Assembly: GCA_002841155.1 (NCBI GenBank)
Contig: PHEH01000002.1
Span: 186,001 to 250,000, forward strand
From: Alphaproteobacteria bacterium HGW-Alphaproteobacteria-18
GTDB taxonomy: Bacteria > Pseudomonadota > Alphaproteobacteria > Caulobacterales > Hyphomonadaceae
Length of the DNA stretch: 64,000 nucleotides
Direction of reading: 5' to 3'
The notes below the pieces were generated by a model. The model was given only the letters and a program-made list of their open reading frames with translations. It did no database searches and was not told where the DNA came from. Both the position numbers and the translations under genes were made by a program. This document shows, piece after piece, positions 1 to 64,000 of the stretch; the stretch's first letter is position 1, and the number at the start of each line of letters is the position of its first letter.

Positions 1-20
1 ATTCGGGCCTCTTCGAGCAG

Positions 21-1382
21 ATGCTGCGCCGGGCGATTTCGGCCGGGCGCGGCGAAGCGGTGGAGGATGGGGATGGAACCTATATGCCCCAGCTTTCGCT
101 GGATGGTTTTGGCCGTCTTGCAAGGGCAAACCAGAATGCCGCGCCGATCAAGGCTGCCGAGTTTGCAGATATCAAGCCTTCAGAGATCCATCCGCCCGGC
201 CTCTATCAGGGGCCCTCAGGCTCGCGCGCGCTCAACATTGGTCCGGGCACAGAGCCAAGACTGATGACCCAATGGCCAGCTTCCGCGCGCCTTCTGGGTG
301 ACGCCGAGGCGCGCTCGTTGCGGCTCGCCGGGCCGATGCTGGCGCTGGCGGCAGGCCTGCTGGCGCTGGACCTGTTCATCGCCTTGTTCGTGGCGGGGCG
401 CCTGCGCGGGCTGACGCGGCGGGGCAAGGCGGTGGCCAAGACAACGGCCAAGACAACGGGGAGTGCGATGGGCGCGTTGATCCTTGCATTTGCATTCCTG
501 CCCAATGACACGGCGCAGGCGCAAGGCTATGAATTGCGCCCCGATGGCAGCTACCGGGCGATCCCTTCCCCCTCCACCCGTGTGGTCGCGCTGCCTGCGG
601 GCAAGGCGAGCCAGAAGGAAATCGACGCGGCGCTGGTGATGCGGTTTGGCTATGTCGAGACGGCAGACCGGGCCCTCAACGAGCGCACGCGCGCGGGCCT
701 GACCGGCCTTTCCAACATTCTCAACATGCGCACCTCTGTGGAGCCCGCCGAGCCCCATTCGCTGAACCTTGAGACAGATGCGCTGGAACTCTACCCGCTC
801 ATTTTCTTCGTTGTGCCCGACACAGCTGCCCCGCTCTCAGAACCGGCAATCGCCCGGCTGAACGCCTATCTGCGGGCGGGCGGGGCGCTGGTGATTGATA
901 CGCGCGCCGGAGGCGACGCGGCGGCGCAGACTGATGTGACACGCCTGGAGACGCTGCTGGCCGGGCTCGACGCGCCGCAGCTCCAGATGGTGCCGGACAA
1001 TCATGTGCTCTCACGCAGCTTCTATCTGATACAGGATTTTCCGGGGCGCTTTGCCGGGCGCCGCCTCTGGATAGAGAAGACCGGAGAACCTGGCGCCACG
1101 CGCGGTGACGGCGTATCACGCCTGTTCATAGGCGACGCCGACTGGGTATCGGCCTGGGCCGTGGACGCCAACGGCCGCGACCTGTACTCAGTCGACGGAG
1201 GGCCTCAGCAACGGGAGACCGCTCGCCGGTTTGGCATCAATCTCGTGATGTATGTGCTGACGGGCAGCTACAAGGATGACCAGGTGCATATTCCAGCCTT
1301 GCTGGAACGTCTGGGCGAGCGCGACACTGATACGCCTGACCCGCGCCTTCCCGGCCGCATTCCCGATGGAGGCCCGCGATGA
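21..1382 (+). CDS. DUF4159-like membrane protein, C-terminal part (gene probably starts upstream of the window)
   Basis: ORF at left edge; TM segment, then a periplasmic domain with 'FFVVPDTAAPLSEPAIARLNAYLRAGGALVIDTR' typical of DUF4159; overlaps the next gene by 4 bp (ATGA). Confidence 0.75.
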   Translation: MLRRAISAGRGEAVEDGDGTYMPQLSLDGFGRLARANQNAAPIKAAEFADIKPSEIHPPGLYQGPSGSRALNIGPGTEPRLMTQWPASARLLGDAEARSLRLAGPMLALAAGLLALDLFIALFVAGRLRGLTRRGKAVAKTTAKTTGSAMGALILAFAFLPNDTAQAQGYELRPDGSYRAIPSPSTRVVALPAGKASQKEIDAALVMRFGYVETADRALNERTRAGLTGLSNILNMRTSVEPAEPHSLNLETDALELYPLIFFVVPDTAAPLSEPAIARLNAYLRAGGALVIDTRAGGDAAAQTDVTRLETLLAGLDAPQLQMVPDNHVLSRSFYLIQDFPGRFAGRRLWIEKTGEPGATRGDGVSRLFIGDADWVSAWAVDANGRDLYSVDGGPQQRETARRFGINLVMYVLTGSYKDDQVHIPALLERLGERDTDTPDPRLPGRIPDGGPR

Positions 1383-3418
1383 CAGAAGCGGTTCGCCTGA
1401 GCCTTGAGCCTTTTCTTGGATGGCCGTTTCTGTGGGGCCTTGTTGCCCTCACAAGCGCGGCATGGATTGCCTATTTCTTTCTGCGGGGGCGCGCCTGGCT
1501 GACGCGGGCGGTCGGCCTTCTGGTGGTCTGCGCGGCGCTGCTCAATCCCACGCTGGTACATGAGGAGCGCGAGCCCCTGCCCTCGGTGGCGGCGCTGATC
1601 CTCGACAAATCCGAGAGCATGCAGTTCGGCGCGCGGGACCGGGCCGCCGCGGCGGCCTATGAGGCACTGAAGGCAAAACTTGCCGAAGACCCAACCCTGG
1701 AAGTGCGCACGCTGGAGACCAGCCCTGGGGACGATGGCACATACCTCTATGGCGCACTGGAAGGTCTGATGGCAGACGTTCCGCGCGACCGGATTGCCGG
1801 GGCGATCCTGGTGACCGACGGGCAGGTGCATGATCTTCCAGACCCCGAACGGGTTCAGGCGCTGATCGGGCCGCTGCACGGAATTGTGGCGGGCGACGAG
1901 AATCTGGGCGACCGGCGGATCGAGATCGTCAATGCCCCGAATTTTGGCATCGTCGGCGAGAATGCGACCCTGATGGTGCGCGCTGAAGATCCGCGCGGGG
2001 GCACGATGGACCTCTTTGTCTCTCTCAATGGCGGGGTGGCCGAGCGCGTGCGCGTGGAGGCGGGCAAGGATACGCCGGTGCCGATCGAGATCGAGCGGCG
2101 CGGCGAGAATATCATCGTGATCGAGGCCCCGCCGGGGCCCGAAGAACTCACCCTGGCCAATAACCGCGCGGCGACCTCGATTGCCGGTGTGCGCGACCGT
2201 CTGCGCGTGCTGCTGGTGACGGGCAAACCCAATCAGGCGGGGCGCGTATGGCGCGACCTCTTGAAATCCGATCCGTCCGTAGACCTCGTTCACTTCACGA
2301 TCCTGCGCCCGCCTTTCAAGGTGGACTATGCACGGCCCGATGAGCTGGCGCTGATCGAGTTTCCGACCGAGGAACTGTTCGAGCAGAAGCTGACCGAGTT
2401 CGATCTCATCATCTTTGACCAGTATGAACGCCAGGGCGTCATCACACAGGCCTATCTTGCCAATATGTCCCGTTATGTGGCGGACGGGGGCGCGCTGCTG
2501 ATCGTGGCGGGCGAGCAGTTTGCAGGCCCTGCGAGCCTTGCGCGCTCGCCGCTGGCTTCTGTCCTGCCCGCTTCGCCAACCGGCGTCATCCGCACCGGCG
2601 AGTTCGTGCCACAGCTGACGGGCCCTGGTAAGCGCCATGCCGTGACCGCGCCACTGGACGGGCAGAAATGGGGCGGCTGGATGCGATATATCGAGGCAAA
2701 CGCTGTGGCCGGCGACGTGCTGATGAGCGGGCCGGACGGGCGGCCGTTGCTGATCGTTGACCGCGTCTCCAAGGGCCGGGTCGGCATGTTGATGTCTGAC
2801 CAGATCTGGCTGTGGGCGAGCGGGCATGATGGCGGCGGGCCGTTTGCCGAGCTGATACGCCGCGTCGTCCACTGGATGATGAAGGAGCCCGAGCTGGAAG
2901 AACGCCGCCTGGCGCTGACCATCGAAGCGGGCCGGGCGAAGATCGAGCTGCGCACGCTGCTGGACACCGCGCCGCCGCTGGAAGTGCAGACGCCGGAGGG
3001 CGAAGTGCTGACGCCGGCCTGGAGCCCGGCCGGGCCAGGCGCGTTTACCGCCGAGGCGCCGATCGAGGAGCTGGGCATCTACCGCGCGCGGGCCGGGGGC
3101 CTGGAGGCGATTGCACTGAGCGGGCCGGAGAACCCGAAGGAATACGCAAACCTTGAATCGACCACCGCCGTGATTGCGCCGGTGGCCGCGGCAACCGGTG
3201 GGGGCGTGTTCCGCCTGAACGAGGCGGGCACGAACATTCCCGACATCCGGCGTGTGGGCAATCAGAAGAGCGCGGCGGGGAACAACTGGCTGGGACTGCG
3301 CGAGCGCGGCGCCTATGCGGTACGCTCCTCCACCAGCCAGGGGCTTCTGCCCGGCATTCTGGCGGCGGGGCTACTGGTGGTGTTCCTGTTGCTGGCCTGG
3401 CGGCGCGAGGGGCGTTGA
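1379..3418 (+). CDS. membrane protein with VWA/glutamine-amidotransferase-like domain, companion of the DUF4159 protein
   Basis: 679 aa; N- and C-terminal TM helices, 'ALILDKSESM' VWA-like motif; ATGA coupling with upstream ORF. Confidence 0.7.
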   Translation: MTEAVRLSLEPFLGWPFLWGLVALTSAAWIAYFFLRGRAWLTRAVGLLVVCAALLNPTLVHEEREPLPSVAALILDKSESMQFGARDRAAAAAYEALKAKLAEDPTLEVRTLETSPGDDGTYLYGALEGLMADVPRDRIAGAILVTDGQVHDLPDPERVQALIGPLHGIVAGDENLGDRRIEIVNAPNFGIVGENATLMVRAEDPRGGTMDLFVSLNGGVAERVRVEAGKDTPVPIEIERRGENIIVIEAPPGPEELTLANNRAATSIAGVRDRLRVLLVTGKPNQAGRVWRDLLKSDPSVDLVHFTILRPPFKVDYARPDELALIEFPTEELFEQKLTEFDLIIFDQYERQGVITQAYLANMSRYVADGGALLIVAGEQFAGPASLARSPLASVLPASPTGVIRTGEFVPQLTGPGKRHAVTAPLDGQKWGGWMRYIEANAVAGDVLMSGPDGRPLLIVDRVSKGRVGMLMSDQIWLWASGHDGGGPFAELIRRVVHWMMKEPELEERRLALTIEAGRAKIELRTLLDTAPPLEVQTPEGEVLTPAWSPAGPGAFTAEAPIEELGIYRARAGGLEAIALSGPENPKEYANLESTTAVIAPVAAATGGGVFRLNEAGTNIPDIRRVGNQKSAAGNNWLGLRERGAYAVRSSTSQGLLPGILAAGLLVVFLLLAWRREGR

Positions 3419-3436
3419 AACGCGCCGGATTGCCGT

Positions 3437-4786
3437 TCAGGGCAAGGCAGTCTTTTCCGCCTGCTTCATCCGCTGTCTGACCATCCAGATGAGGATAAGT
3501 GGCGGGATGGCAGCCAGGGGGCTGAGTGAAAAATAGGTGGCAAAGCCGCCCATGGCCGAACCTGTTGCGCCTTGAAGTGCCACAACACCCAGGCCCGCAA
3601 AGCCGCCCAGGAAGCCACCCAGCAAGGACATCAGCGAGGAAAGCAGCGCAAACTGCGCGGCCGTCGCGATGGGGTTGGTGAGGCGGCCTGCCCAGGCAAC
3701 GATGGCGGCCATGGCCAGCCCGCCGCTGAAGCCTTCCACCACGGTGACGCCCGCCCAGATGAGTTTCGATCCCCCCGAGAGCGCCAGCACACAGAAGCCG
3801 AGATTCGACAGCCCCGCCAGCGTGACGCCGATGGCCATGGCAGACAGTGTGCCAAAGCGCAGGCCAATGAGGCCAGCCGCCACAACGCCGCAAAGGGTCG
3901 CCGGAAAACCGACCACGGTGCGCATCCCGGCGATTTCTGCCGTGGAGAAACCAAGATCAATATAGAGCGGCCCAACCATCGGAACGATGAGACTGTCGGG
4001 CAGGAAGAACAGCGCGATCAGCGGCAGGAAGATGTAGAGCCCCTTGCCATGATCCTGCCAGAAGACCTTCAGGGGACGGATGAGCGCGCCGCCGACCGAG
4101 CCGAGCCCTGTGAGGGGCGCAAAGTCGCGCGGCTTCTTCGGCTCCCGCGCGATCAGCAGCGCCGAAAGCCCGGCGATACCGCCCAGAGACGCAAAGGCGT
4201 AGGCCGCCTGCCAGCCGATCATGCCAGAAGCCGCCAGGATCGGGACATTGCCGAGGAAATATCCCGAGCGGAGCCCGAGGATATAGGCCGAGGCCATCAG
4301 ATCCTGTTCCTCATCGAGCGCGCTTTCGATCCGCCAGGCATCCACGGCGATATCCTGCGTGGCGGCAGCAAAGGAGGTGAGCATCGCAAAGCCGGCAAAC
4401 ACCGCAAGGCCCGCAGAGGGGCCGGTGAACGCCATGCCGAGAATGCCGAGGGTGACGAAAATCTGCCCAAGGAGCATCCAGGAGCGGCGATGCCCCAGGC
4501 GCTTGCCGATGATGGGAAGCCGGATCCAGTCAACAAAAGGCGCCCAGAGGAATTTGGCGGAGACGAATATCCCGACCCAGCCCATGAAGCCGATGGCGGT
4601 GAGCGCGATGCCCTCCTGCCGCATCCAGTAGCCAAGCGTCACCCCGACCATGACGGGTGGCATACCGGTCGCGATACCAAAGACCATCGCAAGGGCGATC
4701 TTTGGCTGGCGCAGCGAGACCAGAACTTCGCGCAGGCCAGCCCGCGGCTGTACCGGCTCGTCCTGGCCGGTGACAATGTCGGCCAT
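3437..4786 (-). CDS. AmpG-like MFS transporter
   Basis: Multi-TM protein, 'LGYWMRQEGIALTAIGFMGWVGIFVSAKFLWAPFVDWIRLP'; start MADIV at 4786 with GGGAGGAAG ribosome-binding site; the longer ORF start at 4897 is unlikely. Confidence 0.8.
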   Translation of the reverse strand: MADIVTGQDEPVQPRAGLREVLVSLRQPKIALAMVFGIATGMPPVMVGVTLGYWMRQEGIALTAIGFMGWVGIFVSAKFLWAPFVDWIRLPIIGKRLGHRRSWMLLGQIFVTLGILGMAFTGPSAGLAVFAGFAMLTSFAAATQDIAVDAWRIESALDEEQDLMASAYILGLRSGYFLGNVPILAASGMIGWQAAYAFASLGGIAGLSALLIAREPKKPRDFAPLTGLGSVGGALIRPLKVFWQDHGKGLYIFLPLIALFFLPDSLIVPMVGPLYIDLGFSTAEIAGMRTVVGFPATLCGVVAAGLIGLRFGTLSAMAIGVTLAGLSNLGFCVLALSGGSKLIWAGVTVVEGFSGGLAMAAIVAWAGRLTNPIATAAQFALLSSLMSLLGGFLGGFAGLGVVALQGATGSAMGGFATYFSLSPLAAIPPLILIWMVRQRMKQAEKTALP

Positions 4787-4947
4787 TCTTCCTCCCAGGG
4801 CGCAAGAACAGCTCTCCCCCCTCGTTGGCCGGGTGGGTTTATGTGAGCGGGTCAGTGACGCTGTGGGAATAGTGTCAGCGGCCGGGCGGCCGGGCAAGAA
4901 AAAATCAGGGCACCGCAGCGAGTCGCCTATGTGGCTTAGATCACCTG

Positions 4948-5946
4948 TTAAATATTTTCTTTCTCATCAACCGCCAAATTATCGCCCACGACGCTTCGCG
5001 AGCTCTCGATTCGCATATCAATTGCACGGTGAATGAGTTCAGGTAGCTCCATCAGGAGCATATAGTTGTGTTTGCTTCCACTCATCATACGTTTACTAAA
5101 CGGCCCCCTCGCGACCTGTTTGATGAAATGCGCTAAGCGCAAACCAATCTCACGCGCTTCTTCGTGGGAAGCGAATTTAAGGTCCCGGTGAGCCTCCACC
5201 AAAACTTCTGCCACCCACGGCATTTGCTCGCGTACTATTCCTGCGATGAGTAGGAGCGCCCAATCCCCACCACGAACTTCGGGCATCGAATAAACAAGTT
5301 CGTACAAAAATCTTGGATCAGACTCTCGTCTGCGCATGACCGCAATTCGATCGTCCCTATCAATCAACTCAAGATCGGTTTCTCTAATGCGGGCATTAAG
5401 CCCACGAACTTGGGAAACAAGATCTTCCAAAATTTCCGTGGGAGGCCGCTTCTGCTTACCAGCCTCCTCCATATCAGGAATTTCCGACAGCTTTTGTTCT
5501 AGCTGTGGCCAAAGCGCGGGGACCAATCGCTCTACCGTATTGTCCGCTGCTTTATTTTCGGAAACGGCATTTATTGCTTTTACTACATCTAGAATGCCGG
5601 CTTGATCGACCTTGAGAGCCTGAAACTGGGAAAGTGGGCCACTGAGGTCGCTAAGTTCGAGTCCCAGAAGTAGCGGAATTACTTTTGCATCTTGCATAGA
5701 CTTAGAAAGCGCCCCCGCCTCAAACATAATCCACTCTGACGAGATGTTCTCGGGCGTGATGCACAGGATGCCAAAGTTGGATGACTCTAGTTCCCCAGCA
5801 ATAGCCTGAGCCCAGCGCTCACCAGCAGAGATGTCCTTATCAGAGACCCACGGCTTCACGTACTGCAGCACCAATGGCAGCCAGTCTTTCAGACACAACG
5901 CAAGAGCTTTGCTGCGCGCACCACTCCAACTTATAAATACCTTCAT
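4948..5946 (-). CDS. TIR-domain protein with coiled coil and uncharacterised C-terminal domain
   Basis: N-terminal 'MKVFISWSGARSKALALCLKDWLPLVLQYVKPWVSDKDISAGERW...ISSEWIMFEAGAL' matches TIR-like domains, including the conserved Glu in the WxxFEAGAL context; visibly less GC-rich codon usage than neighbours. Confidence 0.75.
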   Translation of the reverse strand: MKVFISWSGARSKALALCLKDWLPLVLQYVKPWVSDKDISAGERWAQAIAGELESSNFGILCITPENISSEWIMFEAGALSKSMQDAKVIPLLLGLELSDLSGPLSQFQALKVDQAGILDVVKAINAVSENKAADNTVERLVPALWPQLEQKLSEIPDMEEAGKQKRPPTEILEDLVSQVRGLNARIRETDLELIDRDDRIAVMRRRESDPRFLYELVYSMPEVRGGDWALLLIAGIVREQMPWVAEVLVEAHRDLKFASHEEAREIGLRLAHFIKQVARGPFSKRMMSGSKHNYMLLMELPELIHRAIDMRIESSRSVVGDNLAVDEKENI

Positions 5947-6049
5947 AGATCCCCCCGAAGCCGTGAATTGCGCCCAGCGATACGGGGCAGACAATCAGGC
6001 TATACACTTGCCTCCATAGATTGGAAGGATGCAAGCTTAAGAGTTGCAA

Positions 6050-6541
6050 TCAGGGGGCTGTTACGAGGCCTTCCAGCTGGCTGGCATCACCGGCAAGGTC
6101 CATCACCATGATACGGGACGGGTCTTGCGGGCCAGGAAAAGTCAGGCGGCCTTTTGGTACGACGGTGAAGCCCGCTTTGCCAAAGAGGCTGTGGGCGCCG
6201 ATGAGGATGGCGGCGGGCCAGCCGGCGGCCTTGCCGGCCTCAAGGGCGGCCTGGGTGATCTTCAGGCTGAGAAAGTTGCCGCGATAGGCCGGATCGACAG
6301 CAACCGGGCCGTAAAACAGCGCGGGACTGCGCGATGGGCCCACCACAAGCGGCCAGACGCGGCAGACGCCGACCACCTTACCCGCTTCAAGCGCGACCCG
6401 GTTGATCTGCGGCAGAGAGACAGAATTCTCCCGCAGGCGCTCGGCCGTCTTGGCAAAGTGGCCCGGACCGAAGGTGGCGTCGAAGAGGGCTTCGATCGCT
6501 TCGGCGTGCTGGGCAGGGTTTTCTGGCACAATCTCAATCAT
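6050..6541 (-). CDS. GNAT-family N-acetyltransferase
   Basis: 163 aa with 'LFYGPVAVDPAYRGN...ALEAGKAAGWPAAILIGAHSLFGKAGF' typical of YhbS-type GNATs. Confidence 0.8.
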   Translation of the reverse strand: MIEIVPENPAQHAEAIEALFDATFGPGHFAKTAERLRENSVSLPQINRVALEAGKVVGVCRVWPLVVGPSRSPALFYGPVAVDPAYRGNFLSLKITQAALEAGKAAGWPAAILIGAHSLFGKAGFTVVPKGRLTFPGPQDPSRIMVMDLAGDASQLEGLVTAP

Positions 6542-6612
6542 CGCGCGGCGCTCTAGGGCGCATTTGACCGCCCCGCAAGCGCGGGTGTGTGAACGCGCCG
6601 CCCTGCCCCGGT

Positions 6613-7518
6613 TTACACCGGGCCGAACTGGGCGTTGCGGTCTTCCAGAAGCGCGTAGGCAACATGGCTTTTCAGCGCGTCTGTGAGGGCAACGGGATCA
6701 CCGGCCAGGGCGGCCGGGGGGATGGTTTCACCGAAGGTCATCGAGAACCTTGAGCCGCGCTTGTTGAGAAGCTCGTTGAAGAGCGTGATGTCGCGCAGTT
6801 CATTGGAAAGCTCGGACAAAAGGTAGAAGAGCTCAGAGTTTCGGGCATCGAGATTGAGCGGAATGATCGGGGCGGCCTGTTTGCGGGCAAGGCCGATAAC
6901 GGTGGGGAACCAGTCCTTCTCGATCATCTGGCCCCCTTCCCTCCGGGCGAGGCGGCCGGAAGGAAAGATGACGACGCATTTTTCTTCGGCAAAGGCGGCC
7001 GCAGCGCGTTTGAGGGTTTCGCGCGTCTTGGCCGGGGAGCGCTTTTCAGCCACCCATTCGACCGGGATGATGACATCTTCAAAGCGCGGATTGACCCGGA
7101 TGGCATCGGCATTGGCGAAGAAGACGATGTCGCCCCGCTTCTGTTTCAGGAGATCCCAGACGGCGACGCCATCGGCAAGGCCTGTGGGATGATTGGCAGC
7201 GACGATGCAGCGGCCTGTCTCGGGCAGACGGTCAAAGCCATCGACGGAAATGTTGAAAGCAAGCTGATGCGAAAGCCGGTCAAAACTTTCCCGGCCCGTC
7301 AACGCGGCAAGCTCATCGGCCATGCGGCGGGCCTTGCCATAGCCAAGAAGGGTATAGAGGAGCGGGCGGGCGAGCGGCCAGGCTGAGCTGGCACGCAGGC
7401 GGGGACAGCGTTCCTCGATCAGCACGTCCACGATATGCGCGTTTCGGCGTTCTTCCTCGGGAAGAAAGGCCGACAGCGCCGATACGGGCGCAGGGCGGGC
7501 GACAGGTTCATCGGTCAT
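6613..7518 (-). CDS. glycerol/phospholipid acyltransferase (PlsC-like)
   Basis: 'VAANHPTGLADG' (HX4D-like) and 'VVIFPSGRLARREGG' motifs; start MTDEP at 7518. Confidence 0.8.
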   Translation of the reverse strand: MTDEPVARPAPVSALSAFLPEEERRNAHIVDVLIEERCPRLRASSAWPLARPLLYTLLGYGKARRMADELAALTGRESFDRLSHQLAFNISVDGFDRLPETGRCIVAANHPTGLADGVAVWDLLKQKRGDIVFFANADAIRVNPRFEDVIIPVEWVAEKRSPAKTRETLKRAAAAFAEEKCVVIFPSGRLARREGGQMIEKDWFPTVIGLARKQAAPIIPLNLDARNSELFYLLSELSNELRDITLFNELLNKRGSRFSMTFGETIPPAALAGDPVALTDALKSHVAYALLEDRNAQFGPV

Positions 7519-7756
7519 GAAAGCGCGCTTCCTTTCACCCCACAGATTAAGACACCAAGCATAGGGCCGGGACACGAAAACGGGAAGACAGCTCACATTT
7601 CTGCGGCAAACCCTGAAATCCATCGGAATTTCAATACTTCGGAAAGTTTCGCTTTACCAAGACGCAAGATGCGCGTGGCAATGTGAACGTCAGACGGGCG
7701 GGGGGTTAACACCTCTTTCCCCACATCATTGAAAACGTTCAACGAGGTTGAGTTTA

Positions 7757-8197
7757 ATGAAGGTGCTTTGGATCGAAGATCATGAACCGGTGCGCACGAT
7801 GCTGTCGCATGCAGCCGACAAGGCTGCGCGGGCGCGTATTCCGGTGGATCTTGTTATGGCGGAAGGCCTGCTGGCCGCTGAGCGCCGCCTGCGCCTTGAG
7901 CGCTTTGATCTCGTGATCGTCGATCTTCAGCTGCCCGAAACCGGCGATGACGTGGACATGGCTGTCGCGCGGGTTGCCAATATGGGCAAGCACCGCATTG
8001 CGGTTGCCTCCTCGCGCCCGGAACGCGACGATGTGGTGGCCTCGGCGGCCCGCTGCGGCGCGAACATCCACACACAGGCCGTTTTCAAGGCCGGGCTGAA
8101 CTTCAACCGCTTCATCCAGCGGCCTGAGTCTTTCGAAGACTTCCTGCTCGAACTGATGCCTGCTGCGGGCGCGCGCACCGCGATTCGCGCCGCCTGA
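7757..8197 (+). CDS. response regulator receiver-domain protein
   Basis: 'MKVLWIEDHEPVR...FDLVIVDLQLPETGDD...RIAVASS' receiver fold; ATG at 7757 after AACGAGG. Confidence 0.75.
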   Translation: MKVLWIEDHEPVRTMLSHAADKAARARIPVDLVMAEGLLAAERRLRLERFDLVIVDLQLPETGDDVDMAVARVANMGKHRIAVASSRPERDDVVASAARCGANIHTQAVFKAGLNFNRFIQRPESFEDFLLELMPAAGARTAIRAA

Positions 8198-8235
8198 CGG
8201 GGCTGGGTGCTTGCCGCCCCGGGGCCAGACTTGCT

Positions 8236-8270
8236 AAGCCGCCCGAAGCCGCTTCGGGCGGCTTTGTATT
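8236..8270 (+). terminator. intrinsic terminator after the response regulator
   Basis: Perfect 13-bp stem AAGCCGCCCGAAG-CCG-CTTCGGGCGGCTT followed by T-rich TGTATTTT. Confidence 0.85.
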
Positions 8271-8291
8271 TTCAGGGAAAGACTAACCCGC

Positions 8292-8906
8292 ATGGCAGAC
8301 ATCTTTTCCTACCCGGCCTCGCTGTCGCTGATCATCCTGAATGTGATCGCCAGCCTGATCGCCTTCCGCAGCGCGCCGTTCAATAATCAGAACATCCTCT
8401 GGGTCGGCCCGATGAAGGACCGGGGCGAGTGGCACCGGCTGATCAGCTCGGGCTTTCTGCACGTCAACGGGCCCCACCTCTTCCTCAACATGTATGGCCT
8501 CTACATGTTCGGGCCGGTGATCGAGCATGTGCTGGGGGGGGTGAATTTCCTGATCATCTACCTTGCCTCCCTGATCGGGGGCAGCGTGTGGGCCTATTGG
8601 TGGAACCGGGACAACCCGGACTACCGCGCGGCGGGCGCCTCGGGCGCGCTGTCAGGCATCATCCTGGCTTTCTGCATGATTGCGCCTTTCTCCATGCTGC
8701 TGTTTTTGTTCATTATTCCGATGTGGGGCATTGTGTTCGGGGTAGGCTTTGTGGTGCTGAGCTATGTGCTCTCCCAGCGCGCTAACCGGATCATCGGGCA
8801 TGAGGCGCATCTGGGCGGGGCGGTCGTCGGCGTGGTGACGACGCTGCTGGTGGAGCCACGGGTGTGGACGTCTTTCCTGGCGCAGATCGCCGAAAAATTC
8901 GGCTGA
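8292..8906 (+). CDS. rhomboid-family intramembrane protease
   Basis: 'HLFLNMYGLYMFG', 'GASGALSGIILAF' and a His-containing last TM region ('GHEAHLGGAVVG'). Confidence 0.88.
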   Translation: MADIFSYPASLSLIILNVIASLIAFRSAPFNNQNILWVGPMKDRGEWHRLISSGFLHVNGPHLFLNMYGLYMFGPVIEHVLGGVNFLIIYLASLIGGSVWAYWWNRDNPDYRAAGASGALSGIILAFCMIAPFSMLLFLFIIPMWGIVFGVGFVVLSYVLSQRANRIIGHEAHLGGAVVGVVTTLLVEPRVWTSFLAQIAEKFG

Positions 8907-8921
8907 GGACGGGGCAAGCCG

Positions 8922-10067
8922 ATGGGCGGTGTGCGCGCAAAGTATGAGGCGAAGGTGGCCAGCGGCGCCCTGACAGCCGACCCGGTGCAGGCGGAGGCGG
9001 CCGCTCTGCTCGACGGGCTGGCGGCACGCCTTGCCAACCAGCCAAAGCCCGGATTCTTCTCAGGAAAACCTGTGCCTGTGCGCGGGGTGTATCTCTGGGG
9101 CGGAGTTGGCCGGGGTAAATCGATGCTGATGGACCTGTTCTTTGCGCAGGCCGTCACGAAGCCGAAACGGCGCGTCCATTTCCATGAGTTTATGGCGCAG
9201 GTGCATGAGCGCCTGGGCGTCTGGCGGAAGATGACGGACGCGGAGCGGAAGCGCTCTCCCTGGCGGGTGAAATCGGCCGGGGATGACCCGATCCCGCCGG
9301 TGGCGAGGCAGATTGCGGCCGAAGCCAACCTACTCTGCTTTGACGAGTTTCAGGTGGCCCAGATTGCGGACGCAATGATCCTGGGGCGACTGTTTGATCA
9401 GCTGTTCCAGCGGGGCGTGACGGTGGTGGCAACCTCCAACCGGCATCCTGACGACCTCTATAAGGACGGCATCAACCGCCAGCTTTTCCTCCCCTTTATC
9501 AAGGAGCTGAAGGACCGCTGCGAGGTTCTGGAGCTGGTTTCGGCGCGCGATTACCGGCTCGACAGGCTGGTCGAGGCGCCGGTCTGGTATGCGCCGCTGG
9601 ATGCGACAAGCGCGGCAGCGCTGGACAAGGCCTGGGACCGGCTGACGCTGGGGGCTGAGCCCCAGCACTGCGTGCTGACGGTGAAGGGCCGCAAGCTGGA
9701 GGTGAGCCGGGAGGCGGCAGGGGTGGCGCGGTTCACGTTTGAGGAGCTGTGCGCGCGGCCTTTGGGGCCGATCGATTACCTTGCGATTGCAGGGACTTTT
9801 CACACGGTGATGCTGGAGGGCATTCCCCTGCTCTCCCCGGACAAGCGGAACGAGGCGATGCGCTTTACCGGGCTGATTGACGCGCTCTACGAAGCCAAGG
9901 TGAAGCTGGTGGCGAGCGCAGAGGCAGAGCCCGGCGCGCTTTACCCCACCGGGGATGGATCGTTCGAGTTTGAGCGCACGGCGAGCCGGCTTTTCGAGAT
10001 GCGGTCGAAGGATTATCTGGCCCAGGCGCGCGAGGATGTCGATCTGGGCGATCTGTCTGAAAATTAA
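8922..10067 (+). CDS. zapE: cell division protein ZapE (AFG1-like ATPase)
   Basis: 'GVYLWGGVGRGKSMLMDLFF' Walker A, 'LLCFDEFQVAQIADAMILGRLF', 'VVATSNRHPDDLYKDGINRQLFLPFI'. Confidence 0.93.
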   Translation: MGGVRAKYEAKVASGALTADPVQAEAAALLDGLAARLANQPKPGFFSGKPVPVRGVYLWGGVGRGKSMLMDLFFAQAVTKPKRRVHFHEFMAQVHERLGVWRKMTDAERKRSPWRVKSAGDDPIPPVARQIAAEANLLCFDEFQVAQIADAMILGRLFDQLFQRGVTVVATSNRHPDDLYKDGINRQLFLPFIKELKDRCEVLELVSARDYRLDRLVEAPVWYAPLDATSAAALDKAWDRLTLGAEPQHCVLTVKGRKLEVSREAAGVARFTFEELCARPLGPIDYLAIAGTFHTVMLEGIPLLSPDKRNEAMRFTGLIDALYEAKVKLVASAEAEPGALYPTGDGSFEFERTASRLFEMRSKDYLAQAREDVDLGDLSEN

Positions 10068-10170
10068 GGACAATTTGGGTCATCCACGGGATATCCGGGC
10101 GCCAATTGCCGGACAAACCGGGACAGTCTGGGACATTTCGGGACAGTTTGGGACAGGTAAGGACACGGGC
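10068..10170 (+). repeat. GGACA array with exact 10-bp period (zapE-rpoH intergenic)
   Basis: GGACA at 10111, 10121, 10131, 10141, 10151 and 10161 with no deviation; further GGACA at 10068 and GGTCA at 10078. Confidence 0.85.
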
Positions 10171-10447
10171 TTGCACCTTGCGGCGGCCTCCTTACATCCC
10201 CCTCAGGGACCGGCCCGATCGGGGATACCGGCCCGCGACAACACAGAGATGTGATCCCGGCCGGAAACCCGCGCCGGCCCCTCTTCCACACGCCTGCCTC
10301 AATTCCTATTTATGCATCTGCGTGATGATTGAATTGCGCACGCCCGGTGACGACGCCGCCGCTGAGCGGGGCTAAGCTCCAGGTGAGCTCTAAGGAATGG
10401 GGCAGGCCGCCCAATGAGGGGCCGGTTCCGAACAGGAGGACGTAAAC

Positions 10448-11344
10448 ATGGCGAATGCGAACGCAAAAAGCTCGGTCGCGCTGAGCCCCGAACAGGGGAT
10501 GAGCCGGTATCTGAGCGAGATCCGCAAATTCCCGATGCTCGAGAAGAATGAGGAATTCATGCTCGCCCGCCGCTGGCGCGAGGATGAAGACACCGAAGCC
10601 GCCGAGAAGATGGTAACCTCCCACCTGCGCCTGGTGGCGAAGATTGCGATGGGCTATCGCGGCTATGGCCTGCCGATGGCCGAGGTGATCTCCGAGGGCA
10701 ATGTGGGCCTGATGCAGGCGGTCAAGAAATTCGATCCCGACAAGGGCTTCCGCCTCGCCACCTATGCGATGTGGTGGATCCGCGCCGCGATCCAGGAATA
10801 TATCCTGCGCAGCTGGAGCCTTGTGAAACTTGGCACCACGGCGGCCCAGAAGAAGCTGTTCTTCAACCTGCGCCGCCTGAAGGGCGAGATGCAGGCGCTG
10901 GAGGAAGGCGACCTGAAACCCGAACAGGCCCGGCTGATCGCCGAGAAGCTCAACGTCACCGAAACCGAAGTCTATTCGATGAACGGGCGCATGAGCGGGT
11001 CGGACGCGTCGCTGAACGTGCCGATGGGCACCGATGGCGACATGGAATGGCAGGACTGGCTGGCCGATGATGAACCCGGCACGGCCGAAACCTTCGCCAA
11101 CCGCCAGGAACTCGACGCGCGCATGACGCTGCTGACGCAGGCGATGGAAGACCTTTCCGAACGCGAGCGCCACATCCTCACCGAGCGGCGCCTGGTGGAC
11201 GAGCCCAAGACGCTGGAAGAGCTGTCCGAGCAGTATAACGTCTCGCGCGAACGCATCCGGCAGATCGAGGTGCGTGCCTTCGAGAAGTTGCAGAAGGCGA
11301 TGAAGCGGATGGCCAAGGAACAGGGCCTGCCCGTCGGGGCCTGA
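10448..11344 (+). CDS. rpoH: RNA polymerase sigma-32 (heat-shock) factor
   Basis: 'SEGNVGLMQAVKKFDPDKGFRLATYAMWWIRAAIQEYILRSWSLVKLGTTAAQKKLFFNLR' is the RpoH region 2 / RpoH box. Confidence 0.97.
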   Translation: MANANAKSSVALSPEQGMSRYLSEIRKFPMLEKNEEFMLARRWREDEDTEAAEKMVTSHLRLVAKIAMGYRGYGLPMAEVISEGNVGLMQAVKKFDPDKGFRLATYAMWWIRAAIQEYILRSWSLVKLGTTAAQKKLFFNLRRLKGEMQALEEGDLKPEQARLIAEKLNVTETEVYSMNGRMSGSDASLNVPMGTDGDMEWQDWLADDEPGTAETFANRQELDARMTLLTQAMEDLSERERHILTERRLVDEPKTLEELSEQYNVSRERIRQIEVRAFEKLQKAMKRMAKEQGLPVGA

Positions 11345-11379
11345 CGCTTAGTTTCTTCCTGAAACCGATATGCTTTGAA

Positions 11380-11417
11380 GCCGCGCCTCCGCCTGGTTCC
11401 GCGAAGGCGGGCGCGGC
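11380..11417 (+). terminator. GC-rich hairpin downstream of rpoH
   Basis: GCCGCGC-ct-CCGCCT ... AGGCGG-GCGCGGC inverted repeat; no clear T-tract. Confidence 0.5.
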
Positions 11418-11565
11418 TCGTCAGACGCCTGAGTGATCTTCCTCAAGATGCGGCGGGGCGAGGGCATCTGAAGAATGTGACGGCGCCGAAGCGGGTTTCT
11501 GCATAGATGTAGGAGTTGACACCCCCAGCGCTTGGGCGCCAGGGGCGGGTAGGTTGGGCTGGACG

Positions 11566-11838
11566 CTAACTTTCAACACGAACAATCATGTCGGTGAGCA
11601 CCAGCTGAAACACGCCTTCTGAGACAAAGTTCACGGGGTCACCGCTATCAGTGATTAAATCCCGCGCGCTCTTCCTCCATTCGAGCGGGCCGCTAAGCGG
11701 CGCGAATGCCACTTCGGTCTGGTACTCTTCTACGACAACGGGATTTCCCCTATCGTCGACACACTCGTGAATTTGAACAAGGCGGCGGCGTTTATGGTTC
11801 GGCATGTGATTCTCCATAGTGAGCCTTCCTAATAGCAT
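11566..11838 (-). CDS. hypothetical protein
   Basis: 90 aa ORF (possibly from internal ATG 'MENHMPNHKRRRLVQ'), plausible composition, isolated. Confidence 0.5.
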   Translation of the reverse strand: MLLGRLTMENHMPNHKRRRLVQIHECVDDRGNPVVVEEYQTEVAFAPLSGPLEWRKSARDLITDSGDPVNFVSEGVFQLVLTDMIVRVES

Positions 11839-11963
11839 GTTCCACGTTTGTTCTAAGCGAGTGCTTGGAACTTTTGACAGTTGCCGGGCTTGGGTTTGCC
11901 GACCTGCACGATCAGAACAAAAAAGTGGGACAGATTCTGCAAAAGAGGCGCTGTTTTGTTTGT

Positions 11964-11994
11964 TGACATATATGTCATGATGACATATATGTCA
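11964..11994 (+). promoter_or_regulatory. two perfect 14-bp palindromes overlapping a TTGACA -35-like hexamer: probable toxin-antitoxin autoregulatory operator
   Basis: TGACATATATGTCA at 11964-11977 and again at 11981-11994; TTGACA at 11963-11968. Confidence 0.75.
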
Positions 11995-12069
11995 TATGCC
12001 GTTTATGCGGTTGTTGAAAGGAATTTGAGACGTGCATTTTGAGATCTTTATACTGAGGAGATTTTCCAG

Positions 12070-12393
12070 ATGGAAATCAGAACCTATGTCGATGCCGACG
12101 GGGACGATAAGTTTTTAGAAGATTTGAACGGTTTGCCCCGTGCGGCGCAGATCAGAGTTTGGACCGCAATTGGACGTATGGAACTTGGGAATTTGGGAGA
12201 TCACAAATCACTGGGAGACAGCATCTGGGAACACCGGATTCATGCTGAAAGCGGCATCCGGGTGTATTTTGGCAAGGTTGGCCAAGAGATCGTCCTTCTC
12301 CTGACAACTGGACTTAAGAAGTCACAAAGAAAAGACATTGAAGAAGCAAAACGAAGGTGGACTGACCATGAACAAAGGCAAGATTCCCCCTAG
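12070..12393 (+). CDS. RelE/HigB-family toxin
   Basis: 'MEIRTYVDADGDDKFLEDLNGLPRAAQIRVWTAIGRMELGNLGDHKSLGDSIWEHRIHAESGIRVYFGKVGQEIVLLLTTGLKKSQRKDIEEAKRRW' fits the HigB/RelE addiction-module toxin family. Confidence 0.85.
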   Translation: MEIRTYVDADGDDKFLEDLNGLPRAAQIRVWTAIGRMELGNLGDHKSLGDSIWEHRIHAESGIRVYFGKVGQEIVLLLTTGLKKSQRKDIEEAKRRWTDHEQRQDSP

Positions 12394-12703
12394 CCGGCCC
12401 CATAGCGAAGCGCTGGCAGAATTCATGTCTGACATCGACAATGCGATCGGCATGTTCAGCCATGCGCTTGAGCAATTTGCTGATGGCAATGACGATGAAG
12501 GAAAAATTGCGCTCAGAGTTCTGGTAAAAGGGCGGATCGGTTTTGAGCGCCTGGCAAAAGAAACGGGCATTCCAGCGCGCAGCCTTAACCGGATGCTCTC
12601 CAGCGACGGCAATCCTTCCCTCTCAAACCTCTCCCTGATTATCCGCCATCTGCACACCGAACTTGGCATTGAGCCCAATTGGACGTTGACGGCTGCGGCC
12701 TGA
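12368..12703 (+). CDS. HigA-like antitoxin (HTH)
   Basis: Overlaps the toxin 3' end; 'RIGFERLAKETGIPARSLNRMLSSDGNPSLSNLSLIIRHLHTELGI' helix-turn-helix; ATG at 12368. Confidence 0.82.
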   Translation: MNKGKIPPSRPHSEALAEFMSDIDNAIGMFSHALEQFADGNDDEGKIALRVLVKGRIGFERLAKETGIPARSLNRMLSSDGNPSLSNLSLIIRHLHTELGIEPNWTLTAAA

Positions 12704-12772
12704 ACGGGGGCCTTGTGGAACCTCCTCCCCTGCTCCGGCGTTGATCGGACAGAGGAAGGAGGCATGAGGCCG

Positions 12773-13108
12773 ATGTCGTTCAAGATTGTTATTCCCGTTC
12801 TTGCTGCCGCGCTGGGCGCGGGCACGATGGCTTTTGCCGATCCCCCCTCCTATGCGCGCTCAGAAAGCCTGCCGCCGGGCCTTGCCAAGCAGGGTAAGGT
12901 GCCGCCTGGCCATGCCCGGAAAATCTGGGGCAAGGGCCAGCATCTGCCCTCCGAATATCGCCGCGTTCATATCTCTGACTGGGACCGGTATGATCTGGAG
13001 CCCGCGCCGGCGGGCTATACCTGGGTGCGCGTGGAGCGGGACGCTTATCTGGTGGAAGTGGCCAGCGGGCTGATTGCGCAGGCGATGATTGGCGTGCTGC
13101 TGGATTGA
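12773..13108 (+). CDS. secreted RcnB-like protein
   Basis: Signal peptide then 'PPGLAKQGKVPPGHARKIWGKGQHLP...DRYDLEPAPAGYTWVRVERDAYLVEVASGLI'; start could be ATG 12764 or 12773 (AAGGAGG favours 12773). Confidence 0.65.
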   Translation: MSFKIVIPVLAAALGAGTMAFADPPSYARSESLPPGLAKQGKVPPGHARKIWGKGQHLPSEYRRVHISDWDRYDLEPAPAGYTWVRVERDAYLVEVASGLIAQAMIGVLLD

Positions 13109-13138
13109 TGCCGCGCCGAAGGCAGGGCATGGGAGACC

Positions 13139-14008
13139 ATGCCTGAGATAATCCCCATACTCACAGCCGATGATCCCCGCGTGGAGGCTTACGTCTCCAT
13201 TCGCGAGCGCGACCTGACGGGCGGGCATGGCGGGCGGTTTATCGTGGAAGGCAAGGTGACGCTGGAGACGCTGCTGCGGCGGGGCCGGTTTGACGTGGAG
13301 AGCCTGTTCCTGTGCGAGACGCGGCTGGGGCCGCTGGCGGGCCTTTTGGCGGAAGTGCCGGACGGCGTGCCGGTGTATGTGGCGGCGCAGGGGGTGATGG
13401 ACGCGGTGGCAGGGTTCCCGATGCACCGGGGCGTGCTGGCCTGCGGGCGCAAGGGGGAGAGTGCTCCGCCTGCGGAGTTTCTGCGCAATCCCCCCCTCCG
13501 CCCTTCGGGCACCTCCCCCCGCAAGCGGGGGGAGACGTCAACCCTGCTGCTGCTGTCGGAGCTTTCCAATCATGACAATGTGGGGGCGTGTTTTCGCAAT
13601 GCGGCGGCGTTTGGGGCGGACGCTGTGCTGCTGGACGCGGCGTCCTGCGATCCGCTTTACCGCAAGGCGATCCGGGTTTCTTCGGGGGCGGCGCTGTGGC
13701 TGCCCTTCAGCCAGGGTGGGACGGGCGGTGGATTAATTGAAGCGGCAGAGGCGGCCGATTATGAGGTGTGGGCGCTGACGCCCCGGGCGGACGCCGAGCC
13801 CCTGCCCTCGCTCAAGGTGCCGGAGCGCGTGGCGCTGCTGATGGGGGCCGAAGGGCCGGGCCTGCCGGCGGAGATGATCGCGCGGGCGCGGCCGGTGCGT
13901 ATTCCGATGACGGACGGGTTTGACAGCGTGAATGTGGCGACGGCGGCGGCAATTGCGCTTAGCTATGTGTTTGCGGCGCGGAGCGCCCCCCCTCCGTCAG
14001 CCAGCTGA
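13139..14008 (+). CDS. TrmH/SpoU-family RNA methyltransferase carrying an in-frame palindromic insertion
   Basis: SpoU motifs 'LSNHDNVGACFRNAAAFG', 'LLMGAEGPGLP', 'IPMTDGFDSVNVATAAAIALSY'; interrupted by low-complexity 'APPAEFLRNPPLRPSGTSPRKRGE'. Confidence 0.88.
   Translation: MPEIIPILTADDPRVEAYVSIRERDLTGGHGGRFIVEGKVTLETLLRRGRFDVESLFLCETRLGPLAGLLAEVPDGVPVYVAAQGVMDAVAGFPMHRGVLACGRKGESAPPAEFLRNPPLRPSGTSPRKRGETSTLLLLSELSNHDNVGACFRNAAAFGADAVLLDAASCDPLYRKAIRVSSGAALWLPFSQGGTGGGLIEAAEAADYEVWALTPRADAEPLPSLKVPERVALLMGAEGPGLPAEMIARARPVRIPMTDGFDSVNVATAAAIALSYVFAARSAPPPSAS
13464..13536 (+). repeat. palindromic repeat element inserted in frame in the SpoU gene
   Basis: CTCCGC-CT-GCGGAG (13464-13477), CCCCCCTCCGCCCTTCGGGC, CTCCCCCC-GCAAGC-GGGGGGAG (13513-13534). 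Confidence 0.75.
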
Positions 14009-14043
14009 AGCTGTCTGCCACCTCCCCCGCTTCGCAGGGGAGG
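13985..14043 (+). repeat. second copy of the palindromic element, covering the SpoU gene 3' end
   Basis: GCCCCCCCTCCGTCAGCCAGCTGAAGCTGTCTGCCACCTCCCCCGCTTCGCAGGGGAGGA; same orientation and same flanking blocks as 13490-13535. Confidence 0.75.
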
Positions 14044-14078
14044 ATAAGGGCGTCGCGCTTGATGACAGCTGTTGTGGC

Positions 14079-14813
14079 TTAAAAAACCCTTGGCCGTTCG
14101 TTGCGGTCTACGTGGAGGCCGCATTCGGTTTTCTTTTGGCCGGCCCAGCGGCCCGAACGGGGATCGTTCGGATCTGCGGCGGGCTTGGTGCAGGGCCAGC
14201 AGCCGATGGAGGGGTAGCCCTGCGAGACCAGCGGGTGGCGGGGCAGGTTTTTCTCTTCGAGATACGCGTCCACGTCTGCCTGCGTCCAGTTGGCGAGCGG
14301 GTTCACCTTGTAGCGGCCGTCTGCGTATTCAAATACCGGGAGGCTCATCCGGGCGCCGCCATGGAAGCGTTTACGGCCCGTGATCCAGGCGCCGAAGCCT
14401 TCCAGCGCCGGCTCAAGCGGGCGCACCTTGCGCAGGGCGCAGCAGGCGTCGGCATCGGTTTTCCAGAGCATGTTTTTCGGATCGAGCACTTTGCGCTCGG
14501 TCTCGCTGGGCGTGATATTGCGTACGCCGGTGAGGCCGAGGCGTTCGATCACCTCATCCTTATAGTCCAGCGTCTGGGGGAAATGCATGCCGGTATCGAT
14601 GAAGACGATCGGCAGGGAGGGATCGACCTCGGCAATGAGGGCGAGCATGACGACGCTTTCGGCCCCGAAACTCGACACATAGGTGAGCCCGCCCGGCCAT
14701 TCGCGGGAGATGGCGGCGCGGAGGATTTCCTGCGCCGACGCATTCCGGAGTTCGCCATTGAGGCGCGCCAGCCGGTCTACGGGCTCTTCGGCTGTGTCGG
14801 TTTCAAAGGCCAT
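14079..14813 (-). CDS. cysH: phosphoadenylyl-sulfate/adenylyl-sulfate reductase
   Basis: 'SSFGAESVVMLALIAEVDPSLPIVFIDTGMHFPQTLDYKDEV', 'WPCTKP' C-terminal Cys region. Confidence 0.92.
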   Translation of the reverse strand: MAFETDTAEEPVDRLARLNGELRNASAQEILRAAISREWPGGLTYVSSFGAESVVMLALIAEVDPSLPIVFIDTGMHFPQTLDYKDEVIERLGLTGVRNITPSETERKVLDPKNMLWKTDADACCALRKVRPLEPALEGFGAWITGRKRFHGGARMSLPVFEYADGRYKVNPLANWTQADVDAYLEEKNLPRHPLVSQGYPSIGCWPCTKPAADPNDPRSGRWAGQKKTECGLHVDRNERPRVF

Positions 14814-14835
14814 GGGCCGGGGTACTTCCTGCGGG

Positions 14836-15318
14836 TCAGCTACGTCTGCGGAAGGCCGGGACCGAAGGGTCGGCAGCGGGCTGATAGACCACGCTGTACT
14901 CGTTCAAGGCTTCCACTACTTCAGATAGGCCAGCGCGGGCCGTCTCGTAAGCATCGAACCCTGAACGGTGCATGTAGAATATCTGATCCCTCAACACATG
15001 GCCGACCGCCCGCAATTCGCCGGAATAGGCGTAGCGGCGGCGGATCAGCTGGGCGTGGCTGAAGCCGCGCCCGTCTGTGTAGCGGGGGAAATCGACCTCG
15101 ATGAGGGCGAGGTCTGCAAGATAAGGCTCCAGGTCCTCGGCCTTGTCGGCGGGCGACAGGCGCACGCCATCGGGGAGCGGGCCGTTTTCCTGGCCCTGTT
15201 TGAGGCCGAGGAAGCGCGCCAGCGTGACCGAAAACATGCCGGATTCGGGCAAGTCGGCACCATCGGGCACGAAGGTCCAGTCATTGGCGATCTCGGCGCC
15301 GTTCTTAATCAGCGGCAT
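14836..15318 (-). CDS. DUF934 protein of the sulfite reduction operon
   Basis: 'EDLEPYLADLALIEVDFPRYTDGRGFSHAQLIRRRYAYSGELRAVGHVLRDQIFYMHRSGFDAYE' DUF934 signature; start MPLIK at 15318. Confidence 0.9.
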   Translation of the reverse strand: MPLIKNGAEIANDWTFVPDGADLPESGMFSVTLARFLGLKQGQENGPLPDGVRLSPADKAEDLEPYLADLALIEVDFPRYTDGRGFSHAQLIRRRYAYSGELRAVGHVLRDQIFYMHRSGFDAYETARAGLSEVVEALNEYSVVYQPAADPSVPAFRRRS

Positions 15319-16963
15319 AGAGGGCCTCCTGGAAGGGCTGGTGGCCGAGGCGTTCCAGCGTGTCGATGAATTTCTCGTCTTTGGACGTGCGTTTGGCGCG
15401 GTAGAATTCCACGACGCGGTGGATGGCGCCGGGCACCTGCTCGGCCTTGAGGCCTGGGCCGACAATCGTGCCGAGGGCGGCTTTCTCGTCGGCGCGGCCG
15501 CCCAGGAGAATCTGGTAGAATTCCTCGCCCTTCTTGTCGACGCCGAGGATGCCGATATGGCCGACATGGTGGTGGCCGCAGGCATTGATGCAGCCTGAGA
15601 CATTGATGTGCAGGCGGCCGATGTCTTCCTCATAGGCGGGGTCTGCAAAGAGCTTCTGCACTTCCAGCGAGACCGGGATCGAGCGGGCATTGGCGAGGTT
15701 GCAATAATCAAGGCCGGGGCAGACGATCATGTCGGTGATGCGGCTTTCATTCGCCGCCGAGAGGCCTGCCGCGTGGAGGGCTGCGTAGATTTCCGGCAGG
15801 TCGTCGAGGGCGACATGCGGGAGGATCAGGTTCTGCGCATGGCTGACGCGGATATCTCCGTGGCCGAACTTTTCGGCGAGGTCTGCGACGAGTTCCATCT
15901 GGGTGTCAGTGGCGTCACCGGGGGCGATGCCGATGGGCTTCAGGCTGACGGTGACGGAGGCGTAGCCGGGGACTTTGTGGGGATGGAGATTGATCCGTGC
16001 CCAGCGGGCGAAGGCGGGGTCTGAGACCTTGGCGGCTTCGAGCGTCTGGGAGATGGCAGGTTTTTCAGCGAGTTCCGGCGGGGCGAAATAGGCGTGGATG
16101 CGCGCGATTTCGTCGGCGGGCATGTCGATCTTTTCGTGCGCGCGCTGGGCAGCGAATTCTTCTTCGACCTGGCGGATGTATTCGGCTTCGCCAAGCTCTG
16201 TGACGAGGATCTTGATGCGGGCTTTGTATTTGTTATCGCGCCGGCCATAGCGGTTGTAGACGCGCATGATGGCTTCCAGATAATCGAGAATCTGGCTTTC
16301 AGGCACGAAGGGATTGACGAGCGTGGCGATGACGGGCGTGCGCCCCTGCCCGCCGCCGACCCAGACTTCAAAGCCGGTGATGCCATCCTGCTGGCGGATG
16401 TGGAGGCCGACGTCATGCACGCGGATGGCGGCGCGGTCATGCTCGGCGGCGGTGACGGCGATCTTGAACTTGCGCGGCAGGAACGCGAATTCGGGATGGA
16501 AGGTGGACCATTGGCGGATGATCTCGCACCAGGGGCGGGGGTCGAGAAGTTCATCCTGCGCGGCGCCGGCGAAATGATCCGTCGTCGTATTGCGGATACA
16601 GTTGCCCGAGGTCTGGATGGCGTGCATCTCGACTTCGGCGAGCTTTTCCAGAACGTCCGGAATGTCTTTCAGAGCAACCCAGTTGAACTGGATATTCTGG
16701 CGGGTGGTGAAATGGCCAAAGCCCCGGTCATAATCGCGCGCGACCTCAGCCAGGCGGCGCAGCTGGACGGGGTTTAGCTGGCCATAGGGGATGGCGATGC
16801 GCAGCATATAGGCGTGGAGCTGGAGATAGACGCCGTTCTGCAGGCGCAGCGGTTTGAATTCGTCTTCCAGGATGTCTCCCGAAAGGCGCCGGGCCACCTG
16901 GCCGCGAAACTGGGCGACACGCTCGGCAACAATACGGGCGTCGAATTGATCATAACGATACAT
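15305..16963 (-). CDS. cysI: nitrite/sulfite reductase hemoprotein subunit
   Basis: 'FGHFTTRQNIQFNWVALKDIPDVLEKL', 'NVSGCINACGHHHVGHIGILGVDKKGEEFYQILLGG' siroheme/4Fe-4S motifs. Confidence 0.93.
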   Translation of the reverse strand: MYRYDQFDARIVAERVAQFRGQVARRLSGDILEDEFKPLRLQNGVYLQLHAYMLRIAIPYGQLNPVQLRRLAEVARDYDRGFGHFTTRQNIQFNWVALKDIPDVLEKLAEVEMHAIQTSGNCIRNTTTDHFAGAAQDELLDPRPWCEIIRQWSTFHPEFAFLPRKFKIAVTAAEHDRAAIRVHDVGLHIRQQDGITGFEVWVGGGQGRTPVIATLVNPFVPESQILDYLEAIMRVYNRYGRRDNKYKARIKILVTELGEAEYIRQVEEEFAAQRAHEKIDMPADEIARIHAYFAPPELAEKPAISQTLEAAKVSDPAFARWARINLHPHKVPGYASVTVSLKPIGIAPGDATDTQMELVADLAEKFGHGDIRVSHAQNLILPHVALDDLPEIYAALHAAGLSAANESRITDMIVCPGLDYCNLANARSIPVSLEVQKLFADPAYEEDIGRLHINVSGCINACGHHHVGHIGILGVDKKGEEFYQILLGGRADEKAALGTIVGPGLKAEQVPGAIHRVVEFYRAKRTSKDEKFIDTLERLGHQPFQEALYAAD

Positions 16964-17586
16964 CAGACAAACTCCTGCGCGTGGGGAATGCCCAGCGCAT
17001 CTTCAGTGCGGGAAACCCAGCGCGCGACTGCCGGGTAGAGGCGTAGATCAAAGCCGCCCTCATGCGCGACGCGCGTGTAGGCGACAAGGGCAATATCGGC
17101 GATGCTGAGACTATTTCCGGCAAACCAGTCGCGCCCTTCGAGGCGCTGCTGCATCACGCCGAGGGCGTTGTTGCCGCGCACGAGCAAAGCAGGGTCGATC
17201 TCGGTGTCGGATTTTTTCAGGTAATGCTTCTGGAAGCGGCGCACGGCGATGGCCGTTTCATGCGAATACTGTTCCCAGAAAAGCCAGCTGAGCGCCTCTG
17301 CGCGCGCGAACCGGTCTTCCGGAATGAGGCGCGAGCCTTCAGCCAGATAGAGCATGATGGCGTTTGACTGGGGCAGCGTGCGGCCATCAGGCCAGCGCGC
17401 CACGGGCACCTGGCCGGCGGGGTTGATGGCGAGGAAGGCGGGTGTGCGGGTTTCGCCCTTCACCACGTCGATATCGACCCATGTGTAGGGGAGACCGAGC
17501 AGGTCTGCGGTCCATCTGGGTTTGAGGCAATTGCCGGAGACGGGGTCTCCATAGAGGGTGAACCCGCCAAGTTCAGAACCAGACAT
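16963..17586 (-). CDS. glutathione S-transferase-family protein
   Basis: 'LYGDPVSGNCLKPRWTADLLGLPYTWVDIDVVKGETRTPAFLAINPAGQVPVARWPDGRTLPQSNAIMLYLAEG' GST N-domain; 1-nt overlaps with both neighbours. Confidence 0.9.
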   Translation of the reverse strand: MSGSELGGFTLYGDPVSGNCLKPRWTADLLGLPYTWVDIDVVKGETRTPAFLAINPAGQVPVARWPDGRTLPQSNAIMLYLAEGSRLIPEDRFARAEALSWLFWEQYSHETAIAVRRFQKHYLKKSDTEIDPALLVRGNNALGVMQQRLEGRDWFAGNSLSIADIALVAYTRVAHEGGFDLRLYPAVARWVSRTEDALGIPHAQEFV

Positions 17587-17909
17587 CAGGCTGTTTCCTG
17601 CTCGCGGGGCGCCCCGTCAAATCCGCCCTCGGAATAATGGGCGCGCAGGGATTCCCGCAGGGTCTCGCGGCCGGTGATCTGGCCATCTGCGGTGACTTCC
17701 ATGAAATAGGGATCGGTCACAAGGCCTTCCTGACGGGCGGCGGCGGCGAGGCGCTCTTCGGCTTCCTCACCGGTGAAGACGCCGAGCTGGGTAATGTCTT
17801 CCGTCCACGATCCATCGGCTTTCAGCCAGACGGTGCGGCCGGTGGCGGTTTCCCAGGCGGTGACGGATTTGGGGGTTTCGGGTTTCAGTTTGGGGCGGAC
17901 GGAGGTCAT
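17586..17909 (-). CDS. DUF2849 protein of the sulfite reduction operon
   Basis: 'ETATGRTVWLKADGSWTEDITQLGVFTGEEAEERLAAAARQEGLVTDPYFMEV'. Confidence 0.85.
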   Translation of the reverse strand: MTSVRPKLKPETPKSVTAWETATGRTVWLKADGSWTEDITQLGVFTGEEAEERLAAAARQEGLVTDPYFMEVTADGQITGRETLRESLRAHYSEGGFDGAPREQETA

Positions 17910-19357
17910 GCGGCGGACTCCTTGAAATCTGGCTGGCGGGCGCCGGCGCCGAACCAGGCAAAGCCGGACGCTTCGGTGACGATGGAGGCGATGCGGCCCT
18001 GCTCTGCGGGCAGGCCCGCGACCTCACCGATGATCAGGAGCGCGGGGCCGCGGATGCCTTCTTCTTCGACGAGGTATGGCAGCTCGGCCAGCGTGCCGAA
18101 GACGCGCAGCTCATCGGCGCGCGTGCCGTTCTCGATGATGGCGACGGGGGTTTCCGGGGCGCGGCCAGCGGCGACGAGTTTCTCGGCAATGGCCGGGGCG
18201 GTGTCGACGCCCATGAAGACGACGACCGTCTGGGCCAGACGCGCCAGCGCCGGCCAGTCCAGATCAGGCACGCCGCCTTCCTTGGCATGGCCGGTGACGA
18301 AGGTGAGGGTCTGGGCGTGGTCGCGGTGGGTGAGCGGGACGCCGGCAGAGGCCGCGCAGCCGAGCGCGGAGGAAATGCCGGGCACGACGTGAACTTCGAC
18401 GCCTTCGGCGCGGACGGCTTCAAGCTCTTCTCCGCCCCGGCCGAAGATGAACGGGTCGCCGCCCTTCAGGCGCACGACGCGCAGGCCTTCCTGGGCTGAG
18501 GCGACGAGGCGGGCATGGATCTCGGTTTGCGGAACGGAATGGTCGCCCTTGGATTTGCCGACGGGCACGCGGGCGGCGTCGCGGCGGATGAGGGCGATGA
18601 TCTCCGGGCTGACGAGGCGGTCGTAATAGACGACATCGGCCTCCTGGATAAGGCGGAGGGCTTTGAGTGTCAGGAGTTCAGGGTCACCCGGGCCGGCGCC
18701 GACGATATGCACCACGCCGCGCGCGCGGCCGGTGGCGCGGGCCTGCTGGCGCAGCAGGGTTTCGGCGCGCTCAAGGTCTCCGGCATAGGCCGCCTCGGCG
18801 GCGGGGCCGGTGAAGGCGCGCTCCCAATAGCGGCGGCGGGCGGTTTTTTCCGGGATTGCCTCGGCCACAAAGCCGCGCAGCGAGCGGGCGAGCGCGGCAA
18901 GATCGCCCACACGCTGGGGCAGCAGGGCCTCAAGCTTGGCGCGGATGGATTTGGCGAGCACGGGCGCGGCGCCGCCCGATCCGATGGCGGCAACGATTTC
19001 GCCCCGGTCGAGGATGGACGGGACGGTGAAATCGCAATCTTCGGGCTGGTCGACGACATTGACGGGGATGTTGCGGGCGCGGACGGCGGCGAGGGCGCTT
19101 GCGCGATGGCCAGCATCTTCCTCGGCGATGATGACGAGGCGGGCGCCTTCGAGGGCGGTGGCCATTTCGGAGCGCGGCAGGATCACTACCCGGCGGGCAA
19201 ACTCAGATGTGAGCGCGCCATCCTCAAAGCCGCCCACGAGCACGACATCTGCGCCGGACTCGTTGAACAGGCGCAGCTTACGCGCCGCTTCTTCACCGCC
19301 GCCAAAGACGACGATCCGGGCGCCTTCGAGGTTAAAGAAGGCCGGGAACTGGCGCAT
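17906..19357 (-). CDS. cysG: siroheme synthase (uroporphyrinogen-III C-methyltransferase / precorrin-2 dehydrogenase / ferrochelatase)
   Basis: 'FFNLEGARIVVFGGGEEAARKLRLF' and 'VHIVGAGPGDPELLTLKALRLIQEADVVYYDRLVS' domains; start MRQFP at 19357. Confidence 0.95.
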   Translation of the reverse strand: MRQFPAFFNLEGARIVVFGGGEEAARKLRLFNESGADVVLVGGFEDGALTSEFARRVVILPRSEMATALEGARLVIIAEEDAGHRASALAAVRARNIPVNVVDQPEDCDFTVPSILDRGEIVAAIGSGGAAPVLAKSIRAKLEALLPQRVGDLAALARSLRGFVAEAIPEKTARRRYWERAFTGPAAEAAYAGDLERAETLLRQQARATGRARGVVHIVGAGPGDPELLTLKALRLIQEADVVYYDRLVSPEIIALIRRDAARVPVGKSKGDHSVPQTEIHARLVASAQEGLRVVRLKGGDPFIFGRGGEELEAVRAEGVEVHVVPGISSALGCAASAGVPLTHRDHAQTLTFVTGHAKEGGVPDLDWPALARLAQTVVVFMGVDTAPAIAEKLVAAGRAPETPVAIIENGTRADELRVFGTLAELPYLVEEEGIRGPALLIIGEVAGLPAEQGRIASIVTEASGFAWFGAGARQPDFKESAA

Positions 19358-19373
19358 GGCGCAAACTTTCTTA

Positions 19374-19462
19374 TTAGAGACACTACAGGGACGGATACAC
19401 AAAACCCGCTTGACGCCTCAGGCGCAACGGGCAACCCCTACAGCGATCATTTAGAGAAACTA
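19374..19462 (+). promoter_or_regulatory. divergent cysG / lysR control region with near-identical 12-mer direct repeat
   Basis: TTAGAGACACTA (19374-19385) and TTAGAGAAACTA (19451-19462), one beside each divergent start codon. Confidence 0.5.
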
Positions 19463-19465
19463 TCT

Positions 19466-20398
19466 ATGTCAGAACCGTCCGATCGCCTACCCCCGCTCAA
19501 TGCCCTGCGTGCCTTCGAGGCTGCGGCGCGGCGCCTGTCGTTCACCCAGGCGGCTGAGGAACTGAATGTGACGCCCGGCGCGATTTCACAGCAGATCCGC
19601 CAGCTGGAAGACTTCGCCGGGACACCGCTGTTCAAGCGTACGGGGCGTTCCGTTCTGTTGACCGATGCCGCGCAAGCGAGCCTGCCGCTGGTGCGCGAGG
19701 CGTTTGAGCGGATCGCCGAAGCGGGCCGGGTGATGCAGGCCCCTGCCCGCAAGGGGCGGGTGATGATCTCCTCGGCGCCGTCTTTTGCGGCCAAGTGGCT
19801 CGCCCCGCGCCTGGAGCGGTTTCAGCAGCAAAATGAAGGCATCGAGGCCTGGATTTCAGCCGACATGTCGCTGACCGATTTCAATACGGCCGACGCCGAC
19901 ATCGCCATCCGCTATGGCAGGGGCATTTATGACGGGCTGAAATCGGAAAAGCTGATGGATGAGACGGTGTTGCCGGTCTGCTCGCCGCGCCTGCTGGAAG
20001 GGCCGAATGCCATCCGAAAGCCCGAAGACCTGCGCCACCATACGCTGCTGCATGATGAAAGCTCGGAGAACGACCCCTCCTGCCCTGACTGGACAAGCTG
20101 GCTGCGCGCGCATGGTGTGACCGGTGTTGAGGGCGGGCGGGGCCCGCGTTTCAATCAGGGTATCCTAGTGATCGAGTCGGCCGCGGCCGGGCGCGGCGTG
20201 GCGCTCGCCAAGCAGGCGATTGCCGCCGCTGACCTGGAAGCCGGGCGGCTGGTGGCGCCGTTTGCCAATGGCTCGATCCCGATTGATTTTGGCTATTGGC
20301 TCGTCTGGCCCAAGGGGCGGCATCTTTCGCCGGAAGTGCGCGCCTTCATCAAATGGATCAAGGATGAAGCGACCAGCAGCGAAGTGGTCGGCGTCTAG
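19466..20398 (+). CDS. LysR-family regulator (GcvA-like)
   Basis: 'LPPLNALRAFEAAARRLSFTQAAEELNVTPGAISQQIRQLEDFAGTPLFKRTGRSVLLTDA' LysR HTH; start at 19466 (longer upstream ORF is antisense to cysG). Confidence 0.92.
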   Translation: MSEPSDRLPPLNALRAFEAAARRLSFTQAAEELNVTPGAISQQIRQLEDFAGTPLFKRTGRSVLLTDAAQASLPLVREAFERIAEAGRVMQAPARKGRVMISSAPSFAAKWLAPRLERFQQQNEGIEAWISADMSLTDFNTADADIAIRYGRGIYDGLKSEKLMDETVLPVCSPRLLEGPNAIRKPEDLRHHTLLHDESSENDPSCPDWTSWLRAHGVTGVEGGRGPRFNQGILVIESAAAGRGVALAKQAIAAADLEAGRLVAPFANGSIPIDFGYWLVWPKGRHLSPEVRAFIKWIKDEATSSEVVGV

Positions 20399-20399
20399 G

Positions 20400-22364
20400 T
20401 CAGAGCGCGGCGTCGAGCAGCAGGAAGGCGGCGAGGCGCGGGCTGGCATTGCGGCTGGTGCTCTGGGTCTGCTCAAGGGCCGCGAGCGCGTCGGCGCGCT
20501 CAAAGCGGACGAACTGTTTGGCCATGTCCATCAGGCGCGGATCACCGCGCAGGCGCTGGACGACGCGGTCAAACTGCTTGCCGCCCTGCTCGATCGTGGC
20601 GGCGTGACGATCTTTTTCGCCCCGCTGGGCAGCTTCGGCGATGCGCCGCTTGGCCTTGGGCTTCAGCGCGTCTGAGAGCGGGATGCCGGAATTCTGCAGG
20701 CGCTCGACCACCGCTTCGGCAATCGTCTCGCGATCCGCCTGGGGCGGGGCCTGATCCTTGCTGATGTCAGAAATGATTTCACGCCAGGGCGCCGGGCCGC
20801 TGCCATTGTGGCCGTTATGGCCATTGGAGGAAGATGGTACGTAGTCTGACGCTCTCCGGCGCGGGGGCTCAGGCGGGGTATCATCATGACGGCGGCGCAG
20901 GCTTGGCGCCGGGTGATCTGGCTCACGCGATGCGGGCGCTGAAGGCCCACGGCCAAGAACGACAGGCCCTTCCTGTTCCAGGATATCATGGTCATCGCTA
21001 CTGCGCGCAGCCGCCACAAGCGCTTCTGCGCTAGCCTCGAACAGGTCGTCATCCATGCTCTGCCGGGACGTGCCGGCCGGCGGGTTCATCGCGCCATTTC
21101 CGTAGGCGGAGGGCCGGGCGCTGTGGCTGTGGCCCGTCTGAAAGGGTTGAGACTGCTGGAAAGGCTGGGCGGGCTGCTGGGGCGCGGAGATGGGCGTGCG
21201 CGCCGCCGGCGGCGTCAGCGGCGCAGAGGCAGCGGCCGAGCCTGCGGGCATGTAAGGGCCAGCCAGACGGTCAAGCGCTTCACTTTCAAGGCGCGCGGCA
21301 AGGCCGGCAGCGCGCAGGGCGTAAGCCGCCTGCTCCCCGGTCTCGCGCAGCTTGCTCAGAGCACGGTTGGCTTCTTCGGCGGCAGCGCGCGTGGACGCGT
21401 TGATCTCGGCATTGGCGTGGCGAGCGCCATCAATGGCGGAGGCGACGGCATTCTTCAGCGCGTCACCCGTCGTGGCCGCAGCCGCAGCCGCCACTTCGCT
21501 GGCGCGGACGGCGGCATCAACCGTGCGGCGGGAATGTTCGAGCTTGTCTTCCACCCGGCTGATCGAGAAGGTCAGCGCCTCGGTGCGCCCGGAGGCGTCG
21601 CGCGCAAGATCATCGAGGGATTCCATCCGGCGGCTGAGTTCCTCGCCGGTCTCATGCATGGCGATCAGGCGCTGTTCCAGTGCCGCGTCGGCCCGGCCGA
21701 CTTCGTCACTCGCCGTGCGGGCGGCGGTGATCATCAGTTGGGCCTGGCGCGGGATAGCGTCGCTCATCGCGGTGACCTGGGCGCGCAGATCACGGGCGAG
21801 GGTTTCGAGCGCGTGACGCTCCTCCCCCAGACGGTCTGCCAGGTCTCGCGCGTTATCGGCGGCGGCGTAGGAGACAGATTCGAGGCGCAGGCGTTCATCG
21901 CCGATCTCGCCCGCCATCGCCTTCATGGCGGAGAGGGCGTGAGCCATCGCATGGTCAATCTCGGAGGCGGACTGTTTCATCTGCTCGGCAAAGGTGATGC
22001 CTTCATGGCCGGCTTCACGGGCAGGCGCCATCAGGCGGGCGGCCGCTTCCAGCACCAGCGCATTGGCCGCAGCAGACCGGCGGCTAGCGCGGGCCATGTA
22101 TCCGGCCGCCACCATCAGGAGGGCCGGGATCAGCGCAGCTATACCTACGGCGACAAGGAGGGCGGGATGATACTGGCTGAGGAAGGCGATCCCGCCGAGG
22201 CCGATGAGCGCGGCGGCGAGGCCAGCGAGCCAGAGGAATGCCGAGACATAAGCGAGGGAAACCATCCAGCCACCCCCATATTGGGCAGCCTCATAATTCT
22301 GCGAGGCCTCGTGTCGGACAAGGTCATCCCGGCCGGACCGGCGCGCAGAAGGGGCTTCCGTCAT
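20400..22364 (-). CDS. membrane-anchored coiled-coil protein of unknown function
   Basis: Two N-terminal TM helices, long Ala/Glu-rich coiled coil, Pro-rich linker, C-terminal conserved-looking region; start MTEAP at 22364. Confidence 0.75.
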   Translation of the reverse strand: MTEAPSARRSGRDDLVRHEASQNYEAAQYGGGWMVSLAYVSAFLWLAGLAAALIGLGGIAFLSQYHPALLVAVGIAALIPALLMVAAGYMARASRRSAAANALVLEAAARLMAPAREAGHEGITFAEQMKQSASEIDHAMAHALSAMKAMAGEIGDERLRLESVSYAAADNARDLADRLGEERHALETLARDLRAQVTAMSDAIPRQAQLMITAARTASDEVGRADAALEQRLIAMHETGEELSRRMESLDDLARDASGRTEALTFSISRVEDKLEHSRRTVDAAVRASEVAAAAAATTGDALKNAVASAIDGARHANAEINASTRAAAEEANRALSKLRETGEQAAYALRAAGLAARLESEALDRLAGPYMPAGSAAASAPLTPPAARTPISAPQQPAQPFQQSQPFQTGHSHSARPSAYGNGAMNPPAGTSRQSMDDDLFEASAEALVAAARSSDDHDILEQEGPVVLGRGPSAPASREPDHPAPSLRRRHDDTPPEPPRRRASDYVPSSSNGHNGHNGSGPAPWREIISDISKDQAPPQADRETIAEAVVERLQNSGIPLSDALKPKAKRRIAEAAQRGEKDRHAATIEQGGKQFDRVVQRLRGDPRLMDMAKQFVRFERADALAALEQTQSTSRNASPRLAAFLLLDAAL

Positions 22365-22375
22365 GTTATGTGTAT

Positions 22376-22392
22376 AACCTGCCTTGCAGGTT
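22376..22392 (-). promoter_or_regulatory. perfect 7-bp leader hairpin
   Basis: AACCTGC-CTT-GCAGGTT located 12 bp upstream of the ATG at 22364. Confidence 0.5.
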
Positions 22393-22445
22393 CCTGCGAG
22401 CGCTGATTGCACGCGAAGCGAGCGCTAGTGCCCTGTTTTTTCGAG

Positions 22446-22589
22446 TCAGGGCAGGATCGAAAGGGTTACCGATGAGTCACGCTGATCATCGGGTGCCTTT
22501 TCCGGGGAGGACGGCGCAAATTCCAGGCCGATCAAAGCGAAGATTGCGGCCAACACGATATTACGGACGAAAATCAGAAATTCGGTCAT
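22446..22589 (-). CDS. small (47 aa) predicted membrane protein
   Basis: MTEFLIFVRNIVLAAIFALIGLEFAPSSPEKAPDDQRDSSVTLSILP*, one hydrophobic segment; below the ORF-track length threshold. Confidence 0.45.
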   Translation of the reverse strand: MTEFLIFVRNIVLAAIFALIGLEFAPSSPEKAPDDQRDSSVTLSILP

Positions 22590-22757
22590 GATCGTATATC
22601 CAGAAGCCTGAAGGCCAGTTTTTCCTTGAGCCGCCTGATATCAGAAACAGACCTTCCGGGCAATCTGTCTGGCTTGAAAGAATCTACCTCCGGTGCGCCG
22701 GTTAACGCCGTGCTAACCACGCCGCCGCAGGGTCTCCCTCACCTATAGGAGCCCTTG

Positions 22758-23168
22758 ATGCCCGCCGACACTCCCCTGCCCGTTCTCGACCTTGACCATC
22801 TTTCGGCAATGACGGGGGCGGATACGGAGCTTTCCCTGGAAGTGCTTGGCATCTTCCGGGAGCAGGCCCAGCTCTGGGCCCGGATGCTCGACCCGCGCAG
22901 CGAAGCACGCCAATGGGCGGACGCGGCCCACACGCTGAAAGGCGCAAGCCTTGGTATTGGCGCGCTGAAGCTGGCAGCGGCCTGCGAGCGGGCAGAAAAG
23001 GCTGGCCGGTCAGAGAGCCCGCCGAGCCCGGCGCATGCCTCGGTCCTGCTGGGCGACGTCAAGGACGCGCTGGGCGAAGCGCTCGAAGCGGCCGCCCGCG
23101 CCGCTTACGATTTGGGGGCACCGGGGGCCTCTTCTGGGGCCTCATCGGGGACGCGCAGCGCGTCATAG
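22758..23168 (+). CDS. Hpt (histidine phosphotransfer) domain protein
   Basis: 'WADAAHTLKGASLGIGALKLAAACERAEKAG' Hpt motif with phospho-His; AGGAG before ATG at 22758. Confidence 0.85.
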   Translation: MPADTPLPVLDLDHLSAMTGADTELSLEVLGIFREQAQLWARMLDPRSEARQWADAAHTLKGASLGIGALKLAAACERAEKAGRSESPPSPAHASVLLGDVKDALGEALEAAARAAYDLGAPGASSGASSGTRSAS

Positions 23169-23473
23169 CTTTCAAATTCATAGGCAATGCAGCGGTCGAT
23201 CAGCGCGCGCCAGACAGGCTCGGCAATCGCCGGCGAGAGGCCGTGTCTGGGGCATTCCGCCTTTACCTTGGCCACAACATCCTCGATCCGCGCGCGGTCA
23301 TGCACGGCGGCGCGTGGGCCCTTGATGCGGGCGGCGGCATTCATGAAGGATTGCCGCTCGGCGAGGATCTCGACCAGCAGCCGGTCGATCCGGTCGATCT
23401 CATAGCGCACGTCCGCCATCGTCTGTGCGGTGTCTGACGTGTGCTTGCGCGCGTCGGAAGTATAGGTCGTCAT
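23105..23473 (-). CDS. chorismate mutase
   Basis: 'VRYEIDRIDRLLVEILAERQSFMNAAARIKG' AroQ-type helix. Confidence 0.85.
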   Translation of the reverse strand: MTTYTSDARKHTSDTAQTMADVRYEIDRIDRLLVEILAERQSFMNAAARIKGPRAAVHDRARIEDVVAKVKAECPRHGLSPAIAEPVWRALIDRCIAYEFESYDALRVPDEAPEEAPGAPKS

Positions 23474-23551
23474 GCGGCCTCTCAGCTCTTTCGCCTTGCC
23501 CTATATGGGCCTTGGCCGCGCCGCAAGGGAACGGGGCGCTGCGCCGCAGCT

Positions 23552-24529
23552 TCAGGCCTTGAGTTTCGGCAGCCCGGTCTGGGCCCGCAGGCGGGCGATC
23601 ATGTCTGGCACCTTGCGCCCGGCGATATAGCCCCAGGGCGTCTGGAAGGCAGCGCTGCCGATGGCCGCAAGGTGGGGTTTGAGGCGGACCATGTCCTTGA
23701 AGAGGACCATCAGGACGGCAAAATTATTGTGCGCAAAGCCTGCCTCGGCAAAGGAGAGCTCCGGCGCGGCCGTGAAGGCCTGCCGGAAACGATCATCGAG
23801 TTCGGCGACTTCGGCCCGGAACGCCTCGGACTTCACCTTGTCGCGGAAGGCGGCGATTTCAGCTTCATTCTCGTTCATGGCGGTCTGGTAGAGCCATTCC
23901 TCGATCCAGGCGCGCGCCTTCAGCGCCAGAAAAGAGGCGTTCGGCGCCCCGTCCATCGCGGTCTCGGCGGCCGCATGCATCTGCCCGGTGCTGCCATGCC
24001 ATTTCGGGGCGAGGTAACTCATCCGCGCCAGCTCTGCCAGGACATTGGCTTCCCCGCTGGCCCGCAGATCTTCTGTCACCGCCTCAAAGCCGCCCGGCGG
24101 AGCGCCGGTCAGCATCATCGCGCGGAAGCGGAAGCCGTGCAGCGCGCTGTCGCCGGGGGTGAGCCCGGCTGCCGCGCCAAGCAGGTCTTCGGCGACGGCG
24201 GCCATCTCAGCCATGTCCATCACCTGTGACTGGCTCGTGCGGTCGGCGGTGGCAAAGCCGCGCAGCCGGTGAGCCCAGACATAATGCAGCCCGCCGGCGA
24301 GGGCATACATCGCCGGATGGCTGTCGAGCCTTGGCAAGGCCGCGCCGATTTCCGAGACTTGGCCCAGCCCATCGAGGAAGTGCAGCCGGTCTGCGGGCGC
24401 AAGGCCGGCATAAAGGGCGGCGAGCTCTGCCCCCTTCCCCGCCTCAAGCAGCGCCAGGCCCGGCAGCACATGCCGGTTGCCTTCCGTCAGATCGAAACCG
24501 GACGTCTTTTTCCCGAACAGGCCGAGCAC
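23552..24529 (-). CDS. hypothetical protein
   Basis: 325 aa; 'MLGLFGKKTSGFDLTEGNRHVLPGLALLEAGKGAELAALYAGL'; no family assigned with confidence. Confidence 0.7.
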   Translation of the reverse strand: MLGLFGKKTSGFDLTEGNRHVLPGLALLEAGKGAELAALYAGLAPADRLHFLDGLGQVSEIGAALPRLDSHPAMYALAGGLHYVWAHRLRGFATADRTSQSQVMDMAEMAAVAEDLLGAAAGLTPGDSALHGFRFRAMMLTGAPPGGFEAVTEDLRASGEANVLAELARMSYLAPKWHGSTGQMHAAAETAMDGAPNASFLALKARAWIEEWLYQTAMNENEAEIAAFRDKVKSEAFRAEVAELDDRFRQAFTAAPELSFAEAGFAHNNFAVLMVLFKDMVRLKPHLAAIGSAAFQTPWGYIAGRKVPDMIARLRAQTGLPKLKA

Positions 24530-24532
24530 GCC

Positions 24533-25405
24533 TCAGCCGCCCGGCTGCAGCTTGTCCTGCGTCTTGGTGTCGAAGTCGCTGGCATCGTGGCGTTCCCAGA
24601 GCTGGCTTTCGGGCTTGCCGAAGGTGCGGTTGACCATCCGGCCGCGCTTGACAGCGGGGCGCTCTGCGATCTGTGTCGTCCAGCGCTGGACATTCTTGTA
24701 GCTGTCGACTTCCAGAAACTCGCCCGCTTCATAGAGGACGCCCTGCGCCAGAGCGCCATACCAGGGCCAGATCGCCATGTCGGCAATCGTGTATTCGTCG
24801 CCGGCCATATATTCATGGGCCGCAAGATGGCGGTCGAGCACGTCCATCTGGCGCTTGGTTTCCATCGCGTAGCGATCAATGGCGTACTGGATCTTCACCG
24901 GCGCGTAGGCATAGAAATGGCCAAAGCCGCCGCCGAGGAAGGGCGCCGAGCCCATCTGCCAGAACAGCCAGCTGAGCGCTTCAGCGCGCTTGGGCTGGGA
25001 TTTGGGCAGGAAGGCGCCGAACTTCTCGGCAAGGTACATCAGGATGGCGCCGGATTCGAACACCCGCACGCCCGAATCCAGCGAGCGGTCAAACAGCGCC
25101 GGGATCTTGGAGTTGGGGTTGATGTCGACAAAGCCGGAGGTGAACTGGTCGCCATTGCCGATATTGACCAGCCAAGCATCATATTCGGCGCCCGAATAGC
25201 CAAGCGCCAGAAGCTCCTCAAGCATCACCGTGACTTTGACGCCATTGGGGGTGCCCAGCGAATAGAGTTGTAGCGGGTGCTTGCCAACGGGGAGGGCCTT
25301 CTCCTGCGTCGGGCCGGCGATGGGACGGTTGATATTGGCAAAACGTCCGCCCGCATCCTTGTTCCAAGTCCAGACTTTCGGGGGGATGTAATCGGAATCT
25401 GACAT
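24533..25405 (-). CDS. yghU: glutathione-dependent disulfide-bond oxidoreductase (YghU-like GST)
   Basis: 'LQLYSLGTPNGVKVTVMLEELLALGYSGAEYDAWLVNIGNGDQFTSGFVDINPNSKIPALFDRS'. Confidence 0.92.
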   Translation of the reverse strand: MSDSDYIPPKVWTWNKDAGGRFANINRPIAGPTQEKALPVGKHPLQLYSLGTPNGVKVTVMLEELLALGYSGAEYDAWLVNIGNGDQFTSGFVDINPNSKIPALFDRSLDSGVRVFESGAILMYLAEKFGAFLPKSQPKRAEALSWLFWQMGSAPFLGGGFGHFYAYAPVKIQYAIDRYAMETKRQMDVLDRHLAAHEYMAGDEYTIADMAIWPWYGALAQGVLYEAGEFLEVDSYKNVQRWTTQIAERPAVKRGRMVNRTFGKPESQLWERHDASDFDTKTQDKLQPGG

Positions 25406-25563
25406 GGGGCGTTTCCTTCAGCGTGAATGCCATCTTGCAGTCTTAAGGTTTGACTTAAACCGCATTTTACAAGGCGCAAAGCCTGCGGCCCGCGATTACG
25501 CCTTGCCGGGCTGGCGGAGTTGCCGTAGTTGGAGAGGACATTTCGTAACTAACGGAGTTTCAT

Positions 25564-26271
25564 ATGAACCCTCCCCGCCAGTCCCTTGCGCTCTCGGGCG
25601 CGTTCAGTGAAGATCATGCCAAGGCCTATGACAACCAGTTCTCCGCGCTGAGCGGGGTCCAGGCCTGTATCCACCTTCTGACCGATGCCTATCTGGCGGA
25701 ATTGCCGGAAGATGCGCGCATTCTGGTGGCCGGGGCAGGCACGGGCGCCGAAGTGCGCTACCTCGCCCCGCGTCATCCCGGCTGGCGCTTCACGCTGGTG
25801 GACCCCTCTGCGCCGATGCTGGCCATCGCCCGCAGCCATGCCAAGGCCGAAGGCTTTGCGGGCCGCTGCACCTTTCATGAAGCCTATGTTTCAGAAACGC
25901 CGGTGGAAGCCCATGACGGGGCGACCAGCCTGCTCGTCTCCCACTTCCTGACCGACGCCGCCGCCCGCCAATCCTATTTCCAGGACATCGCCGCCCGCCT
26001 GAAACCGGGCGCGCGCTTTATCAATGTCGATCTGAGTACGGATAATGACGCGCCATCCTTCGAGGGCATCATGGGCCTCTGGATGGACCTCTTCCGTCTT
26101 GGGGGGCAGACGGAGGAAAGCCGGGCCAACTATCTGAAAGCCTATGGCCGGCAATTTGCCGCGCATGGCCCCGAAGCCGTCGCCAAAATGATTGAGGCGG
26201 CGGGCTTTACGCCCCCCGCCCCGGTATTTCAGGCCGCACTGATCCGCGGCTGGACCGCGATACGGGCCTAG
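25564..26271 (+). CDS. class I SAM-dependent methyltransferase
   Basis: '[38 protein letters not shown]'. Confidence 0.88.
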
Positions 26272-27812
26272 ACTTCCAGCAGCATCCGCTCGGGATCTTC
26301 CAGCGCTTCCTTGACGCGGACGAGGAAGGTGACGGCTTCCTTGCCGTCAACGATGCGGTGGTCATAGCTCAGCGCGAGATACATCATCGGGCGGATGACG
26401 ATCTGGCCATTGCGCACGATCGGCTTGTCCTCGATGCGGTGCATGCCCAGCACGCCCGATTGCGGCGGGTTGAGGATCGGGGTGGACATCAGCGAGCCAT
26501 AGATGCCGCCATTGGAAATGGTGAAGGTGCCGCCTTGCAGGTCACCGATGGTCAGGGCGCCGTCGCGGGCTTTCTTGCCGAGCCCGGCGATGGCCTTCTC
26601 GATGCCGGCGAGCGAGAGATCATCCGCGTCGCGCACGACCGGCACGACGAGGCCTTTCTCGGTGCCGACCGCCACGCCGATGTCATAGTAATTCTTGTAG
26701 ATGATGTCCTGGCCGTCGATCTCGGCATTGACGGCAGGAACTTCCTTCAGCGCGTTGACGCAGGCCTTCACGAAGAAGCTCATGAAGCCGAGCTTGATGC
26801 CATGCTTGGCGACGAAGGCGTCCTGGTGGGTCTTGCGCAGATCCATGATGGCCGACATGTCGACATCATTGAAGGTCGTCAGCATCGCGGCCGTGTCCTG
26901 AGCTTCCTTCAGGCGGCGGGCGATGGTCTGACGCAGGCGCGTCATCCGTACACGTTCTTCACGGGGGCCGGTTTCGCGCGGTGGTTTTGCAGCGGTGTCA
27001 GGCATGGTCGAGGCGCTTGCTTTCGGTTGGTTGACGTAGGCCAAGGCATCCGCCTTGGTGGCGCGGCCATCGCGGCCGGTGCCGGGGATGTCAGAGGCGC
27101 TGACGCCGGCTTCGGTGGAAATGCGGCGCACGGAGGGCGACACAGGGCGATCGCCGGTGGCGGCCGGTTGCGCGGCGGCTTTGGGCGCTTCGGCTTTTGC
27201 CGGGGCTTCAGCGGCCTTGGCAGGCGCAGCGCCCGATGCGCCGATCCGGGCGATGACGGAACCGGGCGTGACCGAGTCGCCTTCCTTGACGAGCCATTCG
27301 AGGATCACGCCGTCAGCGGGGGCGGGAACTTCCAGCGCCACCTTGTCGGTTTCGATCTCGGCGATGGTCTCGTCCTTCTTGACGCTGTCACCGACCTTCT
27401 TGGCGAAGTTGGCAATCGTGCCTTCGGCAACGCTCTCGCCCATGACGGGGACTTTGACGTCCGTGGACGCACCGCCGCCGGAAGAGGCAGCCGGCTTGGC
27501 TTCAGCGGCTTTGGGCTCTGCCTTGGGTTCGGCCTTTGCCGTTTCCTTGGCAGGCGCAGCCTTGGCGGGCGCGGCGCCATTGGCATTCAGGCGGCCGAGC
27601 AGCGCGCCGATATTCACGGTCTCGCCTTCCTTGGCCACGATGTCCGAGAGAACACCGTCTTCAGAGGCCGAAACCTCGACGGAGACCTTGTCTGTTTCAA
27701 GTTCGACGAGGACTTCGTCCTTCTTCACCGTATCGCCAGCCGATTTCAGCCATTGGCCAACGGTGGCTTCGGTAACGCTTTCGCCGAGTGTGGGAACAAC
27801 GATGTCTGTCAT
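26268..27812 (-). CDS. sucB: 2-oxoglutarate dehydrogenase E2 (dihydrolipoyl succinyltransferase), two lipoyl domains
   Basis: Two lipoyl domains ('[11 protein letters not shown]', '[11 protein letters not shown]'), E3-binding domain, catalytic '[36 protein letters not shown]'. Confidence 0.95.
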
Positions 27813-27841
27813 GTGTCGTGTCCGTCTCTTCTTATGGATTA

Positions 27842-30800
27842 TCAGGGAGAAACGATCCGGTCATCGACCGGGTCGGGCGAGAGGGCTGTCTTGAGAAGGT
27901 TGGCCTGTTCGGCCTGGTGCTTGGACAGGAGGCCCGTTGCGGTCGCCGCCGAAGGCGGACGGCCGGCATATTTCGGGCGCGGCTGCTTGTAGCCCGCCTG
28001 CGCGGCGCACCATTCGATCTCGTCACGGATGAAGGTCCAGCCGCCCATATTGCGCGGCTCTTCCTGGCACCAGACCAGCTCTGCCTGCGGGAAGCGCTTC
28101 AATTCGGTAATCAGCGACTTGCGCGGCACCGGATAGAACTGCTCGACCCGCAGAAGGTAGATGTCGTCCTGGCCGGACGCTTCACGCGCCTCGAACAGAT
28201 CATAATAGACCTTGCCCGAACAAAGCACGACGCGGCGGACCTTGGCGTCTTTGGCAAGCTTCACCTTGCCTTCGCGGCCCGGTGTTTCGGCGTCGTCCCA
28301 GAGGATACGGTGGAAGGTCGACTTGGTGTTCATATCGTCCAGCGTCGAGGTGGCCAGCTTGTGGCGCAGCAGCGATTTGGGCGTCATGATGACCAGGGGC
28401 TTGCGGAACTCGCGGTGGATCTGGCGGCGCAGGGCGTGGAAATAGTTCGCCGGGGTCGTCAGGTTGCACACCTGCATATTGTCTTCGGCGCACATCTGCA
28501 GGAAGCGCTCAAGGCGGGCCGAGGAATGCTCCGGACCCTGACCTTCATAGCCGTGCGGCAGAAGCATCACGAGGCCCGACATCCGCAGCCATTTGCGCTC
28601 TGCCGAGGAGATGAACTGGTCATAATAGACCTGCGCGCCGTTTGCGAAGTCGCCGAACTGGGCTTCCCAGCAGGTGAGCGTGTTCGGGTCGGTCAGCGAG
28701 TAGCCATATTCGTAACCGAGCACGGCTTCCTCGGAGAGGAGCGAGTCGATCACCTCATACGGCGCCTGGCCTTCGCGGATATGGTTGAGCAGGGTGATGC
28801 GGTCGCCGCTCGTCTGATCGACGATATGGCTGTGGCGCTGCACGAAGGTGCCGCGGCCGCAATCCTGGCCCGACAGACGCACCGGGAAGCCTTCATCGAG
28901 CAGGCTGGCGAAGGCCAGATGCTCTGCGCCGCCCCAGTCGATGTCCTTGCCGGTTTCGTAGCTCTCGCGGCGGCGGGCGATCACGCGCTCCACCGTCTTG
29001 TGCGCGTCGACGCTGCCTGGAATGCTGGTGATCGCGTCACCGAGCTCCTTCAGGCGGGTCTTGGACACACCTGTCTTGCCGCGGCGATCATCATCGAGCG
29101 GCAGGCCAAAGCCCGACCACTGACCTTCCAGCCAGTCGGCCTTGTTGGTTTTCAGCGTCTTGCCAGCATCGAAGGCGCGGTCGAGGAAGTCCTCGAACTC
29201 CTTCACCTGCGTGTCGACTTCGGCAGCGGTCAGCAGACCCTCGGAGACAAGACGCTGGCCGTAGATTTCGCGCGTGGACGGACGATCCTTGATGACGCGG
29301 TACATCACCGGCTGGGTCATCGTCGGGTCATCGCCCTCATTGTGGCCGAAGCGGCGGTAGCAGAACATGTCGATGACGACATCCTTTGCAAACTTCTGCC
29401 GGTATTCGGTGGCGACCTTGGCGGCGTAGACGACCGCTTCAGGATCATCGCCGTTCACATGGAAGATCGGCGCCTGCACCATCAGCGCCACATCCGACGG
29501 ATAAGGCGAGGAGCGCGAATACATCGGGCTCGTGGTGAAGCCGATCTGGTTGTTGACGATGAAGTGGATGGTGCCGCCGGTGCGGTAGCCCTGAAGGCCC
29601 GAGAGCGCGAAGCACTCAGCCACTACCCCCTGCCCGGCAAAGGCAGCGTCCCCGTGCAGCAGCAGGGGCATCTTGTGGGAGCGGTCAAGCGTGCCGGTCT
29701 GGCGCGCTTCCATGAACTGCTTGGCGCGCGTCCGGCCGAGCACGACGGGATTGACCGCTTCAAGGTGGGACGGGTTCGGGTTCATGGTGAGGTGGACGAC
29801 ATTGCCGTCAAACTCACGATCCGACGAGGCGCCGAGGTGGTATTTCACATCGCCCGAGCCGAATTCACCGGCACCCTGCGTCGAGCCGCCCTGGAATTCG
29901 TGGAAGATCTTTTCATAGGCCTTGCCCATGACAGCGGCGAGCATGTTGAGGCGGCCCCGGTGGGGCATACCGACAACGATCTCGTTGACGCCGAGCGCGC
30001 CGCCGCGCTTGATGATCTGCTCCAGCGCCGGAACGGCCGCTTCGCCGCCATCCAGACCAAAGCGCTTCGTGCCCGGATACCGCTTGTGCAGGAAGCGCTC
30101 GAACGCTTCGGCCTCGATCAGCTTGCTGAGGATTGCCAGCTTGCCGCGCTTGCTGAAGGCAACGCCCTTGTCGGGGCCTTCGATCCGCTCCTGCAACCAG
30201 GCTTTTTCCTCAGGGTCCGAGATGTGCATGAACTCGATGCCGAGCGTCGAGCAATAGGTGCGCCGCAGGATGTCGAGCATCTCTGCCGGGGTGGCGCGCT
30301 CAAGGCCGAGATAGCCGTCGATATAGATGCTGCGGTCCATGTCCGCCGGGCCAAAACCATAGCTGGCCGGGTCAAGCTCTGGCTGGTCGCCAAAGCCCGA
30401 CAGGCCGAGCGGGTCGAGCTGGGCAGCCAGGTGGCCGCGCATCCGGTAGGCGCGGATCATCATCAGCGCGCGAATGGAATCGGTGACCGCGCGGCCAAGA
30501 TCTTCAGCCGCCATGCCGGGGGCGCCGGACTTGATCTTCTTCTCGATCTTGGGTTCGAGCAGGGCCCAGTCGCCATCAAAAGCGGCAATCTGCTCGCTCG
30601 CGGCGGGGCGCGGCCAGTCCTTGCGCTTCCAGCTGGCGCCGTCTGCGTTCTGTTTGGCGCTTGCCGGTTCATCGCCGAGTTCGGCGAAGAAGGCGCGCCA
30701 GCTTTCCGGCACAGAAGCGGGGTCTTTGGCGTAAGCCGCCTGCATCTGTTCCAGCCAGTGGGCAGAGCCCCCATACAGGAACGCAGTATCCAGCATTGCC

Positions 30801-30850
30801 GCATTGCCCGTGCTGCGGGGGCCATTCACCGGGCTGCCATCGTCGGCCAT
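27842..30850 (-). CDS. sucA: 2-oxoglutarate dehydrogenase E1
   Basis: 1002 aa; '[17 protein letters not shown]', '[42 protein letters not shown]'. Confidence 0.97.
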
Positions 30851-30999
30851 CTAAGGTCCATCCTTCCAGAGTTGCCGCCCCCGGCGACTGATATAGGGAC
30901 GGACGATACCCCCTGCCCCTACGTGAAGCAGGTTATGTTGCAACGCCCGCCCCCGAATCGCCGGGAGCGGGCGCCGCCAGACTTAACTATAGGGTCTTT

Positions 31000-31902
31000 C
31001 TAACCCTTTAGCACCTCGACAAGTGTCGTACCGAGACGTGCCGGGCTGGGGCTGACGCGGATGCCCGCGGCCTCCATGGCCGCAATCTTCGACTCGGCAT
31101 CACCCTTGCCACCGGAAACGATCGCGCCGGCATGGCCCATCGTGCGGCCAGGAGGCGCTGTACGGCCTGCAATGAAGCCTGCCATCGGCTTTTTACGGCC
31201 TTTTTTGGCTTCATCCATCAGGAACTGAGCGGCTTCTTCTTCGGCAGAGCCGCCGATTTCGCCGATCATGATGATAGATTTGGTTTCATCGTCGGCCAGG
31301 AACATTTCCAGGATGTCGATGAATTCGGTGCCTTTGACCGGGTCGCCGCCGATACCGACAGCGGTGGTCTGGCCAAGGCCGGCGTTCGTGGTCTGGAACA
31401 CGGCTTCATAAGTCAGCGTGCCCGAGCGCGAGACGATACCGACCGAGCCCTTTTTGAAGATGGAGCCCGGCATGATGCCGATCTTGCATTCGTTCGCCGT
31501 GATGATGCCGGGGCAGTTCGGGCCGATGAGGCGCGACTTGGACCTGGCAAGCTTCGCCTTGACGCGAACCATGTCCATGACCGGCACGCCTTCGGTGATG
31601 CAGACGATCAGCGGGATTTCCGCGTCGATGGCTTCCTCGATGGCCGCAGCGGCGCCAGCAGGCGGAACATAGACCACAGACGCGGTGGCGCCGGTCTTTT
31701 CCTTGCCTTCAGCGACGGACGCAAAGATGGGGAGTTCCTGGCCGTTATCGGCCTTCCACATCTCGCCACCCTTCTTGGGGTGAATGCCGCCCACCATCTG
31801 GGTGCCGTAATAGCCGAGCGCCTGATTGGTGTGGAACGAGCCGGTGTTGCCGGTCATGCCCTGCGTCAGGACTTTCGTGTTCTTGTCGATCAGAATGGAC
31901 AT
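31000..31902 (-). CDS. sucD: succinyl-CoA ligase alpha subunit
   Basis: '[45 protein letters not shown]'-type N-terminus and '[26 protein letters not shown]'; start at 31902. Confidence 0.96.
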
Positions 31903-31906
31903 GGAA

Positions 31907-33100
31907 CTATCCCCGCACCGCTTTAACAATTTTCTGGGCTGCATCGTCGAGATCGTCGGCCGGAATGACGTTCAGGCCGCTCTCGCGGATGATCTTCTTG
32001 CCGAGGTCGACATTGGTGCCTTCAAGGCGGACAACGAGCGGAACGGCGAGGTTGGTTTCTTTCACGGCTGCGATCACGCCTTCGGCGATGACATCGCATT
32101 TCATGATGCCGCCGAAGATGTTCACGAGGATGCCCTTCACGTTGGGGTCCTTCATGATGATCTTGAAGGCAGCTGCCACCTTCTCTTTGCCGGCGCCGCC
32201 GCCAACGTCACAGAAGTTGGCAGGCTCTTCGCCATAGAGCTTGATGATGTCCATCGTCGCCATCGCGAGGCCGGCGCCGTTGACCATGCAGCCGATCGTG
32301 CCGTCGAGGGCGATATAGGCGAGATCCCATTCGGCCGCTTCGAGTTCCTTGGCGTCCTGTTCGGTCTCGTCTTTGAGCGCCTGAACGTCGGGATGGCGGA
32401 AGAGCGCGTTGCCGTCGAACGACACTTTCGCGTCGAGGACGCGCATATGGCCGTCCTTCATTACGATCAGCGGGTTCACTTCCAGCATCGCCATGTCTTT
32501 CTCGACAAAGGCTTTGTAGAGGATCGGGTAGAGCTTGAGGCCGTCTTCGGCTGCGGTGCCGGTCAGCTTCAGGGCGTCGTTGATCTTGGCCGCGTCAGCG
32601 GGCGTCACGCCGGCCATCGGGTCGATCTGGACGGTGAGGATTTTCTCGGGCGTGTCATGGGCGACCGCTTCGATGTCCATGCCGCCTTCGGTGGAGACCA
32701 CGAAGGCCACGTTCGAGGTCGCGCGGTCGACGAGGATGGAGAGGTAAAGCTCCTGCTCGATATCGGCGCCGTCTTCGATGTAGAGGCGATTGACCTGTTT
32801 GCCGGCGGCAGAGGTCTGCGCGGTGACAAGGTGTTTGCCGAGCATCTGTTCGGCGAATTTCTTCACATCGTCCTTGTTGAAGGCGAGGCGGACACCGCCT
32901 TTTTCGCCGGCTTCAGGCTCGATGAATTTGCCTTTGCCGCGGCCACCTGCGTGGATCTGGCTTTTCACGACCCAGAGTGGGCCGGGAAGTGTATCGACTG
33001 CCTTCTGCACATCGGCGAGCGAGAGCACAGGCACGCCTTCTGCCACAGGCGCCCCGAAGGATTTGAGCAGCGCCTTGGCTTGGTATTCATGGATGTTCAT
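31907..33100 (-). CDS. sucC: succinyl-CoA ligase beta subunit
   Basis: '[25 protein letters not shown]', 'INPLIV', '[20 protein letters not shown]'; start at 33100. Confidence 0.97.
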
Positions 33101-33232
33101 GGAGTGGTTTCCCTGTCCGGCCTGACGGCCCGCCAGCATCCCTGCCGGTTACCGTTTCCGTTCCTCGTTGACGGGGCCGCTATATACACGCCTGAAGGTA
33201 GGCTGCAACAGGCTGGGTACAAAGTTGGATAC

Positions 33233-34483
33233 TTAGCCTTGATCGCCTTCCGTGGGGTCACGCGGCATGATTTCAACGCTCGCCAGCGGGCTGGGAAGGA
33301 TCGATCCGCGCTCGCCTGAGGGGGGAGACTCCGCCGGGGCGCGCTGGCGAACCCGCACGATCATGTACACCGCGAGCAGACCCAGCACGACACCGGCAAA
33401 GCCGAAAAGGCCCACCGCCCCGGCTATCCGCATGGCGACCCCGGAAATCAGCGGCCCGACAATCGAACCGGCTGCCCAGACAAATAACAGCCCGGACATG
33501 ACCTGCGGCACCTGCCCCGGCGGGGTGCGGTCAATCGCATGGGACACACACACGCCGTAAAAACAGAGCGCCCCTGCCCCCCAGATGCCAATCAGCACAA
33601 GTATGCCAGCTTCGCCGATAACCGTTCCGAAAACGGCAATCAGGATCGCCGCTGCGCCTGCGGCGCTGGCAAGCCCGGCCACTACGAGGCGCCGGTCGAT
33701 CACATCGGAAAGCCGTCCGGCGGGCCATTGCACGATCAGCCCGCCGATCCAGGCGATGGCAATCGCGATGGCGGCCGCAGCCGTGCCCCCGCCGGCCAGC
33801 TCAAATTTCTCAAAATAGACCGGCAGCAGGGCGAGCGTGCCGGTATTGACGAGCCCGGCCCCGACCACCCCGATCACGGCGGCGGGCGCCAGGGTGAAAA
33901 GCTGGCTCAGCGGCATCGACTTGCGATCCGGCGGGGGTGGCTCTTTCAGGGTCGTCAGGCAGGTGGGCACCAGCGCGAGGGCGAGGAAAATGCCCGCCCA
34001 GACATAGGACCGGCTGTCGAGCGGGGAGAGCCCGGCCAGGAAAAACGGCCCGACAATCAGCGAGAGCTTGGCGGCGGTATGGTAGACGCCCATCACATTG
34101 CCGCGAGAGCGCGCGGGCACCGCCTCCCCCATCCAGCTTTCGATACTGGTGAACATATAGGCAAACGCGACGCCCTGCAGGACGCGGATCAGAGCCCAGA
34201 ACGGCGCTTCCTGGATCAGGGCCAGCGACAGGATGCCCGCCGCGCTGACCCCTGCCCCGGCCGCAAAGAGGCGGATATTGCCGACAAGGGCGAGCGCACG
34301 CGGCGAGGTCCAGGCGCCCAGCATGAAGCCGGCGGCGTTCATGGCGGCGACAAAGCCGATCAGCGAGGTGTCGACACCCATCCGCTCAAGCCCGAGCGGC
34401 GTCAGGATGCCGGTCAGCCCGCCTGCCAGTTGCAGGATCATGACCGACAGGATCAGCGCGAGAACGGAACGTGTGTCGGTCAT
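33233..34483 (-). CDS. MFS transporter
   Basis: 12-TM-like hydrophobicity; 'QGVAFAYMFTSIESWMGEAVPARSRGNVMGVYHTAAKL'. Confidence 0.85.
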   Translation of the reverse strand: MTDTRSVLALILSVMILQLAGGLTGILTPLGLERMGVDTSLIGFVAAMNAAGFMLGAWTSPRALALVGNIRLFAAGAGVSAAGILSLALIQEAPFWALIRVLQGVAFAYMFTSIESWMGEAVPARSRGNVMGVYHTAAKLSLIVGPFFLAGLSPLDSRSYVWAGIFLALALVPTCLTTLKEPPPPDRKSMPLSQLFTLAPAAVIGVVGAGLVNTGTLALLPVYFEKFELAGGGTAAAAIAIAIAWIGGLIVQWPAGRLSDVIDRRLVVAGLASAAGAAAILIAVFGTVIGEAGILVLIGIWGAGALCFYGVCVSHAIDRTPPGQVPQVMSGLLFVWAAGSIVGPLISGVAMRIAGAVGLFGFAGVVLGLLAVYMIVRVRQRAPAESPPSGERGSILPSPLASVEIMPRDPTEGDQG

Positions 34484-34522
34484 GGCCTCGTCCGGACGGG
34501 CCGATGAAGAGCCGCGCCGCTG

Positions 34523-35749
34523 TTATTGCCCGGCAGGTGCCCGGAACGGAGCTGCCACTTCATTCACGGTGTCGCCGGTGTCGCTCTTGATGGCAAGACG
34601 GACCGTGCCGCCCTCCCAGTCAATCTCAATGGCGCCGAAATTATTGGGGGCATAGCCGGGCCCGATCTGCGCATGATCGACCTCATCAGAAGTCTCGCGC
34701 ATCGAGACATTCATCGAAGAGGCCGTTATCTCATAGGCGGGATAGGGCAGCACCGTGTCGTCCCGGTAGAGGAAGGCCGTGTGACGGTCGCCAGAGACAA
34801 AGACCACGCCTTCAGCCTCGGTCTCCGAGATCAGCCCGTAAAGACGGGCCTGCTCGGCCGGCAGGCGCGACCAGGCTTCATACCCATGACCATCGGTCGT
34901 CATCACCTGGATCGAAGACACGATCAGGCGCAGGTCAGCCGGCTCCTGAAGCTGGTTCTCCAGCCAGGTCCACTGGTCATTGCCCAGCATGTCCTGCCCT
35001 TCGGACGCGGACGGAACGTAGCGTTCCTTTCCTTTGACGCCCCATTCATCGGTTGGTGTCAGGGGCGAGCGGAAGAAACGGGTGTCGAGCATGATGATCT
35101 GCACCCGCTGGCCCTCGGGGCCGAAGCTGCGGGCGTAATAGGTGCCCGGCCAGGCGCCGACATCCTCATTCTCAAGGCCCCAGAAGCGCTCATGGATACG
35201 CTCCGCCAGGCGGCGGAAGGGAAACTCCCGGCCCGCATCATTGGCGCCGTAATCATGGTCATCCCAGGCCACCATCATCGGGTGCTTTGCCCGCACGGCC
35301 TGAAAGTCGGCCCGCGCGGCCAGATCGCTGAAGCTCTCGCGCAGTTCATCCAGGGTCGCCTGATTGCTGATATAGCTGCGCCCGTCCATGTCGCCATAGA
35401 CATTGTCCCCGATCATCAGGAAGAGGTCGGCGTCTTCGGCGGCAATCGTCGACATCGCGGTACCGTCTTCGGTCTCCTCATTGAAACAGGAGCCGACCAG
35501 GATACGCGTGAGCACGCTATGATCGCCGGGCAGCGAAACGCCCCTTGGGGCGCGTGGGAAGAAATCCTCCGGCAGGGTGCGGTAGTAGAATTCAAGCGCC
35601 GCCTCGGCGCTCGCCGGGGAGAGAAGGTCAGACGGCAGGAGTGTCAATTCCCCGGCAGGCGTTTCCGCAACCGGCGCCGGGGCCGGTGTCTGGCAAGCCG
35701 CCAACGCCAGAATGATAGGAATGACCGAAAGTGTCCTGAACTGTCCCAT
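34523..35749 (-). CDS. PhoD-like alkaline phosphatase/phosphodiesterase lipoprotein
   Basis: Lipobox 'ILALAACQ'; 'MIGDNVYGDMDGR', 'MMVAWDDHDYGANDAG', 'VFVSGDRHTAFL' metallophosphatase motifs. Confidence 0.85.
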   Translation of the reverse strand: MGQFRTLSVIPIILALAACQTPAPAPVAETPAGELTLLPSDLLSPASAEAALEFYYRTLPEDFFPRAPRGVSLPGDHSVLTRILVGSCFNEETEDGTAMSTIAAEDADLFLMIGDNVYGDMDGRSYISNQATLDELRESFSDLAARADFQAVRAKHPMMVAWDDHDYGANDAGREFPFRRLAERIHERFWGLENEDVGAWPGTYYARSFGPEGQRVQIIMLDTRFFRSPLTPTDEWGVKGKERYVPSASEGQDMLGNDQWTWLENQLQEPADLRLIVSSIQVMTTDGHGYEAWSRLPAEQARLYGLISETEAEGVVFVSGDRHTAFLYRDDTVLPYPAYEITASSMNVSMRETSDEVDHAQIGPGYAPNNFGAIEIDWEGGTVRLAIKSDTGDTVNEVAAPFRAPAGQ

Positions 35750-35756
35750 AGTGTCC
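35732..35756 (-). repeat. second GGACA array with 10-bp period, spanning the PhoD-like start codon
   Basis: + strand TGTCC at 35732, 35742 and 35752 (GGACA on the coding strand), flanked by GGTCA on each side. Confidence 0.75.
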
Positions 35757-35818
35757 TCCTGCTGACCCAGGGAGGAACTCTAGCGGCCGTTCGTGACAGG
35801 TTTAAAGCGCCAAATGGC

Positions 35819-36376
35819 TCAGGCCGTAAAGAACAGGTGCCACATCAGCCTTCCGGGCAGGAAGCTGAACAATCCGGCGACCAGCATGCCGCCGACGAAC
35901 ATGCCGGCCATATGTTTCCGGTGCTGGGCAATTTTTTTCCGCCGAGCAGCGGCCAACCCCATCGGCAGCACGATCACAGTCCAGGCCGAGATCGCATGAA
36001 TGAAGCTGAAGCTTCCCGGATTGATACTGTGGAGGAAGAAGGAACTGATCGCCGTCACCGCCATGCTGACCACCCAGACATAGCCGAGCGTGCGGTGCAT
36101 CGCCCGCCCCTTCACCCCCGCCAGCAGGACGCAGCCAATGGCAAAGGTGAGGACAGCCCCGGCCACATGCACCTGTAGCACCCACGGCGATTGCAGCAGC
36201 GGGGCAAGGTCCACCCGGAACCGCGCCGGTCCCTCCTCTGCGAGGATAGAGTGGCTGATCGCCAGATAAGCGGCGAACGCAATGCCCGCGATGATCTTGT
36301 TGGGATGCAGACGGCGCAGGCGCTGGAAGCGGCTTTCCGGCTTTGGCGCTTCAGTGATCAGGGCGGCGTCGGTCAT
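35819..36376 (-). CDS. DUF2306 membrane protein
   Basis: 'HVAGAVLTFAIGCVLLAGVKGRAMHRTLGYVWVVSMAVTAISSFFL...KHMAGMFVGGMLVAGLFSFLPGRLMW'. Confidence 0.82.
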   Translation of the reverse strand: MTDAALITEAPKPESRFQRLRRLHPNKIIAGIAFAAYLAISHSILAEEGPARFRVDLAPLLQSPWVLQVHVAGAVLTFAIGCVLLAGVKGRAMHRTLGYVWVVSMAVTAISSFFLHSINPGSFSFIHAISAWTVIVLPMGLAAARRKKIAQHRKHMAGMFVGGMLVAGLFSFLPGRLMWHLFFTA

Positions 36377-36485
36377 CAGTCAGGTCTCCGGGAAGAAGTC
36401 AGGCAGGTTTTGGATGCCGCCAATCTGCCGCCTGCCGCAGAGCCCGCTATGGGGAGTACGTATCCGGGCTGGAATCCTTCGCGAA

Positions 36486-37289
36486 ATGCAGCCAGAACGG
36501 CTCACGAAGCGCGAAATGCGAGGGGGTGTTCGTTTGCGTATCGCCATCAACTGGAAGCAACGCGGCCGGGAACTGGCGATCTTCTGCGTGATCGGCGCTT
36601 TCCTGACGGTTATCCGCCCCTACAATGCGGCTGGCAGTCTGCCGCTCTGGGCAAACTTTGCTTTCTGGACCGGCCTCATTGCCCTTGGTAGCCTGGCGGC
36701 TGAGTTGACGCTCGCCCTCCTGCGCCGGCATGCCGGGGCGATGCCGGTGCTGGCGATGCTGGTGGTTGTGACCCTAACAACGGCCCTGACTGTCACCGCT
36801 GCTATCATGCTGATCGAACGCCTGCTGATGGGGGACTTTATCCCGCTGCCCTACCTGCCTCGCCTGTTTGGCCTCGTCTGGGTCATTTCTGCGGCCATGA
36901 CCGCTGTGGGCTACATGCTGGAGCGATCCTTCCTCGCACCCCCGCCCGAACCGATGGAAGGCGCCAGCCCGGCGGAAACCTTCCTTTCCCGGCTGCCGGT
37001 CAGATACCGAACCGCCGAACTTTATGCTGTCTCCGCCGAGGATCATTACCTGCGGGTGCATACGAGCTTTGGCGAAGAGCTGATCCTGATGCGGCTGGCC
37101 GACGCGATGCGGGAACTTGCCGGAGCGGAGGGACTACAGGTGCACCGCTCCTGGTGGGTGTCCAAGGCTGCCGTGCGGGACACCAACAGGCAGGGCGGGA
37201 AGCTGAGCCTCGTTCTGGCCTCGGGCAAGGAAGCGCCGGTTTCACGGACCTTCCTGCCGGAGGTAAAGGCCGCCGGGCTCGCCGCCTGA
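36486..37289 (+). CDS. membrane protein with C-terminal LytTR DNA-binding domain
   Basis: TM helices then 'LYAVSAEDHYLRVHTSFGEELILMRLADAMRELAGAEGLQVHRSWWVSKAAV'; start at 36486 or 36516. Confidence 0.82.
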   Translation: MQPERLTKREMRGGVRLRIAINWKQRGRELAIFCVIGAFLTVIRPYNAAGSLPLWANFAFWTGLIALGSLAAELTLALLRRHAGAMPVLAMLVVVTLTTALTVTAAIMLIERLLMGDFIPLPYLPRLFGLVWVISAAMTAVGYMLERSFLAPPPEPMEGASPAETFLSRLPVRYRTAELYAVSAEDHYLRVHTSFGEELILMRLADAMRELAGAEGLQVHRSWWVSKAAVRDTNRQGGKLSLVLASGKEAPVSRTFLPEVKAAGLAA

Positions 37290-37292
37290 GGC

Positions 37293-38606
37293 TTACATCG
37301 TCACGCCGGTTACCGGGTCGCTCGACACCAGCAGCTGCTTCACGAACTCGATATGGCTGCGCAGGCGGTAGAGGTCATCGGTATAGGAGAGGGGCACATC
37401 GAGCTTGCCGACTTCGACCTGCAGCCGCTCCAGCTGTTTCTCGACACCGACCCGGGCGGGTCCTTTGGGCAGCGCCCTGCCCTGGGCTTCAAGCTCGCGC
37501 AGATCCTTGTACCAGACATAGATCTTCCGGCGCACCCGCCAGCGATAGAGGGGCGGGGCTGCGCGCACCAACGGAAAGGCAAGGGTGAGCAGCGGAATGG
37601 CCAGCACCCAGGCCCGGTCGAGAAAGTTGGCAACCCCGAACGGAAAGTAGCGCCTGAGGAAAGACGGGCCATTCTGATAGTAGCGGGCCACCTGCCTGGA
37701 GACCGGCAGGTCGATATTCGACATGTTGGGAAACTGGCCGCCTTTGGTGAAGACGCTCGGCTCTGAATGGATCAGCACAGCGGTGTCCAGCAGCAGGGCT
37801 TCGATCGCCGGATGAATGTCGCGGTGAACGGTGAGCTGGGCAATGGCGGCCACCAGCGGGACATCCTGAGCCGGAATGTCTGCGCCCACATCGATCACGC
37901 CGCGGATCAGCGTCACGGCAGAGAGGGACTCTTCCCGCCGCGCCAGCGCTTCGGCGCGCTCGAAGGGAAGCAGCCGGACCTCCTCTGACCGCAACAGCGC
38001 CTGAATATAGGCCGCGCCCGGGGATGCCGCGAAGGCGGCAGCATCAATCTCGCCGGCAAAGAGGGCAGCCTGGGACTCCGTGCTGCCGAGCGCCTGGCGG
38101 GAAGCTTCCGGCCAGACACCGCCATATTGCTGCTGCAGGGCGCGGGCGAGCGCGCGGGTGCCCGAGCCTTCAAGGCCGATGGAGAGGCGCGAGTCCCGCA
38201 GGTCGCCCAGACTTTCAGCCGGGTGATCGGCGCGCACGAAGATCCAGAAGGGCTCTTCGAAGATGCCGCCGGCCGAGCGCAGGATCGCAGCATCTTCCGG
38301 CGTGGCAAGCCCGCCCTGGACGATGGCGACATCGACCTCCCCATCCTCCAGCATGCGGAGATTATCGATGGAGCCTGCCGTATCGACCAGCTCAACCTTT
38401 ATCCCCTGCTCTTCGAGCAGGCGCTGATAACGCTGGGCATAGGCGTGATAGGCGCCGCCCGGCGACCCGGCCGCAAAGCGGATCGACTGGGGCGGGGCCG
38501 GCTTCATCGCCGACAACGCCCAGACAAAACCGATCAGCGCCACGGCGATCAACGGGCCGTAGATTTTCCAGAAATCCTTACCTGGCATTCGCCTTTTCCC
38601 GCTCAT
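37293..38606 (-). CDS. TAXI-family TRAP transporter solute-binding protein
   Basis: 'IRFAAGSPGGAYHAYAQRYQRLLEEQGIKVELVDTAGSIDNLRMLEDGEVDVAIVQGG'. Confidence 0.87.
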   Translation of the reverse strand: MSGKRRMPGKDFWKIYGPLIAVALIGFVWALSAMKPAPPQSIRFAAGSPGGAYHAYAQRYQRLLEEQGIKVELVDTAGSIDNLRMLEDGEVDVAIVQGGLATPEDAAILRSAGGIFEEPFWIFVRADHPAESLGDLRDSRLSIGLEGSGTRALARALQQQYGGVWPEASRQALGSTESQAALFAGEIDAAAFAASPGAAYIQALLRSEEVRLLPFERAEALARREESLSAVTLIRGVIDVGADIPAQDVPLVAAIAQLTVHRDIHPAIEALLLDTAVLIHSEPSVFTKGGQFPNMSNIDLPVSRQVARYYQNGPSFLRRYFPFGVANFLDRAWVLAIPLLTLAFPLVRAAPPLYRWRVRRKIYVWYKDLRELEAQGRALPKGPARVGVEKQLERLQVEVGKLDVPLSYTDDLYRLRSHIEFVKQLLVSSDPVTGVTM

Positions 38607-38687
38607 GCTGCCGTCCCACTTCCAGCAGGCGTCATTAGAACCGGCAAAGGCGCGAGTGCAACCGCTGACGGCGGGAAAGGCCCCGCT

Positions 38688-39152
38688 TCAGGCCTTGTTA
38701 TAGGGCGTGCCGGCGAGGATGGTCATGGCGCGGTAGATCTGCTCGGCCAGCATCGCGCGCACCAGCCGGTGGGGCCAGGTCTGCACGCCGAAGGCGAGCG
38801 TCTGGGGCGCGGCGGCGCGCACGTCCGGCGAATAGCCTTCCGCGCCCCCGATCAGGAAACAGGTGTCGCGCTCGCCCTCATCCCGCCAGCGGGAGAGGCG
38901 GGCGGCAAACGCGCTGGAGGTGAGGTTTTCTCCGCCCTCATCCAGGCGGATGATCCGGGCGCCCTCGGGAATGCGGGCCAGAAGGCGCGCGCCTTCGGCG
39001 TCCATGCCGCCGCCGCTGGCAATCTCGGCTTCGTCAGGCCCCTTGAAACCAAGACCGCGCGCCATGGTGGACGCGCGGCGGATATAATCATCGGTGAGAT
39101 CGCGCTCGGGCCCATCCTTGAGACGGCCGACAGCGAATATCTGGAGGCGCAC
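38688..39152 (-). CDS. rlmH: 23S rRNA pseudouridine1915 N3-methyltransferase
   Basis: 'CFLIGGAEGYSPDVRAAAPQTLAFGVQTWPHRLVRAMLAEQIYRAMTILAGTPYNKA'. Confidence 0.95.
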   Translation of the reverse strand: MRLQIFAVGRLKDGPERDLTDDYIRRASTMARGLGFKGPDEAEIASGGGMDAEGARLLARIPEGARIIRLDEGGENLTSSAFAARLSRWRDEGERDTCFLIGGAEGYSPDVRAAAPQTLAFGVQTWPHRLVRAMLAEQIYRAMTILAGTPYNKA

Positions 39153-39155
39153 GCC

Positions 39156-39554
39156 TCAGGTCGCGCTGGTGCGATGGGCCGATTTGTCGGAAACCCAGAT
39201 CTTTTCCAGATTGTAGAATTCACGCACTTCAGGGCGGAAGAGGTGAACGATCACATCGCCGGTATCAATCAGAACCCAGTCAGCATTCGGCATGCCTTCG
39301 ACACTGGGGGTGCGGCCTGTGATCTTTTTCACTTCCTGCGCAACATGCGATGCCAGCGCAGCGACATGGCGGCCCGAACGTCCTGAAGCGATGATCATGA
39401 AGTCGGCGAGCGAGGACTTGCCCTGCAGGTCAACCAGGATCAGATCCTCGGCTTTATCGTCTTCAAGTACAGTGCAGAGGGCATCAGCGACCGATCTGAT
39501 CTCTTCGATCGTGACGCTTTTGGGGGGCTGAGCCCGGGAGGTGGCGGATGACAG
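39156..39554 (-). CDS. rsfS: ribosome silencing factor, probably CTG-initiated
   Basis: Frame reads (M)SSATSRAQPPKSVTIEEIRSVADALCTVLEDDKAEDLILVDLQGKSSLADFMIIASGRSGRHVAALASHVAQEV...; the first ATG (39398) lies inside the conserved domain; AAAGGA 9 nt before CTG at 39554. Confidence 0.85.
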   Translation of the reverse strand: MSSATSRAQPPKSVTIEEIRSVADALCTVLEDDKAEDLILVDLQGKSSLADFMIIASGRSGRHVAALASHVAQEVKKITGRTPSVEGMPNADWVLIDTGDVIVHLFRPEVREFYNLEKIWVSDKSAHRTSAT

Positions 39555-39777
39555 GACGTGGGTTCCTTTAACTATTGGAGCCTGAAACTATCATGTAAGG
39601 GCGATTTCAACCAGTAAAAAGCCCACTTGGCTGGAATCAGGACCGCGCCGGCTCGCCTGCCCATGCGCGCCGCGTTCAGCAGGGATACAGGGAATTAAAT
39701 ATAAGTTGCCGGAAAATCGCCGTATCTTTCCGCAATGTAATCGGGAAAGCCCCCACCAGACCTCAGGAACCAGTATC

Positions 39778-40467
39778 ATGCGCGCGCCTCTTCTCCTTCT
39801 CCCTCTGATTGCCCTTCTGCCCCTCACCAATTGTGCGGTCGCAGCTGTCGGAGCGGTTGGGGCAGCTGGCTTTGCCGCTTCCAAGGATCAGACTGTTGGC
39901 CAGACAATCGATGACATCGGCGCGTCCAACGAGATCAAGGCCCGTCTGCTTTCGGAAAGCTCCAGCCGGTTCGGTGAGGTTGCCGTAGAAGTTGCCGGCG
40001 GGCTCGTTCTGTTGACCGGCCGGGTCTACTCGGCTGAAGACCGCACCCGCGCCGAAGGCATCGCCTGGACCTCTGTTTACACGCAGGATGTCGCCAATGA
40101 ATTGGCCATCGAACAGCCGGGCGGCTTTTTCGCCAACGTCGCCGATGAGATCATCAGCGGCCGCGTCCGCTCTCGCCTGATCGGCTCAAGCAAGGTCAAG
40201 AGCATCAATATCAACGTCGAGACCTATAATGGGGTGGTCTACCTCATGGGTATTGCCCGCTCGCCTGAAGAATTGCGCAAAGCGGCCGAAGAGGCGAGCC
40301 TCGTAGGCGGGGTGAAACAGGTGGTCTCCTATGTGCGCCTCAGCAACGAAGCGCAGCGCCAGCGTGCGCCGACAACGCAGATGCCCGTTTCTCCCTCTTA
40401 CCAATCGCAACCTGACACGTCATATGACAGTCAGGCGCTGCCGGAACTTCGCGGCGCAAGCTATTAA
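39778..40467 (+). CDS. BON-domain lipoprotein
   Basis: Lipoprotein-like N-terminus 'LLPLTNCAVAAVGAVG', two BON-type repeats ('VAVEVAGGLVLLTGRV', 'ININVETYNGVVYLMG'). Confidence 0.85.
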   Translation: MRAPLLLLPLIALLPLTNCAVAAVGAVGAAGFAASKDQTVGQTIDDIGASNEIKARLLSESSSRFGEVAVEVAGGLVLLTGRVYSAEDRTRAEGIAWTSVYTQDVANELAIEQPGGFFANVADEIISGRVRSRLIGSSKVKSININVETYNGVVYLMGIARSPEELRKAAEEASLVGGVKQVVSYVRLSNEAQRQRAPTTQMPVSPSYQSQPDTSYDSQALPELRGASY

Positions 40468-40536
40468 AGCCGGAAGCAGGCGGGGGAGTTAAGATTTCTC
40501 GCCTTTCCTTCCGGATTTGCCGGAAGGAACCAGAGC

Positions 40537-41487
40537 GTGACGCTTCGCATTGCCATACAGATGGACCCGCTCGAGCGGGTTAATATTGACGGGGACACCT
40601 CCTTTGCCCTCGCTGAAATGGCGCAGGCACGCGGCGCTGAAATCTTCGTCTATGGTCCAGGTGACCTCTCCTTCCGCGAAGGCCGGGTAACCGCCTGGGC
40701 CCGGCCGGCAAAAGTCCAGCGCGTGCGCGAAACTCCGGGTATCTTCGGCCCGCACCTGCGGCTGGACATTGCCCGTGATCTCGATGTCGTCCTGATGCGT
40801 CAGGACCCGCCCTTCGACATGGCCTACATTACGGCCTGCCACCTTCTGGAAAGCGTGACAAACCAGACACTGGTGGTGAACGATCCAGCTGGCGTGCGCT
40901 CCAGCCCGGAGAAGATTTTTCCGCTGATGTTCCCGGACATCATGCCACCCACCCTGGTGACGCGGGACCGGCAGGTGATCGATGCGTTCCGGGACGAATA
41001 CCGGGACATCATCGTCAAGCCACTCCACGGGCATGGCGGCGCCGGCGTTTTCCGGCTGAAATACGACGATTCCAACCTCGACTCGCTGCTGGAGCTTTTC
41101 TTTGCCCGGTCTCTGGAGCCTCTCATGGTGCAGGCCTTCCTGCCGGCTGTGTCCGAAGGCGACAAGCGCATCATCCTGATCGACGGCGAACCTGTCGGCG
41201 CCATCAACCGGCGGCCCAAGGCCGGCCAGGTCCGGTCAAACCTGGTCGTGGGCGGGACAGCCGAAGCCACGGAGCTTTCCGGCGCCGATCTCAACATCTG
41301 CGAGGCCATCGGACCTGAACTCCGCCGCAGGGGCCTGACGCTGACCGGCATTGATGTCATTGGCGGACGCCTCACAGAGGTGAATGTCACGTCTCCGACC
41401 GGTCTTCAGGCGCTTAAACGCCTGTCGGGCATTGATGCCGCTGCCAAATTCTGGGACGTTGTGCAGGCAAAGCTTGCCGCCGGCTGA
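40537..41487 (+). CDS. gshB: glutathione synthase
   Basis: 'RIAIQMDPLERVNIDGDTSFALAEMAQARG', 'PLHGHGGAGVFRL', 'EVNVTSPTGLQ'. Confidence 0.96.
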   Translation: MTLRIAIQMDPLERVNIDGDTSFALAEMAQARGAEIFVYGPGDLSFREGRVTAWARPAKVQRVRETPGIFGPHLRLDIARDLDVVLMRQDPPFDMAYITACHLLESVTNQTLVVNDPAGVRSSPEKIFPLMFPDIMPPTLVTRDRQVIDAFRDEYRDIIVKPLHGHGGAGVFRLKYDDSNLDSLLELFFARSLEPLMVQAFLPAVSEGDKRIILIDGEPVGAINRRPKAGQVRSNLVVGGTAEATELSGADLNICEAIGPELRRRGLTLTGIDVIGGRLTEVNVTSPTGLQALKRLSGIDAAAKFWDVVQAKLAAG

Positions 41488-41508
41488 TGCCTGCGCCACA
41501 CTCGGGGA

Positions 41509-41919
41509 ATGCTTATGAAACCGCTGACCGTCGCGCTGCTCTTCTCCTTCGCTGCCACCGGCGCAGCCTGCTCGGACACTGTGAAGTCCAATGCCGATGC
41601 GGCGCCCAAGGCAGCTGCAGAGGGTGACCCGTTATCGGTCGACACCTCGACCATCACGTCCGAAACGGAACTGAGCGGCACTCTGAACCTGAATATCGGG
41701 GCTCCGCAGGAGAGCTCCAGCCGCCTGCTTGGATCAGGCGGTCTTGGCGGTTCTGGTCAGGGCGGTATCGTGCTCGGGTCCGGCGGTGTGGGCGGCGGCA
41801 ATTTCGGGCAAAGCTTCGATCTTGGCATCGACCTCGACGAGATCGAAGATCCCGCTGCTGCGCTTGATGCCCCGGTCCTTCGTCCAGCCGAAGACGATAT
41901 CGTTCGTCTTCCAAACTGA
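41509..41919 (+). CDS. hypothetical secreted/lipoprotein with Gly-rich segment
   Basis: Signal peptide 'LLFSFAATGAACSD', then 'LGSGGLGGSGQGGIVLGSGGVGGGNFGQSFDLGIDLDE'. Confidence 0.65.
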   Translation: MLMKPLTVALLFSFAATGAACSDTVKSNADAAPKAAAEGDPLSVDTSTITSETELSGTLNLNIGAPQESSSRLLGSGGLGGSGQGGIVLGSGGVGGGNFGQSFDLGIDLDEIEDPAAALDAPVLRPAEDDIVRLPN

Positions 41920-41952
41920 CCGCCAAATTAGAACAACGGCGAAGTTACCAAG

Positions 41953-44625
41953 CTAGCTCCGCTTGCTGATTTCCTTCAGGCGATAAACCAGATCAAGCGC
42001 TTCGCGCGGGGTGAGGCTGTCGGGGTCTGCTTCTGCCAGCGCATCGATGACGGCGATGTTTTCGGCAGAAAATTCCGGGGCCGGATCTTCGGCGACCATC
42101 GCGAACAGGGGCAGGTTTTCGGCGGCGGACGGCCCGGACTCCAGTTTCTTGAGTATCTGCCCGGCGCGCGTCACGGCAGAGCGCGGCAGGCCCGCAAGCT
42201 TTGCCACCTGCACGCCATAGGAGCGATCCGCCGGGCCGGGCTGGACCTCATGCAGGAAGATCAGATCCTGCTTCCATTCACGCGCCTTGAGCGAGGCATT
42301 TGAGGCGGCCGGCAGGCGCGCGGCGAGATCTGTCAGTTCATGATAATGGGTGGCGAAGATGGCGCGGCATCTGTTCGTATCGTGAAGATGTTCGGCCGCC
42401 GCCCAGGCGATGGCCAGGCCATCCCAGGTTGCCGTGCCCCGGCCAACCTCATCAAGGATGACAAAGCTCTCAGGCGTTGCCTGATTTAGGATGGCGGCGG
42501 TCTCGACCATCTCGACCATGAAGGTGGAGCGCCCGCGCGCAAGGTCATCCGACGCGCCGACGCGCGAGAACACCCGGTCTGCCAGGCCCAGCCGGAGCGA
42601 GGCGGCCGGAACAAACGCGCCCGCCTGCGCCAGGATCACCGCGAGGGCAGACTGGCGCAGATAGGTCGATTTACCCGCCATGTTCGGGCCAGTGACGAGG
42701 AGAAAACGCGCGCCGTCATTTCCGTCCGCATCCAGAAGAAGGTCGTTGGCGGTAAAGCCCTTGCCCTCCTTGCGCAGCGCGGCTTCGACGACGGGGTGGC
42801 GCAGGCCCCTGGCCTCAAAGACCGGCCGGGGGTCAAGGTCTGGCCGCGTAGCGCCGGTCTCTGCCGCCCAGACGGCGTGGCTGGCGGCCACGTCAAGCTC
42901 GGCAAGTGCGGCGGCGATGACAGAAAGCGGCCCGGCGAGTTCCTGCACCCTGGCGCAGAAGGCATCGAAGATGGCAATCTCGCGCGCCTTGGCCTCATCT
43001 TCTGCGCGGCCGATACGGCCGGCAAGGTCTGCCAGTTCATGGGTGGAGAAGCGCACGGCGCCGGCCATCGTCTGGCGATGGATGAAATCGGACGAGAGCG
43101 GCGCGCGCAGCATCGGGTCTGCCTTGGCGGCGGGCACTTCGATGAAATAGCCAAGCACATTGTTGAACTTGACCTTGAGGGCATTGATGCCGGTCTGCTC
43201 GGCATATTTCGCCTGCAGCTCTGCAATCACGCGGCGGCTGCCATCCCTCAGGGCACGGACTTCATCGAGGCCCGCGTCCCACCCCCCGGCAATGAACCCG
43301 CCATCGCGGGCGAGCATCGGGGGGGCCTCGGTCAGCGCGCGGGCAAGATCCTCGGCAAAGGCGCGCACGGACGGCGCGCCCGAAAGCCCGAGCGTTTCGG
43401 CCACATCGGCCAGCCGCGGCGGCAACCCCTGCCCCAGCACGGCCGCCGCCTCTGCCCCAGAAAGCACCGCCTTGGAGAGCGCCGCCATGTCACGCGGGCC
43501 ACCCCGGCCAAGGCTGAGACGCATGACGGCGCGCTCAAGGTCTGGCGCCGATTTCAGCCGTGTGCGCACATCTTCCAACTGGCCGGCATCGCCCAGAAGG
43601 TGAGACACCGCGTCATAGCGCGAGGTGATCTCGGCCGCGCTGCGCGAGGGCCGCGCCAGACGCGCCGCCAGCAGCCGCGCGCCGGGCGCCGTCACTGTGC
43701 GGTCGATCACCGCGAGCAGCGTGCCGTCGCGCCCGCCGCTGATGCTGCGGTCAATCTCGAGGCTGGCGCGGGTGGCCGGATCGATCAGCAGGATACCGCC
43801 CGGATCGGGCCGGCGCGGGGCACGCAGGCGGATCGGGGCGCCGGCCTGGGTGAGCTTTACATAATCAAGGAGGAGGCCGGCGGCGGCGAGTTCGACCCGA
43901 CTGAAATCTCCCAGCGAATCGAGGGCAGCAAGGCCGAACACCTCCTTCAGCAAAGCCTCGCCATTTTTGGCTGTGGCGGCGCGGGCGGGCCGGTCGGTGA
44001 TCGGCGCGCTCAGAAAACCGCGCGCTTCGAGGATGATGGGGCGGCCCGCGTCTTCTGCCGAGATGACGAGTTCACTGAGCGGCCAGGCGAGCAGCGCTTC
44101 GCCGAGACGCGCTGCCGGGATCGCGGTTAGATCAAACGCGCCGGTCGAGACATCGCAGACGGCGAGCGCCGCCTCCCCTGCACCCGAGAAAGCAATCGCA
44201 GCGAGCGCCTGCCCCTGCCGGGCGGGCAGCAGCGCGTCTTCGGTGAGGGTGCCGGGCGTGACGATCCGCACGACGCCGCGATGGACGATCGATTTGGAGC
44301 CGCGTTTCTTCGCTTCGGCGGGCGTCTCCATCTGCTCGCAGACCGCCACCCGGCAGCCCGCCTTGATCAGGCGGGCGAGATAGCCCTCTGCTGCATGATA
44401 GGGCACCCCTGCCATCGGAATGGGCTTGCCGTCATGCTCGCCTCGCGAGGTCAGCGTGATGTCGAGGATACCGGCTGCCTCTACGGCATCCTGGAAAAAC
44501 AGCTCATAGAAATCGCCCATGCGGAAGAACAGCAGAGCGCCGGGATGCTCTGACTTGATGGACAGATACTGCGCCATGAAGGGCGTGGGTTCTGCGGCGG
44601 CGGAAGGGCGGGCTGTGTCGGGCAT
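41953..44625 (-). CDS. mutS: DNA mismatch repair protein MutS
   Basis: '[28 protein letters not shown]' and '[33 protein letters not shown]', '[22 protein letters not shown]'; start at 44625, remainder of the 1540-aa ORF is antisense to maeB. Confidence 0.96.
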
Positions 44626-44775
44626 GGGGCGGCAAGCTAGCCCGGCTCGGGGGGATTCGCAAAGCTCGTGCGGCACCAGCGCACCCAATTGGCTGTTGGC
44701 AGGGCCTTCGGCGCGGCCTAGACGGGGACGGATAAAGACAACAATGACAAAAACAACCGTCCGAGCGAACCTGAA

Positions 44776-47043
44776 ATGACTATGCAGCGCCCAAGCTTCA
44801 CCGACCAGGAAGCCCTTGATTTCCACTCCCAGCCGACCGCCGGCAAGATTTCGATGGTGCCGACCAAGCCCATGGGAACACAGCGCGACCTGTCGCTGGC
44901 CTATAGCCCCGGCGTTGCCATCCCGGTGCTGGCGATCGCGGAAAACCCTGACAAGGCGTATGACTACACCTCCAAGGGCAACCTTGTGGCGGTGATCTCG
45001 AACGGCACGGCCATTCTCGGTCTCGGCAATCTCGGCCCCATGGCTTCCAAGCCAGTGATGGAAGGAAAGTCGGTCCTTTTCAAACGCTTTGCAGACATCG
45101 ACAGCTTTGATGTGGAAGTTGACACGACCGATGTCGAAGACTTCATCCGGACCGTGCGCAATATCGGCGCGACCTGGGGCGGCATCAATCTGGAGGACAT
45201 CTCCTCCCCTGCCTGCTTCATCATCGAGAGCCGTCTGCGTGACGAACTCGATATTCCGGTTTTCCATGATGACCAGCACGGCACGGCCATCATCGCTGCC
45301 GCCGGCCTGATCAATGCCTGCCATATCACCGGGCGCCAGCTGAAAGACACCAAGGTTGCCGTCTCCGGCGCCGGCGCTGCGGGCCTGTCCGTGGCCGGCC
45401 TCATCCGTCATCTGGGCGTGAAGGCCGAGAACATCCTGATCTGCGACACGGCCGGCGTGGTCTATGAAGGCCGCACCGAAAAGATGGACCAGTTCAAGTC
45501 TGCTTTCGCGGTCAAGACAACCAAGCGGACCCTGGCCGAAGCGATGAAAGGGGCCGATGTGTTCCTCGGCCTCTCGGTCAAGGGAGCGGTGAACCAAGAC
45601 ATGATCAAGTCGATGGCGAAGAACCCCATCATCTTTGCCATGGCCAACCCCGATCCGGAGATCACGCCTGAAGAGATCAAGGCTGTGCGCAGCGATGCCA
45701 TAATCGCGACGGGCCGGTCTGATTATCCCAATCAGGTGAACAATGTTCTGGGCTTTCCTTACATCTTCCGCGGCGCCCTCGACGTGCGCGCCCGGGGCAT
45801 CAATGAGGAAATGAAGGTCGCCTGCGCCCGCGCGCTGGCAGAGCTCGCCCGCGAGGATGTGCCTGATGAAGTGGCCGCCGCCTATCACGGCGCCCGGCCG
45901 AGCTTTGGACGCGAGTACATCATTCCAAGCCCGTTCGATCCGCGCCTGATCAGCTTCGTTCCGCCCTTCGTGGCGCAGGCTGCGATGGACACAGGTGTGG
46001 CCCGCAAGCCGATTGCCGACATGGACGCCTATCGCCGGTCGCTGATCCGCCGGGCGGACCCGTCGGCCGCCTTCCTGCAGGGCGTGCAGGCCCGGGCCCG
46101 TGAAACGCAGCGCCGCATCGTGTTTGCCGAGGGCGAAGAGCCCGCTGTCGTGCGCGCCGCTTTCAGCTTCAAGAATCAGGGCCTCGGCCATCCGATCCTG
46201 ATTGGCCGCGAGGCGCAGGTGGAGCGTGCCATGGAGCAGATGGGTATCCCGCTCGGATCGCTCGACATCATCAATGCGCGCCTTTCCGACAAGAACCCGA
46301 TCTATGTCGACTTCCTGTACGAGCGCCTGCAACGGCGGGGCTATCTCAAGCGCGATGTTCAGCGCCTCGTGAACCAGGACCGCAACGTGTTCGGCAGCTG
46401 CATGCTGCGCAATGGCGATGCCGATGGCATGGTCACCGGCGTGACCCGCAATTACGACGCCGCCCTGAAAGACGCGATGCTGGTTCTCGACCCCATCGCC
46501 AATCAGGCGGTCATCGGCATGTCGATGGTCATCAATCTGGGCAAGACGATCTTCATCGCCGATACCAGCGTGCATGAATTACCCGACGGCCCAACCTTGG
46601 CGAACATCGCGCTGGAAGCGGCCCGCGCCGTGCGCGGCCTTGGCTTTACCCCGCGCGTCGCCTTCCTCTCCTATTCCACTTTCGGCAACCCGATGGGCGA
46701 GCGCGGAGATCGTGTCCGCGAAGCTGTTGCCATTCTTGATCAGCGTACGGACATCGACTTCGAATACGAAGGTGATGTCAATGCCGATGTGGCGATGAAC
46801 CCGAACCACCGGCTGGTCTATCCGTTCTCGCGCCTCAGCGGCCCGGCCAATGTTCTGGTCATGCCGGCGATCCACTCAGCCTCCATCGCGACCAATCTTC
46901 TCGAAGCGATGAGCCGGGCCACCGTCATCGGCCCGATGCTGTTTGGCCTGGAAAAACCGGTGCAGATTGCCTCTCTGGGCGCAACAGTCGGCGACATCGT
47001 GGACCTGGCCACGATTGCTGCCTACGACACAGATCGCGTCTAG
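44776..47043 (+). CDS. maeB: NADP-dependent malic enzyme with phosphotransacetylase-like C-domain
   Basis: '[25 protein letters not shown]', '[19 protein letters not shown]', C-terminal PTA-like '[37 protein letters not shown]'. Confidence 0.95.
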
Positions 47044-47054
47044 GCGCCGGAAGG

Positions 47055-48803
47055 TCAGAAGTTCAAGCTCTTTCCAACCGCTTCACCGGCTGGAGTGGGC
47101 TTGCTTCGAGCTTGGCGTATCCATTCGATTATGGACAGCACCACCGCCACTCCGCCAAGCCAGAAGGTAACGATAAACACCGTATAATATCCGTGCACCT
47201 CGATCATCTCACCGAGCCAGGGACGGCCGAGCGTGCCGATCAGCATGGTCAGTGAGCCCAGAAGCGCATACTGCACGGCGGCAAAGCGCGGGTTCACCAC
47301 GGAGGTGAGGTAAGCCACCACGGCAACGCTGGCAAAGCCGCCTGCAAGGTTTTCCCCGGCAATGGCGATCATCAGGCGGGCCATCCGGGCGCCGGCTTCT
47401 GCGCCCTGCCCTTCGGGCGAAATTGAAGCGGCCCAGCCGGCAAAGACACGGACCGGATCGGTCAGCTGTGTCCAGTTCAGAAATGCATCGATGGCCATGC
47501 CGCCCCGGGCAAGGTCAGCAAACAGAAGATTGGTCGCCGCAGCCAGTATCGCGCCGACCACCAGCACCGGCATCCGGCCGACAAAGCTGATCACGACGAC
47601 CCCGATCGCCGCGCCGGCCATGGTCGACAGCACCCCGAAAAATTTCGAGGCGACAGCCACGTCCGCCATCGTGTGGGCGATCGCGCCATACTCGTTGCCG
47701 AGATAGAAGGGATAGGCAAACGCGCCCCAGACAGCGTCTGCAAACCGGTAAGTCAACGCCAGCAGAAGCACGAGCAGCGCGCCCCAGCCGAGACGGCCGA
47801 TCATTTCCATCAATGGGTCGAAGATCGCCCGGAAAAGAGAATGGAGCGTGCGGGCCACCCGGCTGTCTTCGGGCTTGTCCGGTACAGTAAGGCCGGGCGC
47901 GCGCCCGTGCCGCCAGAGCAGCACAGCAGCCAGCGTTGCAGGCACCAGAACCGTGAGGATGATGATAACGGGCCCCTGTTCGCGCACAAAGGCGCTGCCG
48001 CTCGGTGGGGGCACCAATGTCAGCGATGCAAACACATGCCAGGCAATCATGGCGATCGCGAGGGCCCAGCCGAGGGCGACCGCCAACGTGAACCCGCGCA
48101 GGATATTCTCGGGCACAATCGCCTGAAAACTCTCTCGCGCTTCTACAGGCTTTCCGGAAAGTTCCGGCTCCGGCGCAATGAATGTGCCGGAAATCGCCAG
48201 CACCATCATCAGAGCGATCAGGCCGTAGACCATCTGCCAGCCAATATACTCGGCGAGCAGGAGTGCCATGAAGCCTGTAATGAAGGTCGAGGCGCGATAC
48301 CCGAACTGGTAAAGCGCGGCCATCAGATCCTTGTCTTCCTCGCTGCGCGCCACTTCGATGCGCCAGGCGTCGAGCACGATGTCATGCGTGGCCGAAAGCA
48401 GCGCGACACCCAGCGCGACGAGGGCGATGAGGCCGATCTGGCTGCCGGGATTTGAAAAGGGGAGAATGAGCAGCAGCACCGCAATCGGCACCTGCAGGGA
48501 AATCAGCCAGGTACGGCGGGGGCCGAGCACGGGCTTGGGATGGCGCGCCACCTGAAAGGCCGGCGACCAGAGATATTTGAATGCATAGCCGAGCGTGATG
48601 AGAGACAATGTGCCGATGGTCGAGGGCGTCACGCCTTCAACCGTCAGCCAGGCGTTCAGTGTGCCCAGGACCGCCCCGAAGGGCAGGCCTGCTGCCAGCG
48701 CCAGAAGCAGCATGGCCGCCATGCGCCGGTCCCTCAGCGCCCGCATCGCCCGGATGAAGCGCGGCGGCTTCTTGGCCTCAACCGCCAGTACGGTCTCTGT
48801 CAT
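47055..48803 (-). CDS. AmpG-like MFS transporter
   Basis: 'LLALAAGLPFGAVLGTLNAWLTVEGVTPSTIGTLSLITLGYAFKYLWSPAFQ', 'SATHDIVLDAWRIE'. Confidence 0.87.
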   Translation of the reverse strand: MTETVLAVEAKKPPRFIRAMRALRDRRMAAMLLLALAAGLPFGAVLGTLNAWLTVEGVTPSTIGTLSLITLGYAFKYLWSPAFQVARHPKPVLGPRRTWLISLQVPIAVLLLILPFSNPGSQIGLIALVALGVALLSATHDIVLDAWRIEVARSEEDKDLMAALYQFGYRASTFITGFMALLLAEYIGWQMVYGLIALMMVLAISGTFIAPEPELSGKPVEARESFQAIVPENILRGFTLAVALGWALAIAMIAWHVFASLTLVPPPSGSAFVREQGPVIIILTVLVPATLAAVLLWRHGRAPGLTVPDKPEDSRVARTLHSLFRAIFDPLMEMIGRLGWGALLVLLLALTYRFADAVWGAFAYPFYLGNEYGAIAHTMADVAVASKFFGVLSTMAGAAIGVVVISFVGRMPVLVVGAILAAATNLLFADLARGGMAIDAFLNWTQLTDPVRVFAGWAASISPEGQGAEAGARMARLMIAIAGENLAGGFASVAVVAYLTSVVNPRFAAVQYALLGSLTMLIGTLGRPWLGEMIEVHGYYTVFIVTFWLGGVAVVLSIIEWIRQARSKPTPAGEAVGKSLNF

Positions 48804-50290
48804 GCGGCCCCCACGATGGCGCCGGAGCGGCCGGTCCAGCGCAAAGCCAGACGGCGCAGAGCCTCAGCGTCCAGCGGTTTTGTCGCCACGCCATCAGCGC
48901 CTGCGTCCCGCGCCCGGCGCTCGATATCGGGATTGATTTCAGCCGAAACAGCTATGATCGGCAGCGTGAACCCGTCTGCGCGCAGGCGGCGCATGGCTTC
49001 AAACCCGTCCATGACCGGCATTCGCAGATCCATCAGCACAAGGTCTGGCTCCATCCTGGCGGCAGCTTCCAAAGCTTCGCTGCCCGTTGCGGCGACTGTT
49101 ACGGTAAATCCTGCCAATTCCAAGGCACGGCGCGCAATCAGGGCGTTTACAGGATTGTCATCTGCAATCAGCACCCGGCCGGCGCCCGATGCCATTTCCT
49201 GCTCCTCCACCGCATCGGCGCCAGAGCGGGCAAGCTGGATGCGTTCAGCCACAGAACTCATGCGCAGCGGCCGGACGAGCCAGCCGACGCAGCCAAGCGC
49301 GCGAAACCGGGCGATTGCGCCCCGGTCTTCGGGCCGCAGGACCACCAGCGAGGCCACACGCCGCGCCATCGCGGCCACCGCGCCCTCGGGCAGGTCTGCG
49401 CCGATGAGCAGGACATCAACTTCCGCAGGCATCTTGCCGGAGCTGGCATCGACCTGTGACACATCTGCGCCCATGGCGCTCAGACTGGCCGAGAGGGACA
49501 GGGCTGTCGCAGGCGGCAATCCGGCCAGACCAACCCGGCCGCCGATCAGGGGTAACGGGTCTGCCGGTGCATCGCCTGACTGTTTGAGCGGAAGAAACAC
49601 GCTGAAACACGCCCCATCCCCAAGCGCCGAAGACACATCGATCCGCCCGCCGAGCAGGTCTGTCAGGCGCTTGACGATGGCAAGGCCAAGGCCGACGCCG
49701 CCATCGCGGTAAGCATCGCCAGCCGCTGTCTGGCGGAACGCTTCGAACAGGCGCGCCTGATCCTCCGGCGCAATGCCGGGGCCGGTATCGCGAATATGGA
49801 AGGCGAGGCCACCTGGGATGACTTCCGCATCAATGAGCACGGCCCCGCGCGCGGTGAATTTCAGCGCATTGCCGACGAGATTGAAAAGGATCTGCCGGAT
49901 GCGGCCCGCGTCTCCCAGGAAACCTGGCATCGGGGACGGCAGCGAGCGCACCGCCAGATCAAGACCCGCCGCATGCGCGCGCGGGCTGAGGAGCTCAACC
50001 ACCTCTCCGCAGAGCCGCGCTGGGCAGAAATTCTCCGCCTCAAGCTCCACGGCAGAGGCGTCCAGCCGGGCATAGTCGAGCACGTTATTCAGGAGGTCCA
50101 GCAGACGCCCGCCCGACAGGCGGATCGTCTCGGCATATTCGCGCTGGGCCGGAGAGAGATCTGTCTCCAGCAGTAGCGAAACCGTGCCCAGAATCCCGTT
50201 CAGAGGCGTGCGGATTTCGTGACTCGCGGTGGCGAGAAATGTCTGTTCGGGCGTCTCTGCGCCGTCAGGGCGTCTGGTATCCTGGGTCAT
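48800..50290 (-). CDS. hybrid sensor histidine kinase with C-terminal receiver domain
   Basis: 'FLATASHEIRTPLNGILGTVSLLLETDLSPAQREYAETI' HisKA, 'GVGLGLAIVKRLTDLLGG', 'PDLVLMDLRMPVMDGFEAMRRLR' REC. Confidence 0.92.
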   Translation of the reverse strand: MTQDTRRPDGAETPEQTFLATASHEIRTPLNGILGTVSLLLETDLSPAQREYAETIRLSGGRLLDLLNNVLDYARLDASAVELEAENFCPARLCGEVVELLSPRAHAAGLDLAVRSLPSPMPGFLGDAGRIRQILFNLVGNALKFTARGAVLIDAEVIPGGLAFHIRDTGPGIAPEDQARLFEAFRQTAAGDAYRDGGVGLGLAIVKRLTDLLGGRIDVSSALGDGACFSVFLPLKQSGDAPADPLPLIGGRVGLAGLPPATALSLSASLSAMGADVSQVDASSGKMPAEVDVLLIGADLPEGAVAAMARRVASLVVLRPEDRGAIARFRALGCVGWLVRPLRMSSVAERIQLARSGADAVEEQEMASGAGRVLIADDNPVNALIARRALELAGFTVTVAATGSEALEAAARMEPDLVLMDLRMPVMDGFEAMRRLRADGFTLPIIAVSAEINPDIERRARDAGADGVATKPLDAEALRRLALRWTGRSGAIVGAA

Positions 50291-50360
50291 GGGCAGGCAG
50301 CCTAGCGGAAAGCTTTAAGAAGAGGCTTAACTGCCCCTGATCCTCGATTGACAGGATTGC

Positions 50361-51908
50361 TTACCGGGCAAGCGCGCCCTCCCCTGGCCGGGAAGCCTCT
50401 GCGGCGGGCCGGTGGCGATAGCTTAGCGCTTCGGCGAGGTGTACGCGGCGCACACCCGCTGCGCCGTCAAGATCGGCAATCGTGCGGGCCACTTTCAGGA
50501 CGCGGGTATACCCCCGGGCCGTCAGCCGCAGCTTCTCGGCAGCCTCTGACAGGAGCGATGCGCCAGCCGCATCGGGCACAATCATCCGGTCCAGCGCTCC
50601 GGCCGGGATATCGGCATTGACCGGCCGCAGCGCCTGATCTCCCGCGCCCGCGAGCCGCTCGGCCTGAATCTCCCGGGCGCGGGCCACACGGGCGCGCACT
50701 TCCGCTGACCCTTCGGCAGGCGCTGGCAAGGCCAGATCCATCGCCGTGACCGGGGGCGTTTCATAGAAAAGGTCCATCCTGTCGAGGAAGGGCCCTGAAA
50801 TCCGGGCCTGATAATCGGCTGCGCAGCGCGGGCCCCGCGAACAGGCCGCCGCGCCAGGCCCGCCCCCGCACCGGCAGGGGTTCATCGCAGCGATCAGCTG
50901 GAACCGTGCCGGATAACGCACATGCCGGTTTGCCCGCGCAATGACCGCTTCGCCCGCCTCAAGCGGCTGGCGCAGGCTGTCGAGCACCTGGGAGGCAAAT
51001 TCCGGCAACTCGTCCAGAAACAATACGCCGTGATGGGCAAGCGACACCTCGCCGGGTTTGGCGCGGATGCCGCCGCCGACCAGCGCGGCCATCGAGGCCG
51101 AATGGTGGGGCGCGCGGAAGGGCCGCGTGCGCGAGAGTTTCCCCCGCTGAAGGAGCCCCGCCACCGATTGTATCTGCGAAACCTCCAGCAGCTCGCGCGC
51201 CGAAAGCGGCGGCAGCAAGCCAGGCAGGCGCTGGGCAAGCATCGACTTGCCCGATCCCGGCGGACCACAGAAGAGAAGGTTATGCCCGCCCGCCGCCGCA
51301 ATCTCGAGCACACGCTTGGCCCCCTCCTGGCCTTTTACATCGCGAAGGTCGGGGCCGATCACGTCTTCTTCCAACTCGCCCTTCTCCGGCGGGCGCAGCA
51401 CAGCGCGGCCTGCAAAATGATTGATCAGGGAAATCAGGCTCGGCGCCGGCAGCACATCCCCGCCCGACCAGGCCGCCTCCGCCCCGCCCGCCGCCGGACA
51501 AATAAGACTAAGCCCCATCGCCTCGGCCGCCATGGCTGCGGGCAGCACCCCCGCCGTCTCGCAAAGCCGGCCATCAAGCGAAAGCTCTCCCATCGCGGCA
51601 TAGCGCGTCAGCTGGTCCTGCGGGATCACGCCCAGAATGGCGAGGAGGGCGAGCGCAATTGCCAGATCATAATGACTGCCCTCCTTGGGAAGGTCAGCGG
51701 GCGCCAGGTTGACGATCACGCGCTTGGGCGGCAGCGCCAGCCCGAGCGACATCAGCGCAGCGCGCACCCGCTCCCGGCTTTCGCCGACGGCCTTGTCCGG
51801 CAGGCCCACAACATGAAAGGCCGGATTGCCGCCGACAAGCTGGACCTGCACATCGACCGGCTGGGCTTCAACGCCCTCAAAAGCAAAGGTTGTTACCCGG
51901 CAGACCAT
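50361..51908 (-). CDS. comM: YifB/ComM Mg-chelatase-like AAA ATPase
   Basis: 'VQLVGGNPAFHVVGLPDKAVGESRERVRAAL', 'LLFCGPPGSGKSMLAQRLPGLLPPL', 'HHSASMAALVGGG'. Confidence 0.93.
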   Translation of the reverse strand: MVCRVTTFAFEGVEAQPVDVQVQLVGGNPAFHVVGLPDKAVGESRERVRAALMSLGLALPPKRVIVNLAPADLPKEGSHYDLAIALALLAILGVIPQDQLTRYAAMGELSLDGRLCETAGVLPAAMAAEAMGLSLICPAAGGAEAAWSGGDVLPAPSLISLINHFAGRAVLRPPEKGELEEDVIGPDLRDVKGQEGAKRVLEIAAAGGHNLLFCGPPGSGKSMLAQRLPGLLPPLSARELLEVSQIQSVAGLLQRGKLSRTRPFRAPHHSASMAALVGGGIRAKPGEVSLAHHGVLFLDELPEFASQVLDSLRQPLEAGEAVIARANRHVRYPARFQLIAAMNPCRCGGGPGAAACSRGPRCAADYQARISGPFLDRMDLFYETPPVTAMDLALPAPAEGSAEVRARVARAREIQAERLAGAGDQALRPVNADIPAGALDRMIVPDAAGASLLSEAAEKLRLTARGYTRVLKVARTIADLDGAAGVRRVHLAEALSYRHRPAAEASRPGEGALAR

Positions 51909-51974
51909 CCCCAGCGCCCCTTCTCCCAACTTTGAAAAGGTTAACACGGGTGCACGAACAAAGAAAGAACAAAT

Positions 51975-52949
51975 TTAACCCGCCAGCGCATTGCCTTCAA
52001 CTGCGGCCAGCGCAGCGCGCAACACGTCAAGCCCCGCGCCTTTCTTCACGCCCTGCTCTGACAGAGTGCGCCGCCACTGGCGCGCGCCCGGCTGGCCAGC
52101 GAAAAGGCCAAGCATATGCCGCGTCATCGCATGCAGGCTTACCCCTTCGACAAGCCGCGCGACGATGTAAGGCTCGTAAGCCCTTACCGCGTCGCCCGGC
52201 GCGATCACCGCCCCTTCCCCGAACAATGCAGCATCGACCTGTCCCAGAAGGCCCGGCGTCTGATAGGCCGCCCGGCCCAGCATCACGCCGTCATATGTTG
52301 CCAGGTGATCCTGGCACTGATCGATGGTTGAAATCCCGCCATTGAGGATGATCGTCAGCTCCGGCCGTGCGGCTTTCAGCTCGGCCACGAGCCCATAATC
52401 GAGCGGGGGCACTTCACGGTTTTCCTTCGGGCTCAGCCCCTTCAGCCAGGCCTTGCGCGCATGTACGGTGAACACGGAGCATCCCGCCGCCGAGACCTTG
52501 TCGATGAAGGTGAACAGCGTCTCGCGCGCAGGCAGGTCATCAATTGCGATCCGGTTTTTGATCGTTATCGGGATGGATACCACCGCGCTCATCGCTGCCA
52601 CACACTCTGCCACCAGGTCCGGTTCGGCCATCAGGCAGGCCCCGAAAGCGCCCGACTGCACGCGCTCCGATGGGCAGCCGCAGTTGAGATTCACCTCATC
52701 ATAACCAAAACCTTCAGCAATCTGTGCCGCTTCGGCGAGCTTTGCCGGCTCCGATCCGCCCAACTGTAACACGAGCGGATGCTCGACATCGGCGTAGCCA
52801 ATCAGCCGCTGCCGGTCGCCATGGATCACCGCGTCCGCCGTCACCATCTCCGTCCACAGAAGCGCGCGCTTGGTCAGCGTACGATGAAACGCCCGACAAT
52901 GCCGGTCGGTCCAGTCCATCATCGGGGCGACAGAGAAGCGGTAGTCCAT
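51975..52949 (-). CDS. dusA: tRNA-dihydrouridine synthase A
   Basis: 'FSVAPMMDWTDRHCRAFHR', 'EVNLNCGCPSERVQSGAFGACLM', 'LGRAAYQTP'. Confidence 0.94.
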   Translation of the reverse strand: MDYRFSVAPMMDWTDRHCRAFHRTLTKRALLWTEMVTADAVIHGDRQRLIGYADVEHPLVLQLGGSEPAKLAEAAQIAEGFGYDEVNLNCGCPSERVQSGAFGACLMAEPDLVAECVAAMSAVVSIPITIKNRIAIDDLPARETLFTFIDKVSAAGCSVFTVHARKAWLKGLSPKENREVPPLDYGLVAELKAARPELTIILNGGISTIDQCQDHLATYDGVMLGRAAYQTPGLLGQVDAALFGEGAVIAPGDAVRAYEPYIVARLVEGVSLHAMTRHMLGLFAGQPGARQWRRTLSEQGVKKGAGLDVLRAALAAVEGNALAG

Positions 52950-53030
52950 AGACCGCGCTGCTACACCGCAAACACACGCAGAAACAATGGAAATTTCACT
53001 TCGGCACCTGCCCCGTCAGTGGTGCGCCGA

Positions 53031-53832
53031 TCATGCAACGGGGCTGGCTACGCCTTGCCGCGCCATCCAGCGTAGAGCTGCCCTGGCCGCCTCAACCGCG
53101 CTGGCAGCCGCTGCGTCTGCGATCATGCCTTCCTTGCCAACCCACTCCCCCGCGATGAACAAGCCCGGCGCCTCCATCACGCCAACAGCAGGCCGCGCCC
53201 GGTCCCAACGTGGCAGAGCGTTGGAGACAGTCATACCGCGCAGCACCTGCCGCTTCACCTCCTGTTCCCGCCAGCCTGGCATCACAAGATCGGCCACAGC
53301 CTCAAGTTCCTTCACTGCGTCCTGCCCCGGCGCCTCCCCTACCGCGAGATATTTGGCAAGGTGCACCATCGCGCCGCCGCCGGGCACCAACCTCGCTGAT
53401 CGCGAATGGAGTGAGAGGTAAAACGGCCCATCAATGCCAAGGGCAAATTCATGGGCACCCTCTGGCATCTGCTTCAAAGCAAGATCAAGCGTATTGGCAC
53501 GCACAGGAATCGCTTCCGCCGCCTCTTTGGGACCAAGCGCGAGAATGACCGCGTCCGCAGACCTTTGGGTGCCATCGGCGAGAACAATACGATCGGGCCA
53601 TTCTCCAAGCTTATCCGCTCAACGGAAGCGGCCGTAGTCAACGTGGCCCCTGCGGCCTGCGCCGCTTCAGCTAGCGCCGTCACCAGCGTTTCCCACCCCC
53701 ATCGAGATACAATGTTCCCCCCAGACCCAGCCGGATCTGATCCAGCATCATGGCCGCCGACCCTGTGTCGGATCCATTGCCATAGCTGGTGAGCCTGCCG
53801 AGCGCCTCAATCGAAAAAGGAGAAGGCATCAT
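53031..53832 (-). pseudogene. FAD/NAD(P)-dependent oxidoreductase remnant (N-terminus lost, at least two frameshifts)
   Basis: Three fragments in different frames read continuously: '...LGGTLYLDGG|WETLVTALAEAAQAAGATLTTAASVERISLENG|DRIVLADGTQRSADAVILALGPKEAAEAIPVRANTLDLALKQ...GLFIAGEWVGKEGMIADAAAASAVEAAR'; no GxGxxG Rossmann start present. Confidence 0.85.
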
Positions 53833-53874
53833 CTTGACCCGGAAATGAAACCCGAAAGATAGTCACAAGGCGGG

Positions 53875-54498
53875 TCAGTTCTCAGCAGAAATCAACAGAT
53901 AGGTCTCCAGCACTTTTTCGCCTTCACGATACGGCCTGCCAAACGCCTTCTGGTAAAGGTCATCGCGATGCACCACCCCGCCTTGCGCTGACACCATCGC
54001 ATCGATCAGGCCGCTTTCCGCCTGGGTGAACTCGACAGACTGCCCTTCCTTGAGCAGCCTGCGGCTGAGCGGATCATACTGTATGCCCCCGATGAAGACT
54101 TTCGGCTTGTCAGGCTTCAGCTCCTGGTCGTGCGTGCTTCTGCGGGTCAGATTCTGCACCCGCGCATGCAGCTCGCGTATCCCGACAGGCTTCATGATGT
54201 AATCGTCGACGCCATTTGTCAGCAGTTCGGCCCGGAAATTAGCGTCGCCCCAACCCGATAACATGACAATCGGCACCCGGCTGTTCTGGCGGATGTCGGA
54301 CAGTACCGTCGCGCCCGTTGCATCGGGAAGATTCAGATCCAGGATAACGCAGTCGACTGTCTGAAGGCGGGGGAAAAAAATGATCGGTTTTGCCTGCTCA
54401 TAGGATCGGCAGACCTCAATCGTGTCGTCACGGTCCGGCCAGCCCAGCCGGATAGTTTTTGCAATCAACGGATCGTCGTCAATGAGGAGCACTCTCAT
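53875..54498 (-). CDS. OmpR/PhoB-type response regulator, C-terminally truncated
   Basis: Receiver 'MRVLLIDDDPLIAKTI...DCVILDLNLPDATG...MLSG...DDYIMKPVG'; wHTH stops at 'REGEKVLETYLLISAEN*', within the recognition helix. Confidence 0.85.
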   Translation of the reverse strand: MRVLLIDDDPLIAKTIRLGWPDRDDTIEVCRSYEQAKPIIFFPRLQTVDCVILDLNLPDATGATVLSDIRQNSRVPIVMLSGWGDANFRAELLTNGVDDYIMKPVGIRELHARVQNLTRRSTHDQELKPDKPKVFIGGIQYDPLSRRLLKEGQSVEFTQAESGLIDAMVSAQGGVVHRDDLYQKAFGRPYREGEKVLETYLLISAEN

Positions 54499-54887
54499 TC
54501 AGACTACCCCCTCCTTGATACCATTACGCGCCAGGCCCGCTTCTGGTTCATTCGCCAATTCCCTGTTGCGCCGCCTCCTTGTTCAGGGCGGCATGGCAAG
54601 TCATTTTCCGCTGCAATTAGCGCGCCCCTCTCGGCACCCGCTCCCAGGTGACCCTGATTCTAAAGTTTACTTTCAAGTAACTATAGACAAACTCAATGGC
54701 TATTCATGCAAAACCCGCGGAAGTGACTGTATAAATTTCTGCTGATTCTGACATGCTTGCCGAGACATACGGGATTTCAAAGTCACAGCAGGGCACGCCC
54801 CCCGCTTCTGCAAGCCGCCATGATCGCGGCCCGAAGACTCCCTCATCAACTTTTGCGCAACTCACTACGGAAAAATCAAAATAACAT

Positions 54888-54912
54888 GGAACCGGACTTC
54901 GAGTGCGGCGTA
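54888..54912 (+). promoter_or_regulatory. candidate EcfG-type promoter
   Basis: GGAAC (54888-54892), N16, CGTA (54909-54912); same layout as 56089-56113. Confidence 0.5.
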
Positions 54913-54918
54913 ATCCAA

Positions 54919-54994
54919 GACGTAGCACTTGTTGCTATGCCATCTATCTTGTACCTTTTTAGCCGGTGCGGCGAACCCGTGCCGGCTATTTTTT
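54919..54994 (+). ncRNA. candidate EcfG-dependent small RNA upstream of nepR (GsrN-like by position only)
   Basis: Starts just after the candidate EcfG-type -10; hairpin GTAGCA-CTTGT-TGCTAT (54922-54938), linker, then intrinsic terminator. Confidence 0.45.
54960..54994 (+). terminator. intrinsic terminator of the candidate sRNA
   Basis: TAGCCGG ... CCGGCTA stem followed by TTTTTT (54989-54994). Confidence 0.75.
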
Positions 54995-55147
54995 CTAACT
55001 TTCCCCCAGAACACCATGATCGCGAACAATATTTCGCGCAAACCGGCTATGATCCGGAAACGGCAACGCGTTATTAACTAATGCGGCCGATTGTCGTTCA
55101 AGTTGCAAAATGCAATAAAAAAAGAACGGGCAAAGCCCGCGCACAGG

Positions 55148-55393
55148 ATGGATTTCATAGGAAAACCAACATTGGCTGCTCGCGTCATCTCTGTGCCCGG
55201 CAACGCGCCGGAAGTCTCCAATGATGTGTCCTGTCCGCAGCAATGCGCGGTCGAGGCGCTCAGGCAAGACTTTGAAGCGATACTCAGTGAGCCGGTCCCC
55301 GAGCGCTTCGATGCTCTGATCCGTAAACTGAGGGAACAGGAGATGCGGCGGTCAGCCATGATCGCATCGGAGTATTGTCGTGACAAACCCTGA
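55148..55393 (+). CDS. nepR: NepR-like anti-sigma factor
   Basis: 'CPQQCAVEALRQDFEAILSEPVPERFDALIRKLREQE' NepR signature; overlaps an EcfG-type sigma factor; start uncertain (TTG 55091 or ATG 55148). Confidence 0.82.
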   Translation: MDFIGKPTLAARVISVPGNAPEVSNDVSCPQQCAVEALRQDFEAILSEPVPERFDALIRKLREQEMRRSAMIASEYCRDKP

Positions 55394-56021
55394 TCCCACC
55401 AACCCACCGGACACCGGCATCGGCTTCATTGACCAGCTGGAAACCATGATACCCCATATGCGGGCGTTCGCGCGCAGCCTGTGCCGCGACGTGGATCTCG
55501 CCGATGATCTGGTCCAGGATGCCTGCTTGAGAGCCTGGTCCGCGCGTGACCGCTTCATCCTGGGCGCGCCAATGCGGCCCTGGCTGTTCAAGATCATCCG
55601 CAATCTGCACACCGGCCACAACCGGAAGGCCTGGCGCTCGGAATCGCTCGATCCCGACGACGCCGAGAACGCTCTGGTGACCGCCAGCACCCAGGAATGG
55701 ACATCCGATTTCCGCGTCCTGGAAAACGCCCTGCAGCATCTTCCTGAAAAACAGCGGGAAGCCCTGATCGCCGTCCTCGCCGCAGGCTTCAGCTATGAAG
55801 AGGCCGCCTGCCTGCTCGGGTGCAGCGAAGGCACTGTCAAAAGCCGTGTGAGCCGCGGGCGCGAAGCCCTCGCCAGCCTGATGGGCCAGCCGAGCCTTCC
55901 CCCGTCATCGCTTCTGATACCCGGCCAGATCGAAACGCTTCCGGTCATGGCGGACATCGCGCGGTTCTTTCCAGACAGCGATGTCTCATTATGGATCAGC
56001 GCGCACGCCAAAGCGGCCTGA
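55380..56021 (+). CDS. ecfG: EcfG-type general stress ECF sigma factor
   Basis: 'ARSLCRDVDLADDLVQDACLRAWSARDRF' region 2 and 'ALQHLPEKQREALIAVLAAGFSYEEAACLLGCSEGTVKSRVSRGREAL' region 4; GTG start overlapping nepR by 14 nt. Confidence 0.9.
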   Translation: MTNPDPTNPPDTGIGFIDQLETMIPHMRAFARSLCRDVDLADDLVQDACLRAWSARDRFILGAPMRPWLFKIIRNLHTGHNRKAWRSESLDPDDAENALVTASTQEWTSDFRVLENALQHLPEKQREALIAVLAAGFSYEEAACLLGCSEGTVKSRVSRGREALASLMGQPSLPPSSLLIPGQIETLPVMADIARFFPDSDVSLWISAHAKAA

Positions 56022-56088
56022 CAGCAGCTTGACAGCAGCCTGATCTGGGCCACGCCCGGCACCCTGGACGCCAGCACTGCAGAAAAAT

Positions 56089-56113
56089 GGAACGGAATTC
56101 CCCGCACGGCGTA
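56089..56113 (+). promoter_or_regulatory. candidate EcfG-type promoter
   Basis: GGAAC (56089-56093), N16, CGTA (56110-56113), ~20 bp upstream of the PilZ-like ORF. Confidence 0.5.
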
Positions 56114-56134
56114 GACCAAGGGGAGGACTTTGCC

Positions 56135-56404
56135 ATGAGCGCGAACAAGCGCCCCCCTGCCCCAGCCGCGCCCGGATCTTTCCCCAGAACCGGCAAGATC
56201 TTTATCGATGGAGACAGCACGGGCTTCTCCATCACGCTGCATAAAGTTTCCCCCGGCGGCGCGCAGCTTCGCCAAGTGTTCCCCTTCCCTGTACCCGGCA
56301 ACTTTTCCCTCGTCACATTCAATCGGGTGACGAACCGCGACGATGCGCGGTCCTGCGAAAAAATCTGGCAACGAGGCGATCTCGTGAATGTCAGGTTCCT
56401 TTAG
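56135..56404 (+). CDS. PilZ-domain-like protein
   Basis: 'GKIFIDGDSTGFSITLHKVSPGGAQLRQVFPFPVPGNFSLVTFNR...CEKIWQRGDLVNVRF'; GGGGAGG ribosome-binding site. Confidence 0.65.
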   Translation: MSANKRPPAPAAPGSFPRTGKIFIDGDSTGFSITLHKVSPGGAQLRQVFPFPVPGNFSLVTFNRVTNRDDARSCEKIWQRGDLVNVRFL

Positions 56405-56459
56405 CCCGGCGGCATTGTTTCCGCTCGCCCCTTTCCAGCACAGTTGAGTTCCCGCCATC

Positions 56460-57023
56460 ATGATCAGCTCCGCCCCTGCCCCTCCCCATACGGCCCAAGA
56501 ACTGGAGCGGGCGCGCGTCAGCTTCCTTCAGAGGCTCGGCATCCTGGATACCCCGCCCAGCGCGCGGATTGACGCTGTCACGCAGGAAGCGGCCGATTTC
56601 TTCAAAGTCCCCACAGCTCTCGTCACGCTGATCGATTCAGACAGCCAATGGGTAAAATCCAATACCGGCGTGACCGACTTTCAGGCGCCCCGTCAGATCT
56701 CCTTCTGCCACCACACCATCCAGCGGCTGCGCCTGCTTGTCGTGGAGAACGCGCTCTGCGATCCGCGATTCTCCAGCCATCCGATGGTCTGCAGCCCGCC
56801 CCACATCCGGTTCTATGCTGGCGCGCCGCTGGTTGTCGGAGGCCGCTACCGGCTCGGTAGTTTCTGCCTCCTTGATGACATTCCCCGAACGCTCGATCCC
56901 GATGAGCGCGCGCGCCTCTGGCAGTTTGCCGTCACCACATCGCAGATCATCGAAGATCTCTACATGTCTGAGGCGACCTCTGAACATCTGCCCAGGCCAC
57001 AGCCGCCGCGCCGTTATTCATGA
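56460..57023 (+). CDS. GAF-domain protein
   Basis: 'LGILDTPPSARIDAVTQEAADFFKVPTALVTLIDSDSQWVKS...DPRFSSHPMVCSPPHIRFYAGAPLVVGGRYRLGSFCLLDDIPRTL'; ATGA overlap with next gene. Confidence 0.9.
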   Translation: MISSAPAPPHTAQELERARVSFLQRLGILDTPPSARIDAVTQEAADFFKVPTALVTLIDSDSQWVKSNTGVTDFQAPRQISFCHHTIQRLRLLVVENALCDPRFSSHPMVCSPPHIRFYAGAPLVVGGRYRLGSFCLLDDIPRTLDPDERARLWQFAVTTSQIIEDLYMSEATSEHLPRPQPPRRYS

Positions 57024-58795
57024 CCGGCCGCGCCTTCTTTGAGGCCTTCATCAATGCGTCGCCCTATCCGGTCTTCGCAAAGGACGCGTCACATCGCTGG
57101 ATTTACGGCAATCATGGCTTTGAGATGATGGTCGGAGAAACAAACTTCGTCGGCGAAATGGACAGCCTTCTTATCCACCCGGTCTGCATCGACCGTATAA
57201 GGGAGGTTGAGCGCAAGGTTCTGGCAGGGCAAGATAGTCTCGACGAAGAAACCCTGATTACCGGCGCCGTCCTCCTCACCGTCCGCCGCCCTCTCGTTTT
57301 GCCCTCCGGCGAAACAATCATCGCCGGGGTCGTCATCAGCATCATCCACGCTCCGGACACTGCCTCGGCTGGCTCAAAAGACTCCCTGCGGCGCCACGAG
57401 CTTGCCGTTGCGAATTTCCGCAAGGCCGATACCGAGCGCACCCGCTGGCTTGAGCAGCGCCTGGAACTGGTCGAGCAGGCAGAAAGCGTCGCGACAAAGG
57501 CCGCGCGCACCGATCCTGCAACCGGCCTGCGCAACCGGATGGGGTTTGATCTGGATATGCAGGCCATGATGCAAGAGCCCCTTCCCGCGGACAAGATCCT
57601 CTGCCTGGCCTTCCTTGATCTTGACCGGTTCAAGTTCATCAATGACAGCTATGGCCACAAGACGGGCGACACGGTTCTGAGTTCAATCGCCAAGCGGTTG
57701 ATCTCCTGGCCGGGTGTACGCAGCCTGGCCCGTATGGGCGGCGACGAATTTGCTATCCTCTTTGATCACCCCAAGGTCGCGCCCCATGTGCTCGTCGAGA
57801 ATATCAGCCTCATGCGCCAGAGGATCTTCCGCTCGGTCCGCGTGGGCGACAAGCTCATCCCCGTATCCGGCTCCGTTGGCCTGTCTGTCTATGGTCTGGA
57901 TGCTGAAGATATCAGCTCCCTCAAACTCAATGCCGATACCGCGCTGATCGAAGCCAAGCGTCTCGGCCGGGAACAGGTAAAGCTGTTTGACGCCGGCCTT
58001 GCCCTGCGCACCTACCGGCGCCACACGCTGGAGCGCGACCTGCGCCACGCCATCGCGCGCAACCAGATCGTCCCCGTCTATCAGCCGATCGTGAACGCCC
58101 GCACCCGCGTCATCGAAGGCGTAGAAGTCCTTGCGCGGTGGACTCACCCTCAGCTCGGCGTCATTCCGGCTCAGGAATTCATTACCATCGCGACCGATTG
58201 CGGCCTCATCTCCGCGCTCGATCTCGGTATCGTCCGGCGCTCCTGTGAGCCGGTCAAGAACTGGCTCGCCAGCGGCCGCCTGCGATTTGTCTCTTTCAAC
58301 GCGTCTGCGCTCGAAATTGTCCGGCCAGGCTATGCCGCCGAAGTTTTAAGCCTTATCCGCAGGTGCGGCGTGCAAGCCGAGAAAGTTTGCATCGAATTGG
58401 TCGAATCTGCCATAATCCATGACATAGACCGCGCCCACGACAACATCCGTACCCTGAAGGAACGCGGCGTGAAGATCGCGCTGGATGATTATGGCACCGG
58501 TTACTCAAATCTACGCGCCCTGCTCGACCTTCCCATCGACCGTATCAAGATCGACCGCTCGATCATCGGCGATGTCGGCGAGGATGAGCGCGCCATGAAG
58601 CTTGTGCTGTCCGTGGTTCAGCTGGCAAAACTTTTCAAAGCTGAACTCATCGCCGAAGGTATCGAAGACGAGACCCAGGCGGCCTATCTGGAAGGCATGA
58701 ACTGTGAATACCTGCAAGGCTTCCATTTCAGCCCTGCGGTGGACGCTCAGCAGTTCGACAAGCTTCTAGCGCAACAGAAATCCCACGCCGCCTGA
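57020..58795 (+). CDS. PAS-GGDEF-EAL c-di-GMP turnover protein
   Basis: 'ARMGGDEFAILFDH' GGDEF, 'EGVEVLARWTHPQLGVIPAQEFI' EAL motif, 'LDDYGTGYSNL', 'IKIDRSII'. Confidence 0.95.
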   Translation: MTGRAFFEAFINASPYPVFAKDASHRWIYGNHGFEMMVGETNFVGEMDSLLIHPVCIDRIREVERKVLAGQDSLDEETLITGAVLLTVRRPLVLPSGETIIAGVVISIIHAPDTASAGSKDSLRRHELAVANFRKADTERTRWLEQRLELVEQAESVATKAARTDPATGLRNRMGFDLDMQAMMQEPLPADKILCLAFLDLDRFKFINDSYGHKTGDTVLSSIAKRLISWPGVRSLARMGGDEFAILFDHPKVAPHVLVENISLMRQRIFRSVRVGDKLIPVSGSVGLSVYGLDAEDISSLKLNADTALIEAKRLGREQVKLFDAGLALRTYRRHTLERDLRHAIARNQIVPVYQPIVNARTRVIEGVEVLARWTHPQLGVIPAQEFITIATDCGLISALDLGIVRRSCEPVKNWLASGRLRFVSFNASALEIVRPGYAAEVLSLIRRCGVQAEKVCIELVESAIIHDIDRAHDNIRTLKERGVKIALDDYGTGYSNLRALLDLPIDRIKIDRSIIGDVGEDERAMKLVLSVVQLAKLFKAELIAEGIEDETQAAYLEGMNCEYLQGFHFSPAVDAQQFDKLLAQQKSHAA

Positions 58796-58802
58796 GGCAG
58801 GC

Positions 58803-59975
58803 CTAATGCCCGCCTTTCAGGTGGGCTGACTTGATCTTCTTCGCCAGAGACCATTTGTGCACCTCGGTTGGGCCGTCATAAATCCGGAAGGCACGCACTT
58901 CCCGGAACAGCTGCTCCACAATCGTATCGCGCGAGACACCCATCCCGCCCATCACCTGAACGCAGCGGTCAGCCACCCGGAACAGCGCCTCGGACGCGGC
59001 GACCTTCGACATCGAGCTTTCCACATTGCCATTCTCGCCCGCGTCCAGCGCGTCGGCGCACCAGTCGATCATCAGTTCGGCCTGCTTGAGGTCAATCTGG
59101 TTCTCCGCCAGCATGAAGCCGACGCCCTCATGATCGATCAGCAGCTTGCCGAACGCCTTCCGGGTGCAGGCATACTGGGTGGCAATCTCCTGCGCCCGTG
59201 TCGCCACGCCGTGCCAGCGCATGCAGTGCGACAGGCGCGCGGGCGCCAGACGGATCTGCGCATAGCGAAACCCCTCCCCCGGATTGCCCAGCATATCCGC
59301 CTGCGGAACACGTAAGTTGTCGATGATCACCTGCGCATGACCGCCCGGCATGGAATTATCAATGGTGTCGAGCAGCCGTTCGATGCGGATCGCCGGGCTC
59401 GGCAGATCCACAAGGAACATGCAGGCCCCCTCCTCTGCCTTGGCCATCACGATCCCGACCGACGCCCCATCAGCGCCCGTGATGAACGTCTTGCGGCCAT
59501 TGATGACCCAATCCTGGCCGTCTTTGACACAAGTTGTCTTCATCATTGACGGGTCAGAGCCGGCCCCGTCTTCATCTGCAGGCTCGGTCATGAAGAACGC
59601 CGAACGTGCCTCGCCGGAAACCAGCTTCTCCAGAAACCGCGCACGCTGCGCATCGGTCGCCACCTTGCCGAGCAGGAACATGTTGCCCTCATCGGGCGCC
59701 CCGGTATTGCACGCTACGGGCCCGAGCGGGGAGAGCCCCGTCTTCTTGAGCACATGCGCGGTGCCCCGCTGGGTGAGATGGGTGTGATCGGGCAGGATAT
59801 GGGGCGTCATCACGCCGGCCTCACGGGCTTTGGCGCGCAGTTCAGTCACCAGTTCCGGCGAGGGGCCATGCTCGCCAAGGCGCGGATCGCGCTCATAGGT
59901 GGCCACCACCTCGAGCACAAACTTCTCGACACGCTCGCCAATCTCGATCGCCAGGGCCTGGTCGGGGTAAGACAT
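58803..59975 (-). CDS. acyl-CoA dehydrogenase
   Basis: 'SAFFMTEPADEDGAGSDPSMMKTTCVKDGQDWVINGRKTFITGADGA', 'RKAFGKLLIDHEGVGFMLAE', 'CVQVMGGMGVSRDTIVEQLFREVRAFRIYDGPTEVHKWSLAKKI'. Confidence 0.94.
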   Translation of the reverse strand: MSYPDQALAIEIGERVEKFVLEVVATYERDPRLGEHGPSPELVTELRAKAREAGVMTPHILPDHTHLTQRGTAHVLKKTGLSPLGPVACNTGAPDEGNMFLLGKVATDAQRARFLEKLVSGEARSAFFMTEPADEDGAGSDPSMMKTTCVKDGQDWVINGRKTFITGADGASVGIVMAKAEEGACMFLVDLPSPAIRIERLLDTIDNSMPGGHAQVIIDNLRVPQADMLGNPGEGFRYAQIRLAPARLSHCMRWHGVATRAQEIATQYACTRKAFGKLLIDHEGVGFMLAENQIDLKQAELMIDWCADALDAGENGNVESSMSKVAASEALFRVADRCVQVMGGMGVSRDTIVEQLFREVRAFRIYDGPTEVHKWSLAKKIKSAHLKGGH

Positions 59976-60329
59976 GGGGGAAGCTCCTTTGTGCACCAAA
60001 TTCCTGCTGTTTCCTATGACACCGCCAGGGGCGCCATGCATCTTCACGCATTGTCGCGGCCAGATTGCGGGGATAAAGACGCAGCTATCCCCGGGGTCCA
60101 GCCCTTCCGCTGCGGCAGATCACAGCTTTAGAATCCGGCCAGGTTGCGTCTTGCTGCATGCTGGGCGTCATGATCAAAGGCGCCGTCCCTCTTGCAAAGT
60201 CCAATGCCGCCCGCGTCCCACGCGGGGCTTGGAAGCTTCTGCGCGGATTTCTCCTTGTACTGAGAGCTGCGACCTGGAGCGTTCAGCGCCTTGCGCCCGG
60301 CAGGATGAGGACCAGCGCCCTGCGCACCC

Positions 60330-60860
60330 TTGCCCGCCATACAGGCGCCCTTCGAACACGGCCTGCGTTGCCTGCTGATTCTGATGCGCGCGGCCCAGGC
60401 GCCAGCAGCGAACATTCCAAAAGGCCTCACGCGGGCGGTTTCCTCGGGCGGCGCGCGCCGGCATGCACCGCGCTTCTCGCTCAGCCTCATCCAGCTCGCC
60501 AAAGACTTCGCCCGGCATGGCCGGGACGCGGCACACCTGACATCAGGGCGGCGCCGGGTTGCTCCGCCCGCAGCACCAGCCCTCGCATTGGCCCCTGCGC
60601 CGGCCCCGCGCGGCCCGGCGGCATCTGCCTCCGTCACCGATCCGGCAGCCCGCCTTCTTGCCCGGCTTGAAGCCATCGGCACGGTCTTCACAGATCCGCA
60701 GGGGTATGCTGCAAAATTTGCCGCGACCCTGCGCGCCAACGGCCTTTGCTTCCGTGCCCTGAAATCCCTCATCCCGTCCGCCGCGCTCTGGCAATTGACC
60801 AGCCACCGCGCGGGCGATCACAACCACGCCCTGCCTACCCCTGCCCCGAACACATCCTGA
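60330..60860 (+). CDS. hypothetical protein, low confidence
   Basis: C-terminal half 'VTDPAARLLARLEAIGTVFTDPQGYAAKFAATLRANG' looks protein-like; competing ORFs on both strands overlap. Confidence 0.35.
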   Translation: MPAIQAPFEHGLRCLLILMRAAQAPAANIPKGLTRAVSSGGARRHAPRFSLSLIQLAKDFARHGRDAAHLTSGRRRVAPPAAPALALAPAPAPRGPAASASVTDPAARLLARLEAIGTVFTDPQGYAAKFAATLRANGLCFRALKSLIPSAALWQLTSHRAGDHNHALPTPAPNTS

Positions 60861-60970
60861 CACCCGCAATCAGGATACCATCTGACGCTTTACCGACCAC
60901 GGACATCCCGTGCTCCGGTCACTTCTGCTGGCGAAAGGGCTGCGGCCGGCCGGGCCTGCCTTCGGGCGCC

Positions 60971-61306
60971 CTAAAGATCCTCGATCCGGTCCTGCGAATG
61001 CATGACGCGCCTCAGCGCGTCGCGCGCCGCTTCGAGGTCGATCTTCCGCGCGGCCAGCGCCGCCTTGCGGGTGCCCAATTCAGCGATCATCCGTTCCACC
61101 GCCCCATGCCGGCGCGCCAGACTGGCGCCGTCACATTCCTCGCCGGTCTTGTCGAGCGCCTTGAGGCTACCTTCGATCTGCGCGATCTCGTCCTCAATGC
61201 GCCGGACATCCTGCTGGAGGATCAGCATGTCCTGCTCGGCCTTCTGGCGCTTGATGCCGACGAGGGCCTGAAGCTGCGCCGCCTGATTCCGGGGCAAGCG
61301 GCTCAT
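60971..61306 (-). CDS. FliJ-like coiled-coil protein, next to flhB
   Basis: 111 aa, strongly heptad-like helix ('LVGIKRQKAEQDMLILQQDVRRIEDEIAQIEGSL'), 4-bp overlap with flhB. Confidence 0.55.
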   Translation of the reverse strand: MSRLPRNQAAQLQALVGIKRQKAEQDMLILQQDVRRIEDEIAQIEGSLKALDKTGEECDGASLARRHGAVERMIAELGTRKAALAARKIDLEAARDALRRVMHSQDRIEDL

Positions 61307-62376
61307 GTCCGGCCCCTCAGCCGGTCAACAAACTGGATGGCGGCCGCCACAGCGGCGAAGTGCTCAGGCTGAATTTCCTGGTCAACCTCAACCATCGAAT
61401 AGATCGACCGCGTGGCGGGTGGGTCGCTATAGATCGGCACATTGTTCTCGATCGCCAGCTCGCGGATCCTCTGTGCCAGAAGATCTGTTCCCTTGGCCAC
61501 ACAGACCGGCGCCAGCTTGCTATCGGGGTCCCATTTCAGCGCTACGGCATAATGGGTCGGGTTCACCATCACGACGGTTGCCGTCTTCACATTCTGCAAC
61601 ATCTGCCCGCGCGAAATCTTTGTCGCCTTCTCGCGGCGCTGCTGCTTCATGTGCGGATCGCCCTCGCTCTGCTTCATCTCCTTCTTCATGTCCTCGCGCG
61701 ACATCCGGAGTTTCTTGGCATGAATGCGCTGTTGAAGTGGCAGGTCGAGCGCGGCCAGCACAAACTGGAAGGCAAAGAAATAGAGGATCAGCCGAAGTAC
61801 CTGATTGAACGTGAACTGATAGAAGCCCGCCGTCGCCACCGATGAGGCACCATAATAGTCCCGGGCAAACTGGATCAGGAACAGGCCCCCCAACCCGCCG
61901 GCAAACAGCATCTTGGCCGTGTCCTTGAGGAAGTCGGTGATGCCTTTTGTGCCATACTTGTTTTTCAGGTTATCGACCGGATTGATCTTCTTCATGTCCG
62001 GTTGGATTTTCTTCAGGGAAAAGGAGATCGATCTCTGGATAATCAGGGCCACGAGCACCATCACCGCCATCACCAGCGGAATCGGCAGCAGCGCCAGCAA
62101 AGTCATCCCGAGCCAAACCCAGGTCGCGCCCCCATCGCCGTTGAAGATATCCTCGGCAAAAGCGTCGCCGTGATAGAGCATCCGCGAGAAATCATCGAAC
62201 AGTTTCGGGCCTACCACAGCGTTGAGAATCAACGCCGCTACCAAAATGCCGAGTATCAGCGCGAAGGCATTTGCCTCTTTCGATTGCGGAACATTGCCTT
62301 CCAGGCGCGCCTCGCGAATGCGCTGCTCTGTGGCTTCAAATTCCTTCTCGGCGCTGTCCTGATCTTGTTCGGCCAT
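61303..62376 (-). CDS. flhB: flagellar type III secretion protein FlhB
   Basis: 'MVNPTHYAVALKWD' (NPTH autocleavage site), N-terminal 'EATEQRIREARLEGNVPQSKE'. Confidence 0.96.
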   Translation of the reverse strand: MAEQDQDSAEKEFEATEQRIREARLEGNVPQSKEANAFALILGILVAALILNAVVGPKLFDDFSRMLYHGDAFAEDIFNGDGGATWVWLGMTLLALLPIPLVMAVMVLVALIIQRSISFSLKKIQPDMKKINPVDNLKNKYGTKGITDFLKDTAKMLFAGGLGGLFLIQFARDYYGASSVATAGFYQFTFNQVLRLILYFFAFQFVLAALDLPLQQRIHAKKLRMSREDMKKEMKQSEGDPHMKQQRREKATKISRGQMLQNVKTATVVMVNPTHYAVALKWDPDSKLAPVCVAKGTDLLAQRIRELAIENNVPIYSDPPATRSIYSMVEVDQEIQPEHFAAVAAAIQFVDRLRGRT

Positions 62377-62385
62377 GGATTTACC

Positions 62386-63141
62386 TCACAGCCACCCGAT
62401 AACCTGAAGCGCGCGATCTTTCCAGATGATCAGCATCCCGGAAATCGAAATCGCCAGCAGCATCACGCCAGCGCCGACCATGAAGGGCGCGCCGACAAAC
62501 GCCACCATCAACGACGGCAGTGCCTTGTTTATGAAACCCAGGCAGATGTTGTAGAGCAGGTTTGCCGCCACAAAGGGCCAGGCCAGCATCAGGGCAAAGC
62601 TCATGGCCGAAAAGAAGCTGCCATAAATCAGTGCCCAGCTCACCTGCGCAACCTGTCCCAGCGGAATTTCAGTATAAAGCCGCATCAGCCCATCGACCAC
62701 CGCCACATGGTAATTTGCCGTCAACAGTATTGTCGTTCCGGCGAGCGACAGCATGTTCGATGTCACCGTCTGCGCCTCGTGCTCCAAGGCTACACCCAGG
62801 AACTGGGCGAGGCCAATCGACTGGGCAATCACCGTTCCGGCGATCGTCAGCATCCAGACCGAAAGCCGAAGAAGCGCGCCAAGCCCGAGACCAATGATGA
62901 CTTCGCTCGCAAGCAGCTGGACAAGGTCGCCCAGCCGGTCTGCCGAAGGCATCGGGACAACTCCGGTAGATGCTATCGCGGCAGCAAGCCCAAGCAAGAC
63001 AAACAGGCGCACACGCGCCGAAATCACTTGGTCCCCGATACCCGGCATCATGAACACGACAAAGGAGAGCCGCGCGATCACGGTCATGAACATGACCATC
63101 CACGGGCTCGCCTGCCCCAGATAAGGGGCGATCAGGTCCAT
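62386..63141 (-). CDS. fliR: flagellar biosynthesis protein FliR
   Basis: Hydrophobic FliR pattern, position between flhA and flhB. Confidence 0.92.
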   Translation of the reverse strand: MDLIAPYLGQASPWMVMFMTVIARLSFVVFMMPGIGDQVISARVRLFVLLGLAAAIASTGVVPMPSADRLGDLVQLLASEVIIGLGLGALLRLSVWMLTIAGTVIAQSIGLAQFLGVALEHEAQTVTSNMLSLAGTTILLTANYHVAVVDGLMRLYTEIPLGQVAQVSWALIYGSFFSAMSFALMLAWPFVAANLLYNICLGFINKALPSLMVAFVGAPFMVGAGVMLLAISISGMLIIWKDRALQVIGWL

Positions 63142-64000
63142 CAGGCAACGCCGATGATGTAGGGCTTGCTCTTGGAATTGATCTCTTCATAGGCGACGAC
63201 GGCATTGCGGATGCCCTTGCTCGCCAGCACGGTTTGCAGGAACCGGCGCCGGCGCGAAGAGGTCGCCACAGCGGCAACGATGCCCTTCTGAGCGGTCTCG
63301 TTGAGCTTGGCCTGAACCGAGTTGATCAGCTCCCCAAAAATCTCAGGCGGCAGCGCGATATCTGATCCACCGCTTTCATTGGTGACTTCATATTCGGCAA
63401 ACTTCTGCTCCCAGCTGGTGGAAAGCTGGATCAGTGGCAGCCTGCCCTGATCGTCCTGAAGCCGGTCGACGATCTGGAAAGCAAGACGCTGACGCACCAG
63501 TTCGATCACACGCGGCAGGGCCAGGCCCTGTGGTTTGGCTTCGGCCACAGTCTCTATGATCAGGAACAGATTACGGATCGCCAGTCGCTCGGACAGCAGC
63601 ATACGCAGGACCGAAAGCAGTATTTCCGGCGTTACCTTGCCTGGAATGTATTCGTCGAGGAAACGCTTGTTGGCGCTGGCCCGATCCATGTCCGAAATCG
63701 CCGTCAGAGCGTCCAGCGTCTCCATCATCACCATCCGGGTAAAGACAAGCGAGAAGTTGGACTGGATCACTTCCAGCATATGCGTCGCGAGCACTTCGAT
63801 CGGCTCGACAACGGGAACAGCGGCAGCTGCCAGTTCCTGTTTCTTGGCCGAAGGTAGCCATCGGGCGGCGGCCTTGTAGACAGGCTCACGGACTTTCTCA
63901 CCGCCTAGATGGGGCAGCTGGTTCTCCTCGATCAGCGCCAGCACCTGACCTGGGCGCAGAAAGCCTGAATCCACCCGCACGCCCTGGATGCGGATCCGGT
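63141..64000 (-). CDS. flhA: flagellar biosynthesis protein FlhA, C-terminal part (5' end beyond the window)
   Basis: 'IPGKVTPEILLSVLRMLLSERLAIRNLFLIIETVAEAKP' FlhA cytoplasmic domain; frame open to the window edge. Confidence 0.94.
   Translation of the reverse strand, partial: RIRIQGVRVDSGFLRPGQVLALIEENQLPHLGGEKVREPVYKAAARWLPSAKKQELAAAAVPVVEPIEVLATHMLEVIQSNFSLVFTRMVMMETLDALTAISDMDRASANKRFLDEYIPGKVTPEILLSVLRMLLSERLAIRNLFLIIETVAEAKPQGLALPRVIELVRQRLAFQIVDRLQDDQGRLPLIQLSTSWEQKFAEYEVTNESGGSDIALPPEIFGELINSVQAKLNETAQKGIVAAVATSSRRRRFLQTVLASKGIRNAVVAYEEINSKSKPYIIGVA

Follow-up and report, generated by a model that had tools for sequence, protein, structure and literature searches.

The window, the whole 64,000-nucleotide stretch of DNA that was analysed, stems from a 3.88-Mb draft genome in 48 contigs (G000) and carries a phased array of GGACA words between zapE and rpoH. 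The features considered below are as follows (window coordinates, strand in brackets).

8922..10067 (+): zapE, whose 3' end abuts the array (NF040713, 416 bits)
10068..10082 (+): outlying GGACA (10068, directly after the zapE stop codon) and GGTCA (10078)
10111..10165 (+): phased array of six exact GGACA units at 10-bp pitch, kept in G008 (L178), G016 (L177) and G048 (L289)
10297..10447 (+): rpoH leader/promoter region, outside the array (spacers of L181, L186 and L187 compared with L176 and L178)
10448..11344 (+): rpoH (TIGR02392, 364 bits)
35722..35756 (-): second array of three exact units and a GGTCA, overlapping the start codon of the ORF 34523-35749 (-)

The array between zapE and rpoH

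The words of the array start at 10111, 10121, 10131, 10141, 10151 and 10161 and are separated, in order, by the spacers AACCG, GTCTG, TTTCG, GTTTG and GGTAA. A previous sequence-only reading had described the six words, their spacers and the outliers at 10068 and 10078 with exact coordinates, and its gene names, zapE and rpoH, were confirmed by the family matches listed above. The array starts 43 bp behind the zapE stop codon, and 282 bp separate its end from the start of rpoH. The outlying GGTCA lies 33 bp (three 11-bp steps) ahead of the array, and decayed units are found at the equivalent place of the orthologous G008 spacer; the two outliers are a probable eroded upstream part of the same array. 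When up to two mismatches were allowed, the three-unit pattern matched six times in the window, compared with 0.07 matches expected from shuffles; four of these matches came from the zapE-rpoH array and two from the minus-strand array at 35722-35756. Searches against Rfam gave no match anywhere in the window. Further downstream, a RelE/ParE-type toxin gene (12070-12393; TIGR02683) is followed by a small ORF (12368-12703), a probable toxin-antitoxin pair.

The sequence-only reading had named absence of the array from the orthologous spacers of close relatives as an argument against it. G000, G008, G016 and G048 share the array in identical orientation; in G046 it has decayed, and the array-free species inspected (L181, L186, L187) lack it. 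The latter retain rpoH and its leader (CAATTCCTATTTATGCA... onward, window position ~10297), which only a short spacer separates from their zapE stop codon. Judged by the aligned spacers, the array is an element of their zapE-proximal half.

A family of phased arrays in one clade

Exact matches to the three-unit pattern numbered 183 in G000, 150 in G016 (a single contig of 3,705,021 bp) and 146 in G008, and the reversed three-unit pattern, used as a control, gave none. Four-unit arrays were matched 105 times in G000, 72 times in G016, 69 times in G008 and 17 times in G048; the other genomes of the genus (n=42) had none, so that abundant arrays are present in 4/42 members and missing from 38/42. 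Among 384 other genomes sampled from the class, there was a single stray match. The zapE-rpoH array thus belongs to a conserved set, with some 70 or more chromosomal arrays per genome. Several contigs of Hyphomonas sp. DS1.007 also carry arrays and are 83-89% identical to G000 or G016 over long alignments, which points to Hyphomonas as the genus. Literature searches for the motif found nothing.

At lower stringency, traces were detected in three sister species (24 matches with at most one mismatch in G046, 12 in G049 and one in G045). In a tree of mraZ-rsmH DNA, the seven species with arrays or traces form one clade, with moderate inner supports of 84-94%; G049 is basal, G046 stands beside G000 and G016, and G045 is placed beside G048 with G008. 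Given this single clade, the arrays are most likely older than its split and were later eroded in two lines. At equivalent places, G046 has words such as GGTCA..GGCCA..GAACA. An alternative array word was sought in this species and not found, and by their sequence these sites are GGACA arrays in decay. The erosion in G045 and G046 suggests the loss of a dedicated factor.

Each unit consists of GGACA and a loose V-W-Y-Y-V spacer, with a preference for C before the core in G048. Arrays continue past their exact units with GGNCA words, for the most part GGACA and GGTCA, in steps of 10 or 11 bp. This distance was kept in G016 by 26/27 flanking words upstream and 15/16 downstream (41/43), the two exceptions lying at 13 and 15 bp. 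Mixed 10- and 11-bp steps are a signature of DNA helical phase and argue against a reader at the RNA level. Weak edge units around a strong centre fit cooperative binding of the kind described for Apl and other recombination directionality factors (PMC7498355) and for BldC (PMC5859096).

Arrays were projected between genomes through flanking alignments, with G016 as the target. All testable arrays (25/25 from G000, 11/11 from G048 and 3/3 from G049; 39/39) had a counterpart at the same place and on the same strand, and no projected place was empty. At least 25/33 sampled G000 arrays have a G016 counterpart, a sample in which arrays private to G000 would be under-represented because the G016 stretches were fetched around that genome's own arrays. 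Identity to G016 within the cores was 513/515 for G000, 213/215 for G048 and 45/45 for G049 (771/775, 99.5%), a figure that is inflated by the recognition of arrays through their cores, which leaves the absence of empty places unaffected. Spacer identity was 62%, 47% and 57%, respectively, and unit number differs between orthologous arrays. Slippage or copying would have kept the spacers as well, yet only the cores are kept; purifying selection therefore acts on the GGACA cores.

Genomic placement and rival explanations

Gene boundaries were set with a simple purpose-made caller, which reproduced the expected zapE and rpoH coordinates. In G016, 45/66 classified arrays are intergenic, compared with 12% expected (p=5e-27; 88% of the fetched DNA was called coding), and 21/66 lie inside genes. 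The intergenic arrays are depleted between divergent genes (5/45, with 33% expected by length; p=0.0008) and enriched between convergent genes (15/45, with 15% expected; p=0.002). Between codirectional genes, they are nearer to the upstream stop codon by 18:7, and several arrays start in phase with the stop codon itself (TGACC...TGTCC). No preference for the transcription strand was seen among the G016 arrays (25:21), nor any replichore strand skew (11:7 versus 14:14, Fisher p=0.55; counted by hand, with the origin assumed at contig position 0). The neighbouring genes, named by eye from sequence, include dnaK, ndk and clpP-like, surF1-like, mlaC-like and nudix-like genes, among which no common functional theme was seen. 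The 3'-end placement could reflect tolerance, with sites surviving where they are least harmful, instead of a 3'-end function, and among the arrays inside genes or at gene starts (such as that at 35722-35756), a few could be regulatory.

Other dispersed sequences were noted near arrays. TTGGAG repeats at 11-bp pitch together with a hairpin (GTTGGAGTTTTCC..AAAAACTCCAAC) make up a second dispersed element, which lies 10-72 bp from several GGACA arrays (L050, L256, L272 and L041 in G016; L156 and L162 in G000). Some contigs end, beside arrays, in a long dispersed repeat, GGGCATAATACCTCCG...GGTGGATAGGGTGAG (L159 and L169, at the starts of the G000 contigs C7 and C14, and L009), which may be a mobile element favouring array-bearing intergenic regions.

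The sequence-only reading had taken the array for an operator, bound cooperatively by an oligomerising protein, that controls rpoH. Its structural part stands: the 10-bp phasing is real, is under selection and fits a cooperative oligomerising protein on one face of the DNA. Control of rpoH does not follow, since the array belongs to a family lying mostly away from promoters. The genome scan which that reading had proposed returned at least 70 arrays per genome beside unrelated, mostly housekeeping genes; these avoid divergent promoter regions, favour convergent 3'-3' regions and lie nearer to the upstream stop codon, and conservation of the rpoH-proximal leader extends, among the genus members inspected, to species that have no array. 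A broader version, in which a clade-specific transcription factor (OmpR/PhoB-like, MraZ-like or BldC-like) controls rpoH and ~70 other genes, can draw support from the footprints of such factors, which consist of phased direct repeats (BldC, PMC5859096; Apl, PMC7498355), from the arrays located just upstream of genes or on start codons, and from the retention of the zapE-rpoH array in four species. We nevertheless regard it as unlikely, because the placement relative to divergent and convergent genes and stop codons, the third of arrays inside genes, the indifference to gene strand, the functional incoherence of the neighbours and the array-independent conservation of the rpoH leader all speak against it. 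The closeness of the arrays to stop codons would instead suit an aid to termination, either as a site for Rho loading (rut) that is recognised in the RNA as UGUCC-N5 or as a roadblock on the DNA against read-through at gene ends. With one UCC per 10 nt, the sequence is similar to a rut site, and in G016 an intrinsic terminator was predicted within 200 bp in 77% of the genes with a TGTCC-sense array behind them, compared with 27% of the others, although some of these predictions are T-runs that belong to the array. A Rho site should be strand-specific, and the arrays are balanced with respect to transcription; their strict 10/11-bp phasing is a constraint on DNA, not on RNA, and Rho exceeds its family cut-off in 41/42 genus genomes, with near-equal scores whether arrays are present or not. 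We consider a role in termination, in which a DNA roadblock may still have a part, to be no likelier than operator control.

Variable unit number, the other dispersed repeats adjoining several arrays and the several contig starts within 600 bp of an array might point to functionless decamers spread by slippage and mobile elements. Such a passive or selfish repeat is improbable: slippage or copying cannot produce a pattern in which the core alone is conserved and spacers diverge freely, and all 39 projected arrays kept their position and strand. The least probable of the explanations weighed is that the arrays are landmarks for segregation or replication (parS-like, KOPS-like or for nucleoid occlusion), possibly linked to chromosome transport through the stalk in budding cells. 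Their genome-wide, intergenic and constrained occurrence, roughly one per 50-80 kb, would agree with this role; abundant arrays are missing from 38 of the 42 genus members, and the lack of replichore polarity under the assumed origin indicates that they are not KOPS-like, as FtsK-directing sites would be skewed.

With moderate confidence, we favour the view that the arrays, at least about 70 in number, are nucleation sites for a putative head-to-tail polymerising protein with an architectural or insulating role at gene ends. This protein would bind one GGNCA word per helical turn, GGACA best, and its head-to-tail polymer would cover 3-9 strong units flanked by weaker GGTCA or GGCCA units. The filament would act on the DNA as architecture, be it as a nucleoid organiser or as an insulator at the ends of transcription units, and not as an operator of the neighbouring gene. 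Protein binding, its cooperativity and the architectural role are what we infer from the arrays; the last is the most likely role of such a filament given the mostly intergenic position of the sites, close to stop codons, in convergent regions and off promoters. More tentatively, a lineage-specific chromosome organiser polymerising on tandem 10/11-bp GGNCA words at gene ends may have been gained, and may now be in the course of being lost, within one genus.

If this model is correct, culturable budding alphaproteobacteria carry a genome-wide, strongly constrained DNA code without a known reader, and bacteria would be able to use filament sites of defined sequence as labels for gene ends. Nature also provides a loss-of-function comparison in the sister species whose arrays have eroded, and ChIP-seq has already been applied to H. 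neptunium ATCC 15444 (PMC7200025).

Candidate readers and known systems

No binder was found among MraZ, Rho, the AbrB-Doc pair, HTH_17 proteins and an HTH-citrate synthase. MraZ is single-copy in 41/42 genus members, with or without arrays, and the mraZ upstream loci inspected carry conserved GCCCAT/ATGGGC words and not GGACA, so that the arrays are not sites of an MraZ regulon. A conserved GCCCATTGAGGCCCATNNNNGCCCATGATA upstream of mraZ (L248-L250, L252) looks like the MraZ box of the genus. Rho was set aside owing to its near-uniform presence, described above. An AbrB-like protein beside an array (G016 341524) belongs to an AbrB-Doc pair, and the array-free G022 and G018 likewise have AbrB-domain matches at an equal distance from zapE. 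The G016 array in question (341392-341426) lies ~80 bp upstream of this AbrB-Doc-type toxin-antitoxin pair (about 341509-342116, L033) and has an orthologue in G000.

The search for HTH_17 (BldC-type) proteins revealed none restricted to array species. In G016, it gave two weak matches, a 167-aa frame, also matched in G000, G045, G046 and G049, and a citrate-synthase-like protein with an N-terminal HTH_17/MerR-like domain (L698, L713, L702 and relatives). Within the clade, the latter looked concordant with the arrays, as G045 and G046, the two species in which these have eroded, lack it, but many array-free congeners have it too. Just upstream of its start codon lies a conserved TTGATCAATATAATCAA and no array.

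IMG/VR also yielded many GGACA arrays, frequently within the linker of genes for phage replication. Many phased viral matches with varied spacers were likewise obtained with two control pentamers, GGCAA and GGAAC; GGACA is thus not special in viruses, which provide no evidence for a shared reader, and this lead was dropped. The viral arrays probably belong to a general class of phage arrays with 10-bp pitch, in part origin iterons. Pentamer-N5 arrays at this pitch often lie inside the linker of phage replication genes (GGACA, GGAAC) and elsewhere in phages (GGCAA), on viral contigs such as L344, L354, L373, L421, L423, L603 and L645; those in the linker are probably lambda-O-like in-gene origins. 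The chromosomal arrays, mostly found between housekeeping genes, do not have the location of phage-type in-gene origin iterons.

Pentamer-N5 architectures are known from several bacterial systems. MraZ boxes (TGGGN-N5 repeats) share with the GGACA arrays the pentamer, the 10-bp pitch and several tandem units, but occur at one site, the mraZ operon. CpxR/OmpR-type boxes (GTAAA-N5-GTAAA) and AbrB sites (TGGNA-N5-TGGNA) have the same pentamer-N5-pentamer layout, and AbrB is nucleoid-like with many sites; unlike the arrays, these sites usually comprise two units, and the AbrB-like gene of the clade sits in a Doc-type toxin-antitoxin pair. The REP/BIME elements of enterobacteria, thought to recruit nucleoid proteins, are also dispersed and 3'-intergenic, but REPs are palindromic hairpins and GGACA arrays direct repeats. 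Sites of the parS, MatS and SlmA type are likewise palindromic, whereas the proposed GGNCA system would use sequence-specific direct repeats.

The Beggiatoaceae TAACTGA repeats are heptamer direct repeats mostly located just upstream of start codons, for which an action as RNA has been proposed (PMC4679880). They resemble the arrays as genome-wide, intergenic sets of short direct repeats. The GGACA words differ in being pentamers, in the variability of their spacers, in their helical phasing and in their closeness to stop codons. The Caulobacter nucleoid protein GapR is enriched at gene 3' ends and between convergent genes (PMC8360656, PMC8510090), a preference that the arrays share along with indifference to strand (PMC8360656); it reads overtwisted AT-rich DNA without a fixed word, whereas GGACA sites are strict words. 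In organisation, the arrays resemble the sites of recombination directionality factors (RDFs) such as lambda Xis, phage 186 Apl and P2 Cox, which are direct repeats one helix turn apart (10-11 bp for Apl; PMC7498355), and those of BldC, whose length varies greatly (PMC5859096). RDFs and BldC are small proteins that bind cooperatively head-to-tail, and direct repeats at 10-11 bp pitch, in variable number and with weaker edge units, are found in the GGACA arrays as well. The RDF and BldC sites are located at attachment sites and promoters, whereas the GGACA arrays are spread over the chromosome at 70 or more places, keep away from divergent promoter regions and are not tracked by any HTH_17 protein.
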